Below, piece by piece: positions 1-64,000 of a stretch of 64,000 bases of DNA. How positions within the stretch are numbered: position 1 is the stretch's first letter; each line of letters starts with the position of its first letter. The notes under the pieces were generated by a model. That model had not been told where the DNA came from. It searched no databases and saw only the letters and a program-made list of their open reading frames with translations. The stretch spans positions 1-64,000 of the forward strand of contig CAJCHW010000154.1 of assembly GCA_903970125.1 (NCBI GenBank), in the 5' to 3' direction. The DNA comes from Chlamydiota bacterium (lineage in GTDB: Bacteria > Actinomycetota > Thermoleophilia > Solirubrobacterales > Solirubrobacteraceae). Both the position numbers and the translations under genes were made by a program.

Positions 1-218
1 AACACCAGAGGCCAGGTCCAGAAGTACGCGGGGCCGCCCAGTCCGAAGCCGAACGTGAACAGCTCAAACACGGTGGTCAGGATCGAGACGAACGAGAACC
101 CGGAGGCAAACGACGCGAATGACCCGAGTCCACGATGGAGCTCCTGCTTGTATCCGAGCGACTCAAGATCAAAGTTGTCCGCGGTCACGCGGCCGGGTTC
201 AGCGACTGCTGTGGTCAT
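1..218 (-). CDS. Amino-acid permease (APC superfamily), N-terminal part, cut by window edge
   Basis: Only the first 72 codons are in the window; the gene runs off the left edge. The start is ATG at 218-216, preceded by a purine-rich GAAGGGGTG Shine-Dalgarno-like stretch. The peptide begins MTTAVAEPGRVTADNFDLES, continues with LGYKQELHRGLGSFASFASG and then enters a hydrophobic helix (FSFVSILTTVFELFTFGFGL). A polar N-terminus with a YKQEL-type motif just before the first helix is characteristic of APC-superfamily amino-acid permeases (GABA/choline permease-like). The substrate cannot be deduced. It lies just outside the repeat at 490-512 and an integrase remnant, so it may be core chromosome or part of a neighbouring element. 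Confidence 0.75.
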   Translation of the reverse strand, partial: MTTAVAEPGRVTADNFDLESLGYKQELHRGLGSFASFASGFSFVSILTTVFELFTFGFGLGGPAYFWTWPLV

Positions 219-306
219 GGTGAACACCCCTTCAGCGATGGTCGAGCCGTGCCCTGTACACGGCGTTGTGCACAATGCAAAATGACCGTCTGCGGCGGCC
301 GCCAAC

Positions 307-471
307 AGGTCCGGCTGGCCAAAGATCGCGCAGGCTTGTCTCTACAGGTGGCCGGACCCGCCGCGCGCCGACAGGGCCACCAAGGAGCGCCAGCGCACTG
401 AGCGCCGCGCCACGATCGCTGTGATGGCGTTCGCGGGGCTACGCATCAGCGAAATGCGCGTGCTGCTCTGA
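307..471 (+). pseudogene. Tyrosine recombinase (phage-type integrase) remnant
   Basis: The frame reading ...LYRWPDPPRADRATKERQRT and then RRATIAVMAFAGLRISEMRV ends at TGA 469-471. The segment AFAGLRISEM resembles the start of the tyrosine-recombinase catalytic domain (G-L-R-x-S-E, with the first catalytic Arg). In intact enzymes a Trp normally follows R-x-L-L; here that position is a TGA stop, and no downstream catalytic residues (HxxR, Tyr) are present. The piece has no start codon of its own, so it is a broken leftover. It ends 19 bp before the 490-512 copy of the tRNA-Gly-derived repeat, where the integrase of an element using that site would be expected. Family assignment rests on the short motif only. 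Confidence 0.6.
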
Positions 472-489
472 CGCCAAGAACACGCCGGA

Positions 490-512
490 TTTCCGGGGCT
501 TTTTCAAAGCGG
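490..512. repeat. Direct repeat copy 1, probable attachment-site core
   Basis: A 23-bp stretch (starts TTTCCGGGG, ends CAAAGCGG) is identical to 5645-5667. The second copy covers the last five bases of tRNA-Gly(GCC) and the adjacent terminator arm. Duplication of a tRNA 3' end is the usual footprint of site-specific integration, so this copy is read as the distal att site of the island ending at the tRNA. Confidence 0.65.
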
Positions 513-589
513 ATGAGAGTGTGCGATTTCAGCACATCGGCGACAGGTGTGTCAGGACACAGGGGACAGCGACACGAAGGAGTCTCCCC

Positions 590-1074
590 GTGCACAAGGC
601 CCGCTATCTGGTCGAAGCGCATCTGTCTGAAGGCCGCTCGTTGCCGAGCTGGGCAACATCACAGAGGCCTGCCGGCGCATCGGCGTAAGCCGCCAGACCT
701 ACTATCGCCTCAAGCGCTCGACCGACCGCTGGGGTCTGGAGGCCCTTAGAGTCCGTGGGCGCCGCAGACCCCGGCAGCCCAATGAGATCGGCCCTCACGT
801 CGAGCAGCGGATCATCGCCTTCAGCCTGGCCCACCCTGGTTTTGGAACGCGGCGGATCTCAGCCGAACTGGCGCGCGAGAAGTGGGGCGGCCTTGCCATC
901 TCAGAGCACGGCGTCTGGCGGGTGCTCTGCAGAGTTGGCCTGAACACCGGAGGCAAGCGCCTGGCGCTCATAGCCCGCCACCGCGATCCCTACGAACGGG
1001 CTCCCTCGCCACCGCCCAAAGAGCGCCATATCGCGGCCTCTGTCTCCAAGGATTTCAGGGCGGCCGTCGAGTGA
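590..1074 (+). pseudogene. Truncated, frameshifted IS481-type transposase
   Basis: GTG at 590 opens VHKARYLVEAHLSEGRSL. The reading frame is then lost around 640-650, and the protein resumes in another frame as ELGNITEACRRIGVSRQTYY, a helix-turn-helix. It continues with HPGFGTRRISAELAREKWGG and KRLALIARHRDPYE and stops at TGA 1072-1074. These blocks match the N-terminal DNA-binding half of IS481-like transposases common in actinobacteria. The DDE integrase core that should follow is missing, so the gene cannot be active. No terminal inverted repeats were recognised. It lies just inside the left repeat of the putative island. Confidence 0.7.
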
Positions 1075-1137
1075 ACCGCCTCGGCAATCCTGGAGACCGT
1101 GATCTATCCCGGGTTTAACGGAGTCGGGCTTCTGGAA

Positions 1138-1875
1138 TCAGGCGGCAGAGCGCTCGCGAAGCGTGGCGAGGGATCCATCCAAGACCGCAGGGATCGCCAC
1201 AAGTTCGCTGAGATCGGGCTCGCCATGCACCAGGGACGCGAGCACGGCTGCAAGAGGCCCGTAGCCGGCACGCTCAAGTTGGCCGGGCAGCTCGGCGCGT
1301 GACAGAGGGAACTCACCGAGGTCAAGCAGGACAGCGCGTGCAGCCGTTGTCGCCTCGGCGCGGAGCTCCTGCTGCGCTGCGTCGCGGTCGCCGAGGCGCA
1401 GCAGCCGGTCAACCTCCCGCTGATGGTATTGCAGGCGCACGAGCGCACGGCCCGGATGGGGCCACAGCTGGCGTTCGGCCACCAGCTGCGCACCCTCTCG
1501 CAGCACGCCGGCGTCGAGCAGGATGCAGCCCCAACGCAGCGTCCACTGGACAAAGTCGTCGCCGTCGATTAGACGCCGATGGAGGGCCGTAGCACTGTGC
1601 GCCACGACGTCGATATCACCGGGCAGGTCGTCGGTGCGGGGGCGTAGACCGATGACGTGGTAGTCGAGATCGCTTAAGGCCGTCGCGGAGCGACGGGCTG
1701 TGGATCCAGTCAGCGCGAAGGCCAGCGCACCGAGCTCCACGGCACGAGCCATGACCTCGGCGGTGACTTCGCGCTGGGAGGCTGTCTGGTTGCGGGCGGC
1801 GCGTATCCGGTCAGCTTGGATGCGCCCGTGCCACGCCGCGGCTGTCCTGCACGCGGCTAGTCGATCGGCACTCAT
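1138..1875 (-). CDS. MNT-type nucleotidyltransferase, partner of HEPN protein
   Basis: This is a 245-aa protein with the minimal nucleotidyltransferase signature: ALTGSTARRSATALSDLDYH holds the G-S helix and the D-x-D metal-binding pair. The rest is an alpha-helical C-terminal extension rich in Arg and Leu. The start is ATG 1875-1873, which overlaps the stop of the upstream HEPN frame by four bases (ATGA), so the two are translationally coupled. In HEPN-MNT modules the MNT protein is usually the antitoxin, nucleotidylating the HEPN toxin near its active site. That role is inferred from the pairing. The extra C-terminal ~130 residues make it longer than minimal MNT antitoxins. Confidence 0.7.
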   Translation of the reverse strand: MSADRLAACRTAAAWHGRIQADRIRAARNQTASQREVTAEVMARAVELGALAFALTGSTARRSATALSDLDYHVIGLRPRTDDLPGDIDVVAHSATALHRRLIDGDDFVQWTLRWGCILLDAGVLREGAQLVAERQLWPHPGRALVRLQYHQREVDRLLRLGDRDAAQQELRAEATTAARAVLLDLGEFPLSRAELPGQLERAGYGPLAAVLASLVHGEPDLSELVAIPAVLDGSLATLRERSAA

Positions 1876-2236
1876 GGCAGCGACCACGCTTGGTTGACAA
1901 GCTCTTGTACCTCTTGGGCGATCGCCTCGATCTCCGCGTCGAGATCGGCCTCCTCGCCCTCGTACCAAATGTCCTTCCGTGCCTGATTGAGGCCGCGAAG
2001 AAGGGGGCCGTAGTCGGTGAAGAGTGCACCCTGCTTGTAGAACTCGCTGGCTGCGTCGGCCTTGAGGCGGTGGCTTCGCTTGGTGTCCAGCTGGTGATGT
2101 TCGGCGAGCGCAACCACAGCGGCCTCGGCTGCGTAGAACAGGGCACTCACCGCATCTTGATGCGCTGGTCGCGGATCGCCACCTGAGCGTCGCTGAGATG
2201 CTCGCGGGAAAGCTCGCGCTTGCTTCTGGGTGTCAC
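1872..2236 (-). pseudogene. HEPN-domain protein, apparently split by a one-base deletion
   Basis: Two frames together make one HEPN domain. The first (GTG 2236) reads VTPRSKRELSREHLSDAQ... to IKMR and stops at TGA 2149-2147. The second starts at GTG 2150 and reads VSALFYAAEAAVVALAEHHQ, later NQARKDIWYEGEEADLDAE. Adding one base near 2150 would fuse them into a full-length domain of about 121 aa. The frames share GTGA, so coupled translation of two pieces is possible, but a frameshift (real or sequencing) is simpler. The usual HEPN RNase signature is R-x4-6-H; here the candidate Arg is followed by DIWYEG with no His, so nuclease activity is doubtful. The downstream MNT gene overlaps by ATGA. 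Coding by the 92-codon distal frame alone is the main alternative. Confidence 0.6.
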
Positions 2237-2392
2237 ACCGACAGGGTATTCGTAGGTTCACCCGGACTTCGCCGCACGGATAGGTGCGTGCAATCGTTCC
2301 TAATAACAAGTCATGCTCTCCGTCGCGGTGGCCGGGCCTCGCCAGTGGATTCTCGCCCACGCTTGCCGCCCACGGGCGGAGCTCAAAAGGGC

Positions 2393-3145
2393 TTAATTCG
2401 GAAGTGCGCGGACCCAAGCAACTATGGCCGCGGAGACTTGCTCAACCTCGGTGGCGCTGAGGCGCTGGGGACGGGCGGCCAGTACCTTCGCCAGCTCGCT
2501 GCCACGAACCCAGGCCACCTGCTCGCTCATGATCGAGCGTTGATCGAACTTAGCCCAGAGCACCACGAGCGGCTGCACCCACAGGTGGATCTGGTGGGTG
2601 CGAAGGATCTCGGATAGCTCCGCGGCGCCCGCGCGGACTATCGCTGTGACGTTGGACTTCTCGTAGCGGCCCCCTTCGTCGCCATCGTGCTGAACGGACA
2701 GCACGCCGCGCCGGACCGACACGGTGCCGGCCAGGCGTTTGGTCTCAAGCACGAACACGCCGGCTGGACCGATCAGGATGTGGTCGTAGTTACCCCGCTT
2801 GGCCGGGACGTCGTTGACGAGCACCCAGCCGGAGCGAATCAACGAGCGGAGGGCCTTGGCGGTACGTTCCTCGCCTTCGGCGCCAAACCGCCAGTTCTCG
2901 ACGTGCGGTGGCTCGGACGCGACCAGGGCGGCGATGAATACGATTGCACCTGCGAAGCCTGCGGCCCAGAAGAGTGGTCGGATCGGTGCAGGCGTGAGTA
3001 GACCCAACACGCCGACCGTCGTAGCCAGAACGACCGCAATGAGCAGTGCCCGCCACCAGACTCGGGCCAGCCACGCCCGCTGGCGTCGGTGGTACCGGTC
3101 CATCGCGTATTCGCCGGGTTTGCGGTCGAGGGGGTCTGTCGCCAT
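2393..3145 (-). CDS. NERD-domain membrane protein
   Basis: A 250-aa protein. After a basic N-terminus (HRRQRAWLARVWWR) come two hydrophobic segments at about residues 32-50 and 57-77. A cytoplasmic NERD (nuclease-related) domain follows from about 88: GAEGEERTAKALRSL, then YDHILIGPAGVFVLETKR, where the D and E-x-K are the expected nuclease-fold residues. NERD proteins are thought to process DNA or RNA and are common in mobile and defence regions; the substrate of this one is unknown. ATG 3145 was used. ATG 3103 (MDRYHRRQRAW) would also preserve both helices; neither has a convincing ribosome-binding site. It sits between the HEPN/MNT pair and hipBA, all on the same strand. Confidence 0.8.
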   Translation of the reverse strand: MATDPLDRKPGEYAMDRYHRRQRAWLARVWWRALLIAVVLATTVGVLGLLTPAPIRPLFWAAGFAGAIVFIAALVASEPPHVENWRFGAEGEERTAKALRSLIRSGWVLVNDVPAKRGNYDHILIGPAGVFVLETKRLAGTVSVRRGVLSVQHDGDEGGRYEKSNVTAIVRAGAAELSEILRTHQIHLWVQPLVVLWAKFDQRSIMSEQVAWVRGSELAKVLAARPQRLSATEVEQVSAAIVAWVRALPN

Positions 3146-3149
3146 CGGC

Positions 3150-3430
3150 GGTACATCGGCAGCATTGCCAGGCTGCCTAAGGGTTTGGAGGTACCGGATC
3201 TGCAGGCCGCTTCACAACGCTTGTCTAGCGAGAGACGGGTTCGCGAGGAGCTGGAGGACGCAGCTGAGCCTGCGAGGCCGGTGTTCAGCAGGGAGCTATC
3301 GTTCGTTCCGGCCCAGAGCACGACCACGTTCGACGCGCATGACCCGCAGACGCGCGTCCTGATTGACGAGGTGGCGTGCGCGATGAGCGTGTTGGCCGCG
3401 GCGGCGTCTGAAGTCGCGCCGGCTACGCCT
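3150..3430 (-). pseudogene. Possible remnant of an SGNH/GDSL hydrolase
   Basis: No intact gene was found between the NERD gene and hipA. One minus-strand frame contains NTLIAHATSSIRTRV followed by NVVVLWAGTND. The last six residues resemble the block around the catalytic Asn of SGNH hydrolases (block III, G-x-N-D). The sequence degenerates after it and no block I GDS or block V D-x-x-H is visible. This is a guess from one motif; it may be non-coding. Confidence 0.25.
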
Positions 3431-3442
3431 CATGTTGTGGAG

Positions 3443-4675
3443 CTATGCGAAACGAGCCTCACGCGCCGTGATCACCTCAAGGATGCTGTCGATGCACGGG
3501 TGATGCCAGCCCCCTGCGCGGGCCTCCTGACTTAGGCCGTGCGCCTCGGTGGCCACCCGGCGGCCGAGCTCACCGCGCACCTGCTGAAACGCGGCCGAGT
3601 TGAGGTTGAAATCGTCGGCCAGATCCGCCCAATGGATCCGGGTGATCGCGTTCGCGTCGAGCTCATCGCCGATGCTCAGCGCCAGGTCGGTGCTTAGCTC
3701 GGGGTACGCGGCGGTGCAAACGATGTCGTACAACGGCGCCAGGTGGATGCCGTCGTCGAGATGCATCAGCGAGATGTTCTTGGCGTGGGCGTCAGCGTTG
3801 CCAACCAGGAAGTGAAAGACAGTAGCTCGTGCACCGGCAAGACGATCGGTTCCAGGTACGGGGGAGTGCTGGTCTAAGAGCTCCGCGAGCGCGTGATAGG
3901 ACGGCAGCTGCCACCCCTGCTGCTGGTACTTGAAGTCGGGCGTCAGTCCGAGGGCTTGACAGAGATCCTCCTGATGAATCCGACGTGGTGGCCAGGTCGA
4001 CAGCTCTCTGTCAAAGCGCTCCACTATGAGGCAGGGGTGGCCAGGCAGTGTCTGTAGGTCGACGACCGCGGTAGGCAGTCCACACCGCGCTGCCAGGCGC
4101 ATGCAGAAATACTCGTTGGTGGCCAGCCCCGGGTAGTCGCCGCCGGGCAGTTCAGGCTTGAGAATGTGGCTGCTTGGCATGCCCCCCAGCGGCTTGCCGA
4201 ATCGCCCCTCGCTGTCGCGGACAAGCACCGCCTTGTTCTGGACGCCCGCGAGGCTGAGTCGCAGTCCGCGCTCGTCGCTCTGGATGCCGAGGGGATGCCG
4301 GGGAAGGGCCTCGATCAGCGCATCAAGCTCGCCCTCGTCGAGCCAGCTGACCGACGGCGTTTCGGACATCCGGCCGGCCTCGACGATCTGCAGCGCGCCG
4401 GCACAGTCGCGGCCAAGCGCCGCGAGCAGGCCGAAGGAGTCGCTAGCGGCAAGCTTGAGTCGGCTTGCAACCTGTTCGCGGACTGTTCCCTCCGGCAGGA
4501 GCGCCTCGAAAAATGGGCGGCTCTGGGTGGGACTAAAGCTGCGCTCATCCAGTGGCAGCGACAACGAGATCGCGCGCGATGCGTCTGTGTAGTCGAACGC
4601 GTACTCCCGGGATCGCTCATCGACGCGCTCGAGCCGGCCAACCTCTTGGCGGTCCCAATACACGCCAAGGCTCAT
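3443..4675 (-). CDS. hipA: HipA-family serine/threonine kinase toxin
   Basis: A 410-aa protein of normal HipA length. The N-terminal HipA_N/couple domain contains FFEALLPEG. The glycine-rich loop SLAGVQNKAVL includes a Ser equivalent to the autophosphorylated residue of E. coli HipA. The kinase core follows: HILKPELPGGDYPGLATNEY, LIVERFDR, the catalytic loop GNADAHAKNISL and the metal-binding LYDIVCT. HipA kinases phosphorylate aminoacyl-tRNA synthetases (GltX in E. coli) and cause growth arrest. Here the target is unknown. ATG 4675-4673 overlaps the hipB stop (ATGA), so the antitoxin is made first. All recognisable catalytic elements are intact, so the module is likely functional. A gltX gene lies 45 kb away in this window, which is not evidence of targeting. 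Confidence 0.93.
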   Translation of the reverse strand: MSLGVYWDRQEVGRLERVDERSREYAFDYTDASRAISLSLPLDERSFSPTQSRPFFEALLPEGTVREQVASRLKLAASDSFGLLAALGRDCAGALQIVEAGRMSETPSVSWLDEGELDALIEALPRHPLGIQSDERGLRLSLAGVQNKAVLVRDSEGRFGKPLGGMPSSHILKPELPGGDYPGLATNEYFCMRLAARCGLPTAVVDLQTLPGHPCLIVERFDRELSTWPPRRIHQEDLCQALGLTPDFKYQQQGWQLPSYHALAELLDQHSPVPGTDRLAGARATVFHFLVGNADAHAKNISLMHLDDGIHLAPLYDIVCTAAYPELSTDLALSIGDELDANAITRIHWADLADDFNLNSAAFQQVRGELGRRVATEAHGLSQEARAGGWHHPCIDSILEVITAREARFA

Positions 4676-4896
4676 GAGTTGTCGCGTCTGCGCACGTCGA
4701 GGTCTAGGCCCAGCGCTGCGAGAATGCGGGTCAAGATGTCAAGTCTGACCGTGGGCTCGCCGGTCTCGACCCGATGAACTGACCGCACGCCGACGTTCGC
4801 GACCATGGCCAGGGTCTTTTGATCGAAACCCTGGCGGCGGCGCTCGTCGCGCACTCGCTGGCCTATGCGCTGGGATGCGGGTGGTGAGACGGCCAT
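4672..4896 (-). CDS. hipB: HipB-type XRE-family antitoxin and repressor
   Basis: A 74-aa helix-turn-helix protein: IGQRVRDERRRQGFDQKTLA, then VGVRSVHRVETGEPTVRLD with the recognition helix, and a short tail ending RRRDNS. It pairs with HipA, neutralising the kinase and repressing the operon. The start ATG (4896-4894) lies inside the first of three palindromes, so repressor binding would cover the translation start. This is the same arrangement of a small XRE gene before hipA, with coupled translation, as in classical hipBA operons. Confidence 0.9.
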   Translation of the reverse strand: MAVSPPASQRIGQRVRDERRRQGFDQKTLAMVANVGVRSVHRVETGEPTVRLDILTRILAALGLDLDVRRRDNS

Positions 4897-4914
4897 ATGC
4901 GTGATCGCGCATAT
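4895..4914. promoter_or_regulatory. Operator-like palindrome O1 at hipB start
   Basis: The sequence ATATGCGTGATCGCGCATAT has perfect 7-bp arms around a central GATC. It covers the hipB start codon. It shares the core GCG(T/C)GATCG(C/A)GCA with two more copies upstream, so it is a likely HipB binding site. Confidence 0.65.
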
Positions 4915-4942
4915 TATAGCGCCCAGCGGTCCTTACGGAGAC

Positions 4943-4964
4943 AATCTTCCCGATCGCGCAGATT
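4943..4964. promoter_or_regulatory. Operator-like palindrome O2
   Basis: An imperfect palindrome: AATCT and AGATT arms around a central GATCGCG. Its centre is 49 bp from the O1 centre. The right half (GATCGCGCAGAT) closely matches O1 and O3; the left half is weaker. Confidence 0.55.
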
Positions 4965-4992
4965 ACTGCAACTGAGGCGTCGGCGGCGCTAG

Positions 4993-5012
4993 ATCTGCGT
5001 GATCGAGCAGAT
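4993..5012. promoter_or_regulatory. Operator-like palindrome O3
   Basis: ATCTGCGTGATCGAGCAGAT has 6-bp perfect arms and the same central GATCG. Its centre is again exactly 49 bp from O2. The hipBA promoter should lie between O1 and O3. Confidence 0.6.
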
Positions 5013-5062
5013 GGCTCAATTGGGGATGTCGAACGGGAAATCTCCGCAGTCTCAGCTGCCCT

Positions 5063-5200
5063 TCAGGTCGCAGTAACGTTCGTGCTGCCACTGACGCCAA
5101 CAACAAGCACCCCGTGGATCGGATGCTTGGCGGCGCCTGCGAGGGCCGCCTTGCCCTTCTTTGTGGCCGTGAGCTTGACGGTGCCACTGGCGCACGGGCG
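5063..5200 (-). pseudogene. Possible tail of a secreted protein (remnant)
   Basis: A minus-strand frame ending at TGA 5065-5063 reads CASGTVKLTATKKGKAALAG and then HPIHGVLVVGVSGSTNVTAT. It looks like the C-terminal beta-strand and Lys-rich end common in actinobacterial exported proteins. It has no start codon or upstream domain. It is probably debris in the island; non-coding DNA is the alternative. Confidence 0.22.
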
Positions 5201-5221
5201 ACTGATCCCAGGGCACGTGCC

Positions 5222-5407
5222 ATGATGGCCGCGTCGCCTTACCGCAAAGGGCTGCTCCTGGGGGAGCTGAATCGTCTGAGCGAAGCTCTGCTCGTCTTCG
5301 ACAAACTGATCGCCGACTTCGGCGACGACGAGGGCGACCTGGTGCCAGAAGTCGTTGCGGCTGCGCGTGAGGTCCGCGAACAGTTAGGCGCCGAGATCGG
5401 CGAGTAG
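5222..5407 (+). pseudogene. TPR-like repeat fragment
   Basis: From ATG 5222 the frame reads MAASPYRKGLLLGELNRLSE, ALLVFDKLIADFGDDEGDL, VPEVVAAAREVREQLG and stops at TAG 5405-5407. This matches one and a half units of the tandem helical repeat (KG-x2-LG-x-L-x-R-x-x-EAL-x-V-[YF]-D-x-x-x-x-x-FGDD) found in large actinobacterial TPR-like proteins. At about 61 aa it is far shorter than those. It is therefore more likely a surviving piece than a complete gene, though a small standalone gene cannot be excluded. It lies inside the putative island, 255 bp from tRNA-Gly. Confidence 0.4.
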
Positions 5408-5632
5408 AGCGCTGCATCTCGTATGCCTGCAGCCGCTGACAGAGACTCCAGTCGGGCTCGGGGTCTTGGCGGTCGCACTCCCAATCGTCGGCTATGAGTC
5501 GAGAGTCCGCGCTGTTTGCGCGTCCGATGCCGAGGTTTCGGCGAGCCGGTCGTCGCTCCGACACGGCTTCATTGGGCATATATGGGCAGACGAAGCTCCG
5601 ACCGCGGCCCCCCTGATCGCATCCGGGCATCA

Positions 5633-5659
5633 AAAAAGCCCCGGTTTCCGGGGCTTTTT
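5633..5659. terminator. Intrinsic terminator of tRNA-Gly, symmetric
   Basis: A 12-bp perfect stem (AAAAAGCCCCGG / CCGGGGCTTTTT) with a TTT loop. It starts four bases beyond the tRNA 3' end on the minus strand and has a T-run in both directions. Part of it is duplicated at 490-512. Confidence 0.85.
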
Positions 5660-5667
5660 CAAAGCGG
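5645..5667. repeat. Direct repeat copy 2 at tRNA-Gly 3' end, probable attachment site
   Basis: This 23-bp stretch, identical to 490-512, overlaps the final bases of tRNA-Gly and one terminator arm. It marks the tRNA-proximal border of the putative 5.2-kb element. Confidence 0.65.
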
Positions 5668-5735
5668 CTGAAGGGGCTCGAACCCTCGACCTTCTGCATG
5701 GCAAGCAGACGCTCTTCCAACTGAGCTACAGCCGC
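5663..5735 (-). tRNA. tRNA-Gly (anticodon GCC)
   Basis: The minus strand folds into a complete cloverleaf. The acceptor is GCGGCTG/CAGCCGC, the D arm GCTC...GAGC, the anticodon stem TCTGC/GCAGA with loop TTGCCAT, and the T arm GAGGG-TTCGAGC-CCCTT. The discriminator is T at 5663 and CCA is not encoded. A strong terminator follows directly. The gene remains intact despite the integration footprint at its 3' end. Confidence 0.96.
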
Positions 5736-5773
5736 ACGAGGCGCCAATTATAGACCGGCGCCGCGGGCCGGTC

Positions 5774-6931
5774 TCAAGCCGCTCGCGGTCTGGGTCGGCC
5801 CACCGACAAAAGGTAGCGTCCGCCGTCACCGCGAATCAGCCTTCCCGCCAACTCCAGCTCTGTAAGCGCGACGATCGCCTGCTCGTAGCCGACGCCCGCG
5901 CTGCGAAGAGCGTCGAGGGTATCTGCACCTCTGCTGACAAGCGCCAGGATGCTCGAATGCCTGCCGGGCGGGGCCCGGCGCTCGGCTGTATTTGCCGAGG
6001 GGGCCACTTGCGCGCCTGCGCCGCAGAGGACATCCAGCACGTCCTGTGCGTCGCGAATCAGATGTGCCCCCGCGGCGAGCAGCTCGTGCGTGCCGCGTGA
6101 TGATGCCGAGGTGACGCGTCCGGGGACCGCCGCCACGGGACGTCCCAGGGTCTGCGCAAACCGCGGCAGCATCAGGTCGCCCGGGCGTTGTTCGGCCTCG
6201 ACGACCACTACAACGGAGGCCAAGCCAGAAATGATCCGGTTGCGGGCGGCGTATGCCCACCGTCGCGCCCTGCTCTTGCTGCCGTGCTCAGAGAGGATGC
6301 ACCCCCCAGTGAGGATGGCGTCGTAGAGCGTTCGCCGGTCCGCCGGGGCGCACACGTCGACTCCTCCCGCCATCACCGAGATCGTTGTGCCCTTTCCCTT
6401 CAGGCTGCCGGTGAGCGCAGCCGCCGCGATGCCCTCCGCGAGCCCCGAGATGACCGCCAAACCGGCACCAGCGAGCTCGCACGCCAGGTTGTGGGCCACG
6501 TCTAGGCCGTAATCGGTCGCGCGCCTTGTGCCGACGATTGCCACGGCTGGATCGTGGGAGAGGCTTTGTGCCCGCGCGACGTCGCCCGCTGCGCGGAGCA
6601 CGGCCGGCGGGGCCCAAGCCTCCGCCCTGCCTGGACCCAGAGGGTAGAGCGGATCGTGCCGGCAGATTTCAAGCACCTGCGCGGCAGTGCCGCCGATTGC
6701 GTGCCCAGCGCGAGGGGAGGGGAGGGCTGATTGCGATCCCTTCGACCGGCCGGCTGCGCGGGCGCTGTCGGCGTCCGTGAACCCGAGTGCGATGGCAAGC
6801 TCATCATCGGGCAGCGCCAACAGCGCTGCCATGCGCTCGGTGTCACAGTGGCGCACATCGAAGCGCACACCCAGCTGCTCGACTAGCTGGCTGCGCAGCC
6901 GGCACTGCTCGCATACATGCAGCCCGGTCAT
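5774..6931 (-). CDS. dprA: DNA-processing protein DprA
   Basis: A 385-aa protein. It loads RecA onto incoming single-stranded DNA during transformation. A short N-terminal helical region contains MTGLHVCEQCRLRSQ. The DprA Rossmann fold follows, with VAIVGTRRATDYGLD, GLAVISGLAEGI, RNRIISGLASVVVVVEA and GRPVAAVPGRV, and a C-terminal winged-helix-like segment ends it. The start ATG 6931 overlaps the comM stop (ATGA), so it is coupled to comM; longer upstream starts were rejected. The segment after SGLAEGI reads AAAALTGSLKG where the family usually has D-x-x-A-H, so it is divergent there. tRNA-Gly follows 38 bp downstream on the same strand. Confidence 0.9.
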   Translation of the reverse strand: MTGLHVCEQCRLRSQLVEQLGVRFDVRHCDTERMAALLALPDDELAIALGFTDADSARAAGRSKGSQSALPSPRAGHAIGGTAAQVLEICRHDPLYPLGPGRAEAWAPPAVLRAAGDVARAQSLSHDPAVAIVGTRRATDYGLDVAHNLACELAGAGLAVISGLAEGIAAAALTGSLKGKGTTISVMAGGVDVCAPADRRTLYDAILTGGCILSEHGSKSRARRWAYAARNRIISGLASVVVVVEAEQRPGDLMLPRFAQTLGRPVAAVPGRVTSASSRGTHELLAAGAHLIRDAQDVLDVLCGAGAQVAPSANTAERRAPPGRHSSILALVSRGADTLDALRSAGVGYEQAIVALTELELAGRLIRGDGGRYLLSVGRPRPRAA

Positions 6932-8496
6932 GCGGCCAGCGCGCTTCCGAGCGCCACCTCCGGCCGAAACGCGAGCGCAGCGGCCACGTGCTCGGCGCGC
7001 ACCCGCTCGCTGCCATTGAGGTCGGCCACCGTCCGTGCTACCCGCATCGTTCGGTGAGTTCCACGGACGCTGAGCAAGCCGCGCTCCTGAGCCGAGCACA
7101 GCATGGCTTCGCCGCGAGCATCCAGGCCTGTGTACTGCCGCACGAGTTTGACGTCCATGTGCGCGTTGGCCCCGATTCCCTGATCGGCAAAGCGGGCGAG
7201 CTGTCGTTCGCGCGCTTTGACCACGGCGCCTCGTGCTTGCGCCGAAGTGGTCTGAGCGACTGCACGCTCATCTGGGCCTACGCCGATCGGCCGGCGCCCT
7301 GCCCGTGCCGCGCGTTGCGGTGCCACGTGGACCAAAAGGTCGATGCGATCCAGCAACGGCCCGCTGAGTTTGCGGCGGTGGCGAGCCAGGTCAGCCTCGC
7401 TGCAGCGGCAGCGCTCAACCTCACCGGCATGCCCGCACGGGCACGGGTTCGTGGCACCAACAAGCATGAACCGGGCCGGATAGACCGCGGCGTGCTGCGC
7501 TCGTACAATCGCCACGCGCCCATCCTCAAGCGGCTGTCGGAGCGCCTCGATCGCGTGGCGGGAGAACTCTGAGAGCTCGTCCAAAAAAAGGACGCCATGG
7601 TGGGCCAGAACGACCTCCCCAAGTGACCCGTGGTGGGCGCCGCCAACAAGGCCCGCTGTCGTCGCGGTGTGGTGAGGGGCCCGAAAGGGTCGCCTGGTGA
7701 CCAGCCCGTCGCCGGCGTCGAGCTGTCCCGCGATGCTGTGTATGCGTGTGACCTCGATCGCCTCCGAGCGACTCAGCGGCGGCAGAATCGTGGGCAACCG
7801 CTGGGCGAGCATGGTCTTGCCGGTCCCCGGCGGCCCCACCAGCAAGACGTTGTGGCCTCCCGCAGCAGCTACCACCAGGGCTCTAACCGCATGTTGCTGA
7901 CCGGCGATGTCAGCCAGATCGGGTCCAGTGGGCGCGTTCTGGCGCGTGGAGGGCCGAGGCGCACTGGGCAGCCGGCCTGGCGGTCCGCCACAGGCGATGC
8001 GCGCCGCGGCCTCCAGGCGCTCGGCCACTGCGACCCTCAGTCCATCCACGAGCGCTGCCTCGCGTGCTCGCTCGGGGCCAAGCACCAGCGTGGTCAAACT
8101 CGCCGCGCGAGCGCTCTGGGCGACCGCCAGTGTCCCTTGGCACGCGCGTACCTGGCCGTCGAGTGCAAGCTCGCCAAAGAACGCCATGTTGTCGAAAGCG
8201 GGATGGGGGAGCTGGCCGCTGGCCGCGAGTACCGCTATCGCGATCGCCAGGTCTAGGCCGGCGCCGGCTTTGCGCGTGTCACTGGGGGCCAGGTTGGCGG
8301 TGATGCGCCTGCCCGGGAACTCGTAACCCGCATTGAGAATCGCCGCGTGGACCCGGTCGCGCGCCTCGCGCACTGCAGCATCGGCGAGGCCAACGATCGT
8401 GAAGGCCGGAAGTCCTGTGCGGATGTCGACCTCGACGATCACCGGCCGTGCCTCCAGCCCTTCGATCGTGAACGAGTGTGCCCGTGCCAACATCAT
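6928..8496 (-). CDS. comM: ComM/YifB-family AAA+ helicase (Mg-chelatase-like)
   Basis: A 522-aa protein of usual family length. The N-terminal Lon-protease-like domain begins ARAHSFTIEGLEARPVIVEV and includes PAFTIVGLADAAVREARDRV. The AAA+ core has Walker A GPPGTGKTMLAQRLP and Walker B GVLFLDELSEF. A cysteine cluster follows (NPCPCGHAGEVERCRC) and then the C-terminal Mg-chelatase-like lid. In Vibrio, ComM is a hexameric helicase that promotes branch migration during natural transformation. It overlaps dprA by four bases. An upstream yraN gene, often present, is absent here. The two genes hint at transformation ability, but DprA and ComM are also widespread in non-competent bacteria. Confidence 0.93.
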   Translation of the reverse strand: MMLARAHSFTIEGLEARPVIVEVDIRTGLPAFTIVGLADAAVREARDRVHAAILNAGYEFPGRRITANLAPSDTRKAGAGLDLAIAIAVLAASGQLPHPAFDNMAFFGELALDGQVRACQGTLAVAQSARAASLTTLVLGPERAREAALVDGLRVAVAERLEAAARIACGGPPGRLPSAPRPSTRQNAPTGPDLADIAGQQHAVRALVVAAAGGHNVLLVGPPGTGKTMLAQRLPTILPPLSRSEAIEVTRIHSIAGQLDAGDGLVTRRPFRAPHHTATTAGLVGGAHHGSLGEVVLAHHGVLFLDELSEFSRHAIEALRQPLEDGRVAIVRAQHAAVYPARFMLVGATNPCPCGHAGEVERCRCSEADLARHRRKLSGPLLDRIDLLVHVAPQRAARAGRRPIGVGPDERAVAQTTSAQARGAVVKARERQLARFADQGIGANAHMDVKLVRQYTGLDARGEAMLCSAQERGLLSVRGTHRTMRVARTVADLNGSERVRAEHVAAALAFRPEVALGSALAA

Positions 8497-8629
8497 TGCC
8501 TCCGCGTAGTCGTGGTGAATTTGCGCCGACGACCGTACGCCGCACCTGGGATGGGACGCTCGCGTTCTGGCAAGCTGGCGTCCGATCGCTCTTGGTGTCG
8601 TGATTGGCGCGTACCGCGACTTGGACGCA

Positions 8630-8660
8630 CCAAAGAGGCCGGCTATGCCGGCCTCTTTGG
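8630..8660 (-). terminator. Perfect hairpin, likely terminator of the NlpC/P60 gene
   Basis: A 14-bp perfect stem (CCAAAGAGGCCGGC / GCCGGCCTCTTTGG) with a three-base loop lies 44 bp past the stop of the gene at 8704-10200. It has no long T-run. The rest of 8497-8703 shows nothing recognisable and presumably carries the comM promoter. Confidence 0.6.
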
Positions 8661-8703
8661 AAATGCTTGGATGTGACGTCTCGGCTTGCGGCCGGCGTGC
8701 GGC

Positions 8704-10200
8704 CTACTCGCCTGCGGGATGGCGCTCGACGAAGTCGCCGCCGTCGTCCCCGGGCGAGCTTGACCACCGCGACCCGTGTTCAGCGAGGGCCACCGTGTCG
8801 AAGCGCCGGCCATTGACGACCATGTACGCGTGTTCAGCGTTGGCGTAAATGGTGATGTGCTTGCCCGGACCAGCTTCGCCGTAGGACTCAAGGCCTGTGG
8901 AATCCTCGGGCGCGTTGAGCAACCCACCACCGTGCAGCGCGTAGGAAACCGACCCTGAGCAGTCGTAACCGTCGGACTCAAACGACCCGTGGCCGCCACC
9001 GTAGACATACGGCCGAGTGGCGATTTCGTTGGCAGCTGCTTCGACGCGGGACACCACACCTTCGCCTGTGCCGCCGCTGCTGCTTTCTCCGCCACCAGTG
9101 CTCACTGCACTGGACGGCGCTGTCGTGTCCTCTTGTGCAACTGCTGTGGTACCGCCGTTGCCGTCGTCCACATAGCCTGGATCGTCAACGGAGGCGGCGC
9201 GAGCAACCCCAGCCGTCGCTTCGCCCTGTCCGGCTGTGCTTGCAGCCGGGGCCGGTTCGGGTTCCGGCGGGGGCGGGATCGCCGATGCCGGCGGGACCAG
9301 GGTGGGACCGTTTGGCAGATCCATCGCGGCCCAGGTTTCCGGGCCCACGGTGCCGTCCACATGCAGCCCGTGGCTCTGCTGGAAAGCCTCGATCGCCGTG
9401 TACGTTTCCGTGCCGAAGTCGCCGTCGGCCTGGACGCCCACTGCAGCCTGAGCGAGCGCTACCGAGTCTTCGAGTGACAACGCTTGCGCGGGCGCGCCTG
9501 CGGCAAGCGCGGCGCTGGTCTTGGCGCCGACGATGCCGTCGACTTGGAGTCCGTGGGTGGCCTGGTACTTGAAGACTGCTGCCTGGGTCTCCGGGCCGAA
9601 GTTGCCGTCAGCCTTGACCCCGAGCGCTTCTTGGAGCTTTCGCACCTGGTAACCCTTGCTGCCGGCATCGAGCGTGATCTGATGTTCGGTTGTGGTCGGC
9701 GGCGGTGCAGCCGTGGCACCAGTGTGCTGTGCAGCGGTTGCTTCGCCCAGGTTTGCTGCTGGACCCACGGTCAGCGCTACAAGCGTGCCCAACGAGAGAC
9801 GCTTGGCGCGGCTACCCGTCGGCACAAAGCGCAGCTCGGCAGCGCGCCGGCGCGCGCGTGAGCGCCCCAGCGAGAGCTCCCAAAGGTCTGCGTCAGCCAG
9901 GTCTCGAGCGCGCGCGATTTCAGGCGCCGTGCGTGCACGCACGGGCCGCAGCGAGCGACTGCGCAGTATTGGTGCAAAGCCGGTGGAGTGCACGTCCGAC
10001 GACGAGGCCGTGGCGCGCGCTCGTGCGGATACGTTGCGGACGGCCGAGTTTGGTGGGCCGTTGCGGGGCTGTGGGCCGTTCAGATGCTTGGCGGCACTGC
10101 GAGCGCCACCCGTACGTCTACGGGCACGGGTGCGGTTCAGCGAGGCCTCCCAAAGCTCAGGTGCAGCAAGGTCACGCGGAGATCCCGACATGGCAGACAC
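8704..10200 (-). CDS. Secreted NlpC/P60-like peptidoglycan hydrolase with two peptidoglycan-binding domains
   Basis: A 498-aa protein. Two copies of an E/D-L-W-E-x-S-L-x-R-x-RARRR motif lie at residues 15-29 and 105-119. A hydrophobic stretch at about 135-150 (LSLGTLVALTVGPAANL) could be an internal signal or anchor. Two PG_binding_1 units follow at about 176-232 (GSKGYQVRKLQEALGVKADG) and 244-295, then a Pro/Ala/Ser-rich linker and a C-terminal NlpC/P60-type fold. In that fold Cys414 (GYDCSGSVSYAL) and His457 (AEHAYMVV) are the likely catalytic pair. It should cleave cell-wall peptides. GTG 10200 is four bases after AAAGGA; ATG 10191 is the alternative. A c-di-AMP riboswitch precedes it, so the second messenger probably controls its expression. 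Confidence 0.88.
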   Translation of the reverse strand: MSAMSGSPRDLAAPELWEASLNRTRARRRTGGARSAAKHLNGPQPRNGPPNSAVRNVSARARATASSSDVHSTGFAPILRSRSLRPVRARTAPEIARARDLADADLWELSLGRSRARRRAAELRFVPTGSRAKRLSLGTLVALTVGPAANLGEATAAQHTGATAAPPPTTTEHQITLDAGSKGYQVRKLQEALGVKADGNFGPETQAAVFKYQATHGLQVDGIVGAKTSAALAAGAPAQALSLEDSVALAQAAVGVQADGDFGTETYTAIEAFQQSHGLHVDGTVGPETWAAMDLPNGPTLVPPASAIPPPPEPEPAPAASTAGQGEATAGVARAASVDDPGYVDDGNGGTTAVAQEDTTAPSSAVSTGGGESSSGGTGEGVVSRVEAAANEIATRPYVYGGGHGSFESDGYDCSGSVSYALHGGGLLNAPEDSTGLESYGEAGPGKHITIYANAEHAYMVVNGRRFDTVALAEHGSRWSSSPGDDGGDFVERHPAGE

Positions 10201-10229
10201 GGCGTCCTTTCGGTGTTTCTGGGTTGATG

Positions 10230-10400
10230 GCGCCTACGGGGTTAGCTGACGGGCTCGCGCTTTAGCGCTACGCCACAAATGTGGCGATTCGCCCCAGCGG
10301 CCGCTTACCGCACCGAAACTCTTCGGTGAGTCGGCAGTGCCGACCGCATTGGGTCCCCCGATCTCCCCTCCCAGAGGAAGAGAGACTCGGCTGAATCGCG
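10230..10400 (-). promoter_or_regulatory. Cyclic di-AMP riboswitch (ydaO/yuaA class)
   Basis: The minus-strand leader of the peptidoglycan-hydrolase gene carries the hallmark blocks of the ydaO motif in order. CAGCCGAGTC opens it and GGGGGACCCAATG follows. Then TGGGGCGAATCGCC pairs with GGCGTAGCGC, and the 3' signature is GCCCGTCAGCTAACCCCG followed by TAGGCGCC. It ends about 30 bases before the start codon. This class binds c-di-AMP and is known upstream of actinobacterial cell-wall hydrolases, usually switching them off at high c-di-AMP. The exact 5' limit is approximate. Confidence 0.9.
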
Positions 10401-10458
10401 CAGGAGACTAGCACGTCACTTCGCAAAATGCATCCCGCTTGCAGGGATGTCGTGATTT

Positions 10459-12030
10459 TCAGCGACGGCGAGCCTGGTGCAGCGTGACCAATGCGGCGCT
10501 GCTCGGTGCCATCGTCACTGACAACGAGCCGGCAGTTCCGGAGACAGCGGCCAGCGGGAGCTTCGGGGCCCACGTGCCGGAAGCGCCGACTTCGGTGCCC
10601 CCGAGCAGGATCCGCGCTGCCGCGCCTGTGGACGGGCCTGTGAGCGGCAGGACGCTCCCGGCGACGTATCCGGCAGGTACGTGCAGATGTACGCGCACCG
10701 AGGACGCTCCGGATTCGTCGAAGTCGACCAACGCGAGCCTCATCGGGGCGCCTCGACTTTTTGACTCCAGGAAGGCACCGGCGCTCAACTCGGCACCTCC
10801 CTTGACCCTTGTTGGCAGCGGTTGCGAGCCGACAAGCTGCGAAGTCAAAAGCAGCGCGTACCACTCCGGATTGGCGTGTAGCGATGCGGCGGCTAGGCCG
10901 CCCGCTGAGCTATGTGTGTTCGTCGCGGTTGTCTGGGCGGCACTTGGCGCTGGGGAAGGAGAAGGCGGCAGCACCAACGGGCTGTAGGCAAGGGGCTCGG
11001 TGAGCAGATCGTGAAAGTTCAAGCCCGCAAGTCCCACTTGCATCGCGCGCTCGGTCCAATCCACCGCCCACAGAGCCGACGCGAGCGTGTTGCTAACACC
11101 CGCCTGCCCGCGGCAGGAGACGTCGTTGGTCTCATCCAGACGTAAGCGCTCGCCGCTGGCGCGCTCGATCTTGAGCAGGCGCCCGAGCATGGTGCTCTCC
11201 TGGGTGCGCAGCGCGGGGCTGAGCAGTTCCGCGAGGTGCACCCGGAAGCCACCGCAGCTGCTCAAGGGGTAGTAGTGGTCGGTGACAAGCGTCGGGTCAA
11301 GCACCGCGGCAGCCTGCACCCACGGCAGGGGTGGTATGCCGCTCGAGGCGTCCGGAGCCACGATCGAGACCCCCGGGGCCGCATGGGCAATGGCTTTGCG
11401 GTAGGCCATGTACTGCTGCTTGTATTCGGCGAAGCTCCAGTTCTGACCGCGCAGGCCTTCGCGCGCATAACGGTCGGGCTCGTTTCCGATCTCGATCCCC
11501 TCCAGATCGGCACCCAGGAGTCGGTTTGCCGCGGCGGCCTCTTGTGCTGCGGCCGCCGGGTCGTAGTGACCGAGGTTCACGGTCAGCAGCACTCGCCATC
11601 CGGATTTCTTCGATAGGGCAGCGATTCCAGCCAGGTCGCTTGGGGAGATCACCGTGTGGGCCCACCGCGGGGTGCCGCCTTTATTCGCATGCCATGCGAC
11701 AAAGGCGTCTGCGCTGTCTCCTCCCAAACGGAGGACCCCCTTGCCAAGCGAGCGCATCAGCGCGGCGAGGTTGCCGGTGTTGCCGTATTGCGCAAGCAGG
11801 GGAATCGCCGAGGCCTCAAACGAGAGCCCCATAAAATCCGCCGCCACCTTGGGCCCGCGCACGGCGGTGCTCACCGTTACGGTCGCCTGCCCATCGCTTG
11901 CCGTTCCCGAGGCGGTGGCCTGGTGAACGCCTGCCCTGCTGCTAAACGCGCCGGCCGCCCACGCGCCTAAGAGAGCCACTACAACAACGGCAGCGATCGC
12001 GCTCGCGAGTTGGCGGCCTCCGATTCGCAC
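10459..12030 (-). CDS. Secreted glycoside hydrolase, GH79 (heparanase/beta-glucuronidase)-like
   Basis: A 523-aa protein with an N-terminal signal or anchor helix (LASAIAAVVVVALLGAWAAG). A (beta/alpha)8 glycosidase domain follows, with GLSFEASAIPLL, VLRLGGDSADAF and GIEIGNEPD, where Glu184 is the likely acid/base. RLRLDETNDVSCRG contains Glu300, the likely nucleophile. The C-terminal part from about 400 is a beta-sandwich of the kind found in GH79 and clan-A relatives. It probably cleaves uronic-acid-containing or arabinogalactan-type glycans outside the cell; the substrate is unproven. The ATG start gives an ordinary signal sequence. It is transcribed divergently from the NHL lipoprotein with 77 bp between. 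Confidence 0.8.
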   Translation of the reverse strand: MRIGGRQLASAIAAVVVVALLGAWAAGAFSSRAGVHQATASGTASDGQATVTVSTAVRGPKVAADFMGLSFEASAIPLLAQYGNTGNLAALMRSLGKGVLRLGGDSADAFVAWHANKGGTPRWAHTVISPSDLAGIAALSKKSGWRVLLTVNLGHYDPAAAAQEAAAANRLLGADLEGIEIGNEPDRYAREGLRGQNWSFAEYKQQYMAYRKAIAHAAPGVSIVAPDASSGIPPLPWVQAAAVLDPTLVTDHYYPLSSCGGFRVHLAELLSPALRTQESTMLGRLLKIERASGERLRLDETNDVSCRGQAGVSNTLASALWAVDWTERAMQVGLAGLNFHDLLTEPLAYSPLVLPPSPSPAPSAAQTTATNTHSSAGGLAAASLHANPEWYALLLTSQLVGSQPLPTRVKGGAELSAGAFLESKSRGAPMRLALVDFDESGASSVRVHLHVPAGYVAGSVLPLTGPSTGAAARILLGGTEVGASGTWAPKLPLAAVSGTAGSLSVTMAPSSAALVTLHQARRR

Positions 12031-12107
12031 GACTTCGCAGCCTAGAGTGCCGCCCGCGACAAAGCCTGCAGAGTTCTCTGGCTCGGAGCAGTCAGAATGA
12101 CCCGCGC

Positions 12108-14231
12108 ATGACCCACTGCACGCCCGCGCGCGCCCCGAGCGGTGCGCACCGATACAAGGCCACCGTTCGGTTGCATTGTCTCGCGGCAGTGGTTTTGGGT
12201 GCCCTGACGCTGGCCGGTTGCGGCAGTGGCGGTGGCGGTGAACAGACGCTCGCGGTGTTTAGCTCAGGCGCTGGAAGCTGTCCTGGTGGGGCTCTCACAA
12301 CGGCTGGCACGCGCGCGCGCGCGGCCATGCAAAAAAACGGCGCCGCCGGCGTGCGCCGGTGTCCCTATACCTCGGTGGCAGCAATCGGCTCACCCGGCGA
12401 AGGTGTCTTTCGTCAGCCTGAGGCGCTTGCCGTCGCTGCGTCGGGACGGGTATACGTCGCCGATCAGTTCAGCCATCTCGTGCAGATGTTCTCCGTTGAT
12501 GGTGCGTTTGAGGGCCAGTGGGGGGCCGCCGGCTTAGGCAAGGGTCAGTTCGGCGCCGTGGGTGGCCTTGCCCTGGACGCCCAAGGCAACGTTTACCTCG
12601 TCGACTGCGGCGGCGACCGGATCGAGAAGTTCACTGCCGATGGGCGCTTCATCACCGCGTGGGGTAGCCGTGGGTCTCACGTTGGCCAGTTCGACTTCGG
12701 TGCCGGCGACGGGCCTGCCGATCCGCCAGGGGGAGGCATCGCGGTGGGCGCGGGTTATGTCTACGTCTCCGACACGGGCAATGACCGGATCGAGCGTTTT
12801 GCGCTCGACGGCTCTGGCGCCAAGGTCATCGCCGGTGCAGGCACTGGGCCCGGCGAGGTGCGCCGCCCGCAGGGACTGGCAGTGGGGTTGGCATCAACGG
12901 GCGCCTCCAGCCCAGGCAGGGCCAACACGGATCACGCGACTGCCGCCGAGCTGTACGTGGCCGACAACGGCAACGATCGCGTTCAGGAGCTCAGCCTCCA
13001 GGGGCGCTTCGTCGCCCAAGCGAGCACATTTGCGGCGACCCCCGATTCGTTTCAGAACCCCTACGACGTGGCCGTGAGTGGGGACTCTGTGTACGTAGTC
13101 GACGACAACCACGGCCGCATCGTCCGCTTCACGCGCGAGCTGGGGTTTGCGGGAGCGTTCGGCGGCGAAGGCAGCTACGAACTGACCAAGTTCATTCGCG
13201 CCGTGGCCACTGACAGCGCTGGACGCGTGTACGTGGCGGACGCGAGCGCCGACGATGTCGAGGTCTTCACTTCTGCTGGCGCTGGGTTGCATCGATGGGG
13301 GAGGTCCGGTATCGAGCCCGGCCAGTTCGTAGCGCCTGTGGACGTGGCGGCTGGAGTTGGCGGGGAGCTGCTCGTCGCCGAGGCGTACCGCGAAATCGTG
13401 CCACTACGGCGTGTCGGCTCGACGTTGAGTTATCGCGCCCACATCGTTTACGACTCGCCGTGGTCAAGCGGTGGCGGGGTTACGCTCGGCGCTCACTTCT
13501 TCAGCCCCACCGGCCTGGCGTTTGCTTCCGACGGGAGCGTGTGGGTGAGCGACCGCAATAACGATCTGTTGCGACACTTGAACCCCGCGGGCCGATTGAT
13601 CGGGGCGACAGGAGGCGAAGTGGCGGCCGAGGCCAGGGCGGGCATTCGCGTGGAACCGGCGAACATCGTCGAACCACATGGGGTGGCCATCGACAATGCC
13701 GGCGACCTCATCGTGGCGGATACCGGTAGCAACGAGGTCGATGAGCTGACAGCCGACGGCCGGCCGTTGGCTGCATGGTCGGCGATCGGCGGCGATGCTC
13801 GCAGAGGTGGGCACTCGACCGCGAGTGCCAGCGGCTTTCGACATCCGCTCGCGGTCGCGGCGGCGCCCAATGGCGACATCTACGTGGCCGACACAGGCAA
13901 CGACCGGGTCGAGGTCGTAAGCGATCGCGGGCGCCTTGAGGCGATGTTTGGCGGCCCGGGCACAGCACTGGGGCGGTTCGAGTACCCCGACGGTATCGCG
14001 GTCGGGCGCGAAGGGAACGTGTTCGTGGCCGACGGCAAGCTGGCACGCATACAGGAGTTCAACGCTAACGGGCATCTGCTCGCCGCTTGGGGAACCGAGG
14101 GCACTGCGTTGGGAGACTTCGATGAACCGACGGGTTTGGCGATCGACTGCCTTGGCGACCTCACGGTGGCCGACACAGCCAACAACCGGGTGCAGGTATT
14201 TACGGCGGTCGCAGCTCCTTGCAGCGGGTGA
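12108..14231 (+). CDS. NHL-repeat lipoprotein
   Basis: A 707-aa exported protein. An Arg-rich n-region, a hydrophobic core and the lipobox LTLAGC predict lipidation at about Cys38. The mature part consists of NHL beta-propeller repeats with the typical [VIL]-[YFW]-V-[AS]-D-x-x-x-[ND]-R-[IV]-x-x-[FL] strand. I count twelve, from VYVADQFSHLVQMF to LTVADTANNRVQVF, enough for two six-bladed propellers. Irregular inserts sit between repeats 3-4 and 7-8. NHL propellers bind proteins or carbohydrates, and some relatives are lyases (peptidyl-hydroxyglycine lyase). No catalytic residues were identified, so the role is likely binding at the outer face of the membrane. Confidence 0.85.
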   Translation: MTHCTPARAPSGAHRYKATVRLHCLAAVVLGALTLAGCGSGGGGEQTLAVFSSGAGSCPGGALTTAGTRARAAMQKNGAAGVRRCPYTSVAAIGSPGEGVFRQPEALAVAASGRVYVADQFSHLVQMFSVDGAFEGQWGAAGLGKGQFGAVGGLALDAQGNVYLVDCGGDRIEKFTADGRFITAWGSRGSHVGQFDFGAGDGPADPPGGGIAVGAGYVYVSDTGNDRIERFALDGSGAKVIAGAGTGPGEVRRPQGLAVGLASTGASSPGRANTDHATAAELYVADNGNDRVQELSLQGRFVAQASTFAATPDSFQNPYDVAVSGDSVYVVDDNHGRIVRFTRELGFAGAFGGEGSYELTKFIRAVATDSAGRVYVADASADDVEVFTSAGAGLHRWGRSGIEPGQFVAPVDVAAGVGGELLVAEAYREIVPLRRVGSTLSYRAHIVYDSPWSSGGGVTLGAHFFSPTGLAFASDGSVWVSDRNNDLLRHLNPAGRLIGATGGEVAAEARAGIRVEPANIVEPHGVAIDNAGDLIVADTGSNEVDELTADGRPLAAWSAIGGDARRGGHSTASASGFRHPLAVAAAPNGDIYVADTGNDRVEVVSDRGRLEAMFGGPGTALGRFEYPDGIAVGREGNVFVADGKLARIQEFNANGHLLAAWGTEGTALGDFDEPTGLAIDCLGDLTVADTANNRVQVFTAVAAPCSG

Positions 14232-14345
14232 CGGGAGGGGGCGTGTCTGACCGCGTTGGCACTGGCCGCGAGTCGTGTTCTCGACCGCCCGGCTAGGGCC
14301 GCTTGCGGGCATCAAGGCGCCGTGCGGCGCTGCCGATAGACCAGG

Positions 14346-16052
14346 GTGGTGGCCTCCTTTGACGATGATCCTCTGAACGCACCGGGCACCGAGGGTGGCG
14401 GCGTGGTACCACGCTTGGGTTCGACAGTGGCGCCGGGCTCCAACCCGTTTCCTCGGCCGGAGGACTTTGGCGCTACCAACACCGCGCCGCCCCCCGCGGA
14501 AGCGCCGAGCGTGGCGCCGTCCACCGAATACCAGCTGCCCAGTGGCGGCTCATCGCAGGCCCCAGCTGCGGATCCGACAGAGCTGCCCAGCGGCGTCCCG
14601 GCGGAGGATCCGCTGCGGCGGACCCCGGTGACGCCGCCGAGCTCACCGGCGGACCCTGCCGCCGGGCACTGGGGAGGCGGCGGTGCAGGCGGCGTACAAG
14701 GCGGGTTTGGCAACACGGCAACCCCTGCCGCGCAGCCGACGAGCAAAGATCACACGGCGCTCGCTATAGCGGCGTTGGCTTCGCTGCCCAAGGCTTCAAC
14801 CCTTGTCTTTGATCGCGAGCTCCGATACACGGTTGCCGCCGGCCGGGCCCCTGGGCACCACGGGCTAAAGCCGGACGAACTTGAAGGCCAGCCTGCCGAG
14901 GTGGTCCTGGGGCCGGACTGGTGGGAGATCTACGGGCCGCTGTACCGGGCGGCCCTTGACGGCGAGTCGCGCTCGCTGGAGATCTGGTCCAACGATGGCA
15001 CCCGTTGCTACCTGATCGAGGCCGGCCCGCTGCACGACGGCGACCACGAGGTGGCCGGAGGCTTGGCTGTGTTTCGGGACATCACGCGGCGCAAGCGCGT
15101 CGACGAGGCCAGATACGAGGCTGAAGAGCGCTTCGAGCTGCTGTTTGAGCAGAGTCCGATCGGGATGGCGCTGTTGTCCCTGGAAGGGCGCTGGGTGCGT
15201 GTCAACCCCACGCTTGTCGAGATCACGGGCCATACGTCGGAGATCCTGGGCGGAAGCTCACTGCAGGAGTTGACCTACCCCGATGACCGTTCCAACGACT
15301 CCGACCAACTGCGCGCGCTGGTCGGAGGAGACCTCAGCGAATACCACGTCGAGAAGCGCCTGTTTCACGCCCGCGGCCACGTGATCAACGTGGTCCTGTG
15401 GGTGTCCGTGGTGCGCGACCGCGCGGGCAAGCCGCAGAACCTGATTGCGCAGGTTCAGGAGATCACCGAGCGCAAGCTGATGGAGCAACGGGTGCGCTCT
15501 CTAGCCGAGCACGATCCGCTGACGGGACTGTGTAACCGGCGGCTGTTCGAACACGAACTCGGCACGCAGGTGGACCGCGAGCGCCGGGGAACACTGGGCG
15601 GCAGGCGCGCCAGCGACGGCTCGGCTCTGCTGATCATAGATCTCGACAATTTCAGGAAGGTCAACGAAAGCGCCGGCCATAGGACGGGCGACGAGTTGCT
15701 CAAGGCGATCGGTGGCGCGCTGCAGGAGCGCCTGCGCGGGACCGATCTGATTGCGCGGCTTGACGGCGACGAATTCGGGGTGCTGTTGCGCGGGACACCG
15801 CTGAATGCCGCCGAAGCCGTCGCCAAAGGCCTGGGCGGGGTGGTCGCCGACTGCGGTCTCGAAAACAGCGGTCGTCAGGTGAGCTGCACGGCAAGCATCG
15901 GAGTGGCCGCCATTGCCGCGGACACCTCAGACCAGGAGTCGGTGCGTGTTGCAGCCGAACAGGCGATGTACAAGCAGAAGCTCGATAAGCGCCGTGCGTA
16001 TGTGAGCGAGGAACCGGTTGGTTCCGAGCTTCGCCCGGACGGGTTCGACTGA
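14346..16052 (+). CDS. PAS-PAS-GGDEF diguanylate cyclase
   Basis: A 568-aa cytoplasmic protein. The first ~135 residues are Pro/Ser/Gly-rich and disordered, with no membrane segment. PAS 1 (about 148-240) ends FRDITRRKRVDEARY, and PAS 2 (about 250-375, LLFEQSPIGMALLSLEGRWV) ends VQEITERKLMEQRV. A GGDEF domain follows from EHDPLTGLCNRRLFEHEL. The active-site loop is DGDEF instead of GGDEF, and an RGTD inhibitory-site motif (RxxD) sits exactly five residues before it. It should make c-di-GMP in response to a signal sensed by PAS, provided the altered first Gly is tolerated. The GTG start at 14346 has no clear ribosome-binding site; no EAL domain is present. Confidence 0.88.
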   Translation: MVASFDDDPLNAPGTEGGGVVPRLGSTVAPGSNPFPRPEDFGATNTAPPPAEAPSVAPSTEYQLPSGGSSQAPAADPTELPSGVPAEDPLRRTPVTPPSSPADPAAGHWGGGGAGGVQGGFGNTATPAAQPTSKDHTALAIAALASLPKASTLVFDRELRYTVAAGRAPGHHGLKPDELEGQPAEVVLGPDWWEIYGPLYRAALDGESRSLEIWSNDGTRCYLIEAGPLHDGDHEVAGGLAVFRDITRRKRVDEARYEAEERFELLFEQSPIGMALLSLEGRWVRVNPTLVEITGHTSEILGGSSLQELTYPDDRSNDSDQLRALVGGDLSEYHVEKRLFHARGHVINVVLWVSVVRDRAGKPQNLIAQVQEITERKLMEQRVRSLAEHDPLTGLCNRRLFEHELGTQVDRERRGTLGGRRASDGSALLIIDLDNFRKVNESAGHRTGDELLKAIGGALQERLRGTDLIARLDGDEFGVLLRGTPLNAAEAVAKGLGGVVADCGLENSGRQVSCTASIGVAAIAADTSDQESVRVAAEQAMYKQKLDKRRAYVSEEPVGSELRPDGFD

Positions 16053-16164
16053 CGTTCCAGCGGTCTGTCGCCGGCCTCGCGCTGCGGCGCGTTATGGCCG
16101 ATCTGCGCTGACCCGCTCGGGGGGGCTGGTTTGGCGTCCGACAGCTGCCGTAACGTGATCTAGC

Positions 16165-17580
16165 TTGTCTACGCCCACTGTAAGCACGGACGCGGTAACG
16201 GTCAGCGAGTATGCATCGCTGTTGGGTCGGGCCGTGCGCGCTGTCGGTCCGGCAACGATCGAGGGGGAGGTGCAGAAGCCGAAGGCTTCGGCCAGCGGCA
16301 TGCTGTGGTTCGCGCTCACCGACGGTGACGCTGTTCTCTCGTGCAAGGTCTTCCGCGGACAGCTGCGGGCCTTGGAGCACACGCCGCGGGACGGTGACCT
16401 GGTCGCAGTCGATATCGAGCGACCGGACTTCTGGCCACAGGCGGGAAAGCTCGACCTGATTGCGAGCCAGATTCGTTTGGCGGGTGAAGGCGAGCTCTTG
16501 CGCCGCCGCCAGGAGCTAATTGACCGCCTTGGCGCCGAAGGTCTCTGCGATCCCGATCGACGGCGCCCACGCCCGCGCTACCCGCGCGCCGTGGGCGTTA
16601 TCGCCGGTGAGGGTTCAGAGGCGATGGCGGACGTCATCCAGGCGCTCACGGATCGGTGGCCGGGGGTACACGTCGTCAGCTGCACCAGCCTCGTGCAGGG
16701 AAAACGCGCGCCGGCGCAGATCATCGATGCGCTCGCCCGCGTCCAGGACCATCCACTCGTTGACGTGATCGTCCTGGCGCGCGGCGGGGGATCCGTCCAG
16801 GATCTCGCATGCTTCGACGACGAGCGGTTGTGTCGCGCGTTGTTTGCGTGCGCTGTCCCTGTTGTGTGCGCTGTTGGGCATACCGCCAACAACCCCGTGT
16901 GCAACCACGTCGCTTGGGCCGCCTATACGCCGTCGCGCTCGGCCGAGCTGGTGGTTCCCTGCGCTTCCGAGATACGCCGCGACCTCGTTTCAGCCCGCGA
17001 GCGCTTGGCCGGTGTTCACCGCCGTGCGGCTTCGACGACCGCGGTATTGATGGTTGCTGGTGGACGGCTGGACTGCGTCGCAGCGCTGAACGCGAGGATC
17101 TCAATGCTGCGTGAACGTGCCGGCGCAATCCGTGACGTGTCGGTGGTGTTGGATGGTCTGGCCAGGGACGCCCGTGAGCGTGGACAGCGCCTGCGGGTGG
17201 GTACTCGGCGTCAACTCGAGGACCACGCTCGCGATTACGGTCATGCGGTGCAGCGCCTGCTGCGTGACACGCGCAAGGGTTTTAACCGGCGCGCGGCACA
17301 CGCTCGCGAGTCCATCGACCACCAGGTAGTGCTTGTTGCCCAACGGGCCCGGCGCAGGCTGCAGGATGCGGCGAGCGCGGCAACTCACGCCGCGGCGCTG
17401 ATCGCGGCCCATGACTTCCGCTCCAAAGGCTGGCTGCTTGCCTCGGTATCCGGAGCACCCGTGCGCAGCACCGCGGACCTGAGTACGGGCGCACACATTC
17501 TTTTGCAACTCCAAGACGGCAGCGCCGAGGCTGTCGTTGAGACCGTCAATCCCAACAGTGAAAGCGAAGATCATGACTGA
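16165..17580 (+). CDS. xseA: Exodeoxyribonuclease VII large subunit
   Basis: A 471-aa protein. The N-terminal OB fold (ATIEGEVQKPKASASGMLWF) is followed by the XseA catalytic domain: GSEAMADVIQAL, DVIVLARGGGSVQDL and CAVGHTANNPVCNHVAWAAY. A long Arg-rich coiled coil and a C-terminal tail complete it. With XseB it would degrade single-stranded DNA processively. Most family members have GHExD-type acidic residues after the conserved His; here the segment is GHTANN, and further Asp positions in the following helix are also replaced, so catalysis is uncertain. The start is TTG 16165; no ATG or GTG preserves the OB fold. The stop overlaps xseB by eight bases. Confidence 0.87.
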   Translation: MSTPTVSTDAVTVSEYASLLGRAVRAVGPATIEGEVQKPKASASGMLWFALTDGDAVLSCKVFRGQLRALEHTPRDGDLVAVDIERPDFWPQAGKLDLIASQIRLAGEGELLRRRQELIDRLGAEGLCDPDRRRPRPRYPRAVGVIAGEGSEAMADVIQALTDRWPGVHVVSCTSLVQGKRAPAQIIDALARVQDHPLVDVIVLARGGGSVQDLACFDDERLCRALFACAVPVVCAVGHTANNPVCNHVAWAAYTPSRSAELVVPCASEIRRDLVSARERLAGVHRRAASTTAVLMVAGGRLDCVAALNARISMLRERAGAIRDVSVVLDGLARDARERGQRLRVGTRRQLEDHARDYGHAVQRLLRDTRKGFNRRAAHARESIDHQVVLVAQRARRRLQDAASAATHAAALIAAHDFRSKGWLLASVSGAPVRSTADLSTGAHILLQLQDGSAEAVVETVNPNSESEDHD

Positions 17581-17929
17581 CACACCTATGCCAACTGCGG
17601 TGACATTTGAGGCTGGATACGACCGCCTGAAGGTGATTGCCGACAGGATCGATCAGGAGGAGGTGCCGGTCTCCGAGCTCTGCGACCTGTTTGCCGAGGG
17701 CAAGGGCCTGGAGCTCGCTCTCACGAACTATCTGGAGACACAGAAGGCGCGACTTGAGACGATCGAACGCGGCGACGGGGTCCAGGCGTTTCGCATCGTG
17801 GCAGCGGATGCCGATGAGGCGGGCCGCGATGGCGCGCGCGCTCTCGACGTCGACGACTGCGATTTTCAGGCGGCGCGTGTAGGTCACGCGGATGACATCG
17901 CCACGGCACAGGAGGGTCTGCCTCTCTGA
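17573..17929 (+). CDS. xseB: Exodeoxyribonuclease VII small subunit
   Basis: A 118-aa protein. Its first ~65 residues match XseB: FEAGYDRLKVIADRIDQEEV, VSELCDLFAEGKGLELALTN and YLETQKARLETIE, a helical hairpin that coats the XseA coiled coil. The remaining ~45 residues are an acidic, Ala/Asp-rich extension not seen in typical 70-85-aa XseB. ATG 17573 lies inside the end of xseA, so the subunits are translationally coupled. Confidence 0.85.
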   Translation: MTDTPMPTAVTFEAGYDRLKVIADRIDQEEVPVSELCDLFAEGKGLELALTNYLETQKARLETIERGDGVQAFRIVAADADEAGRDGARALDVDDCDFQAARVGHADDIATAQEGLPL

Positions 17930-18054
17930 AGGGCGGACAGGACCGAGCATTTGTGCTCGGGAGGACAGTTCAGAAGGGCTACTCTGAACATGTGATGACA
18001 GCGGTAGTCGCATCTGCTTCGTCATGAGGGAGCCGGCTTAATGGTGAGGCTTCC

Positions 18055-18528
18055 GTGAGCATCGCGGGGTGTCTTGCTCGTGGCGGGTGGCAAGGCTGTC
18101 ACGAGCACGCGTCCGTTCACGAATCGGTGCTCGTAGGGCTTCTGCTTGTCGCGCTTGTAGTTGCATGCATCGCGATCGCGTTCGTGATCAGACGCCAGCA
18201 TCGCCGTCCCAAGCGGGTCGCCGATCAGTGGGGTGCGCTCGCCGTGATGGGCGAGCTTTGCCCGCGCGGTTGGCAGGCCGAGATAACGGTCTATGGAGGC
18301 GGCGCGCCGCTGCCCGCTGATGCGCCGTCTGAAAACAGTCTGCGCGTAGAGCTCGGATGGAAGCAGTTCGACACGGAGTTTGGGCGCGTCGCGGTGGCGC
18401 GCCGCGTTTGGGCGTCGACGATCGGCGAGGCACTTGGAGCGATGGTCGAGGACCGCCGTACAGATGCCACGCTTGAGCAGATCGAGCGAGCAGGCGCCGA
18501 TGAAGGCGGCATCCAGTGGAACGATTGA
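18055..18528 (+). CDS. Small single-pass membrane protein of unknown function
   Basis: A 157-aa protein starting at GTG 18055. One transmembrane helix (SVLVGLLLVALVVACIAIAF, about residues 24-44) is followed by a basic stop-transfer (VIRRQHRRPKR) and a ~110-residue cytoplasmic domain. That domain contains WGALAVMGELCPRGWQAEIT, LGWKQFDTEFGRVAVARRVW and an acidic end. No family was recognised. It is co-directional with xseB (125 bp upstream) and the exported protein 57 bp downstream. The start is uncertain; the residues before the helix include two Cys. Confidence 0.65.
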   Translation: MSIAGCLARGGWQGCHEHASVHESVLVGLLLVALVVACIAIAFVIRRQHRRPKRVADQWGALAVMGELCPRGWQAEITVYGGGAPLPADAPSENSLRVELGWKQFDTEFGRVAVARRVWASTIGEALGAMVEDRRTDATLEQIERAGADEGGIQWND

Positions 18529-18584
18529 CCACGGTCAAGCACGCTGCGCTCATGTGCGTCTGCCGAAAGGACGATAATGCGGTC

Positions 18585-19019
18585 ATGAGGCTTGCAAGGC
18601 GCCCCGTGGTAAATGCTCTCGTCGTGCTCGGGTTCGCGGGCGCGCTGGCTTGGCCGGCGACGGGCAGCGCGACCCAGTCCGTCGGCACAGCGGCACAGAT
18701 CGCTTGGGTGCGCAGCGCCGCCTCGCGCTTTGTGACAGCCGAGCTCGATGGCGACGGCGAATCTGCTTGCGCCGTGCTGACCAAGCCCCAACGCGGGGAG
18801 GTGGGTGGAAGAACATGCGCGCAGCGCTGGGACGCGCGTTCGGCCAAGCTGCGGCACACCCCCGGCGCGCGCGCCGCGTTGCATAAGGACTTGGTCGAAG
18901 TTGCTCACGCCCCTGTGGTGGTTCACGGCGACGTGGCCACAATCGATGTGGGGACGCCCTTGATGAGCGGGTCCGACAAGCTGTTGTGGACCGAAAACTG
19001 CTGGATGGTCGAGGGCTGA
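18585..19019 (+). CDS. Small exported protein of unknown function
   Basis: A 144-aa protein. The ATG at 18585 gives a classic signal peptide (MRLARRPVVNALVVLGFAG, then ALAWPATGSA). A ~115-residue domain follows, with AASRFVTAELDGDGESACAV, GGRTCAQRWDARSAKL and TENCWMVEG. The layout (helix with AC-x-x-L, then C-x-x-x-W, then a C-terminal Trp strand) resembles small SnoaL/NTF2-like or lumazine-binding-like exported proteins of actinobacteria. That comparison is tentative. An upstream GAAAGGA lies 13 bases before the start. No function is proposed. Confidence 0.65.
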   Translation: MRLARRPVVNALVVLGFAGALAWPATGSATQSVGTAAQIAWVRSAASRFVTAELDGDGESACAVLTKPQRGEVGGRTCAQRWDARSAKLRHTPGARAALHKDLVEVAHAPVVVHGDVATIDVGTPLMSGSDKLLWTENCWMVEG

Positions 19020-19121
19020 AGCGGCGCTAGGACGCCGCGCCCGCTACGGCCACCGAACTGGCGTTGGTGGCGCACCGCACGACCCATCAGTAGCAAACGG
19101 CTCGCTGGCCGCGTACTTCCA

Positions 19122-19192
19122 AGGCGACGACCGGATTCGAACCGGTGTACACGGCTTTGCAGGCCGCTGCGTAGCCTCTCCGCCACGTCGCC
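19122..19192 (-). tRNA. tRNA-Cys (anticodon GCA)
   Basis: The minus strand gives the acceptor GGCGACG/CGTCGCC, an anticodon loop CTGCAAA (anticodon GCA) and a T arm ACCGG-TTCGAAT-CCGGT. CCA is not encoded. It lies in a tRNA pair with tRNA-Val, which is on the opposite strand 139 bp away. Confidence 0.95.
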
Positions 19193-19331
19193 AGAACACA
19201 CGCGGGACTGCTGTCCAGCGCGCGCTCAAGCGTAGCGGGCGGGATCGCTGCGAGCATCCCCTCCCAGTGGGCGACTCGCGCGCTCGCCGGTCTCGCACCG
19301 CACCGTCGTTGCTAGGCTTGATGGCCCTCCC

Positions 19332-19404
19332 GGGCGATTAGCTCAGCTGGGAGAGCGCCGCCTCGACAAGGCGGAGGTCACTGGTTCGAGCCCAGTATCG
19401 CCCA
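19332..19404 (+). tRNA. tRNA-Val (anticodon GAC)
   Basis: The cloverleaf has acceptor GGGCGAT/ATCGCCC, D arm GCTC...GAGC, anticodon stem CCGCC/GGCGG with loop TCGACAA, and T arm CTGG-TTCGAGC-CCAG. The discriminator is A. CCA is not encoded. The DNA downstream holds repeats and no gene for about 690 bp, as at integration sites. Confidence 0.96.
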
Positions 19405-19436
19405 CTCGTTGCAATAGGTGCGAAGAATCGCGAACC

Positions 19437-19497
19437 CTTCGGGGCTATAAGGGCGAAATGCTCACAACGCCCCCGATTCAGGCTTCTAGCCCCGAAG
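19437..19497. repeat. 11-bp perfect inverted repeat downstream of tRNA-Val
   Basis: CTTCGGGGCTA (19437-19447) and TAGCCCCGAAG (19487-19497) are exact reverse complements separated by 39 bp. A further copy of CCCCGAAGC follows at once. The sequence could be an RNA hairpin or a recombinase site. It is not explained by any gene. Confidence 0.6.
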
Positions 19498-19511
19498 CAC
19501 CCCGAAGCCCG

Positions 19512-19533
19512 AGCCCCGTGAAATGGGGCTTTT
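19512..19533 (+). terminator. Terminator-like hairpin
   Basis: AGCCCC/GGGGCT arms with a seven-base loop, followed by TTT. It is a plausible terminator for transcription from tRNA-Val. Confidence 0.5.
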
Positions 19534-19594
19534 CGGACTTCTGCGGACTTCTACGGACCCAGGACGGACCCAGGATAGGTCCCACAACGGACCC
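19534..19594. repeat. Phased CGGAC(T/C)(T/C) short repeats
   Basis: CGGACTT occurs at 19534 and 19544; CGGACCC occurs at 19554, 19565 and 19588. The first four are spaced 10, 10 and 11 bp, one helical turn. A reversed GGTCCC lies at 19578. The pattern suggests adjacent binding sites for a DNA-binding protein, such as an integrase arm region or iterons. Confidence 0.5.
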
Positions 19595-20094
19595 ACGGAG
19601 GTGGTAGCCATGCTCAGGCGCCCCCTGACCGGTACTCGCGGTTCCTCCTCGGAGATCCTCGCAAGCGAGCCCTGCGACACTCGCTAGACAACTCCAGCTC
19701 CCGAGCGGCAGGGCCGGCGCCCACAGAGGCCACACAGCTCAGGCGTTTCCCTCGCCTCGGCGGACGACGGGATTGCGATTGCCCGCCTCCGGTCGGCCGA
19801 GCGTGCATGACCGTGCCGCCGGTAGGGCCGGGGCGGTCGCCGTGCAGCAGTGGCTTATTTGTGGAATGCTCACGCCTTGGGGCCACGCACACCTGTTTTC
19901 GGCCGGCGAAGCTCAGGGTTGACTGCGTGATACTCGACAGGTGCTGAGCGGGTGACACAGCGACACCTGGGGGGTGCCGCGATATCCGAGCGACCCACGG
20001 CAGGGTTCACGGGCTGCCGACTTCTCCTACCGGTGTTCGGGCCCGGTTGCTGCGCTGCGCGCACGACATTCGTCGATGCGAGAGGATCATCTGC
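19595..20094. other. Gene-free stretch before the RCC1 gene
   Basis: About 500 bp hold no convincing coding region on either strand. A 25-codon ATG frame at 19610 has no recognisable similarity. The final bases supply AGAGGA, eight bases before the RCC1 start codon. A TTGACT at 19918 has no well-spaced -10 partner. Confidence 0.5.
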
Positions 20095-23000
20095 ATGCGA
20101 GTAACAATCTGCTGCATCACGGTGATGGCTGCAGCGGTGCTCGTGGGTCCGGCGGGTAGCTCGGGCGCCGCGCAGCCGGGCGGGAGCCTGTTCGCATTCG
20201 GCGACAACGAGGTCGGCCAGTTGGGCAGCGCGACGAATCTCGAAGCGAGCCGTCCGAACCCGACCCCGGAGCTCGTGAACATCCCAGGGCAGAGCGGCCC
20301 GACCGTCACGCGCGTCGCCGGAGGCTACGACTCGAGCTTCGTGGTCACCTCGAGCGGTGAACTCTACGCCTTCGGCGAAAACCAGTTCGGACAGCTCGGA
20401 AACTCCACGAACAACGGCACCAGCAGTCCGAACCCAACGCCTAAGGCCGTGGCTCTCCCGGGGGAGAGCGGCGTCGTCACCCAAGTCGCAGCCGGGGCCG
20501 ACCATAGCCTCGTCGTCACATCAACGGGTCAGCTCTATTCCTTCGGCTACAACAAGTACGGCCAGCTCGGCGTTTCGGAGAACAACGGCCAGACGGCGCC
20601 GAATCCGACGCCGACGCTCGTGACGCTCCCGGAAGAGAGCGGTCCGGTCACCCAGGTGGCCGCGGGTGACGCGTTCTCTCTGGCGGTTACGTCCAGCGGC
20701 CAGCTCTATGCCTTCGGCGAAAACCAATTTGGGCAACTCGGCAGCACGACAAACAACGGCAACAGCAAACCGAACGCCACGCCGACGCTCGTGAGGCTGC
20801 CGGGCGAGAGCGGCCCCGTCATCGCGGTCGCTGCCGGCGTCCAGTTCGGCCTGGCTGTCACCTCGAGCGGCCAGCTCTACGCCTTCGGCGAAAACTACTA
20901 CGGTCAGCTCGGCAGCTCCGCCAATAAGGGAACGACCCATCCGAACGCGCCGGAGCTCGTGGCGCTGCCGGGGGAGAGCGGTCCTGTCACCCAGGTGGCC
21001 GCAGGACGCGGCCACAGCCTCGCGGTCACGTCGAGCGGACAGCTCTATGCCTTCGGCGAAAACTATTACGGACAGCTCGGAAACCCCACGAACAACGGTG
21101 AAAGCTTGCCAAATCCGACGCCGACGCTCGTGACTCTCCCGGGAGAGAGCGGCCTCGTCACCCAGGTTGCCGCAGGCTGGCACGACAGCCTCGCGGTCAC
21201 CTCCAGCGGCCAACTCTACACTTTCGGGGAAAACGAATTTGGGGAGCTCGGCGACGCGACCAATGAGGGCACGCAGAAGCCCGGTCCGACGCCCACGCTC
21301 GTGACGCTGCCAGAAGGGCGCGCCGTCACCCAGGTCGCTGCCGGCGAGGAACACAGCCTCGTCGTTGCTGCCGGCGCAGCCGAAGCGGCCGGCCAGCCCA
21401 CCGCTGGAGCACCGAGCCTCAGCAGCACTTTCCTGCCGGGCCAGACCCTGACGTGCGACCCGGATGCGGCCGGCTGGACGGGCAGCCCGACGTTCACCTA
21501 CCAGTGGCTGCTTGACGGCACTGCGATCGCGGGGGCGACGAGCGCGGAACTCACGGTTGCCGAATCGGATGAAGGGCACACGCTCGCCTGTCAGGTCACG
21601 GGCACCAACGGGGGCGGGTCCACGACCGCCGTCACGACGACGGTCCACGTCGGCAGCGTTTCCCACACTGGCCCGGCACAGAGCGGCCTGGCACAGAGCG
21701 GCCCGGCACAGAGCGGCCCGGCGCTGCTGACGGCGCCACGGGTGGTTGCGTCGATCGAGCAGAACAGCGTCGTCGGCGCTCCCGTCACGATCAACGCGTC
21801 GCTGTCAAACGCAAACGGCGGTAGCCCGATCACGGGCTACACGACCGACTTCCAGACGCCTTCCGGGATGTTCGCCGCCAAATGCCCCTCAGGCAGCCCC
21901 TATGTGTCCGCGACGTTCAGCGCCGCCGCGAACGTGAGCGCGGTCGTCACCGCGACCAGTGCAAGCGGCGCGTCGAGCACGACGACGATCCCGTTCACGG
22001 TCTCCACGATTTCGGGCGCGGCCCGCAAGTCAGATCTCGCGAGCACGGCGGGCGTGATCTCGACGGTCTGCAGCTCGAGCGCGCCGCCGGCGCAGAGCTC
22101 GGGCGGAGCCCCAAGCGTGCAGTCACTCGCGCAGGAGACGTTCTGCCGCACGCTCACGTTCGCGTACCGGATCGACTCCGGCTTGGTCGACGCCGAATCG
22201 CAGCGCGGCTGCTTCGTCGCCGGCGGACCGAGCATCGTGCCCGCCGAAGAGTGGGAACTTCTGAAGTACAAGAGGATTGGTATCGACACCGTGAACGACG
22301 TAGCGGCCCTGGAAGCGGGCGGTGCGAGTGCCGCGCGCGCACACTCAACGTCGCTCGGGGAACCCGCGACAGACACCTTCTACGTCTTCAACAGCACCGT
22401 GATGGTCAACGGCCTGGAAATCGAACCGGCGCCGGGGAAGAGCGTGGTGCTCGCAGTCGGCGGCACCGAGACGGACTTCCGACACCACAACGCCGCCTAC
22501 CTGGTGAGCGCGAACGCGACGATCAGGCTGCCGCTGCCGCTGCCCGGCGGCGGGACGGTCAAGGTGCCGGTGAACTGGACAGCGGGCACGACCGCCGAAG
22601 CCATCAAGGGCGGGGTGACCAATCTCGCCGAAGGCTCGGTCAAAAAGGCTGAGAACGGGGAAGTGCCGGGCTTCGAACTGCCGCACCCGGGCGGCAAGGT
22701 CGAACTGAACGTCAGCTCGATCGAATACGTCAACGACCCCGAAACCGGTGAAGTTGTGCCGCGCCCGCACTCGAAGGCCAAGGTCACGACCTTCGACCTT
22801 GCCAGCGCGCTGAACGAAATCGCGCCCTCGGGCCTCCCGTTCACGCTGACGGGGAAAGCGCAGCCGAGCTTCGAAATCATCGAAGGCATCCCGCAGACGA
22901 ACGTCGCCGACGTGCAGCTCGGCGTGCCGGGGATCCTCGGATCGGACGAACTCCCGATCACCGGGTCGGTCCAGATCCACGCCGACAACGCCCACCACGG

Positions 23001-24933
23001 CGCCTACCTCGAATGTCTCGGCGTCGGCATCAACCCCTCCGAACCGGCGGAGCTCGCCGGCATCGAACTGAAGGACCTCGACGTCACCTACTACGGTACT
23101 GCCGGCATGGATAAGCCCGGATGCGTCGGGACGCCGCCCGCCGGGGCGACCACACATGCGGCCTCCTCGCTGGTGGTCAACGGCGACGCGGTGGTGATCG
23201 GCGGCGATCTCAGCGGCCGCTTCGAGCTCGACACGGGGAAGGTCAAGCCGGGCGCGAGCTCGTGGAACGGCACGCTCGCCTATGAAGGTGGGAGCCTGGA
23301 CATCACCCCTGGCAGCCCAGTGCCGGTCTTCCTGGGATCGGCGCGATTCCAGTTCAACGACTCGTCGGCAAAAGGCGTGGCCAACCTTTACGCCGCCTCG
23401 CCAGGGGTGGGGGGCGAAGGATGCGGCCTGCTCGGCTACAGAGGCGAAGTCCAGGTCACCTGGTCCCCGGGTCTCGTGATCGCAGGAATAGGCAAAACGA
23501 CCGTGATGTGCGCGCCCTTCGGCGCGGAAGACGGCTTCCTGATCGAGGAGGCCAGCAACACGGAAGGCCAGCCTCTGGTCACCGTCGGCATCAGGCACGG
23601 CGAGAACTTCGAAATCCCCGGGGTTCTGAACGGGGGAGTGTCGGGCACCGCGGCCCTGCAGCTGAACCTCGACACGCTAAATCCGGTCTTCGAAGCCGAA
23701 CTCGACGGCCATGCGTCGCTGCAAATCCCGTCGATATCGCTCCCGGGCGGAATCAGCACGCCCTCGTTCGGCTTCGGCGGCGACGCCCAGGTGGTCGATT
23801 CGAATATCGGCCTCGGCGCGTGTCTGAAGTTCGGCCCCAACGACGACATCGAAGTCGGCGCCGGCTTTCACTACATCAACCTCGTCGACGGGATCCTCAC
23901 CACGACGAGCGCGGTTCTGAACCCCGTCGCCGCACCGGCGCTGATCGGCGCCCGCATGCTGATCGGCAACGAAATCGACATCGGCGGCTGCAACGTCGCG
24001 CCCTACCACACGCTCAACGTCGCAACGCTCCCAGGTCTGGACGGGAAAACCTCGCGCGCCCACGCGGCGGCGGCCGCCGGGCCGACGATCACTGTGACGC
24101 GGGGTGAGCGCCAGCTCGTGCTCGACGCGGTGGGCTCGGGCTCCGCGCCCGAGCCGACGCTGAACCCGCCCGGCGGCGGAGCCACGATCAGCTCGAACGT
24201 GCCGACCGGGCTCTACGGTGAATACTTCGTGATCCACGAGGGCAACCGGACGGAGATCGACGTCGCACACCCCGCGCCGGGACTGTGGAGCGTCGGCGCC
24301 GCGGCTGGCTCGCCGCCGGTCGCGAGCCTCAGAAGCTCACAGGTCCTCGGCCCGCGCCGCGCCAGCGGCAGCGTCCACTCTGCCGGACCAGCGCGGGAGA
24401 CGCTGCGCTACCGGCTCACGAACGTCACCCCCGGGACGAAGCTCGCGTTCTCAGAACATGCGCCCAACGGCGCGAGCATCGCGATCGGCACTGCGACCGC
24501 TACGGAGCGCCCGAACGGGACTCTGCGATTCTCGCCCGGCGTGTTCGGCGCCGGTCGGCGCGCGATCACGCTCGTCGCGACCGATCCCGGAGGCGAGCCG
24601 TCGGCGCCGCTCCCGGTCGCCGCCTACCACGCTCCGTCGTTCGCGCTCGGCCGCCCCGGCAGGCTGCGCGCCCGGCGCGCCGGGAACTCGGTGATCGTCA
24701 GCTTCACGCCCGCCGCGAACGCCGTCGGCGGCGACATCGTCGAGCTCATTCTCGGCGACGACAGCCGCCGCACCCTCAGGGCCGCTCGAGGGAGGCGCAG
24801 CGTCAGCTTCGCCGGCGTCGCGAACCTCGGCGTCGCGTCGGTCACCGTGAGGGGAGTCCGCGGGTCCAGTTACGGACCGATCGCCGGCCTGATCGCTCGA
24901 TCGACCGGCAAGCACAGACGCCGCCGCGGTTAA
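20095..24933 (+). CDS. Giant secreted RCC1-propeller protein with Ig-like and unknown C-terminal domains
   Basis: A 1,612-aa protein. ATG 20095 follows AGAGGA and opens a signal peptide (MRVTICCITVMAAAVLVGPA). Seven RCC1-type repeats follow (about residues 28-430, motif GQLYAFGENxFGQLG), enough for one complete seven-bladed propeller. Next comes an Ig-like domain (about 440-530, FTYQWLLDGTAIAGATSAEL), an Ala/Gln/Ser/Gly spacer made from 15-bp tandem repeats, and an FNIII-like segment. About 900 residues of beta-rich sequence of no recognised family end in an Arg-rich tail (GKHRRRRG). It is probably cell-surface and involved in binding. Synonymous choice differs from neighbours: GAA is frequent for Glu, where flanking genes use GAG. 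Together with the tRNA-Val repeats upstream this suggests acquisition. No enzymatic motif was seen. Confidence 0.85.
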   Translation: MRVTICCITVMAAAVLVGPAGSSGAAQPGGSLFAFGDNEVGQLGSATNLEASRPNPTPELVNIPGQSGPTVTRVAGGYDSSFVVTSSGELYAFGENQFGQLGNSTNNGTSSPNPTPKAVALPGESGVVTQVAAGADHSLVVTSTGQLYSFGYNKYGQLGVSENNGQTAPNPTPTLVTLPEESGPVTQVAAGDAFSLAVTSSGQLYAFGENQFGQLGSTTNNGNSKPNATPTLVRLPGESGPVIAVAAGVQFGLAVTSSGQLYAFGENYYGQLGSSANKGTTHPNAPELVALPGESGPVTQVAAGRGHSLAVTSSGQLYAFGENYYGQLGNPTNNGESLPNPTPTLVTLPGESGLVTQVAAGWHDSLAVTSSGQLYTFGENEFGELGDATNEGTQKPGPTPTLVTLPEGRAVTQVAAGEEHSLVVAAGAAEAAGQPTAGAPSLSSTFLPGQTLTCDPDAAGWTGSPTFTYQWLLDGTAIAGATSAELTVAESDEGHTLACQVTGTNGGGSTTAVTTTVHVGSVSHTGPAQSGLAQSGPAQSGPALLTAPRVVASIEQNSVVGAPVTINASLSNANGGSPITGYTTDFQTPSGMFAAKCPSGSPYVSATFSAAANVSAVVTATSASGASSTTTIPFTVSTISGAARKSDLASTAGVISTVCSSSAPPAQSSGGAPSVQSLAQETFCRTLTFAYRIDSGLVDAESQRGCFVAGGPSIVPAEEWELLKYKRIGIDTVNDVAALEAGGASAARAHSTSLGEPATDTFYVFNSTVMVNGLEIEPAPGKSVVLAVGGTETDFRHHNAAYLVSANATIRLPLPLPGGGTVKVPVNWTAGTTAEAIKGGVTNLAEGSVKKAENGEVPGFELPHPGGKVELNVSSIEYVNDPETGEVVPRPHSKAKVTTFDLASALNEIAPSGLPFTLTGKAQPSFEIIEGIPQTNVADVQLGVPGILGSDELPITGSVQIHADNAHHGAYLECLGVGINPSEPAELAGIELKDLDVTYYGTAGMDKPGCVGTPPAGATTHAASSLVVNGDAVVIGGDLSGRFELDTGKVKPGASSWNGTLAYEGGSLDITPGSPVPVFLGSARFQFNDSSAKGVANLYAASPGVGGEGCGLLGYRGEVQVTWSPGLVIAGIGKTTVMCAPFGAEDGFLIEEASNTEGQPLVTVGIRHGENFEIPGVLNGGVSGTAALQLNLDTLNPVFEAELDGHASLQIPSISLPGGISTPSFGFGGDAQVVDSNIGLGACLKFGPNDDIEVGAGFHYINLVDGILTTTSAVLNPVAAPALIGARMLIGNEIDIGGCNVAPYHTLNVATLPGLDGKTSRAHAAAAAGPTITVTRGERQLVLDAVGSGSAPEPTLNPPGGGATISSNVPTGLYGEYFVIHEGNRTEIDVAHPAPGLWSVGAAAGSPPVASLRSSQVLGPRRASGSVHSAGPARETLRYRLTNVTPGTKLAFSEHAPNGASIAIGTATATERPNGTLRFSPGVFGAGRRAITLVATDPGGEPSAPLPVAAYHAPSFALGRPGRLRARRAGNSVIVSFTPAANAVGGDIVELILGDDSRRTLRAARGRRSVSFAGVANLGVASVTVRGVRGSSYGPIAGLIARSTGKHRRRRG
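21670..21720 (+). repeat. 15-bp tandem repeat inside the RCC1 gene
   Basis: Three units of about GGCCCGGCACAGAGC, then a partial unit, encode (GPAQS)n-like spacer sequence between the Ig-like and following domains. In-frame units can expand or contract without frameshift. Confidence 0.8.
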
Positions 24934-25001
24934 GGCAAATCGAGACGCCGTGAGCAGGTCGGTAGACAGGAAGTAGCCCCGGCAGCGCGGTCCCGTCCGC
25001 G

Positions 25002-26015
25002 CTAGAGCTTCACCACGAGCTTGCCCGTGTTCTCGCCATCGAACAGCATGTTGATCGCCACGGGCAGTTGCTCAAACCCTTCGACGACGGTCTCCTGCGC
25101 CTTGAGCTTGCCCTCGGCTATCCAGCCGGCGAGTTGGGGAACGATCTCGCCTGCGCGCCCGAAGTGATCAAGCACGATGAACCCCTCCAGGTGAACGCGC
25201 TGGACCAGCAGGTGCCCGAAGTTGCGCGGGCCTGCCGAAACGGCCGCCGCGTCGTCGTTGTAGCCGGAGATCAGCCCGCACAGGGCAACACGCGCGCGCA
25301 CGTTGAGACGACTGAAGACCGCCTCCATGATCTCGGCGCCGACGTTCTCGAAGTCGACGTCGATCCCGTCGGCTGTCGCCGCCTTCAGCTGCTCGCGCCA
25401 GTCCGCTGCCTTGTAGTCAACGGCGGCGTCGAATCCCAGCTCGTCGGTCAAAAGGGCGCACTTCTTGGCGCCGCCCGCGATGCCGACGACGCGCGCGCCC
25501 TCGATCTTCGCAAGCTGGCCGGCCACCGAGCCGACAGCGCCTGCGGCCGCCGACACCACGACCGTCTCGCCCGGCTTCGGCCGGCCGATGTCGAAGATGC
25601 CGACGTAAGCGGTCAAGCCGGTCATTCCCAGGGCGCCGAGATAAAGACTCGGCGACACGTCTGCGATCTCCGGTACCGCCATCATCGGGGCGGACGCCGA
25701 CGCGACCAGGTAGTCCTGCCAGCCCGTGAGGCCCCAGACGAGCTGGCCGACTCGGTAGTTCGGCGAGTTGGACGCCACGACCTCGCCCAGGCCTCCTGCC
25801 CGCATCACTTCGCCGATCGCGACCGGCGGCAAATACGTCGGTATCTCGCCGATCCAGGTGCGGTTGGTGGGATCCAGCGAGATCCAGCGGGTGCGCACCA
25901 GTGCCTCGCCGTCGCCGATCTCCGGGACCGCCTCCTCGACAAGCTCGAAAGTGCGGTCATCGATCCGCCCTGCAGGGCGCTCTCGAAGCAGGAAGCGGCG
26001 ATTGACGTTGGGCAT
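25002..26015 (-). CDS. NADPH-dependent MDR-family oxidoreductase (CurA/leukotriene B4 dehydrogenase-like)
   Basis: A 337-aa zinc-independent medium-chain reductase. The N-terminal domain has the RPAGRIDDRTFELVEEAVPE and WISLDPTNRTWI blocks typical of the PTGR/CurA branch. The cofactor domain has GMTGLTAYVGIFDIGRPKPG and the dinucleotide motif AAAGAVGSVAGQLAK, and IDVDFENVGAEIMEAV follows. Enzymes of this branch reduce activated C=C bonds of alpha,beta-unsaturated ketones with NADPH. ATG 26015 was chosen because it aligns with family N-termini; the frame extends 21 codons further without conserved sequence. It faces the PfkB gene divergently (about 50 bp between starts). Confidence 0.88.
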   Translation of the reverse strand: MPNVNRRFLLRERPAGRIDDRTFELVEEAVPEIGDGEALVRTRWISLDPTNRTWIGEIPTYLPPVAIGEVMRAGGLGEVVASNSPNYRVGQLVWGLTGWQDYLVASASAPMMAVPEIADVSPSLYLGALGMTGLTAYVGIFDIGRPKPGETVVVSAAAGAVGSVAGQLAKIEGARVVGIAGGAKKCALLTDELGFDAAVDYKAADWREQLKAATADGIDVDFENVGAEIMEAVFSRLNVRARVALCGLISGYNDDAAAVSAGPRNFGHLLVQRVHLEGFIVLDHFGRAGEIVPQLAGWIAEGKLKAQETVVEGFEQLPVAINMLFDGENTGKLVVKL

Positions 26016-26065
26016 CAGCGGACTCTCACACTGTCGCACACGATGAGTGCGGCCCAGGCGCTTCG

Positions 26066-26965
26066 GTGATGGGCACACCCGAGGGCCGCGGGTTGCGAGT
26101 GGGCGTCGTTGGCCACGTGGAGTGGGTGGAGTTCATCGACGTCGATCGCTTGCCCGCCAGCGGGCAGGTGGCGCACGCGACGGCCTCCTTCTCTCGGGCT
26201 GCCGGTGGAGGCGGCGTCGTCGCGGCGGTGCTCGCTGGACTCGGCGCCGATGTGGACTTCTTCTGCGCACTCGGCGAGGACGATGTCGGTCAGGCTGCGG
26301 CAGAGCAGCTGTCGGCGCGAGGCATTCGTCTACATGTGGCCTGGCGCAAACAGCCAACGCGGCGCGCCGTGACGATGCTCCAACCCGGCGGCGAGCGGAC
26401 GATCGTGACGATTGGCGAGCGGCTGCAACCGGCCGCGAGCGACGACCTCGATTGGGCCCGGCTCAGCGGTGCCGATGGCGTCTATTTCACCGCCGGCGAC
26501 ACGGCGGCGCTCGCGCTCGCGCGCACAGCCCGCACGCTCGTGGCCTCGCCGCGCGCGCACGATGCCTTTGCCGCGACAGAGCGCGGCCCGGCACCCGTTG
26601 GCGCCGGCTCTGACCCGGGCGACCGACACGCCGGCACACAGCCGCCTTCGCAGCCCGTGGTCGTCGATGCCCTGGTTTTCAGCGCCAACGACCGCGACGA
26701 GTGTGCGTGGGCAGAGGGGATTGCATCAACCGCGCGCGTGCTTGTGGCCACCGACGGCGAGCGGGGGGGCCGGTGGTGGGGGGCCTCGGAGGGTTCCTGG
26801 CAAGCGGCTCAGGCGCCCCCGTCGATCAGCGACTCATACGGTTGTGGCGACTCCTTCGCGGCCGGTTTCACGATGGCGCTCGCCGGCGGCGAGTCGATCG
26901 AGCAGGCCGCCACGCTGGGCGCCTGGTGCGGGGCGCGGTGCCTGGAACGCCACGGCGCGCCGTAG
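26066..26965 (+). CDS. PfkB/ribokinase-family sugar kinase
   Basis: A 299-aa protein of the PfkB superfamily. Early glycines RVGVVGHVEWVEFIDVDRLP and the AGGGGVVAAVLAGLGADVDF block (a GG-containing substrate motif) are followed by the ATP/catalytic motif SDSYGCGDSFAAGF, where the Asp of GCGDS is the base. Substrate (ribose, fructose-phosphate, adenosine or other) cannot be told. A low-complexity insert (about residues 175-205, Gly/Pro/Asp-rich) interrupts the fold. The start is GTG 26066 or ATG 26069. It is followed after 62 bp by a helical protein gene. Confidence 0.8.
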   Translation: MMGTPEGRGLRVGVVGHVEWVEFIDVDRLPASGQVAHATASFSRAAGGGGVVAAVLAGLGADVDFFCALGEDDVGQAAAEQLSARGIRLHVAWRKQPTRRAVTMLQPGGERTIVTIGERLQPAASDDLDWARLSGADGVYFTAGDTAALALARTARTLVASPRAHDAFAATERGPAPVGAGSDPGDRHAGTQPPSQPVVVDALVFSANDRDECAWAEGIASTARVLVATDGERGGRWWGASEGSWQAAQAPPSISDSYGCGDSFAAGFTMALAGGESIEQAATLGAWCGARCLERHGAP

Positions 26966-27027
26966 GCAACGAGGCGCAACCGTGCCATCATCGGCACGTG
27001 CCAGCCGATTCGTCCCATCGCGATCAC

Positions 27028-27588
27028 ATGGCAGCGGCGCTAGCATTCGAGGCCGAAGCGCAAACGCTGATCCTGGCCGGTCAAGATGAGCGGGCGGGCG
27101 AGTTGTTCCTGAAGGCATCCGAGTGCTACCGGCAGTCATGGGAGCTTGCGCCACCGGCCAGCTACGGTCGCCTGGTCGGGATGCTCAAGGCCGCGATCCT
27201 TGGCGGCGCGGCCGGGCCACCGGCTGAACAACAGGCCAAATACGCGCTCTCCCAGCTCATCAAGGCGCCAGCGGACTCGCCAACCGCGGCGTACGCGCGC
27301 GCCCTGGCCCAGCTGGTCGAAGGCGACGACGAAGCCGCTCGCACAAGCGCGCAGGTGATGCGCGGCAGCTCTGGCGCGTTTGACCGGGCGGCCGACGCGA
27401 TCGTGGCGGTGGTAGCGCGCGACGCACCTGCGTGCACGCACGCAATCCAACGCATAGTCGACGACTTCGAGGGCCGCACCGAGCACCTGACTGGGGTGGC
27501 AATCGCCGACACGGCGCTCATGTTCGAGCGCCTCGCCAAGGCGCGCGGCGTATCTGCGGACGTTGCCAGCGCGCTTTTGCCAGCATGA
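27028..27588 (+). CDS. Helical (TPR-like) protein of unknown function
   Basis: A 186-aa Ala-rich all-helical protein: MAAALAFEAEAQTLILAGQD, ERAGELFLKASECYRQSWEL, and an end ERLAKARGVSADVASALLPA. The first 60 residues look like a TPR pair; no catalytic motif was seen. ATG 27028 was used; GTG 26998 would add ten residues. The stop overlaps the SDR start (ATGA), so it is cotranslated with that oxidoreductase, to which its function may relate. Confidence 0.7.
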   Translation: MAAALAFEAEAQTLILAGQDERAGELFLKASECYRQSWELAPPASYGRLVGMLKAAILGGAAGPPAEQQAKYALSQLIKAPADSPTAAYARALAQLVEGDDEAARTSAQVMRGSSGAFDRAADAIVAVVARDAPACTHAIQRIVDDFEGRTEHLTGVAIADTALMFERLAKARGVSADVASALLPA

Positions 27589-28481
27589 GTGCCGCGATGG
27601 AGGCAGGACAGCAACAGGCGGGCGCGTGGACCGGCGTGGCGGGCAAGCGGATCGTGCTCACCGGCGCAACCAACGGCATTGGCTTGGCGGCGGCCAAGGA
27701 GCTTGCCCGCCGCGGCGCCATGCTCGCCATCGTGGCGCGCGACTCGGCCAAGGCGAACGCCACGGTGGCCGAGATCGCGGCGGCTGCACCGGGTGCCGCT
27801 GCGGCGGACGTGTTCCTCGCTGACCTTGGGGTGCAGGCCGATGTGCGAAGACTCGCCGCAGAGGTGCTGGATCGCTACCAGCGCATCGATCTGCTCGTCA
27901 ATAACGCGGGCGCAATCTTTGGGCACAGACAGCTGAGTGCGGACGGCATCGAGCTGACCTGGGCGGTCAACCACCTCGCGCCCTTTTTGCTCACCTCGCT
28001 GTTGCTGGAGCGCCTGCAAGCCAGCGCCCCGGCGCGGGTCATCACGACTTCGTCGGATGCCCACAAGGGCGCCGAGATTCCATTCGACGATCTGGCAGCC
28101 GAGCATGCGTACCGGCGAGGGGGATTTGAACGCTACGGGCAAAGCAAGCTGGCGAACATCCTCTTCACCGCCGAGCTTGCGCGCCGCTTGCAGGGCACTG
28201 GCGTCACTGCCAACTGCTTTCACCCCGGCGTCGTTGCCACGGGCTTCAACCGCGGTAACGGAGCGCTGATGACAGCCGTGATGGTCGCGATCAAGCCGTT
28301 TGTGCGCAGCCCCGATGATGGCGCGCGTACGCTGGTCTGGCTCGCGGACTCCGCCGAGCTCGATGGGGTCAGCGGCGACTACTTCGTCGATGAGCACGCG
28401 GCAGAGCCCACCGCAGCGGCCCAGGACCCAGAGACCGCGCGGCGGCTGTGGGACCTCAGCGAGCAGCAGACCCACGCGTGA
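27585..28481 (+). CDS. Short-chain dehydrogenase/reductase (retinol dehydrogenase-like)
   Basis: A 298-aa classical SDR. The cofactor motif is TGATNGIGLAAAKEL, the NNAG motif is in LLVNNAGAIFGH, the catalytic Ser is in VITTSSDAHKG, and Tyr/Lys are in RYGQSKLANILF. The C-terminal segment has HPGVVATGF. RYGQSKLAN and the SSDAHKG block point to the retinol-dehydrogenase/WWOX-like branch of NADP-dependent SDRs; the substrate is unknown. ATG 27585 overlaps the upstream stop. thrS begins 48 bp downstream on the same strand. Confidence 0.88.
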   Translation: MSAAMEAGQQQAGAWTGVAGKRIVLTGATNGIGLAAAKELARRGAMLAIVARDSAKANATVAEIAAAAPGAAAADVFLADLGVQADVRRLAAEVLDRYQRIDLLVNNAGAIFGHRQLSADGIELTWAVNHLAPFLLTSLLLERLQASAPARVITTSSDAHKGAEIPFDDLAAEHAYRRGGFERYGQSKLANILFTAELARRLQGTGVTANCFHPGVVATGFNRGNGALMTAVMVAIKPFVRSPDDGARTLVWLADSAELDGVSGDYFVDEHAAEPTAAAQDPETARRLWDLSEQQTHA

Positions 28482-28529
28482 GCTTGGCGCCTTTGTCCGA
28501 GGCTGCCGACAGGTAGCCTGCGGCGGCGT

Positions 28530-30596
28530 ATGTCGATCACCGTGACACTGCCCGACGGCAACTCGCTTGAGCTTGCCGATGGCGCCACCGGCGCCGATGC
28601 CGCCGCGGCGATCGGGCCTGGGCTGGCCCGAGCCGCGCTCGCCGTCGAGCTGGTGGGTGGCGGTGAACCCAACGCCGAGACCGTCGCCGTTGCGAGGCAC
28701 GAGCTGGGCGTGCGCGACCTCGCTCGCCCGTTGCCGGACGGCGCTGCGATCGCGATCGTCACCAAGGGCAGCGGGCAGGCCGCGCTGGAGCTGATGCGCC
28801 ACGATGCCGCCCACGTGCTCGCCACGGCGGTGATGGAGCTCTACCCGGGTGTGAAGATCTCGATCGGCCCCGCGATCGAGAACGGCTTCTACTACGACTT
28901 TGAGTTCCCCGACGGCGTCTCGATCTCGGAGGCCGACTTTGCGGCGATCGAAGAGCACATGCGCGTGCACATCAAGTCTGCCGAGCCCTTCGAGCGCGTT
29001 GACATTCCCGTGGCGCAGGCGCGCGAGCGCTTTGTCACCGAAGGCCAGGACTACAAGGTCGAGTTGATCGATGACCTCGTCAGCGCCGCCGACTCACACA
29101 CTCCCTTGGAGACGGTCTCGTTGTACACCAACGGACCGTTCACCGACCTCTGCCGGGGCCCGCACGCGCCGTCCACGGCGAGCGTGGGCGCGTTCAAGCT
29201 GCAGTCCGTTGCCGGCGCCTACTGGCGCGGGGATTCGACGCGCACGATGCTCACGCGGATCTACGGGACGGCGTTCTTCTCAAAGCAGGAACTCCAGGAG
29301 CATCTCGAGCGCTTGGAGCAGGCGCTCGCGCGCGACCACCGCAAGCTTGGCCGCGAGTTGGGCCTGTTCTTCTTCTCCGATCTGTCTCCCGGCAGCCCTT
29401 TCTGGACGCCTGCAGGGATGGTCATCTGGAACGGCCTGACCGAGCTCTGGCGCGCTGAAAACCGCAAGCGGGGCTACCGCGAGGTCAGCACGCCGATCCT
29501 CTACGACGCGGAGTTGTGGAAGCAGTCGGGCCACTGGGAGAAGTACCGCGACAACATGTACTTCACCGAGGTGGAGGAGCGGCCCATGGGTCTGAAGCCC
29601 ATGAACTGCCCCGCCCACATCCAGATTTACAAGGAGCAGCGGCGCTCGTATCGCGAGTTGCCCATCCGCTATTCGGAGGCCGGACTGGTGCACCGCCACG
29701 AGCCCTCCGGAGTGCTGCACGGCCTGCTGCGCGTGCGTCACATCACCCAGGACGACGCCCACATCTTTTGCACCGAGGAGCAGGTGCAGAGCGAGGTCGT
29801 GGAGTGCTTGCGTTTCGGCTTCGCCATCTATGAGCTGTTCGGCTTTCCCGTGCGCCTGGAGCTGTCAACGCGTCCCGACCAGCGGATTGGCTCCGAAGAG
29901 CTCTGGGACCGTGCCGAGGGGGCACTCGAAGGCGCGCTGCGCTCGGAGGGTCTCGAGTTCGAGCTCAATCCAGGTGACGGCGCGTTCTACGGGCCCAAAA
30001 TCGATTTGCACATGACCGACTCCATCGGACGCTCCTGGCAGCTGGGAACGGTGCAGCTGGACTATTCCATGCCCGAGCGCTTTGACCTCAAGTACACTGG
30101 CGCCGACAACGCCGAGCACCGGCCGGTCATGATTCACAGGGCGCTTCTGGGCTCGTTTGAGCGCTTCATTGGCATTTTGATCGAGCACTACGCAGGCGAG
30201 CTGCCGTTGTGGCTGGCGCCCGTGCAAGCGATCGTGCTCACGGTCTCTGAGCGCGTGCGCGCGTACGCCGAGTCGGTCAGTGACGAGCTGCTCCAGCGCG
30301 GCATCCGTGCCGAGCTCGACGAGCGCGACGAGTCGATCGGACGCAAGGTCCGTGAGGCCGAGTTGCGAAAGATCCCCTTCATGCTCGTCATTGGCGGGCG
30401 CGAGGCCGAGCAGGGCACGGTCGCCGTGCGCGAGCACGGTAGCCGGCGCGACGACCAGGAGCGATCCGGTGCGCAGGCCTCCGGGGAGGCTGCCGAGGCG
30501 CTTACGATCGACCAGTTTGTGGCGCGCGTGCTTGACGCCGGCGGCGCTGTGCCAGTAGGCCGGCCGTCGCAAGCTCCCGACGGCCACGAGGTGTGA
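28530..30596 (+). CDS. thrS: Threonine--tRNA ligase
   Basis: A 688-aa class II synthetase that charges tRNA-Thr. Order: a TGS domain (1-65); the editing domain with HDAAHVLATAVMELYPG (HxxxH) and the GPFTDLCRGPH motif; and the catalytic core with GLKPMNCPAHIQIY, motif 2 VHRHEPSGVLHGLLRVRH and motif 3 MIHRALLGSFERFIG. Zn ligands (Cys of NCPAH and the later His residues) are present. The C-terminal anticodon-binding domain carries an extra ~20-residue hydrophilic insert (near GSRRDDQERSGAQASGEAAE). ATG 28530 is the only sensible start. It is followed by infC after a 123-bp leader, the common thrS-infC order. Confidence 0.97.
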   Translation: MSITVTLPDGNSLELADGATGADAAAAIGPGLARAALAVELVGGGEPNAETVAVARHELGVRDLARPLPDGAAIAIVTKGSGQAALELMRHDAAHVLATAVMELYPGVKISIGPAIENGFYYDFEFPDGVSISEADFAAIEEHMRVHIKSAEPFERVDIPVAQARERFVTEGQDYKVELIDDLVSAADSHTPLETVSLYTNGPFTDLCRGPHAPSTASVGAFKLQSVAGAYWRGDSTRTMLTRIYGTAFFSKQELQEHLERLEQALARDHRKLGRELGLFFFSDLSPGSPFWTPAGMVIWNGLTELWRAENRKRGYREVSTPILYDAELWKQSGHWEKYRDNMYFTEVEERPMGLKPMNCPAHIQIYKEQRRSYRELPIRYSEAGLVHRHEPSGVLHGLLRVRHITQDDAHIFCTEEQVQSEVVECLRFGFAIYELFGFPVRLELSTRPDQRIGSEELWDRAEGALEGALRSEGLEFELNPGDGAFYGPKIDLHMTDSIGRSWQLGTVQLDYSMPERFDLKYTGADNAEHRPVMIHRALLGSFERFIGILIEHYAGELPLWLAPVQAIVLTVSERVRAYAESVSDELLQRGIRAELDERDESIGRKVREAELRKIPFMLVIGGREAEQGTVAVREHGSRRDDQERSGAQASGEAAEALTIDQFVARVLDAGGAVPVGRPSQAPDGHEV

Positions 30597-30613
30597 TCGG
30601 CCCGCCACGTCCC

Positions 30614-30641
30614 TTGTAGACCGTCTTGACGGCGATATACT
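30614..30641 (+). promoter_or_regulatory. Candidate infC promoter
   Basis: TATACT at 30636-30641 is a good -10, with a weak TTGTAG -35 sixteen bases upstream. It would start transcription about 70 bases before infC. Support is by pattern only. Confidence 0.3.
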
Positions 30642-30719
30642 TCGCCTCGTTGAGGCCTAGCACCCATACATCGCGCCACGCTTAGTCTTCGCTTGGTGCG
30701 CCACCGCCAGAGCCATTAA

Positions 30720-31826
30720 GTGCCGGTTCCCCGCAGGTTAGACCGGCGTCCGCCCGAGCAGGACCTGACGCGCGTCAACGAGCGCATCAACGTCCCCGAG
30801 GTTCGTCTGATTGACGAGCAGGGCCAGCAGATTGGCGTGCTGAAGGTCGCAGAGGCGCTGCGAATCGCCCAGGAGCGCGATCTCGATCTCGTCGAAGTTG
30901 CGCCACAGGCGCGCCCGCCGGTGGCGCGGGTACTCGACTACTCCAAGTACAAGTACGAGCAGGCGCTCAAGCAGAAGCAGGCGCGCAAGCATCAACAGCA
31001 GATCACGGTGCGCGAGATCAAGTTTCGCCCCAAGATCGCCCAGCACGACTACGACACCAAGCGCGGGCACGTCAAACGCTTCCTGCTCGGCAAGGCGAAG
31101 GTCAAGATCACGATCATGTTCCGCGGGCGCGAGGTCGCTCATCCCGAGCGCGGTGTTGCCATTCTCGATCGCCTCGCCGAAGAGCTTTCGGAGCTGGCTG
31201 TCGTCGAGCAGAGCCCCACGCTCGACGGCCGCAATATGGCGATGCTCCTGGCGCCTTCAAAGATCGTGCTCAGCGGGCACGTTGACGGCGGCCACGACGA
31301 GGGCGAGCCCGCGGCTGCAAACGGAGGCGTTGCCGACGGCGCAGTGGCGCTCGACCACGCAGATCTGCACGCAGGCGCCGAGCCCAGCCCGGTGCCGTCT
31401 GACGGTTCTGCGGGGTTGGACGCGAGCGCACACGAGACTCCGCCGCCTGTCAACGGCCTCACGGCAGTTGACAACCCCAGCATTGCTGAGACCGACAGCC
31501 CCGCAGCCACGAACGGGAGCCAACCCGCGTCCAGCTCTGCGCCCGAGCCGGTGGCGTCGCCGAAGGCCCCAGCGGCAAACGCGGCGCCAAAGATCGCCGA
31601 GGCGGAGACCGCGGCGGCGGACACCGAGGCGGCTAAGCCCGCCAAGCCCACGAAGACAGCTGCACCCAAGCGCGCAGCCGCCAAAAGCTCAGCGGCGGTC
31701 GACAAGAGCGCCGAGCCGGCAAAGCCCAGGCGTACCGCGGCCGCCAAAGACCCGACAGCCAAGGCGGCGCCGAAGCCTGCCAAGCCCAAGAGCCCGAAGG
31801 CCGCGGCGCCTACGGGAGCAGCTTGA
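30720..31826 (+). CDS. infC: Translation initiation factor IF-3 with a long basic/Ala-Pro tail
   Basis: A 368-aa protein. Residues 1-182 are a full IF-3: the N domain ([20 protein letters not shown]), the [20 protein letters not shown] linker region and the C domain ([20 protein letters not shown]). They block premature 50S joining and check initiator tRNA. Residues 183-368 are disordered: first acidic and Asn/Ser/Pro-rich, then Lys/Ala/Pro-rich ([20 protein letters not shown]), resembling histone-H1-like tails. IF-3 is normally ~180-200 aa. The start is GTG 30720, not the AUU/AUC used for autoregulation in some bacteria. The last 17 bases overlap a convergent gene. Confidence 0.93.
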
Positions 31827-33585
31827 TCTGCAGCTGAGTCGCCGTGGCGTCCGCTTCTTCCGCGGATGCCACGGCGCTGATCGTCAGATACGCACGCAGG
31901 GGGCGCCGCGCGGTGGCGAGCGCAGCAGACAGGACCCGGCGCTGAGCGCTCGCAACGGTTAAGCCGAAAACCTGCGTCCCGGAAAACGACAGTCGACGGG
32001 TCACGAGCCGTATGCGCCCGTGCCCTTTGCCGCCGACCGTTACGTAGCCGCTCACTGTCACGCGGCAGCGCACGGTGCATGTGAGCTCGGTGACCACGTC
32101 GCCGTCGTGGTAACGGGGCGTCTGGCGCAGCGGCGTGCTGGAGGTAGACATCCGGAACGCCGTCGGAACCGAGTTGGGTGCCGGTTCGGTGGGCAGGACA
32201 AATGGCGGCGCCGGTGGCTGTTCGAAGTTGAAGTCCTTTTCGAGGTCGCCCAGGATTGGCTCACTTTCGCGCACATCCGGGCGTGAGTCGGGGCGGCCAT
32301 CGGTGGCCGGGTTGAGCCTTTCGCCTTCCAGAAAGTCGTTCTCGATGAACTTCAGGTAGGCGTCGTGGCTGAGGATTTGATGGTCGATGTAACCGTCGCG
32401 GGCGTACGGGCTGATCACCAGCCCCGGCACTCGCAGTCCGTAGCCGTTGGAGTCAACTGCGGGGGGCGTGACGTTGTCGTAGAAGCCACCCCAATCGTCC
32501 CAGGTGAGAAAGATCGCCGTGCTCGACCAGTCCGGGCTGCGCATGATCGAGTTGATGAGTGTCGTGACGTACGCCTGCCCAACACCGATGCTCGCCGGCG
32601 GGTGTTCTGAAACCTTGTCGCTGGGGATCACCCATGACACCGCCGGCAACGTTCCCGCTTTGGCGTCGTTGTAGAAGCCTTCGATCGACTCGATGTTGCC
32701 CACCTGTTCGTCTTCATGGACGTCCGAGAAGTACGGCAACGGGTTCCAGATTCCGGGCGTGGAGGCGTTCTGGGCGACCGGCGCGCACACGATCGCTTCG
32801 TTTTCCGCGCAGTCGGGCTCGGTGCCGGCGAAGACGAAATAGTTCCAGCTGACGTCGTGCTTGTACAGCAGGTACGTGAGGTCGGTCCATTCGTAGTGGG
32901 GTTCTGCGCCAGTGGCGCTGAATTCCGGCACTTGTTCGGGCGTCTGGGGGGCGCTGCGGCAGCTGGTGGGGTCGCCGACCGCCGAGCACTTGGCCGACCA
33001 TCCCGAGACCGCGTACAGGTGCTCGGGCAGGCTCCAGCCGATGTCCGAGGCGAACATGTGGTCCTGAAGCACGAAGTTCTTCGCGTACGCCCAGTAGTTG
33101 GGGATCTCTTCTGCGTTGTGGTAGCCCATGACTTCATCGGCCGCTGCCGCTCCGCAGGCAGGATTCAGTGAGGCGCCACAGTCCTTTTCCTGGGCCTGCT
33201 CGTCGCTGGCGACAAAGCCGTCCATGTGCCCTCCGTCGATGTCTGTGAGCGCAGCGTTCTGGCCGTGTGGCCCCCCACCGTTGATATCGCTCCTGTCGTG
33301 GTACGGAACTACGCAGCCGCTGTTCTCGGGGTCCGGTATGCAGATCGTGGTCTGACCATTTTCCATCGGGATGCCGTCAGCCCCGGGGTACGTGCCGAAG
33401 TAGCTGTCAAAGGAGCGGTTCTCTTGCATGATGATCACCACGTGCTTGATCTTGTGGATGCCCTGCGGAACCTGCGCCTGCGCTGCACCGTCGCTGCGCA
33501 CGGCCTGGCGGACATGTGCCACCGTCGCGTCCACACCGTGGAAGCCGAGCGTCATCAGCGATGCGATCAATGGCAGTAGGTTCAT
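31810..33585 (-). CDS. Secreted phosphoesterase (phospholipase C/acid phosphatase family)
   Basis: A 591-aa exported enzyme. ATG 33585 gives a signal peptide ([20 protein letters not shown]). The phosphoesterase family (Pfam 04185, bacterial phospholipase C/AcpA) is recognised by [20 protein letters not shown], where Asn and Glu start the metal site. Later blocks are [57 protein letters not shown] and [19 protein letters not shown]. The last ~110 residues form a small beta domain ([20 protein letters not shown]). It probably releases phosphate from phospholipids or other phosphoesters outside the cell. It sits inverted between infC and rpmI, and its 3' end overlaps infC by 17 bp. Confidence 0.9.
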
Positions 33586-33824
33586 TGGTGAGGTCTCTAA
33601 GAGGCCCGAGCGCCGGCCGCGCAGCCCGATTGTGAGCGCGGGCGATCGGGACCGCCAATCTTGGCCGCAGAAGCTAGCGAGCACAGCGTCGGCACGCGCC
33701 GTCGTCGCTCGCGAAGTGGTTTTGGCGGAGGACTGCACGCTTTTGACCGGGCGCTGCAAGCGGGTGGCACTTGCGGTGCCGCCGGAGGCGCCGTCGGCGG
33801 TCTGCCATACTGCGCGCCTGTCCT

Positions 33825-34031
33825 ATGCCAAAGATGAAGACCCATTCCGGCGCCAAGAAGCGCTTCAAGATCACCGCGAGCGGCAAGGCCGTAGGTCGCC
33901 ATGGCAACACGAGCCATATCCGCGAGAAGAAGTCCCAGAAGCGCAAGCGCTCACTCAACGCGCCCGCGCTTATCTCCGCTGACGACATCGCGCGTGTGCG
34001 CCGGCTGCTGGGAGTGGGCAACGGATCATGA
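33825..34031 (+). CDS. rpmI: 50S ribosomal protein L35
   Basis: A 68-aa basic protein: [20 protein letters not shown], then [20 protein letters not shown]. It has the normal L35 length and composition. ATG 33825 is preceded by the 239-bp gap from the divergent phosphoesterase gene, which must hold its promoter since infC is cut off by that gene. The stop overlaps rplT (ATGA). Confidence 0.97.
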
Positions 34032-34378
34032 GGGTCAAACGCTCCGTAGCGGCTCGCAAGAAGCGGCGCGCAACGCTGGCCCTGACCAAGGGCTATCGCG
34101 GCGAGGCCCACTCGGGCTACAAGCGCGCCAAAGAGGCGCTCATGCACGCGGAGCGTTACGCCTACCGCGACCGGCGCACGCGCAAACGCGACTTTCGGCG
34201 GCTGTGGATCACCCGCATCAATGCCGCTGCACGGTTGCACGGCCTCAGCTACTCGCAGTTCATCCATGGCCTCGCGCAGGCCCATATCGAGTTGGACCGC
34301 AAGGTGCTTGCCGATATGGCCGTGCGTGACCCCGATGGGTTCAAGGCACTCGCCGAGCTCGTTCGCGCCAACGCCTAG
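34028..34378 (+). CDS. rplT: 50S ribosomal protein L20
   Basis: A 116-aa protein: [20 protein letters not shown], then [20 protein letters not shown], and the globular part with [21 protein letters not shown]20 binds 23S rRNA early in 50S assembly and can repress its own operon in some bacteria. ATG overlaps the rpmI stop by four bases. Confidence 0.97.
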
Positions 34379-34405
34379 CCTGGCTCTGCTTTACTGTCAG
34401 ACCAG

Positions 34406-34483
34406 ATGAACCAAAGCTCTTTTCACCGCTGCGACGCCCGCCGCCGATTTCGCGCAATAGCCCGCGAGGCGTCGGCTGCCTGA
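34406..34483 (+). CDS. Possible pheST leader peptide
   Basis: A 25-codon frame begins MNQSSFHRCDARRRFRAIAR and has two Phe codons (both TTT). It lies 33 bases before a strong terminator hairpin and 167 bases before pheS. E. coli pheST is controlled by a Phe-rich leader peptide with an attenuator; this layout is similar but the Phe codons are few and no clear ribosome-binding site is seen. It could equally be meaningless sequence between rplT and its terminator. Confidence 0.25.
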   Translation: MNQSSFHRCDARRRFRAIAREASAA

Positions 34484-34515
34484 GCACACGTCGGTTCAGC
34501 CACACGCCGCCTCCC

Positions 34516-34549
34516 GGGCGCCGGATCCCTCAGGATCGGCGCCCTTTTT
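34516..34549 (+). terminator. Strong intrinsic terminator/attenuator between rplT and pheS
   Basis: GGGCGCC-G-GATCC, a CTCA loop, then GGATC-GGCGCCC make a 12-bp stem with one bulged G, followed by TTTTTC. It ends rpmI-rplT transcription or acts as an attenuator for pheST. An alternative upstream pairing (GAGGCG near 34465 with CGCCTC at 34508-34513) is possible. Confidence 0.85.
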
Positions 34550-34649
34550 CGTACCCAAAACCAGCACAGAAGCGCAACTCCGTGACCCAGCGTTCCAATC
34601 CACACGACACACCGAAGCTGACCTTGACGTCGGTTAGGGTCCTTGCGCC

Positions 34650-35765
34650 ATGATCGACCGCATTGCGCAACTGCGCGCGCAAGCCGGCGAGGCGATCGCC
34701 GCCGCCCAGGACACTGAGGCACTGGATCAGCTGCGTGTGCACTACCTGGGCCGCAAGGCCGAGCTGCCGCTGCTCTTGCGTGACATCGGCGCGCTGCCCG
34801 CCGACCAGCGCGGTGCAGTCGGCAGGACCGCCAACGAAGCGCGCAAGGCGATCGAGGCACTGATCTCGGCGCGTTCGCAGGAGGTGCAGGCGCAGGAGCT
34901 TTCCGGCAGCTTGCTCGCCGACGCGCTGGACGTGACCCTGCCCGGGACGCCGCCCCGGCCAGTCGGCCGGATGCACGTGATCGCTGCCACGCAGCGCGAG
35001 CTTGAGGACATCTTCCTGGGGCTCGGTTTCACGGTGCTTGAAGGACCAGAGGTGGAGACCGTGCACTACAACTTTGACGCCCTCAACCACAATCCCAACC
35101 ATCCCGCGCGGGCACGCACCGACACCTTCTATCTGCGCACGGAGGCTGGCCCGGGCGATTCGGCCGGGGAGCGGGAGCCCTCGGAGCGGCTGCTGTTGCG
35201 CACGCACACTTCACCGATGCAAGTGCGCGCCATGGAAGCACACCCACCGCCGCTTTACGTCGTCATCCCGGGCAGGGTGTACCGGCCGGACTCCGACGCC
35301 ACCCATACGCCTCAGTTTCACCAGGTCGAGGGTTTGGCGGTCGATGACGACATCACGCTGGCCGATCTGAAGGGGACACTGCTCGCGTTCGCGCGCGCCA
35401 TCTTCGGCGATCAGAGAGACGTGCGCTTGCGTCCGCATTTCTTTCCCTTCACCGAGCCCTCGGTGGAGGTCGACGTGTCCTGCTTTCACTGCTCCGGCGA
35501 GGGCTTTCTGCGCGACGGCTCGCGCTGCCCGCTGTGCAAGGGGGAGGGCTGGCTTGAGGTGCTGGGCGCAGGCGAGGTGGACCCGGACGTCTACGCGCAC
35601 GTGCCCACCACTGAGCGCAACGCGCCCGGGTATGACCCCGAGAAGGTGCAGGGCTTTGCGTGGGGGATGGGGGTGGAGCGCATAGCCATGCTTCGCCACG
35701 GCATCCCCGATCTGCGCCTCTACTACGAGAACGATGTCCGCTTTCTGGAGCAGTTCGGCGCATGA
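34650..35765 (+). CDS. pheS: Phenylalanine--tRNA ligase alpha subunit
   Basis: A 371-aa class II catalytic subunit. An N-terminal coiled coil (about 1-90) is followed by the core with HVIAATQRELEDIFLGLGF, EGPEVETVHYNFDALNHNPN, LRTHTSPMQVRAM (motif 2), FFPFTEPSVEVDVSC and GMGVERIAMLRHGIPDLR (motif 3). An unusual CxxC...CxxC insert (VSCFHCSGEGFLRDGSRCPL, then CKGEG) suggests a zinc-binding loop, as seen in several bacterial PheS. It works as (alpha-beta)2 with PheT. The stop overlaps the pheT start (ATGA). Confidence 0.97.
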   Translation: MIDRIAQLRAQAGEAIAAAQDTEALDQLRVHYLGRKAELPLLLRDIGALPADQRGAVGRTANEARKAIEALISARSQEVQAQELSGSLLADALDVTLPGTPPRPVGRMHVIAATQRELEDIFLGLGFTVLEGPEVETVHYNFDALNHNPNHPARARTDTFYLRTEAGPGDSAGEREPSERLLLRTHTSPMQVRAMEAHPPPLYVVIPGRVYRPDSDATHTPQFHQVEGLAVDDDITLADLKGTLLAFARAIFGDQRDVRLRPHFFPFTEPSVEVDVSCFHCSGEGFLRDGSRCPLCKGEGWLEVLGAGEVDPDVYAHVPTTERNAPGYDPEKVQGFAWGMGVERIAMLRHGIPDLRLYYENDVRFLEQFGA

Positions 35766-38236
35766 GAGTTCCACTGCTGTGGCTGCGCGAATATTGCGAC
35801 CCGCCGCTGGATGTGGCCGGGATCGAGGAGCGCCTGACCATGACCGGCACAAAGGTCGAGGCGGTCCTGCATCACGGTGTGCGCTCTCCTGAGCACTTTG
35901 TGATTGGACGCGTTGTGAGCGTCGAGGGCCATCCCGACGCCGACCGTCTGCGTGTCTGTGAGGTCGATCTCGGCGCGGCGCACCCGGACGGTCCTGCCAC
36001 GATCGTGTGCGGCGCCCCCAACGTCGCCGCAGGCCAGACCGTCGCCGTGGCACAGCCCGGAGCGGTCATGCCCGATGGCACAAAGCTCGCGAAGGCCAAG
36101 CTGCGCGGTGTGGTTTCCGAAGGCATGATCCTGGCCGAGGACGAGCTTTCGATCGGCGCAAACCACGCGGGGATCATGGTGCTCGATGAGCTGGCCGCGG
36201 CCCAGCGGCTGGCCCCCGGTCAGCCGCTGACACGCGCGCTGGCGATCGAAACGGACGTGCTCGAGCTCGAGATCACGCCCAACCGCCCGGACTGCCTCGG
36301 GATCTTTGGCGTCGCCCGCGAGCTGCATGCTGCCACGGGCGCGCCGCTTGCGCCACCGCCTTGGAGCACTGATCCCGGATCCGCCGGGCCCGTCGACGAC
36401 GCCACTGTGACAGTCGAGTGTCCCGAGCTGTGCCCGCGCTTTACAGCGCGGCTGTTTGACGGGGTCGCAGTCGCGCCCTCGCCACTGTGGCTCAAAGCGC
36501 GTCTGGCCGCCGCCGGACAGCGCTCCATCAACAACGTCGTCGACATCACCAACTACGTCATGCTCGCCACCGGCCAGCCGCTTCACGCTTTTGACTTCGA
36601 CCGCGTTGCCGGCGGACATCTGACCGTGCGCCGGGCACGCCCGCGGGAGCCCGTGCAGACCCTCGACGGACAGACGCGCACGCTGGATGGCGAGATGGTG
36701 GTGATCGAGGACGGAGACGGACCAACCTCGATCGCGGGCCTGATGGGAGGCGCGCGTTCAGAGGTGTCGAGCTCGACCTCGCGGGTGTTGCTGGAGGTTG
36801 CCAACTGGAACGGCCCCAACATCCACCGCTCATCGTGGGCGTTGGGCCTGCGCAGCGAGGCCTCGTCTCGGTTTGAGAAGGGCTTGGCACCGGAGGCGTG
36901 CGCCTACGCCCAAGCGCTCGCCAGCCGGCTCATGCTCGAGCTCTGCGGTGCCACGCTTTTGCCGGGGACGATCGACGTCGGCACGCCCGTCGCGGATCCG
37001 CCCCCGATTCGACTGCGCGCCAAGAGATTGCGCTCGATTCTGGGCATGGACGTGACCACCGAGCGCCAGGCGCACATCCTCCGCGCGCTCGATTTCGACG
37101 TAAAACGGGACGACGCGGACGGTGACGACGAGCGGCTGCTGGTCGGTGTGCCGCCGCTACGCCGTCAGGACATCACGCGCGAAGCGGACCTAATCGAGGA
37201 GATCGCTCGCATTGCGGGGTTGGACGAGCTGCCCGCCACGCTGCCTGCCCGGCGCGGCGCCTGCGGAGTGCTCTCTGTCCAGCAGCGACTGCGCCGGCGC
37301 GCAGTGGACGCGCTTGTCGGCTGCGGCCTTTACCAGGTGATGGGGTGGACGTTCACGTCACCGGACTCCCTTGATCAGCTGCGTTTGGGGGAAGACCATC
37401 CACTGCGGCAAGTGGTCGCGCTCGAGGACCCGCTCTCAAGCGACCAATCGCTGTTGCGCTCCACGCTGCTTGGCTCGCTGCAGACGATTGCCGCGCACAA
37501 CCGCGCACGCGGAGTGCTGTCGCTGGGCATCTTCGAGGTCGGCACCGTGTTCGCGCTCGACACAGGCTCAGGGAGTGCCATCGGCGTGCGCGAGCACGGG
37601 GCATTAGGGGTGCTCATGAGCGGACCTGCGCTACCGGCGACGTGGCGCTCGTCGGATCCGCCCAAGGCAGACTTCTTCGCCCTCAAAGGCGTGCTCGAAG
37701 CGCTCGCCGAGGCTCTCGGCGTAAGCGTCGACTGCATCCCCGCGAACCCGGAGCTTTATCCCTTTCTGCACCCCGCACGTGCCGCCGAGGTGCTCTGTGG
37801 CGGTGAGCCAATCGGCTGGCTGGGGGAGTTGCATCCCCTGATCGAGGCCGGCGATGGCGCTCATGGGGGCGTCTCGCCCGCAGCGATGGAACTCGACCTT
37901 GACGCGCTCGTGGCCAGCGCTGCCATTCGCCGCCACGACTACCGCGACCTGATCTCCTTCCCGCCGCTGCGCCGCGACCTGGCGGTCGTCTTGCCCGAGC
38001 GTGTTGCAGCGGCACGCGTCGAGCAGGCCGTGCGCGAGAGCGGTGCGCCAATGCTTGAGGATATGCGGATCTTCGACGTCTACACAGGGCCTCAGGTGGG
38101 CGCGAACATGCGCTCGCTCGCACTCGCACTCTCGTTCCGCGACCCGCAGCGCACGCTCTCAGACGCCGACATCGACCCGGTATGGACGCGAATCCTGGCC
38201 GCACTTGGCGAGTTGGGAGGAGAGCTTCGTGGCTGA
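35762..38236 (+). CDS. pheT: Phenylalanine--tRNA ligase beta subunit
   Basis: An 824-aa protein of normal length. The domains in order are: an N-terminal piece MRVPLLWLREYCDPPL; an EMAP-type tRNA-binding domain (HFVIGRVVSVEGHPDADRLR); B3/B4 editing (SINNVVDITNYVMLATGQPL); B5 (RLRAKRLRSILGMDVTTERQ); the catalytic-like core; and a C-terminal ferredoxin-fold anticodon-binding domain (LAVVLPERVAAARVEQAVRE). ATG 35762 is coupled to pheS by ATGA. Its last eight bases contain the start of argC, an uncommon fusion of a synthetase operon with an arginine operon. Confidence 0.97.
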   Translation: MRVPLLWLREYCDPPLDVAGIEERLTMTGTKVEAVLHHGVRSPEHFVIGRVVSVEGHPDADRLRVCEVDLGAAHPDGPATIVCGAPNVAAGQTVAVAQPGAVMPDGTKLAKAKLRGVVSEGMILAEDELSIGANHAGIMVLDELAAAQRLAPGQPLTRALAIETDVLELEITPNRPDCLGIFGVARELHAATGAPLAPPPWSTDPGSAGPVDDATVTVECPELCPRFTARLFDGVAVAPSPLWLKARLAAAGQRSINNVVDITNYVMLATGQPLHAFDFDRVAGGHLTVRRARPREPVQTLDGQTRTLDGEMVVIEDGDGPTSIAGLMGGARSEVSSSTSRVLLEVANWNGPNIHRSSWALGLRSEASSRFEKGLAPEACAYAQALASRLMLELCGATLLPGTIDVGTPVADPPPIRLRAKRLRSILGMDVTTERQAHILRALDFDVKRDDADGDDERLLVGVPPLRRQDITREADLIEEIARIAGLDELPATLPARRGACGVLSVQQRLRRRAVDALVGCGLYQVMGWTFTSPDSLDQLRLGEDHPLRQVVALEDPLSSDQSLLRSTLLGSLQTIAAHNRARGVLSLGIFEVGTVFALDTGSGSAIGVREHGALGVLMSGPALPATWRSSDPPKADFFALKGVLEALAEALGVSVDCIPANPELYPFLHPARAAEVLCGGEPIGWLGELHPLIEAGDGAHGGVSPAAMELDLDALVASAAIRRHDYRDLISFPPLRRDLAVVLPERVAAARVEQAVRESGAPMLEDMRIFDVYTGPQVGANMRSLALALSFRDPQRTLSDADIDPVWTRILAALGELGGELRG

Positions 38237-39263
38237 CCAAGCCCGTACACAGGCCTTTGCGCCGGGCTCGCCCCGGGTGGTCGTGGCCGGGGCGACCGGT
38301 TTTGCCGGCGCACTCGCCGCGGAGCTGCTGTGGCGCCATCCCGGATTTGAGCTGACGCACATTTTTGGGCGCTCGGATGTGGGACGGACGCTGAACGACG
38401 TCTACCCGCGCTACCGCGTGCCCATGATGCTCGGAGAGCTCGACGTCGATGCGCTCGGTGCGATCGAGGCCGCGGTCGTGGCCTACCCGCACGCCGCCGC
38501 CGCTCCAACCGTGGCGGCGCTGCGCGCGCGCGGTGCGCGCGTGGTCGATCTCAGCGCCGACTTTCGCCTGACATCGCTCGAGGCCTACGAGCAGTGGTAC
38601 GGGATTCATCCGCAGCCAGAGCTGCGTCACGAGGCCGTCTACGGGCTTACGGAGCTGCACCGCGACCGCATCGCGAACGCCACGATCGTGGCCAATCCAG
38701 GCTGCTATCCCACCGCCGCGGTACTCGCCCTTGCACCGCTTGCCCGCGCCGGCGTGATCGGCGACTTGGTCATCGACGCCAAGCAGGGAATCTCCGGCGC
38801 GGGGCGCAGTTACGACGACACCACTCACCTGTCAATGGCGGGCGAGAACATCCTGCCCTACAAGGTCGCCGCCCATCGCCACACGCCCGAGATCGAGGAG
38901 CAGCTTGGGCGTTTGGGGGCGGCGCTTGCAGTGCAGTTTCAAGCGCATCTTGTGCCACTGGACCAAGGCGAGCTCGCCAGCTGTTACGTCACGCCCACGC
39001 GCGCGGTCGGGGCCGAAGAGCTAAGAGCGCTTTACGCCGACGCCTACACGCACGAGCCCTTCGTGGAGGTCGTCGATGTCCCCCCGGGCACGCGCGACGT
39101 GCTCGCCACAAACATCTGCCGCGTGTTCGCGGCCGCCGACGCGCATACCGGCAAGATCGTCGTGCTGTCGGCGATCGACAATCTCTGGAAGGGCACCTCG
39201 TCACAGGCGATCCAAAATCTCAACGTGATGTTTGGCCACGCCGAGGATGCGGGGTTGCGGTGA
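38229..39263 (+). CDS. argC: N-acetyl-gamma-glutamyl-phosphate reductase
   Basis: A 344-aa enzyme of the third step of arginine synthesis, reducing N-acetylglutamyl phosphate to the semialdehyde with NADPH. It has the Rossmann start VVVAGATGFAGALAAELLWR, the catalytic Cys in VANPGCYPTAAVLAL, IDAKQGISGAGRS, and HRHTPEIEEQL with the catalytic His. GTG 38229 has GGAGGA eight bases before it and overlaps pheT by eight bases. It overlaps argJ by GTGA. Confidence 0.95.
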   Translation: MADQARTQAFAPGSPRVVVAGATGFAGALAAELLWRHPGFELTHIFGRSDVGRTLNDVYPRYRVPMMLGELDVDALGAIEAAVVAYPHAAAAPTVAALRARGARVVDLSADFRLTSLEAYEQWYGIHPQPELRHEAVYGLTELHRDRIANATIVANPGCYPTAAVLALAPLARAGVIGDLVIDAKQGISGAGRSYDDTTHLSMAGENILPYKVAAHRHTPEIEEQLGRLGAALAVQFQAHLVPLDQGELASCYVTPTRAVGAEELRALYADAYTHEPFVEVVDVPPGTRDVLATNICRVFAAADAHTGKIVVLSAIDNLWKGTSSQAIQNLNVMFGHAEDAGLR

Positions 39264-40561
39264 GCCTTGGCAGCGACATCCGGGGCGGCCAGCCCGTCGG
39301 CCCGCGCCCCGGTCCGTTTTTTGCCTCACGTTGGGTCACGGCACCGGCACATGTGCGCGAACTCGATCCGCCCACGCAACTGCCCGCCGGCTTTCGCGCG
39401 GCCGGTGTGGCGTGCGGCATCAAGCCGAGTGGGAACCTTGATCTCGGCCTGCTGGTTTGCGACGGCCCGCAAGCCGTCAGCGCAGCCTGCTTTACGCCGA
39501 GCAGCGCCCCCGCAGCGCCTGTGGTGCTGAACCGCGAGCGCTGCCGCTTGGACGCGCTGCGCGCGGTCACTGTCAACGCCGGCTGCGCCAACGCCGCCAC
39601 CGGCCGTCGCGGCTTTGATGACGCGGCCAAGACCCAGGGCGCGACCGCTGTTGCCGTCGGCGTTCCGCCCGACCAGGTCGCCCTTGCCTCGACCGGGGAG
39701 ATCGGCACCTATCTGCCGATGGACAAGGTCACGCGGGGGGTGCTCGGCGCCAGCAAGGCGCTCAACGCCGACGGCTTTGACGACTTCCAGCGCGCGATTG
39801 AGACTACCGACGCCTTTCAGAAGCGTGCCAGCCTTGAGGTGATGCTGGACGCGGGCACGGTGCGCCTGTGCGCACAGTGCAAAGGTGCCGGGATGATCTC
39901 GCCGAGGTTCGCGACCCTGCTGTGCTTCGTGGAGACCGACGCCGCGATCACGCCCGGTGAGGCCGACGCGCTGCTCAGGCCCACGGTCGCACGTTCGTTT
40001 GAACGCATCAGCGTGGACGGGCAGCTTTCCACAAACGACACCGTGATCCTGATGGCCTCGGGTGCCAGCGGCGTTCGTCTGGCAACCGGCAGCGCAGACT
40101 ACGAACGCTTCGCAGAGGCACTTGAGGCGCTGATGCGCCAGCTCGCCATCCTGACGGTGGCAGACGGTGAGGGCGCGCTGCGCATCGGCCGCGTGGTCGT
40201 CCGCGGCGGCGAGGAAGGCGACGCCGAGATTGCCGCTCGCGCCGTGGCCAACTCACCGCTCGTGAAAGCCGCACTCCACGGTGGCGATGCCAACTGGGGT
40301 CGGATCGTCCAAGCGGTCGGGGCCGCGCTACCCGGTGAAAAGGTGCTCGCGGTCGATATTGCGATCGAGGGCATACTGGTCTGCGCCGGCGGTGCCGCGC
40401 TCCAGGTAGACGAGCAGGTGTTGGCGCAGGCGCTCTCCGGCACCGAAATCGAGTACCAGATCACGCTCCCCGGCGCGCGCGCCGAAGACCCCGGCGCGGA
40501 GGTGCTGTTCTCCGATCTTTCCCACGAATATGTGACCATCAACGCGGAGTACACGACATGA
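39260..40561 (+). CDS. argJ: Bifunctional ornithine acetyltransferase/N-acetylglutamate synthase
   Basis: A 433-aa protein. ArgJ recycles the acetyl group from N-acetylornithine to glutamate. Recognised by TVNAGCANAATGRRGFDDA, ALASTGEIGTYLPMDKV, and the autocleavage region KGAGMISPRFATLLCF, where the Thr becomes the N-terminal nucleophile of the beta chain. SFERISVDGQLSTNDTVILM and HGGDANWGRIVQAVG follow. It starts at GTG 39260 (GTGA with argC) and ends ATGA with argB. Confidence 0.95.
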   Translation: MSLGSDIRGGQPVGPRPGPFFASRWVTAPAHVRELDPPTQLPAGFRAAGVACGIKPSGNLDLGLLVCDGPQAVSAACFTPSSAPAAPVVLNRERCRLDALRAVTVNAGCANAATGRRGFDDAAKTQGATAVAVGVPPDQVALASTGEIGTYLPMDKVTRGVLGASKALNADGFDDFQRAIETTDAFQKRASLEVMLDAGTVRLCAQCKGAGMISPRFATLLCFVETDAAITPGEADALLRPTVARSFERISVDGQLSTNDTVILMASGASGVRLATGSADYERFAEALEALMRQLAILTVADGEGALRIGRVVVRGGEEGDAEIAARAVANSPLVKAALHGGDANWGRIVQAVGAALPGEKVLAVDIAIEGILVCAGGAALQVDEQVLAQALSGTEIEYQITLPGARAEDPGAEVLFSDLSHEYVTINAEYTT

Positions 40562-41429
40562 GCACGCACGACCGCGTGGGCTCCGGGCCCTCGGTTGCCA
40601 CGCTACTTGAGGCGCTGCCCTATATACGCGACTTTCACCGTAAGACCGTGGTGATCAAGTACGGCGGCGCGGCGATGGTCGATGCCGAGCTGCGAGAGGA
40701 GTTCGCGCGCGATGTAGTGCTGTTGAAGTACGTGGGGCTGAACCCGATTGTCGTGCACGGCGGCGGACCGGAGATCACCTCCTACATGGAGCGGTTGGGC
40801 ATGCCCGTGGAGTTCGTCGGAGGCCTGCGCGTGTCCGATGCCCAGACAGTCGAGGTGGCCAAGATGGTCCTGGTGGGCAAGGTCAACAAGGAGATCGTCA
40901 CGCGTATCAACCGCCACGGCCAGCCGGCTGTCGGGCTCTGCGGCGACGACGGCCTGCTCTTTCGCGTGGCCCGACGCAGCGGGCCCGATGGCCAGGACAT
41001 CGGGTTCGTCGGTGACATCGAGCGGGTCAATGTCGATGTGATCGAACATGTCGCCCGCGACTACATCCCCGTGATCGCCTCGGTCGGTTCAGACCGTGAG
41101 GGCAACTCCTACAACGTTAACGCCGACCAGGCCGCCGGCGCGGTGTCACGGGCGCTGCAGGCCTACAAGGTGATCTTCTTGACCGACGTCGTCGGTTGGC
41201 TGCGCGACCCTTCGCAGCCGGCGAGTCTGATCTCCGGCGCCAATGCCAATGACGTACGCGAAGTACTGGACACGGTCGACGGAGGGATGCGTCCCAAGCT
41301 CCAGGCGTGTGTGGAGGCGATCGACGGCGGTGTCGATGCCGCACACATCGTCGACGGGCGCGTTCCCCACTCGCTGCTGTTGGAGTTGTTCACCGACGCC
41401 GGCGTGGGCACCAAGATCGAGGCCGGTCT

Positions 41430-41433
<4 letters not shown>
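40558..41433 (+). CDS. argB: Acetylglutamate kinase
   Basis: A 291-aa amino-acid kinase: VVIKYGGAAMVDAELREEFA (phosphate loop, Lys), GLNPIVVHGGGPEITSYMER, GLCGDDGLLFRVARR and YNVNADQAAGAVSRALQAYK. It phosphorylates N-acetylglutamate. The N-terminal extension before KTVVIKYGG (ATLLEALPYIRDFHRKT) is the helix present in arginine-inhibited hexameric enzymes, so feedback inhibition by arginine is likely. ATG and stop overlap both neighbours. Confidence 0.96.
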
Positions 41434-42683
<1,250 letters not shown>

Positions 42684-42747
42684 CACACAGGCAGGTGCCG
42701 ACGATGACTGCTCCCTGCAACGCCGGCCGCAGTAGCCTTCCCCGCCC

Positions 42748-44037
42748 ATGAGCTCCCACGACACCGTTTTCGACGTCAACGCCACCGCGGCCCCCCGGAC
42801 CAACTCCTACGAGGCCGGCCCCGGGGACGTCGGCCGGGTGCTGTTGCTGTACTCCGGCGGCCTGGACACGAGCGTCATGCTCAAGTGGATCCAGGACCAT
42901 TACGACGCCGACGTGGTCACGCTCACCGTGAATCTGGGCCAGCCCGGGGAGGACTACACCGCGGTCCGCGCCAAGGCGGAGATGTTGGGCGCTCTGGAGT
43001 GCATCGTGGTCGACGCCCGCGAGCAGTTCGCCGCCGAGTACCTCGCGCCCGCGATCAAAGCAAATGCTCTCTACGGGACCGGCTACCCGCTCTTCACCGC
43101 GCTCGGGCGTCCCTTGATCGCCAAGCTCGCCGTCGAGCACGCGCGGCGCATGGGGTGTGACGCGATCGCCCACGGCTGCACGGGCAAGGGCAACGACCAG
43201 GTGCGCATCGACGCCACCGTGGCCACCCTGGCCCCTGAGCTGAAGGTGATCGCGCCGGTACGCACGTGGCAGATGGGACGCGAGGAGGAGATCGAGTACG
43301 CCCGTGCCAACGGCATCCCCGTCAAGGGCGGAACCGAGGTTGCCCCGTATTCGATCGACGACAATCTCTGGGGACGGTCCTCCGAGGGCCGCTGGATCGA
43401 GGACCTCGATCATGCGCCCGACGATGATGTCTTCAATCTCGTGACGCTGCCCGAGCACGCGCCCGATGACCCCGAGGTGATCGCGCTCGAGTTCGAGCGC
43501 GGACTGCCAGTGGCCGTCAACGGCGAGCGTCTGGGACTCGTAGAGTGCATTGAACGGACCGGCGAGATCGGCGCCCGCCACGGCGTCGGGATCGTGGACC
43601 ACATCGAGGACCGCATTGTCGGGCTGAAGGTCCGTGACATCTACGAGGTCCCTGCCGCGACGATCATTCTCAGCGCCCACCAGGAGCTGGAGCGTCTGGT
43701 GGCGACCATTCACCAGAACCAGATGAAGCCCATGCTCGATCAACGCTGGGGGTACCTCGTCTACGCCGGTCTGTGGTGGGAGCCACTGCGCTCCGATCTC
43801 GACGCCTACATCGATGCAGCCAACCGCTACGTCACCGGGACGATCTCGCTCAAGCTCTACAAGGGTTCCGCACGCGTGATCCAGCGCTCCTCGCCGCACG
43901 CCGTCTACGACGCCTCGCTTGCCTCCTTTGCGGGGTCCGGCGGTCTGTTTTCGCAGGGCGCCGCCCCCGGTTTTATCGAGCTGTGGTCACTGCAATCGCG
44001 CATGGCATGGCGCGTGCGCAACCCTGACGCGCAGTGA
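42748..44037 (+). CDS. argG: Argininosuccinate synthase
   Basis: A 429-aa protein that joins citrulline and aspartate with ATP. The PP-loop is VLLLYSGGLDTSVMLKW. HGCTGKGNDQVRIDATVATL, PYSIDDNLWGRSSEGRWIED and LYKGSARVIQRSSPHAVYD are typical. The N-terminal ~29 residues before the PP-loop are extra. The start is ATG 42748. No argH, argR or argF gene lies near, so the pathway must be completed elsewhere in the genome. Confidence 0.96.
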   Translation: MSSHDTVFDVNATAAPRTNSYEAGPGDVGRVLLLYSGGLDTSVMLKWIQDHYDADVVTLTVNLGQPGEDYTAVRAKAEMLGALECIVVDAREQFAAEYLAPAIKANALYGTGYPLFTALGRPLIAKLAVEHARRMGCDAIAHGCTGKGNDQVRIDATVATLAPELKVIAPVRTWQMGREEEIEYARANGIPVKGGTEVAPYSIDDNLWGRSSEGRWIEDLDHAPDDDVFNLVTLPEHAPDDPEVIALEFERGLPVAVNGERLGLVECIERTGEIGARHGVGIVDHIEDRIVGLKVRDIYEVPAATIILSAHQELERLVATIHQNQMKPMLDQRWGYLVYAGLWWEPLRSDLDAYIDAANRYVTGTISLKLYKGSARVIQRSSPHAVYDASLASFAGSGGLFSQGAAPGFIELWSLQSRMAWRVRNPDAQ

Positions 44038-44116
44038 GCCTCACCCGCCCGCGCCATTAGCGGACAGCTTGCACCCCCGTGTAGCATTGGGACTCCCGCC
44101 GGGTTTGGAGGAAACC

Positions 44117-45088
44117 GTGACGGAGGGCAACGCCGCCATGTCTGCCCAACCAAAAAACCATCACGTGCTCGACGAGTTGCTCGCGCGCACAGTTGGGCCC
44201 GTCCCGGAGCCCAGCGCGGCAGTGGAGCACCCGCCTTTGACCCCCGGGCCGGCCCGCGAGCAGTCGCCCGGCGCTGGGTCCAGCGGCGACGCCTCGACGC
44301 CTGGCAATGCCACGCCCGTCGGCTGGCGCGATGGCAATCGGGGGCGCCCGCGAGATCCCATACCCGGGCGTGGGCCGCTGGCGTTGCACCTCAGCCGCGC
44401 CGCCACCGAGGAACGTCTGACCGCCAGCGAAGCAAGCTTGGAGCAGGCGCACAAGGACCTGGCCGAGCGCGACCGGCGCTTGGCGCATGCCGCCATGAGC
44501 CTCACGCAGGCCGCCGAAGAGGTCTCCAAGGCCAAAGAGCAGGTGCAGGTCCTAAACGGCCGGCTGCTGGCCAGCGAACGCAGCGAGCGTCAGGTTGAGG
44601 ACGAGCGCGCGCGGGCGCACGCATCGCGCGAGACCTTGGAGGCGCAGCTGACCGTCATGCACGCCCGCGAGCGCGAACTGCGCGACGACCTTGAGGCAGA
44701 GCGTCTGGCGCATAGGCAGTCACAGGCCGACAACGAACGCCTGCGCGGCAGCCTGGAAGCGCTGCGGCCGCTTGTTGGCGTGCTCGGCCGGGCGGCCAGC
44801 GAGCTTCGCGGCGCGCTCGGCCAGCGATGGGCAGCCGACACCGAGCGCGACGTGCGCGACCACGATCCAGCCGAGCGCGACCGAATCGACGCGCCGCCGT
44901 GGCCCCACGCCGCCGCAACCGAAGCGCCACCGAGTACCACATCCGACGCCCGATTGAACGGCACCCCCAATGGCGCCGATCACCAGTCCGGGTTCGGCGC
45001 ATGGGCCGCCGAACAGGCCGAGGCGGGGCTTGTGCGGGCGCTGGCCGACGCTGTGGAACGCTGGCGCACACACAGCTCCGGCAGCTAG
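44117..45088 (+). CDS. Coiled-coil protein of unknown function
   Basis: A 323-aa hydrophilic protein starting at GTG 44117, four bases after GGAGGA. The first ~95 residues are Pro/Gly-rich and disordered (TPGPAREQSPGAGSSGDAS). Residues about 100-240 form a long coiled coil (TEERLTASEASLEQAHKDLA, ERDRRLAHAAMSLTQAAEEV, up to LRDDLEAERLAHRQSQADNE). A disordered linker and a C-terminal helix (WAAEQAEAGLVRALADAVER) follow. No membrane segment or known domain was seen. A scaffold or cytoskeleton-like role is possible but speculative. It lies between argG and dnaE, and its end is close to the dnaE start. Confidence 0.75.
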   Translation: MTEGNAAMSAQPKNHHVLDELLARTVGPVPEPSAAVEHPPLTPGPAREQSPGAGSSGDASTPGNATPVGWRDGNRGRPRDPIPGRGPLALHLSRAATEERLTASEASLEQAHKDLAERDRRLAHAAMSLTQAAEEVSKAKEQVQVLNGRLLASERSERQVEDERARAHASRETLEAQLTVMHARERELRDDLEAERLAHRQSQADNERLRGSLEALRPLVGVLGRAASELRGALGQRWAADTERDVRDHDPAERDRIDAPPWPHAAATEAPPSTTSDARLNGTPNGADHQSGFGAWAAEQAEAGLVRALADAVERWRTHSSGS

Positions 45089-45125
45089 GCACTGCCGCCG
45101 TGCGCGGGCGGCAGCATCCGCTCGG

Positions 45126-48100
45126 ATGCATACCATGGCGGTGCCTGTGAGTGGCCCAGCCTGCGCCCATCTCCACGTCCATTCCGAGTACTCGCTGCTC
45201 GACGGTGCGTGCAATATTGATGCCTTGGCCGCGCGCGCCGCGGAGATGTCCCAACCTGCACTGGCGCTCACCGACCACGGGGTCATGAACGGCGCTGTTG
45301 AGCTTTACAAGGCCTGCGCAAAGCATCAGATCAAGCCGATCCCCGGCTGCGAGGTCTACCTCGTCGACGATCACGCCGCGCCCAACACCCCCGGTGTGCG
45401 CGTGGAGCGAAATCATCTGACACTGCTTGCAAGCAATGACGTTGGCTACCGCAATCTCGTCAAGCTTTCCTCTGCGGGCTTTCTGGAAGGCCTGCGACGA
45501 GGCAAGCCATCGGTGGACCTCGCTCAGATCGAGCGCCACGCCGAGGGAGTGATCGCGCTGTCCGGCTGTCTTGCCTCGCGGCTCTGTCAGCGGCTGATTG
45601 AGGACCGCACCGAGGACGCCCGTGCGCATGTCGACGACCTGCTGCACGTGTTTGGACCCGAGAACCTGTACTTCGAGGTGCAGCGAAACGGCCTCGACGC
45701 ACAGGAGAAGTGCAACACCGGCATCGTCAAGCTCGCGAGCGAAGTCGGCGGCACGCTCGTAGGCACCGGCGACGTCCACTACCTGCGGCGCGAGGATTTC
45801 GATCACCACAGGGCGCTGCTGTGCGTACAGACCAAGAGCACCCTTGCAGCACCCAAGCTCACGTTCGACACCAACGAGTTTTACCTGCGCGACAACGCCG
45901 AGATGGCCCAGGCTTTTGCGGAGTGGCCTCAGGCGCTCGCAAGCACGCTTGAGATCGCCGACCGCTGTTCGGTCGAGCTTGAGCTCTCAAAACAGTTGAT
46001 CCCCAGCTACCCCACCCCGGACGGCTGCTCCGAGCGCGACTACCTGCGCGCGCGCGTGCAGGAGGGCTTGCGTGCCCGCTACGACGACCCGCCGCCCGCG
46101 CACGCGATCGAGCGCATGGAGATGGAGCTCGAGGTGATCGACCGGATGGGCTTCAACGCCTACTTTTTGATCGTGTGGGATTTCGTCTCCTACGCCAAGG
46201 CAAATGGCATCGCCGTGGGTCCCGGTCGCGGCTCGGCGGCCGGCTCGCTGGTGTCCTACTGCCTACGCATCACCGACGTCGACCCGCTGGAGTACGACCT
46301 GCTCTTTGAGCGTTTCCTGAACCCCGAGCGCGTGTCGATGCCCGATATCGATATCGACTTCTCCGTGCGCGGCCGCGAGCGCGTGATGCGTTACGTGACC
46401 GAGAAGTACGGCCGTGAGTCGGTCGCGCAGATCGTCACCTTCGGCCGGATGTTCCCGCGTGCCGCAACCCGCGATGCCGCCCGCGTGCTCGGCTTTGACT
46501 ACGCCACCGGTGACCGCATCGCCAAGCTGATCCCCGACCCGATCATGGGGCGGTCTCCCTCCTTTGAGGACTGTCTCAAAGACGGTGAACCGCTGCGCGC
46601 AGCGTATGACTCCGACGACACCGCGCGCCAGATTCTCGATGTTGCCAAGGGCCTTGAGGGGATCGTGCGTAACTCCTCGATCCACGCCGCCGCAGTCGTG
46701 ATCGCCGATCGACCCCTCACAGAGATCGTGCCGCTCCAGCTGGCCGACGCCGGCATCAACGAGGACGGCGAGCGCGCGTATCGTACGGTCACGCAGTTCT
46801 CGATGAAGCCAATCGAGGAAATCGGCCTGCTCAAGATGGACTTTCTGGGCCTGCGCAACCTGGATGTGATCGAGGACGCGCTTGACATCATCGAGCGCTC
46901 AGCGGGCGAGCGGCCCGACATGGCAAAGCTGCCACTCGACGATGCGCGCACCTACCAGATGCTGACGCGCGGCGACGCCATCGGCGTCTTTCAGTTTGAG
47001 TCCGAGGGCATGCGCGAGGCGCTCAAGAAAGTGCGGCCCGATGAGTTCAACGACCTGATCGCGCTGGGGGCGCTTTATCGACCCGGCGCGCTGGATCAGA
47101 TCCCGGTGTACGCCAGGAACAAGCATGAGCCGGACAAGATGACCTACCCCGACGAGCGCTTGCGCCCAATCCTTGAGTCCTCCAAGGGAGTGATCCTCTA
47201 CCAGGAGCAGGCGATGCAAATCGCCCAGCGGATCGCGGGTTTCTCCGCGGCCAAGGCCGACGATCTGCGCAAGGCGATCGGCAAGAAGAACCGCGCAGCG
47301 ATGGCCGCGCTCAAGCCCGAGTTCGTCGCGGGCTGCCGGGCGTCGGGCACACGCGCAGACGTAATCGAGACGTTGTGGCAGACCAACGAAAAGTCCGCCG
47401 ACTATTCGTTCAACAAGTCCCACGCAGCGTGTTATGGGTTGATCTCCTACCGCACGGCGTGGCTGAAGGCCAACTACCCCGCACAGTACATGGCGGCGCT
47501 GATTTCGTCGGTGATGTCCACCAAGGACAAGGTGCCCTTCTTTGTGGCTCGATGTGAGGAGATGGGCATCGAGATCCTGCCGCCGGACACAAACCTCTCA
47601 GACCACGAGTTCACGGTCGAGGGCGGCAACATCCGCTTCGGCCTGGATGCCGTCAAGGGAGTCGGTTACCAGGCGGTCGAGGCGATCAAGGAGGCCCGCA
47701 CCGCTGGCGGCCCCTTTGACTCGTTGTGGGATTTCTGCGAGCGCGTCGATCACCACGCGGTCAACAAGAAGGCGATCGAGGCGCTGATCAAGTGCGGGGC
47801 GTTCGGTTCGACCAACGCCACGCGCAAGGGGATGCTCGCCGCGCTCGCGCAGGCGCAGACCGCCGGTCAGAAAGCGCAGCAGGACGCTCTGATCGGCCAG
47901 GGTTCGATCTTCGATCTGGCCTCCCCGCCCGCCGATGATCGATCCGCAGACGAAGGTGGCGCGGGCTCCGGCGGTGCCGGCGCTCAGTCCCACCTGAGTC
48001 GGCCGCCAATCTCAACCGAGGAGGCAGACCAGGCGGAACTGCTCGCAATGGAGAAGGAGGCCATCGGTTTATTTGTTTCCACGCATCCGCTGAAGCCATT

Positions 48101-48863
48101 GCGGGAGGCTCTGCGGGCGCGCGTGGACTGCCCGTTGGCCGCTTTGGCGACCCGGCGCGAGAAGGACTGGGTTACGGTCGGGGGCATCATCACCTCCACA
48201 AAGCGTCTGCGCACGCGGGCGGGGGACCAGATGATGTTTGCCACGCTCGCCGATCTCGAGGGCTCCGTGGAAATGCTGCTGTTCGGCAAGTCTTTGGCCG
48301 AGCACGAAGCGGCGCTCGCCGTCGATGAGATCGTGATCGTGCGCGGCCGCGTGGACCACAAGGAAGCGGGCAAGACGTGTGTGGTGGTGGGGGAGGTCGA
48401 TCGCTTCGCTCCAAGTGCCGAGGAGATCTCTGCGGCCGATGCCAAGGCGAGCGCAGCGCGTGCCCGAGCGCCGCGAGCGCGCCAGATCCGCGAGGTCGAA
48501 CCGCATGCTCCCGCGACCGCCACCGCAGCCCCCCCGGAGCAATCAAGGCAGCCTCGTTTCGAGCCCGCGGCGCCAGTGGAGGTGCATCTGGACGGAGCGC
48601 GCCATCCGGTTGAGGTGATCGACTCACTCAAAGAGGTCATCGAGCAGTTCCCTGGGCCGGCCGAGGTGGTGCTTGAGATCCGCACCAGCGCGGGCCCTCG
48701 GCGCATGCGCTTGGGCGACTCCTACCGAGTGGCGCACACCGAGAGCCTGCTCGCGGAGCTTGAGCGCGTCGTGGCACAGTCGGAGTTCGCCGCCGGCGAT
48801 GGGCCGGCCGGCGTCGCCGACGGCCGGCCGGCGCTGGCCGTCGTGGCCGAGCCCGCAGCCTGA
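45126..48863 (+). CDS. dnaE: DNA polymerase III alpha subunit
   Basis: A 1,245-aa replicative polymerase. The PHP domain (CAHLHVHSEYSLLDGACNID, ALALTDHGVMNGAVELYKAC) may have Zn-dependent nuclease activity. In the catalytic palm, MPDIDIDFSVRGRERVMRYV carries the D-x-D pair and GPGRGSAAGSLVSY the fingers-adjacent loop. NKSHAACYGLISYRTAWLKA precedes the HhH region, and an OB fold (WVTVGGIITSTKRLRTRAGD) lies near 1,010. A ~150-residue C-terminal extension with the tau-binding-like end completes it. It starts at ATG 45126 or 45135; a longer frame overlaps the upstream gene without conserved sequence. It is the DnaE type, not PolC. Confidence 0.96.
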   Translation: MHTMAVPVSGPACAHLHVHSEYSLLDGACNIDALAARAAEMSQPALALTDHGVMNGAVELYKACAKHQIKPIPGCEVYLVDDHAAPNTPGVRVERNHLTLLASNDVGYRNLVKLSSAGFLEGLRRGKPSVDLAQIERHAEGVIALSGCLASRLCQRLIEDRTEDARAHVDDLLHVFGPENLYFEVQRNGLDAQEKCNTGIVKLASEVGGTLVGTGDVHYLRREDFDHHRALLCVQTKSTLAAPKLTFDTNEFYLRDNAEMAQAFAEWPQALASTLEIADRCSVELELSKQLIPSYPTPDGCSERDYLRARVQEGLRARYDDPPPAHAIERMEMELEVIDRMGFNAYFLIVWDFVSYAKANGIAVGPGRGSAAGSLVSYCLRITDVDPLEYDLLFERFLNPERVSMPDIDIDFSVRGRERVMRYVTEKYGRESVAQIVTFGRMFPRAATRDAARVLGFDYATGDRIAKLIPDPIMGRSPSFEDCLKDGEPLRAAYDSDDTARQILDVAKGLEGIVRNSSIHAAAVVIADRPLTEIVPLQLADAGINEDGERAYRTVTQFSMKPIEEIGLLKMDFLGLRNLDVIEDALDIIERSAGERPDMAKLPLDDARTYQMLTRGDAIGVFQFESEGMREALKKVRPDEFNDLIALGALYRPGALDQIPVYARNKHEPDKMTYPDERLRPILESSKGVILYQEQAMQIAQRIAGFSAAKADDLRKAIGKKNRAAMAALKPEFVAGCRASGTRADVIETLWQTNEKSADYSFNKSHAACYGLISYRTAWLKANYPAQYMAALISSVMSTKDKVPFFVARCEEMGIEILPPDTNLSDHEFTVEGGNIRFGLDAVKGVGYQAVEAIKEARTAGGPFDSLWDFCERVDHHAVNKKAIEALIKCGAFGSTNATRKGMLAALAQAQTAGQKAQQDALIGQGSIFDLASPPADDRSADEGGAGSGGAGAQSHLSRPPISTEEADQAELLAMEKEAIGLFVSTHPLKPLREALRARVDCPLAALATRREKDWVTVGGIITSTKRLRTRAGDQMMFATLADLEGSVEMLLFGKSLAEHEAALAVDEIVIVRGRVDHKEAGKTCVVVGEVDRFAPSAEEISAADAKASAARARAPRARQIREVEPHAPATATAAPPEQSRQPRFEPAAPVEVHLDGARHPVEVIDSLKEVIEQFPGPAEVVLEIRTSAGPRRMRLGDSYRVAHTESLLAELERVVAQSEFAAGDGPAGVADGRPALAVVAEPAA

Positions 48864-48881
48864 CCGGGCGGTTCCGGCGCC

Positions 48882-48901
48882 GCGCCCGGGAGCCCGGGCG
48901 C
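48882..48901. terminator. Hairpin between convergent dnaE and nfo
   Basis: GCGCCCGGG and CCCGGGCGC are perfect arms separated by two bases. It sits between the two facing stop codons and lacks a T-run. It may terminate both genes. Confidence 0.4.
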
Positions 48902-49761
48902 TACTTGTAAGCCTTGACGCCGCGTTTGTGCAGGCGCTTGGCGAGCGCGACTTCTGAACTGTTGGCGCCTTTGCGGTCCGGCCCCGGCGTCTCGAGCACG
49001 CACGGTAGCCCCTGCAGAGCCGGCGCGCCCAGGAAGCTGGCCAGACCCGCCTCGCCCAGCTCGCCCTCGCCGAGGTCAGCGTGGCGGTCCCTGTTTGAGC
49101 CCAATGGCGTCATCGAGTCGTTGAGGTGCAGCGAGCCGAGACGCTCGGCGCCGAGCTTTGAGACCACGCGCGCAACGAGCCCGTCCATGCCTGCGCGCGT
49201 GCGGATGTCATAGCCGGAGGCAAACAAATGACAGGAGTCCAGGCACACGCCGAGGCGCTTATCGGCTCCTGCCGCCTCGATCAGTGCCGCGAGCTCGTCG
49301 ATCGAGCGACCGAGCGTGGTGCCCGCGCCCGCGGTGTTCTCCAGGTGAAGCGGACAACGATCGGAGTCTGCGAGCGCAGCCTTGATCGTGGCTCCGGCGC
49401 GCTTGATCGCCGCCGGCGCGGCGCCGCCCTTGGAGGAGCCAGGGTGAAGGACCACGCCGGCTGCTCCAATCGCGGCCCCCGCGCGCAGCGACCCCACCAG
49501 GGAGGCCAGGGACTTGGTGCGGATGTCGCGATCCTCGCTTGCGCAGTTGAGCAGGTAGGAGCCGTGAATCAGAACCGCCTTGACGGCACTTTGCGCCAGT
49601 GCCGCCTTGAACGCCGCCGTATCCTCGTCGGCGTACGGAGTCGTCCGCCACATGCGCGGCGACTGGTTGAAGATCTGGATCGCTTCGCACCCGCGATCGA
49701 CCCCCCGCTCCACGGCTTTGGGTAGTCCGCCCGCCGGCGACACGTGGGCTCCGATTAGCAT
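48901..49761 (-). CDS. nfo: Endonuclease IV (AP endonuclease)
   Basis: A 286-aa TIM-barrel enzyme that cuts 5' to abasic sites with three zinc ions. It starts MLIGAHVSPAGGLPKAVERG. Zn ligands are in LIHGSYLLNCAS, GVVLHPGSSKGG, LHLENTAGAGTTLG, RLGVCLDSCHLFASGYDI, LHLNDSMTPLGSNRDRHADL and VLETPGP. Length and motifs match the short Nfo form. ATG 49761 is 13 bp from the divergent gltX start. Confidence 0.96.
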   Translation of the reverse strand: MLIGAHVSPAGGLPKAVERGVDRGCEAIQIFNQSPRMWRTTPYADEDTAAFKAALAQSAVKAVLIHGSYLLNCASEDRDIRTKSLASLVGSLRAGAAIGAAGVVLHPGSSKGGAAPAAIKRAGATIKAALADSDRCPLHLENTAGAGTTLGRSIDELAALIEAAGADKRLGVCLDSCHLFASGYDIRTRAGMDGLVARVVSKLGAERLGSLHLNDSMTPLGSNRDRHADLGEGELGEAGLASFLGAPALQGLPCVLETPGPDRKGANSSEVALAKRLHKRGVKAYK

Positions 49762-49774
49762 GGCCCTCGATCTT

Positions 49775-51181
49775 ATGGCCGATGCTCCTATGCGAGTCCG
49801 CTTCGCACCTTCGCCGACAGGCTCGCTGCACATTGGCGGCGCCCGCACAGCGCTGTACAACTGGCTGCTAGCGCGCCACGAACACGGCACTTTCGTTCTT
49901 CGGATCGAGGACACCGACGCCGAGCGTTCCACGCCCGAGAACGTGGCGCAGATTCTTGACTCGCTCCAGTGGCTGGCGCTCGATTACGACGAGGGTCCGA
50001 TCATGCAGACCGATCGCAGCGCCCGCCACCAGGAGGTGCTGGCGTCGCTTTTAGCTGCAGGCTTCGCCTACCGGTCGAGTGCAACCGCCGAGGACGTCAA
50101 GGCGTTCAAGGCCGAGCACGGAGCCGACCGCGGCTACCGCGGTGAGAACGAGGGGGCCGGCGCGGTGCGCCTACGCGTTCCCGACGACGGCGCCACGGTT
50201 GTGCACGACGTCATCCGCGGCGACACCCGCTTCGAGCACGTCCATCTGGACGACCCCGTAATCGCCCGCGCGGACGGCTCGGTGCTGTACAACTTCGCCG
50301 TCGCCATCGATGACCTGGACGCCGGCATCACGATCGTGGTGCGCGGTGAGGACCATTTGTCCAATACCCCCAAGCAGTTGCTTGTGCTCGCAGCTGCCCA
50401 GCAGCTCGGCCTAGGCGGCGAGCGGCCGCTCCCCGTCTACGCACATCTGCCTTTGCTGCACGGTCCCGACGGCAAGAAGCTCTCCAAGCGCCATGGCGCG
50501 GCTTCCGTTGGCGAGCTGCGGGACGCCGGATATCTGCCCGAGGCGATCCGTAACTATCTCGCCCTGCTGGGCTGGGGCGCCGGCGACGACGAGACGGTGC
50601 TCTCCACTGCCGAGCTCGTGGAGCGTTTTACGCTCCAACGTGTCAGCCGCAATCCCGCCCGCTTTGACGAGACCAAGCTGCGCTGGCTGAACGGCATCTA
50701 CATTCGCAAGCTTGCTCCCGGCGAGCTCGCGGCGTGCCTGCGGGGCTTTCTCCTGGACCAGCAGGGTCTCGATCCGGATTTGCTCGACCGCAATCCGGGC
50801 CTGCTGGAGCAGGCCGCCGCCATCAGCCAGGAGAAGATCCACACGCTCGCCGACTTCTGGCCGCTCGCCGGCTTCTTCTTCGGTGAGCCGGAGCTCGATC
50901 GGGCCGCCGCCAAGCGCTGGCTCGGTGCCGACGGCGTTGCCATGCTGCGCGAGATTCGCGTTGATCTTGCCGGCGTGGACAGCTTCGACACGACGTCGGT
51001 GCAGGGCTCGCTCGAAGCGATCGTCGCACGGGGCAGCGCCAAACCCGGGGCGGTCTATCAGCCGTTGCGGGTCGCCATCTGTGGTCGCACCGTTTCGCCT
51101 GGGATCTTCGAGAGCGTGGCGCTCCTGGGTAAGGAGACTACGTTGCGACGCATCGACGCAGCCCTGGACAGGGGCTTCTAG
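49775..51181 (+). CDS. gltX: Glutamate--tRNA ligase
   Basis: A 468-aa class I synthetase. The HIGH-type motif is RFAPSPTGSLHIGGARTALY and the KMSKS-type motif is DGKKLSKRHGAASVGEL; the C-terminal anticodon-binding helical domain is complete. With gatCAB downstream, it is probably non-discriminating, charging tRNA-Gln with Glu for later amidation. The start could be ATG 49760, 49775 or 49790; 49775 is chosen since 49760 overlaps the nfo start codon. No Shine-Dalgarno is visible for any, suggesting leaderless translation. An imperfect hairpin lies just after the stop. Confidence 0.95.
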   Translation: MADAPMRVRFAPSPTGSLHIGGARTALYNWLLARHEHGTFVLRIEDTDAERSTPENVAQILDSLQWLALDYDEGPIMQTDRSARHQEVLASLLAAGFAYRSSATAEDVKAFKAEHGADRGYRGENEGAGAVRLRVPDDGATVVHDVIRGDTRFEHVHLDDPVIARADGSVLYNFAVAIDDLDAGITIVVRGEDHLSNTPKQLLVLAAAQQLGLGGERPLPVYAHLPLLHGPDGKKLSKRHGAASVGELRDAGYLPEAIRNYLALLGWGAGDDETVLSTAELVERFTLQRVSRNPARFDETKLRWLNGIYIRKLAPGELAACLRGFLLDQQGLDPDLLDRNPGLLEQAAAISQEKIHTLADFWPLAGFFFGEPELDRAAAKRWLGADGVAMLREIRVDLAGVDSFDTTSVQGSLEAIVARGSAKPGAVYQPLRVAICGRTVSPGIFESVALLGKETTLRRIDAALDRGF

Positions 51182-51187
51182 CCGTAC

Positions 51188-51211
51188 GGGCACCCGCTTG
51201 CGCGGGAGCCC
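51188..51211 (+). terminator. Hairpin after gltX
   Basis: GGGC-A-CCCGC, a TTGC loop, then GCGGG-A-GCCC form a stem with one A-A mismatch. No T-run follows, so termination is plausible but weakly supported. Confidence 0.35.
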
Positions 51212-51308
51212 TCGGCACTCAACCTTCCGTCCAGCTTTGCCGATAGCACGAACGAAGACTTCAACGTATTCCGACTCGCTTCTGCGAAGAGCGACGGCAA
51301 ACAGCGAA

Positions 51309-51346
51309 CCGGGGCGAGGCGTTCCCACAACGATGTAATGCCCCGG
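51309..51346 (+). promoter_or_regulatory. Leader hairpin just before the HDOD-LuxR gene
   Basis: CCGGGGC and GCCCCGG arms enclose 24 bases, and the structure ends seven bases before the GGAAGG ribosome-binding site. It could modulate translation. No known riboswitch class was recognised. Confidence 0.3.
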
Positions 51347-51366
51347 AGCCATTGGAAGGCAAAAAC

Positions 51367-52596
51367 ATGAACCGACCGACCCCCGTGCGATCAGCCCCGA
51401 CCCAGCCAGCCTCGGCGCGCACCTTGCGCGAGCCCGCAAGCGCCGTCACGGCCGCCACCAAGCAGGCCAAGACCTCCGCTTCCGAGCTGCCGGCCACGAC
51501 ACCACCGCGGCGGCTGCGCGCTGTGGAGCCCACGCCCGAACTTCAGTCCGCTGCGGCACTGTCGCAATCCGAGCAATACGGTGCCGGGCGCGCCCAGCGG
51601 CTTACCCGGGCGTTCCACGCGCTCGAAGCCTTTCCCGCACTCGCAGAGTCCCGCGACCGGCTGGAGTCACTGCTCGCCAAGGACCAGGTTGCAACTGCCG
51701 AGCTTGTGTCCGCGGTGGAGTCAGATGTCGCGCTCACCCTGCGGGTCCTGCACGCTGCCAACAATGCCACCCCGGGATCATCCGGGCGAGCCGACACGAT
51801 CGTCTCAGCGATCGAGCTTTTGACGCTGCCGGCGCTACAGACCTTGGCCGCATCGATCCGCACCTTTGACTTCTTCGAGCACTCCGGTGTCTGGGACACC
51901 GCGCCTGAGCGCTTCCGCCTGCACGCGCTTGCCACCCAGCATGCCACCGACGCCGTGGCCTCGGAGATCGGTTACGAGCACCGCGATCGGCTTACCGCCA
52001 CCAGCCTGCTGCACGACGTGGGCAAGCTTGTACTCATGCACGCCTACCCGGGGTATCCATCGCTCGTGCACCAGGGCGCAACCACGCCTGAGCAGCGCGT
52101 ACACCAGGAGCGCCGCGAGCTTGGCGTCGACCACACGCTCATGGGCGGCGTGTTCGCCCGCCGCTGGGGTCTGCCCGCTTCGATCGCCTCAGGCATCGAG
52201 CGCCATCACAGCCCCGAGGCCGAGGGCGACGCAGCGCTGGTGCGACTCGGAGACATGCTTGCCCACTACGAGCAGGGCACCCCCGTGTCGCCTGTCGAGA
52301 TGCTCGCCGGCGCGCGCGCCGTAGGGCTCGGGCCGGCAAAGCTTCGCGCGGTCATGTATGACCTGCCGAGCTCCGCGAGCATGCGCCGGCGCCATGTTGA
52401 CCCCTGCCCGCTCTCGTCACGTGAGGTCGGGGTGCTGCAGCGGTTGGCCGAAGGCAAGGTTTACAAGCAGATCGCCCACGAGCTGATGCTCTCCACGAGC
52501 ACCGTGCGCACCCACCTGCACAATATTTACGGCAAGCTCGGCGCGGTCGATCGCGCCCAGGCCGTGCTGATCGCCTCAGAGCGCGGCTGGCTGTAG
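51367..52596 (+). CDS. HDOD-domain protein with LuxR-type DNA-binding domain
   Basis: A 409-aa regulator. ATG 51367 lies seven bases after GGAAGG. Residues 1-75 are disordered. An HDOD domain (about 80-300) contains LTRAFHALEAFPALAESRDR, TATSLLHDVGKLVLMHAYPG with the HD pair, and GIERHHSPEAEGDAALVRLG. A LuxR/FixJ helix-turn-helix (about 340-405, LSSREVGVLQRLAEGKVYKQ, STSTVRTHLHNIYGKLG) is C-terminal. HDOD proteins act in signalling, often linked to c-di-GMP or stress. Fusion to LuxR makes this a likely transcription factor; the signal and targets are unknown. Confidence 0.88.
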   Translation: MNRPTPVRSAPTQPASARTLREPASAVTAATKQAKTSASELPATTPPRRLRAVEPTPELQSAAALSQSEQYGAGRAQRLTRAFHALEAFPALAESRDRLESLLAKDQVATAELVSAVESDVALTLRVLHAANNATPGSSGRADTIVSAIELLTLPALQTLAASIRTFDFFEHSGVWDTAPERFRLHALATQHATDAVASEIGYEHRDRLTATSLLHDVGKLVLMHAYPGYPSLVHQGATTPEQRVHQERRELGVDHTLMGGVFARRWGLPASIASGIERHHSPEAEGDAALVRLGDMLAHYEQGTPVSPVEMLAGARAVGLGPAKLRAVMYDLPSSASMRRRHVDPCPLSSREVGVLQRLAEGKVYKQIAHELMLSTSTVRTHLHNIYGKLGAVDRAQAVLIASERGWL

Positions 52597-52688
52597 GACG
52601 GGCTGCGACGCCGCTGCCCGCTCATGTCCAGGGGGCTGCGGCTGTAGGCGTCGGGCGCTGACTATGCTGGCCCCGAGCATCTGCGCCC

Positions 52689-53081
52689 ATGATCTCGATC
52701 ACCAGCAAGTCTCCCTATGCAGTACTCGCCCTGGCCGAGCTTGGGCGCATTGGCGGCGACGCACCGGTTCCAATCGGAGAGCTCGCACGTCGCCGCGACG
52801 TGCCAGTGCAGTTCTTGGAGCAGCTTTTCGCCGTGCTCCGGCGCGCCGGCGTCCTCAGCTCGCAGCGCGGCGTCAAGGGGGGCTACCGCTTCGCGCGGCC
52901 TCCCGCCACGATCACGGTGCTTGAGGTCGTCGAGCTACTCGACGGGCAGATCGGCGCCGGCGCAAAGGGGGTCTTCGACGAAGCCGCCAGTGCCGCCCGC
53001 GCGGTGCTCGAGCAGACGAGCATCGCCGACGTGATCGAGCGCGAGGCACGCGTCGCCGGAACCGCCATGTACCACATCTAA
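52689..53081 (+). CDS. Rrf2-family transcriptional regulator (CymR-like)
   Basis: A 130-aa winged-helix protein: ITSKSPYAVLALAELGRIGG, ELARRRDVPVQFLEQLFAVL, GVLSSQRGVKGGYRFARPP and VLEVVELLDGQIG. It contains no cysteine at all, so it is not an Fe-S sensor of the IscR or NsrR kind. It lies 0.8 kb from cysK-cysE, and CymR, the cysteine-metabolism repressor that senses through the CysK-OAS complex, is Cys-independent for Fe-S. A CymR-like role is therefore the best guess. Its stop codon overlaps that of the facing secreted-protein gene. Confidence 0.85.
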   Translation: MISITSKSPYAVLALAELGRIGGDAPVPIGELARRRDVPVQFLEQLFAVLRRAGVLSSQRGVKGGYRFARPPATITVLEVVELLDGQIGAGAKGVFDEAASAARAVLEQTSIADVIEREARVAGTAMYHI

Positions 53082-53848
53082 GGGCAGGGAACCGTTGCCG
53101 CGGCGCTCGAGGTGGCGCCGTCCGTGTAGGTGAAGTCGACTTCCCAAGGGAAGCCGCCGGCAGGGCACGTCCTGGGCACGAAGATACCCAGGCCACCTGA
53201 GCCGTGCCGCGCGCCTTGAGGGTTTCCGAGCGTCAGCTTCATTGCAACGATCGACGCATCGCGTTCTCCCGGGAACGCCGGAATTGGAGGCACCAGCACT
53301 TCCAGTGCCGCCGAGTACGGCCCCGTTTCGGCGGCCAGTGGAACCCTCATGACCACGCGGCGATGCACCGGTTTTGAGCCTTCGCCCAAAATCTCGAGCG
53401 CGTATTCGCCATTGGTGGGACCTACAAAAGCCCACAAACGGGCATGCTCGGACCCGACAGCTGTGCCGCCTTGCGGCCATTTCAACAGCGCGCTGCCAAA
53501 ACCAATCTGCGAATGAGCAGGACAGCCTCGCGCGCCGTGGGCACGCAGGTGCGCGCCCGAACAGCCAAGCGTCGTAGGCCACTGCAGTCGCTCGCCCGCA
53601 AGCCCCGCGGGCACGTGCAACACGGCCTTTCTCAGGGGCAGGGGAACACCGTTTTCGCCGCCTTGCAGTTGGACGTTCAAGGTGGCCGCGGTGCGTGCGC
53701 CTGCGCGGTCCACGGAAAACGATGGTTCGATCTTGGCGGTCGTTTCGCCCGCCGCCGCAGCGCCCTGCGCGTTCGTCAACACTGGCCCCAGATACACCAC
53801 GCCGGCGCCGAGCGCGGACACCGCGGCGATCGTCTGGAGCATGCGCAC
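53078..53848 (-). CDS. Secreted protein of unknown function
   Basis: A 256-aa protein with an N-terminal signal peptide (MLQTIAAVSALGAGVVYLGP). The mature part is beta-rich, with ATLNVQLQGGENGVPLPLRK, AVLHVPAGLAG and LGCSGAHLRAHGARGCPAHS, then GNPQGARHGSGGLGIFVPRT and CPAGGFPWEVDFTYTDG. Four Cys could form two disulfides. The pattern VPAGL...C...CP...S-x-I-G is a repeat theme of exported thermoleophilic surface proteins; no enzyme motif was seen. It starts at ATG 53848 or 53842 and is divergent from cysK with 38 bp between. Its stop overlaps the Rrf2 gene's stop. Confidence 0.75.
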   Translation of the reverse strand: MRMLQTIAAVSALGAGVVYLGPVLTNAQGAAAAGETTAKIEPSFSVDRAGARTAATLNVQLQGGENGVPLPLRKAVLHVPAGLAGERLQWPTTLGCSGAHLRAHGARGCPAHSQIGFGSALLKWPQGGTAVGSEHARLWAFVGPTNGEYALEILGEGSKPVHRRVVMRVPLAAETGPYSAALEVLVPPIPAFPGERDASIVAMKLTLGNPQGARHGSGGLGIFVPRTCPAGGFPWEVDFTYTDGATSSAAATVPCP

Positions 53849-53886
53849 CGACCCATTATGCGCCGCCTCCGTCTATTGTCGGCTCT

Positions 53887-54843
<957 letters not shown>

Positions 54844-54882
54844 CGCGGCGAGGTCTACGCACGCCGAGGGCGTCGCTACGCT

Positions 54883-55635
54883 GTGGCCATGGCCGCCGCT
54901 TTAGGCATCGCCCACAGGGTGGCCGCCGAGGTGCGCCGTGACGTCGCTGCCGCGCGCGACCGCGATCCCGCAGCGCGGGGCGTCAGCGGTCTGGAGATCG
55001 TGATCACTTGGCCGGGCGTGCATGCGCTGCTTGCCCACCGGCTCGCACACGCGCTCTACGAGGGTGGCGTGCCGATCGTACCGCGGGCCTTGGCGCTCGT
55101 GACGCGCGCGGTCACAGGGATAGAGATTCACCCCGCCGCCCAGATTGGACAGGGCCTTTTCATCGACCACGGGTCCGGCATCGTTGTCGGCGAGACAGCG
55201 ATCATCGGCGCCAACGTCACCCTCTACCAGGGGGTGACGTTGGGTGGTACGGGTATCGCCACGGGCAAGCGACACCCCACGGTCGAAGACAACGTCACGA
55301 TTGGCTCCGGCGCCAAGCTGCTCGGGCCGATCGTCGTCGGCCACGGTGCCAAGGTCGGTGCCAACACGGTGGTGATCACCGATGTTCCACCGAACACCAC
55401 CGTCGTGGGCAATCCCGGGCATCCCGTGCGGGTGGAAGGGCGCGCGCCGGAGGGACCGGACACCGACTGGATCCACTTGCCCGATCCCATCGCCGAGGCC
55501 ATTGAGGCGCTGGCCAGCCGCATCGCCGCCCTGGAGGCACGCGTGCTGCGCAACCTCGACGACGATGGCCACCAGCAGGCCAAGCCTGCCAAGCCGCTGC
55601 AAACCGCAAAGGGCCGCGACCCTGCCGGTGGCTGA
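54883..55635 (+). CDS. cysE: Serine O-acetyltransferase
   Basis: A 250-aa protein. A short N-terminal helical part with the WPGVHALLAHRLAHALYEGG motif is followed by the left-handed beta-helix with hexapeptide repeats (GIEIHPAAQIGQGLFIDHGS, GIVVGETAIIGANVTLYQGV, GGTGIATGKRHPTVED). His of IDHG and His of KRHP are catalytic. It acetylates serine and may bind CysK through its C-terminus, but its end (LQTAKGRDPAGG) lacks the usual C-terminal Ile, so the classical complex is doubtful. The start is GTG 54883 or ATG 54889. It overlaps pcrA by eight bases. Confidence 0.93.
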   Translation: MAMAAALGIAHRVAAEVRRDVAAARDRDPAARGVSGLEIVITWPGVHALLAHRLAHALYEGGVPIVPRALALVTRAVTGIEIHPAAQIGQGLFIDHGSGIVVGETAIIGANVTLYQGVTLGGTGIATGKRHPTVEDNVTIGSGAKLLGPIVVGHGAKVGANTVVITDVPPNTTVVGNPGHPVRVEGRAPEGPDTDWIHLPDPIAEAIEALASRIAALEARVLRNLDDDGHQQAKPAKPLQTAKGRDPAGG

Positions 55636-57931
55636 TCAACTCATCACCACCGCCCAGTCTCCACGTGGGCAGCGCGCCGACGCGCTGCTGGAGGGCCTAA
55701 ACGGGCCACAACGCCAAGCTGTCGAGCACGGCAACGGACCGCTGCTCATTCTCGCCGGAGCCGGCAGCGGCAAGACTCGGGTGCTCACGCACCGACTGGC
55801 GTTTCTGATTTTCACCGGACAGGCTCGGCCCGGCGAGATCCTGGCGATCACGTTCACCAACAAAGCCGCCGCCGAGATGCGATCGCGCGTGGAGCAGCTG
55901 CTCGGCCGCGACACGCGCGGGATGTGGCTGTCGACCTTCCACTCCGCGTGCGCGCGCATCCTGCGCGCCCACGCGGCCAGCCTGGGCTACACGGCGCAGT
56001 TCACGATCTACGACCAAGCGGACGCGCGCCGCGTTGCCAAGCGGGCGATGGACGAGCTCGGCGCAGATCCCAAGCGCTACTCCCCCGCCGCCGTGCACAA
56101 CCGCATCTCGCAAGCCAAGAACCTGCTGCTCTCCTCCGGTGCGTACCGCGAGCTCGGAGGGGGGGAGTTTGAGGCTGTCGTGGCCGAGGTGTTCGCGCTG
56201 TACGAGCGCAATCTCCAACGTTCAAACGCGATGGACTTCGATGATCTTCTGCTGTTGGCCGTAACTCTCATGGAGCGTTTCCCGGAGGTCAGAGAGCGTT
56301 ATGCCTCGAGCTTTCGCCACATCCTCGTCGATGAGTACCAGGACACCAACCACGCCCAGTACAGGTTGCTGGGGCTGCTCTGTGGCCCACTTGGCGAGGA
56401 CGACCGGGGCCATCGCAACCTCGCCGTCGTCGGCGACGACGCACAGTCGGTCTACGGCTTTCGCGGCGCCGATATTCGCAACATCCTGGATTTCCAGGAG
56501 GATTTTCCGGACGCCACGGTCGTCAAGCTGGAGCAGAACTACCGGTCCACCCAGAACATCCTGCGCGCCGCCAACGCGATCATCGCCAACAACCGCGGGG
56601 CAATGCCGAAACAGCTTTGGAGCGAACTGGGGGAGGGCAGCCTGCTGCGCGTGCGGGAGTGCGACGACGAGCACGCCGAGGCGCGTTTTGTCGTGGGCGA
56701 GATCGAACGGCTGTGTGAAGCGGGCCGCAAACGCTCTGAGATCGCCGTGTTCTACCGCACCAACGCGATGTCGCGCGTGCTGGAGGACGCGCTCGTGCGC
56801 AACGACCTGCCCTACCAGGTGATCGGCGGGGCCAAGTTCTACGAACGCGCCGAGATCAAGGACGCGATCGCCTACCTGTCGCTGCTGGTCAACCCTCACG
56901 ACGTGGTCAGCTTCACGCGCATCGCCAACTCGCCGCGGCGCGGCATCGGGCAGACGTCGTTGGCGCGGATCGTCACGCACGCCGCCACGACGGACATCCC
57001 CGTGTTTGCGGCGGCGGCGGAGTCATCCGCGGTGCCCGGTCTCACACGCGCCGCCGCCAAGGCGCTTGAGTCCTTCATGGACGTGATGACCGAGCTGCGC
57101 GAGCGCGTGCGCAGCGGCGCTAGCGTGGCCACCGTGCTCGAGGCCGTGCTGAATCGGACCGGGTACATCGAGGCGCTGCAAGAAGAGGCGCGTGAGGCGG
57201 TCAACACCGTCGAAGCCGAGGGCCGAATCGAGAATCTCGAACAGCTGCTCGAGGTGGCGCGGGAGTTCGATGACACCGCCGGCGCCGGCGAGGGCACACT
57301 CGATGCGTTTTTGCAGCGGGTCGCGCTGACCGCCTCCTCCGATGAAGGCAGTGCCGAGGGCGCCGAGGACGAGGGCGAGGGCGACGGCCAGGGGCTGATC
57401 ACGCTGATGACGCTGCACAACGCCAAGGGCACCGAGTTTCCCGTGGTCTTCATCGTTGGCTGCGAGGACGGCGTGATCCCACACTCGCGCGCGATCGACG
57501 AGGGCGCCACCGAGGAAGAGCGGCGCCTTTTCTACGTCGGCGTGACACGAGCCATGCGCGACCTTTATCTCAGCTACGCCCAGCGCAGAGCAGTCTTCGG
57601 CGCCGGTGTCTGGGGCCGGCGCAGTCGCTTCCTGGAAGAGATCCCCACCGAGCTGGTCGAGACCGACGAGGACCAGCGGCCGGTCGGATTCGGCGGATTC
57701 GGCGGCTCGAGCATTCTCCGGCCGACGCCCGCGCGTGCTCCGCGCGGCGCGGGCAGAGCTTCCGGCGCGGCGCGCTTCGGCATCGGCGAAGACGTGGTGC
57801 ATGCCACCTTCGGCGAAGGAGTCGTCACCGGGATCGAAAACGACGGCGTCGTGATCGTGCGTTTCTCCGGCGACGGGAGCGAGCGCACACTGCTTGCGGA
57901 GTACGCCCCAATCACCCGAGCTTCCACATGA
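55628..57931 (+). CDS. pcrA: UvrD/PcrA-family DNA helicase
   Basis: A 767-aa SF1A helicase. Motifs: Q LNGPQRQAVEH, I LAGAGSGKTRVLTHRLAFL, Ia ITFTNKAAAEMRSRV, II LVDEYQDTNHAQYRLL, III VVGDDAQSVYGFRGADI, IV LEQNYRSTQNIL, V LITLMTLHNAKGTEFPVVFI and VI EERRLFYVGVTRAM. The C-terminal Tudor-like tail (VVHATFGEGVVTGIENDGVV) binds RNA polymerase in PcrA, favouring that name over UvrD. GTG 55628 lies inside the cysE end. It unwinds DNA in repair and replication. Confidence 0.94.
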   Translation: MADQLITTAQSPRGQRADALLEGLNGPQRQAVEHGNGPLLILAGAGSGKTRVLTHRLAFLIFTGQARPGEILAITFTNKAAAEMRSRVEQLLGRDTRGMWLSTFHSACARILRAHAASLGYTAQFTIYDQADARRVAKRAMDELGADPKRYSPAAVHNRISQAKNLLLSSGAYRELGGGEFEAVVAEVFALYERNLQRSNAMDFDDLLLLAVTLMERFPEVRERYASSFRHILVDEYQDTNHAQYRLLGLLCGPLGEDDRGHRNLAVVGDDAQSVYGFRGADIRNILDFQEDFPDATVVKLEQNYRSTQNILRAANAIIANNRGAMPKQLWSELGEGSLLRVRECDDEHAEARFVVGEIERLCEAGRKRSEIAVFYRTNAMSRVLEDALVRNDLPYQVIGGAKFYERAEIKDAIAYLSLLVNPHDVVSFTRIANSPRRGIGQTSLARIVTHAATTDIPVFAAAAESSAVPGLTRAAAKALESFMDVMTELRERVRSGASVATVLEAVLNRTGYIEALQEEAREAVNTVEAEGRIENLEQLLEVAREFDDTAGAGEGTLDAFLQRVALTASSDEGSAEGAEDEGEGDGQGLITLMTLHNAKGTEFPVVFIVGCEDGVIPHSRAIDEGATEEERRLFYVGVTRAMRDLYLSYAQRRAVFGAGVWGRRSRFLEEIPTELVETDEDQRPVGFGGFGGSSILRPTPARAPRGAGRASGAARFGIGEDVVHATFGEGVVTGIENDGVVIVRFSGDGSERTLLAEYAPITRAST

Positions 57932-58815
57932 GCGCGCGTGTGATCGACGGCAAGGCGGTCGCAGAGCGCGTGCGCGGCGAAGTCGCCCGCGACGTCGAGG
58001 CGTTCGTCGAGCGCACCGGCCGCCGCCCGGGTCTTGCCACGGTGCTTGTCGGCGACGACCCCGCCTCGGCCGTCTATGTCGGCGGCAAGCAGCGCGCCTG
58101 CAAGGAGGTCGGAATCGCACCCTTTGACGAACGTCTGGCCGCCAACGCCGGCTTTGACGACGTCGCCGGCGTGCTCACCCGCTTGGGCGCAGACCCTGCG
58201 GTCAGCGGCATTTTGCTGCAGCTGCCCGTGCCCGAGCATCTGTCCGGCGACAAGCTGACGAGCCTGATCGCCGCCGAGAAGGATGTCGATGGCCTCAGCG
58301 CTGTCAACGCGGGACTGCTCGCGCTCGGACGTCCCGGTCTGCGTCCGTGCACACCCGCCGGCGTGATGGAGCTGCTCGCCACCACGGGCGCACAGCTCGA
58401 GGGTGCCGAGGCGGTTGTGCTCGGACGCTCCAATCTTTTTGGCAAGCCGATGGCGGCACTGCTGCTCGCCGCCAACGCGACGGTCACCGTGTGCCACTCG
58501 CGCACACGCGATCTGGCGGGCGTGTGCGCGCGCGCGGATGTGCTCGTGGCCGCGGTCGGGCGCCCACGGATGGTCAAGGGCACCTGGATCAAGCCCGGGG
58601 CGATTGTGATCGACGTCGGCATCAGCCGGATTCCGCCCGAGGAGGCCGGCAACCGCAGCGGGCTGGTGGGCGACGTGGACTTTGACGCGGCCAGTCAGAT
58701 AGCGTCGGCGATCACGCCCGTGCCCGGAGGGGTGGGACCGATGACAATCGCGATGCTCCTACGCAACACTCTCGCCGCCGCCGCTACGCAGGCTGAGACC
58801 GGGGCGACCGCGTGA
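57928..58815 (+). CDS. folD: Methylenetetrahydrofolate dehydrogenase/cyclohydrolase
   Basis: A 295-aa protein that interconverts methylene-, methenyl- and formyl-THF. Motifs: PGLATVLVGDDPASAVYVGG with the catalytic Lys following, LLQLPVPEHL, KDVDGLSAVNAGLL, VLGRSNLFGKPMAALLLAAN and PVPGGVGPMTIAMLLRNT. Size and motifs are normal. ATG overlaps pcrA (ATGA), and the next gene overlaps by GTGA. Confidence 0.96.
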   Translation: MSARVIDGKAVAERVRGEVARDVEAFVERTGRRPGLATVLVGDDPASAVYVGGKQRACKEVGIAPFDERLAANAGFDDVAGVLTRLGADPAVSGILLQLPVPEHLSGDKLTSLIAAEKDVDGLSAVNAGLLALGRPGLRPCTPAGVMELLATTGAQLEGAEAVVLGRSNLFGKPMAALLLAANATVTVCHSRTRDLAGVCARADVLVAAVGRPRMVKGTWIKPGAIVIDVGISRIPPEEAGNRSGLVGDVDFDAASQIASAITPVPGGVGPMTIAMLLRNTLAAAATQAETGATA

Positions 58816-59282
58816 AGCTCCGGCGGTTGCGCGCCGGCGAGCTGGTGGCCCTGGTAGGGGCGGTCTGCGTGATCGTCGCGCTGACCTTGCATTGGTACAC
58901 GCGTGCCACCGGCTACCTCGATGCGTGGTCAACTTTCGGCCCTGCGGTCGCGCTGCTGATCGTGGCCTGTGCGCTCGCGCTGTTCTTGGCGCTTGCTACG
59001 CTCACCGAGCGCTCCCCCGCGATCCCCGTGGCGGCGGCGGTGTGGAGCACACTTGGAGGCATGGCTGCCTGTGTGTGCGCGCTGGTGCGCCTGCTGGAGC
59101 GCCCCGAGCATGCAAGCGGACCCGCCGCCGGCGCGTGGTTGGCGTTGGTGGGGGCTATCGGCATTCTCGCCGGCAGCTGGCAGGCGATGCGCGACGAGCG
59201 GACCTCGGCCTATCAGCCGCCGGAGGTCGAACGTCGCGCGGCGCCGCCGGCGCATGCAGCGGAGGCCTACAACGAGCCCTAG
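58812..59282 (+). CDS. Four-helix membrane protein of unknown function
   Basis: A 156-aa protein. GTG 58812 overlaps the folD stop. Four hydrophobic segments lie at about 10-28 (GELVALVGAVCVIVALTLHW), 41-63, 71-91 and 108-125. A short polar tail follows. The family is not recognised; it resembles small paired DUF-type membrane proteins of actinobacteria. It overlaps the next membrane-protein gene by 29 bases, and the two may form a complex. Confidence 0.7.
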   Translation: MKLRRLRAGELVALVGAVCVIVALTLHWYTRATGYLDAWSTFGPAVALLIVACALALFLALATLTERSPAIPVAAAVWSTLGGMAACVCALVRLLERPEHASGPAAGAWLALVGAIGILAGSWQAMRDERTSAYQPPEVERRAAPPAHAAEAYNEP

Positions 59283-60012
59283 CCCGGCCCGACTGCGACG
59301 CTCCGAGCGCACCGTCGCAGTCGGTGCGCTCGGTCTTCTGGTGTGCATGCTGCTGCCCTGGTTCGGCGGGACCGCGACGCCTGCGATTCATGCGGTGGGC
59401 GCGATTGAAAGCTCGACCTCCCTGAACATCCACACCAGCCTCCCTGGCTGGCAGTCGTTTACGACGCAGCGGTGGCTGTGGCTGGTAACTGCCCTGTTCG
59501 CACTGGGGGTGGTGGCATTTCGGGCTGCAGGGCGGCCGCTGGTGCTGCCGGTGGCACCGGCAGCGATCGTGGCCGTGTTGGGTGCCTTCTCGACGCTGTG
59601 CATCGCCTTTCGTTGCCTGTACCACCCCCATACCGGCGTGGCCGGGGCTGCCCTGCAGGAATCATTTGGGATCCAGTTCGGAGCCTGGCTGGGCCTCGCG
59701 GCGGCGGCGGCGATCACGCTGGGGGCATACCGGTCGCTGATCGATGATCACATCACCTCCGGCGACTTGCGAGATCAGGTGACGCGCGTCCTCAACGGTG
59801 AATTCGAGGTCCGACCTGCGGCCGTCGCAGGCGTCGCAGTCGACGCAACCGCGCCAGCCGGCAGTGATGCCGTGATACCCGAGCCCGAAACACCTGCTGC
59901 GCCCCCGGCCCAGCAGCCCGTCCCGCCTCTGGGCGCACCTCCGGGCCCCGCGCCGCCAATGTCATCACCGGGCGCCATCCCGCCGATGGCTGGGCGAAAG
60001 CCCTCGCCTTAG
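59254..60012 (+). CDS. Membrane protein with a Pro-rich cytoplasmic tail, unknown function
   Basis: A 252-aa protein. ATG 59254 opens a basic N-terminus (RLRRSERTVAVGALG). Four helices follow at about 23-38, 72-92, 100-120 and 145-165, with a loop containing GWQSFTTQRW. The last ~70 residues are Pro/Ala-rich (PAAPPAQQPVPPLGAPPGPA). TM1 with an LPWF motif and a GW loop resembles the upstream protein's TLHWYTR and DAWSTFG, so the two may be diverged paralogues. No function is assigned. The gatC start lies 37 bp after it. Confidence 0.65.
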   Translation: MQRRPTTSPSPARLRRSERTVAVGALGLLVCMLLPWFGGTATPAIHAVGAIESSTSLNIHTSLPGWQSFTTQRWLWLVTALFALGVVAFRAAGRPLVLPVAPAAIVAVLGAFSTLCIAFRCLYHPHTGVAGAALQESFGIQFGAWLGLAAAAAITLGAYRSLIDDHITSGDLRDQVTRVLNGEFEVRPAAVAGVAVDATAPAGSDAVIPEPETPAAPPAQQPVPPLGAPPGPAPPMSSPGAIPPMAGRKPSP

Positions 60013-60049
60013 TTGGCGCCGGACCAACGCTGCGCCTAGAATCGGCGCC

Positions 60050-60334
60050 GTGATCGACCGCAATCAGGTCCTGCACGTTGCGCGCCTGGCGCGGCTGATC
60101 CTCGACGAGCAGGAGATCGTCGCTATGCAGCGCGATCTCGGCTCGGTGCTCGATCACATCGAGACCATCGGCGAGCTGGCGCTCGATGACGTCGTCCCGA
60201 CGGCTCACGTGATTGAGTTGACTGCAGCGCTGAGAGCCGACGAGCCGGTGGACTCACTGTCGAGGCAAGCGACTTTTGCCGGCGCACCTGCGGTCAGCGA
60301 TGACGGCTTTATCGTTCCGAGTCCGCAGGCATGA
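60050..60334 (+). CDS. gatC: Aspartyl/glutamyl-tRNA amidotransferase subunit C
   Basis: A 94-aa protein: VIDRNQVLHVARLARLILDE, QEIVAMQRDLGSVLDHIETI and a C-terminal extended arm (PTAHVIELTAALRADEPVDS). GatC wraps GatA and GatB and stabilises the complex. GTG 60050. Normal length. Confidence 0.93.
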   Translation: MIDRNQVLHVARLARLILDEQEIVAMQRDLGSVLDHIETIGELALDDVVPTAHVIELTAALRADEPVDSLSRQATFAGAPAVSDDGFIVPSPQA

Positions 60335-60374
60335 ACACCGCCTGTGAGCCGAACCACGGCGCCACGGTGCCGGT

Positions 60375-61865
60375 ATGACCGGTCGCGAGCTGCTCGCGCT
60401 GTCCGGCGCTGACGGCGTCGCCGCGGTCCAGGCCGGCGAGGTGACAGCAGCCGACCTCTTCGACCTCTACCGCGCGCGTGCGCTGGACCATGGCGGCGGC
60501 GCCGACGGCGGGCTGAACTGCTTTAGCTGGATTGCCGACGATCTGCCACCAGAGCCCGACGCCGCGTCGCCCTTGGCTGGAAGTCCGGTCGCGGTCAAGG
60601 ATTTGTTCTGCACGGAGGGTGTGCCGAGCCAGGCGGGCTCGCGGATGCTCGAGGGCTACAGACCGCCATACACTGCCACGGCGGTGGCACGTCTGCAGGC
60701 CGCCGGCGCCACGCTGTTGGGCAAGACCAACCAGGACGAGTTCGCAATGGGCTCGTCCAACGAGCATTGTGCCTTCGGCGTCGTGCGAAACCCGTGGGAC
60801 CCGGCACGCGTGCCGGGTGGGTCCTCGGGCGGGAGCGCGGCCGCGGTGGCCGCGGGGCTGGCGCCATGGGCGATCGGGACCGATACCGGCGGTTCGATCC
60901 GGCAGCCCGCAGCCCTGTGCGGCATCGTGGGACTCAAGCCGACCTATGGCGCGATCTCCCGTTACGGCATGATCGCGTTCGCCTCTTCGCTGGACCAGGC
61001 CGGCCCGCTCACTCGCGATGTCACCGACGCCGCTCTTTTGCTGGCACACATGGTGGGTTCCGACAGTGCGGACGCCACCTCGGTAGGGCTGCCGGAGGCC
61101 GTGGTCCTGCCATCACGCTTGGAGCTGTCCGGAATCCGGCTGGGCGTCCCCACCGAGATCGCAGGAGCGCAGATCGAAGCCGGGGTGCTTGGCGCCTTCA
61201 ACGACACGCTCGCCCGTGCCCAGCAGCTGGGTGCAACGATCGATCACGAGATCGAGCTCCCACACGCGCGCCACGCGTTGGCGGCCTACTACGTGCTCGC
61301 CCCTGCCGAGGCCTCATCGAATCTTGCACGCTTTGACGGCGTCCGCTACGGGCACCGCGTTGAAGCTCACGATGGCGATGACGAGCAGGGCCTGGTGGGC
61401 ATGTACATGCGCACGCGCCACGATGGCTTCGGCGCGGAGGTCAAGCGGCGCATCATGCTCGGCACGTACGCGCTCTCATCCGGCTACTACGACGCCTACT
61501 ACGGCCGTGCGCAACGGGTGCGCACGCTCATCGCCGAGGACTTCAAGCGGGCGTTTGAGCACGTCGACTTCATCGTCACGCCGACGTCCGCAGAGGTGGC
61601 CTTCGAGCTTGGCGCAAAGACCGCCGATCCGTGGTCGATGTACCTCAACGACTATTTCACGGTGCCAATGCCACTCGCCGGCTTGCCGGCGATCTCGATT
61701 CCATGCGGACTGGCCGGATCCGATCGCGGCCTCGGCCCTGGCGGCGCCGGGCTGCCCGTCGGTTTTCAGATCGCCGGCCCCGCGTTCTCGGAGAACAAGC
61801 TGCTGGAAGTTGCCTACGCGCTAGAGCAGAGCATCGGCTTCGATGGTGCCCGGGCATGGCTGTGA
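60375..61865 (+). CDS. gatA: Aspartyl/glutamyl-tRNA amidotransferase subunit A
   Basis: A 496-aa amidase-signature enzyme releasing ammonia from glutamine. The Ser-cisSer-Lys triad is spread over PVAVKDLFCTEGVPSQAGSR (Lys), GSSGGSAAAVAAGLAPWAIG and TDTGGSIRQPAALCGIVGLK (nucleophile Ser). PTYGAISRYGMIAFASSLDQ and FDGVRYGHR are GatA-specific. It has full length and starts at ATG 60375, 40 bp after gatC. It overlaps gatB by ten bases. Confidence 0.96.
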   Translation: MTGRELLALSGADGVAAVQAGEVTAADLFDLYRARALDHGGGADGGLNCFSWIADDLPPEPDAASPLAGSPVAVKDLFCTEGVPSQAGSRMLEGYRPPYTATAVARLQAAGATLLGKTNQDEFAMGSSNEHCAFGVVRNPWDPARVPGGSSGGSAAAVAAGLAPWAIGTDTGGSIRQPAALCGIVGLKPTYGAISRYGMIAFASSLDQAGPLTRDVTDAALLLAHMVGSDSADATSVGLPEAVVLPSRLELSGIRLGVPTEIAGAQIEAGVLGAFNDTLARAQQLGATIDHEIELPHARHALAAYYVLAPAEASSNLARFDGVRYGHRVEAHDGDDEQGLVGMYMRTRHDGFGAEVKRRIMLGTYALSSGYYDAYYGRAQRVRTLIAEDFKRAFEHVDFIVTPTSAEVAFELGAKTADPWSMYLNDYFTVPMPLAGLPAISIPCGLAGSDRGLGPGGAGLPVGFQIAGPAFSENKLLEVAYALEQSIGFDGARAWL

Positions 61866-63337
61866 GTGCGGGCGCCGACGCCGCCAGCGCGGTGTCGTAT
61901 GAGCCGGTCATTGGCTTGGAGATCCACGTGCAGCTGGCCACGCGCACGAAGATGTTCTGCGGGTGCGAAATGTCCTTTGGCGACCCGCCCAACACGCACA
62001 CCTGCCCGGTCTGTCTGGCGCTACCGGGCGCGCTGCCGGTGGTCAATGAGCTCGCGGTGCATCTGGCGTTGATGATCGGCCTCGCGCTGGGGTGCGAGCT
62101 CGCGCCGCGTTCGATCTTTCACCGCAAGCACTATTTCTATCCCGACCTGCCCAAGGGGTACCAGATCTCCCAGTACGACGAGCCGCTCTGCCGCGGGGGC
62201 AGCCTCGGCGGGGTACGCCTGCACAGGGTTCACATGGAGGAGGACGCGGCCAAGCTGATCCACATGGGAGCGAGCGGCCGAATCCACGGCTCCGAGATCT
62301 CAGTCGTGGACTTCAACCGGGGTGGCTCGCCGCTGGTGGAGATCGTCACCGAGCCCGACGTGCACTCTGCCGAGCAGGCCGGCGAGTGGCTGCGGCTGCT
62401 GCGTGTGACTTTGCGCCAGCTCGGCGTCAGCGACGTCAATATGGACGAGGGCTCGTTGCGGTGCGATGCCAACGTCTCCCTGCGCCCGGCCGGTACAACT
62501 GCGCTTGGCGTCAAGACCGAGCTGAAGAACCTCAACTCGTTTCGCTTCATCGAAGCCGGGATTCGCGCCGAGATCGCACGCCAGGAAGGGGTCCTTGACG
62601 CCGGCGCCACGGTCTCCCAGGAGACCCTGCACTTCGACCCCAGCTCCGGCCAGATCACCTCGCTGCGATCCAAGGAGGAGGCCCACGACTACCGCTACTT
62701 CCCCGAGCCCGACCTGCCGCCGGTAGCGATCACCGAGCAGATGATCGCGCGGGCGCGGGCAGCGATGGGCGAGCTTCCGTTGGACCGCGAGCAGCGCCTT
62801 CAGCAGGCCTTCGGCTTGACCGCCGAACGCGCACGAGCGCTGGCCTTTCGGCGCGAGCTCGGGGACTACTTCGAGCAGGCGGTGGCGGCCGGGGGAGATC
62901 ACGGCGCCACGCCGACCGAGCTCCTACAGACGCTCGCGAACCTGATCGCCGTCGAGCTGCCCCCACGGATCGGGTCAGACACCGACCCCTTTGACTGCTC
63001 GGTTACGCCTGCTGCGATGCTCGCGCTGGCGCGCATGCTTGCAACCAAGCAGATCAACATGGGCGGCGCGCGCACCGTGATCGAGCGCCTGGCCGAGCAC
63101 GGAGGCGAGGTGGAGGCGATTGTCGCCCAGGAAGATCTGGGTGCGCTTGGCGACGGTGACGAGCTCGCGACCGTGGTGGCAGCCGCACTGGCCGCTCACC
63201 CCGATGCCGCCGAGCGCCTGCGTACGGGCAACCAGAAGGCGATCGGGCCGATCGTGGGGTTTGTGATGCGCGAGACCAAAGGCCGCGCCGACGGCAGCGA
63301 GGTCACCAGGCTGGTGCATCAGCAGCTTGGCCTTTGA
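61856..63337 (+). CDS. gatB: Aspartyl/glutamyl-tRNA amidotransferase subunit B
   Basis: A 493-aa kinase and transamidase subunit. The N-terminal cradle has YEPVIGLEIHVQLATRTKMF, CPVCLALPGALPVVN and RKHYFYPDLPKGYQISQYDE. Zinc-type Cys in CGCEMSFGDPPNTHTCPVC are kept. SLRCDANVSLRPAG and HDYRYFPEPDLPP follow. The C-terminal YqeY-like tail domain holds the tRNA. It phosphorylates Glu (or Asp) on the tRNA and amidates it with ammonia from GatA. ATG 61856 overlaps the gatA end. Confidence 0.96.
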   Translation: MAVSAGADAASAVSYEPVIGLEIHVQLATRTKMFCGCEMSFGDPPNTHTCPVCLALPGALPVVNELAVHLALMIGLALGCELAPRSIFHRKHYFYPDLPKGYQISQYDEPLCRGGSLGGVRLHRVHMEEDAAKLIHMGASGRIHGSEISVVDFNRGGSPLVEIVTEPDVHSAEQAGEWLRLLRVTLRQLGVSDVNMDEGSLRCDANVSLRPAGTTALGVKTELKNLNSFRFIEAGIRAEIARQEGVLDAGATVSQETLHFDPSSGQITSLRSKEEAHDYRYFPEPDLPPVAITEQMIARARAAMGELPLDREQRLQQAFGLTAERARALAFRRELGDYFEQAVAAGGDHGATPTELLQTLANLIAVELPPRIGSDTDPFDCSVTPAAMLALARMLATKQINMGGARTVIERLAEHGGEVEAIVAQEDLGALGDGDELATVVAAALAAHPDAAERLRTGNQKAIGPIVGFVMRETKGRADGSEVTRLVHQQLGL

Positions 63338-63421
63338 GGGCGCTTGGCCGCGACCGGCGTGGACGCACCGGCCGCGCTCTGGGCGTGCGGCAGCGCGCTG
63401 GCAAGCCGATAAGCTGGAGGC

Positions 63422-63616
63422 ATGACTCCATCGAGCGCAGAGTCCAATTCCGTCGTCGGCCGGTTCGGCAAGCATGTCCTCGCCGGCCTCGTGCTGCTGG
63501 TTGCAGCGTGGATCGTGATCAAGCTTGTCATCGGGATCGTGGCAGCGCTGTTTGTGCCGATCCTCGTGATTGGCGCGATCGCGGCGATGGTGTGGGCATA
63601 CCGCGTGCTTTTCTAA
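63422..63616 (+). CDS. Small membrane protein
   Basis: A 64-aa protein; GGAGGC immediately precedes ATG 63422 by two bases, which is short. After a polar start (MTPSSAESNSVVGRFGKHVL) nearly all the rest is hydrophobic, giving one long helix or two short ones (LAGLVLLVAAWIVIKLVIGI, VAALFVPILVIGAIAAMVWA). No family was assigned; it resembles small phage-shock-like or DUF membrane peptides. It lies 84 bp after gatB. Confidence 0.65.
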   Translation: MTPSSAESNSVVGRFGKHVLAGLVLLVAAWIVIKLVIGIVAALFVPILVIGAIAAMVWAYRVLF

Positions 63617-63693
63617 GCGGCGCGGTAGTGCAGGCGCGGGCAGCGAGCCTGGCGCGGTCGCGCCTGGCTGCAACCAAGGTCTAGGAGCGACCG

Positions 63694-63984
63694 ATGGCCT
63701 ACGTCGTCATTGCCACCTCGTTTGCGATCGCCGGCGCGGTCGTGGCACGGATGAAGGGCAACTCGGTGTGGCTGTGGTTTCTGATCTCCGGCGCCATCCC
63801 CTTTCTGGGTCTGCTCGCAGCAGTGCTGTACCGCGCCGAACGCGACAGTTTGCGGCGCCTTTGTCCGGGGTGCGGCAAGGTCGTGATGCTTCATGACGCG
63901 CTGTGCACGCGCTGTGGAACCGAGCTGGACTTCCCCGAGGTTGCGATCGCGCCGGAATCGGCGAACGTCACAGCAGGCCGCTAG
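63694..63984 (+). CDS. Membrane protein with a zinc-ribbon tail
   Basis: A 96-aa protein; TAGGAG lies six bases before ATG 63694. Two hydrophobic helices (AYVVIATSFAIAGAVVARMK; SVWLWFLISGAIPFLGLLAA) are followed by a cytoplasmic treble of Cys pairs, CPGCGKVVMLHDALCTRCGT, a CxxC...CxxC zinc ribbon. A short acidic end follows. The role is unknown. Confidence 0.75.
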   Translation: MAYVVIATSFAIAGAVVARMKGNSVWLWFLISGAIPFLGLLAAVLYRAERDSLRRLCPGCGKVVMLHDALCTRCGTELDFPEVAIAPESANVTAGR

Positions 63985-64000
63985 GCTCCTGTAATGCGCG

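Follow-up and report, generated by a model that had tools for sequence, protein, structure and literature searches.

Persistence modules have HipBA as their founding example, and restraint of the kinase by DNA-bound HipB–HipA is still argued from E. coli structures. In E. coli, HipB was reported to bind its operators cooperatively and to bend the DNA (PMC3920265), and dimerisation of HipA in the operator complex has been linked to the hipA7 phenotype (PMC7180214; PMC7029023). In Legionella hipBST, HipB binds three evenly placed operators, O1–O3, of which O1 lies over the promoter; the gaps between them are 53 bp, i.e., ~71 bp centre to centre (PMC10653801). The hipBA1 and hipBA2 promoters of Caulobacter contain several inverted repeats in succession, the intervals of which were described as compatible with the E. 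coli assembly, and the main text gives no quantitative spacing rule (PMC7029023). Thus, both even three-site arrays and repeated intervals are known already, and the interest of the present analysis lies in a spacing rule and not in the single locus from which it started. The lac operator loops formed in vivo depend on helical phase with a period near 11 bp (10.9–11.0), as the hipBA ladder described below does; however, they are closed by one repressor tetramer and were measured on constructs, whereas the ladder is read from natural variation (PMC1831498).

Here, we examined the hipBA locus of a 64,000-nucleotide stretch of DNA (the window). Its three even sites, one of them at the promoter, resemble the Legionella array, but the latter belongs to a split toxin (HipS and HipT) and has another motif (PMC10653801).

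The hipBA operon and the three palindromes of the window

Judged by its sequence, the gene pair (Table 1) is an ordinary hipBA type II toxin-antitoxin operon in a Solirubrobacterales genome. The HTH antitoxin gene stands directly upstream of hipA and overlaps it by 4 bp; its product gave HTH_31/HTH_3 matches above cut-off and scored 62.8 bits against TIGR03070, which is under the curated cut-off of 71.65. The toxin has N- and C-terminal kinase domains (PF13657 and PF07804, far above cut-off), is matched by the E. coli HipA structures at 4e-34, and retains the catalytic residues, the kinase-motif D, N and D being invariant columns in alignment A1 with window HipA included. The closest record to it is a Solirubrobacteraceae MAG (72% HipA identity). 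Assignment to hipBST was rejected, since one 410-aa HipA carries both domains found there in separate HipS and HipT. As for the surroundings, a tRNA-Gly gene at 5663–5735 has the same orientation as the array and precedes it by ~650 bp, and hipBA may have entered the genome beside it, while the region downstream of hipBA (2393–3145) encodes a NERD-domain protein (PF08378, 2e-15) that weakly matches MAD6, an antiphage protein.

Table 1. Coordinates of the hipBA genes, promoter element and palindromic sites in the window
Feature	Positions	Strand	Remarks
hipA, HipA-family kinase toxin, 410 aa	3443..4675	(-)	HipA_C 5e-53, Couple_hipA 9e-24
hipB, Xre-type HTH antitoxin and repressor, 74 aa	4672..4896	(-)	PF13560 9e-10; TIGR03070 2e-17
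O1, putative operator	4895..4914	(-)	ATATGCGCGATCACGCATAT in hip direction; 9/10 pairs match; kept in orthologues
Probable -10 box, TATAAT	4913..4918	(-)	final two bases also begin O1; read from sequence
Linker O1-O2	4915..4943	(-)	29 bp; core promoter would sit here; orthologues keep the length, with sequence identity at chance
O2, putative operator	4944..4963	(-)	ATCTGCGCGATCGGGAAGAT; 49 bp upstream of O1; 8/10 pairs match
Linker O2-O3	4964..4992	(-)	29 bp; orthologues keep the length, with sequence identity at chance
O3, putative operator	4993..5012	(-)	ATCTGCTCGATCACGCAGAT; 49 bp upstream of O2; 8/10 pairs match

The initial annotation had placed three sites 49 bp apart upstream of hipB, and this was confirmed: the three 20-bp palindromes are spaced 49 and 49 bp from start to start, and the middle one, given there as 4943–4964, is the O2 of Table 1 plus one further matching pair. 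The score for an equally spaced palindrome triple was 41.0 in the window, against a mean of 26.4 (sd 1.2, maximum 32.0) for 1,000 first-order Markov shuffles. When the 2.66-Mb assembly was searched with the degenerate operator pattern ATNTNCNNGATCGNGCANAT, all 3 matches fell on the array, and the reversed control gave 0 matches. E. coli K-12 hipBA also has several palindromic sites before hipB, one of them adjoining the -10 box, but there are four of them (TATCC-N8-GGATA) at unequal spacings of 28/39/28. An E. coli-type operator set was accordingly rejected for the window, whose sites are ATMTGCGNGATCNCGCAKAT-like at 49/49, and the remark in the annotation that the multiple E. coli operators differ in sequence is borne out.

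Three palindromes 48–50 bp apart were also found upstream of hipB in L005, L034, L031, L008, L007 and L009, the HipA proteins of which are 60–72% identical (that of L031 is a fragment). Across seven orthologues the operators are on average 73% identical, while the linkers are 29% identical, which equals chance, and 28–30 bp long. Since operators and spacing are kept and the linkers are randomised, the conserved property is the length of the linker and not its sequence. Conservation upstream of orthologous hipB genes had been suggested as a check of the proposed hipBA operator array; the palindromes and their 48–50-bp spacing support that proposal. The three sites are best read as the candidate autoregulatory operator set of the hipBA toxin-antitoxin operon, to which HipB would bind. 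In L031 hipA is truncated and hipB matches in two frames, yet all three operators remain at 49/49.

Operator spacing across hipBA promoters

The promoters of hipBA loci were searched with a scan that is blind to operator sequence and seeks three mutually similar, equally spaced palindromes in the 600 bp upstream of hipA. The discovery set comprised 227 loci from Actinomycetota, Pseudomonadota and Desulfobacterota together with a few named records, and its collection was biased toward high-scoring HipA proteins. A significant triple was obtained in 109/227 of these loci, and the spacings cluster at 26–28, 37–39, 48–50 and 60–62 bp, whereas the best triples of shuffled sequence spread evenly. 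After removal of relatives (n=93), the rung means were 26.90, 38.26, 49.46 and 61.10 bp, which corresponds to a slope of 11.32 bp per rung (95% CI 11.21–11.43); for the same 93 loci, the best period had a resultant length of 0.85, compared to 0.37 for the 99.9% null. The operator sequences of ladder loci are unrelated to one another. The first formula for the ladder, 10.5n+7 bp, was superseded by the fitted 11.3n+4.3. The E. coli K-12 spacings of 28 and 39 bp are close to the 27- and 38-bp rungs, and the ~71 bp of Legionella comes near 72.2 bp, where extrapolation of the fit would place the rung after 61 bp.

The rung intervals (26–28, 37–39, 48–51 and 60–62 bp) were fixed after the discovery set and before a second set was fetched, so that the second set alone tests them. 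It consisted of 61 loci whose HipA proteins were less than 70% identical among themselves and to those of the first set, and which at this cut are still related to the discovery loci; the two sets together make up ~290 hipBA promoters. The scan returned a significant triple in 42/61 loci, and 40/42 lay inside the intervals named beforehand; one outlier, at 54 bp, is 2 × 27 bp. In the controls, the same scan yielded 1/29 for HigA antitoxin loci, this single hit being a tandem repeat that is not palindromic, 0/30 for HTH_31 regulators from the same order, and 1/114 within hipA coding sequence.

We refer to promoters with three equal palindromes spaced within a named interval as the turn-quantised ladder class. 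The array of the window belongs to it at 49/49 (z 12.4 in the ladder scan); thus, the exact spacing of 49 bp is shared by a whole class, and this locus is an ordinary member of the 49-bp class. The second hipBA locus of the same genome, L091 (G000:C77:8396-10700), stands on the 27/27-bp rung with a different operator, TGTCGG..CCGACA, and in L179 (G643:C32) eleven sites follow each other at 27-bp intervals upstream of hipA. Among named plasmid loci, a clear triple was seen in 5/11 (27/28, 27/27, 50/50, 50/50 and 30/30, the last from Shewanella putrefaciens), and the scan for triples gave no clear one in the other 6/11. Among the 118/227 discovery loci in which the scan gave no significant triple are partial contigs, loci with pair arrays or another gene order and, possibly, promoters lacking any array. 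Pair-only arrays also occur at 31–32 and 40–41 bp. Off-rung triples at 33, 42 and 53–54 bp are low in score, near or inside coding sequence, or not palindromic, with 54 bp again being 2 × 27.

The position of O1 at the hipB promoter

In the hip direction, the TATAAT box shares two bases with the beginning of O1. The probable transcription start therefore falls within O1, which predicts a leader of ~10 bases. The -35 element is weak, and a search for a full sigma-70 match at the window promoter found none. Across the 49-bp class (n=51), the motif TANNNT occupies positions -5 to -1 of O1, O2 and O3 in 31, 15 and 6 loci, respectively, and across the 38-bp class (n=31) in 17, 5 and 4. The contrast is smaller in the 27-bp class (20, 16 and 8 of 53), and no contrast between O1 and O2/O3 was seen in the seven 61-bp loci.

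The initial annotation had further noted that an operator lies over the hipB start codon, which holds to the extent that O1 includes the A and the T of the ATG, and had suggested that it blocks translation initiation as well. This last idea is not supported, and we regard such an additional block as very unlikely: although the two shared bases would allow it, HipB is a DNA-binding protein, a very short leader suffices to explain the overlap, and the overlap lacks conservation. In the orthologues L007 and L009 the hipB start codon is situated past O1, and in the 51 loci of the 49-bp class it falls between -14 and +22 bp of the O1 end (10th–90th percentile). Given that O1 reaches from the -10 box over the probable start site, its occupation would block transcription. 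Thus, the operator array and its conservation remain from the earlier interpretation, and the block of translation initiation does not.

A proposed geometric explanation of the ladder and its alternatives

The explanation we favour, with a probability of roughly two in three, is that O1 would shut the promoter while O2 and O3 act as helper sites at whole helical turns in a cooperative HipB–HipA assembly. HipB dimers, each with HipA, would occupy O1, O2 and O3. O1, placed where the -10 box ends and transcription begins, would close the promoter, and the distances of the helper sites O2 and O3 would be locked to whole turns, because neighbouring HipB2–HipA2 complexes would have to meet at a fixed angle in order to bind cooperatively; the number of turns between them would be free to vary. 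The contact would most likely be made between HipA and HipA, with the intervening DNA bent. The survey shows a rule of fixed angle in the promoter sequences, and from it we infer HipB binding to the sites, cooperativity, a contact supplied by HipA and DNA bending. The looped or wrapped, that is cooperative, repressor array proposed at the outset would fit a ladder with one-turn steps.

Several observations stand against this explanation. About half of the regions have no triple, and 49 bp is far for a direct HipA–HipA contact unless the DNA bends. Relaxed DNA has a helical repeat of 10.5 bp; the fitted 11.3 bp exceeds it, and slightly exceeds also the 10.9–11.0 bp of lac loops in vivo. The step is nearer to these loop periods than to 10.5 bp, as expected for underwound cellular DNA, but the match is inexact. 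Moreover, the periodicity fell to p=0.05 at the deepest merging of relatives, at 40% identity with weak outliers kept.

This last value, together with the strong clustering of rungs on the HipA tree, could also mean that a few ancestral spacings were simply inherited and that their likeness to helical steps is accidental. At least 12 changes of rung are needed on the tree (15 counting off-ladder classes). However, with the off-rung loci included, merging of relatives at 60, 50 or 45% identity left the periodicity outside all 2,000 null draws, linker length was kept while linker sequence was fully randomised, and the changes lead from rung to rung, in some cases by a single turn with the operator core retained. 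For instance, L014 at 49 bp (GCGACCGATCGGTCGC) and L011 at 39 bp (ATACCGATCGGTAG) have a similar core and HipA proteins 59% identical; L053 at 37 bp and L052 at 27 bp likewise differ by one turn, with HipA 58% identical and operators less alike. We regard common descent alone as improbable. Tandem duplication of a promoter unit, with repeats devoid of function of their own, would yield equal spacing too, but linkers from the same locus are no duplicates of one another (identity 0.288 vs 0.277 expected, 89 loci), and this comparison rejects all but very old duplications, which leaves the idea with hardly any credit.

Somewhat better placed than common descent, and still unlikely, is a role of the promoter in setting the spacing, in which RNA polymerase, and not HipA, would fix the DNA face of O2 and O3, and HipB dimers would bind independently. 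The -10 box is in constant register with O1, and the 29-bp linker of the 49-bp class just accommodates a core promoter. Nevertheless, O3 lies outside the core promoter and is spaced equally, the linkers of the other classes (~7, 18 and 41 bp) put O2 at quite different promoter positions, and the phase of the ladder varies between HipA branches. Loci at 30–32 and 40–41 bp are nearly all found on one separate branch containing the Shewanella-type HipA (L443, L191, L192, L164, L203, L207 and L220). The two spacings of this branch also differ by roughly a turn, but in a phase other than that of the main ladder; one exception among the off-ladder loci is L074 (29/40/29), which is not on that branch. 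As off-ladder loci fall almost all on one HipA branch, the phase goes with the protein.

Taken as a whole, it is probable that hipBA promoters share a quantised geometry (27, 38, 49.5 and 61 bp, ~11.3 bp per rung) with unrelated operators, a phase specific to the HipA subfamily and evolutionary changes by whole turns. Literature text searches, which covered a 2015 paper on HipBA-promoter structures through the papers citing it, found no account of quantised spacing across these promoters. If the rule is true, natural variation reads out the geometry in which HipB, HipA and DNA assemble, and also the effective helical repeat that promoter DNA has in vivo. Its occurrence in Actinomycetota, Pseudomonadota, Desulfobacterota and viral contigs suggests that higher-order assembly on DNA is general, with an angle for each HipA subfamily, and geometry alone could locate hipB operators of undescribed sequence.
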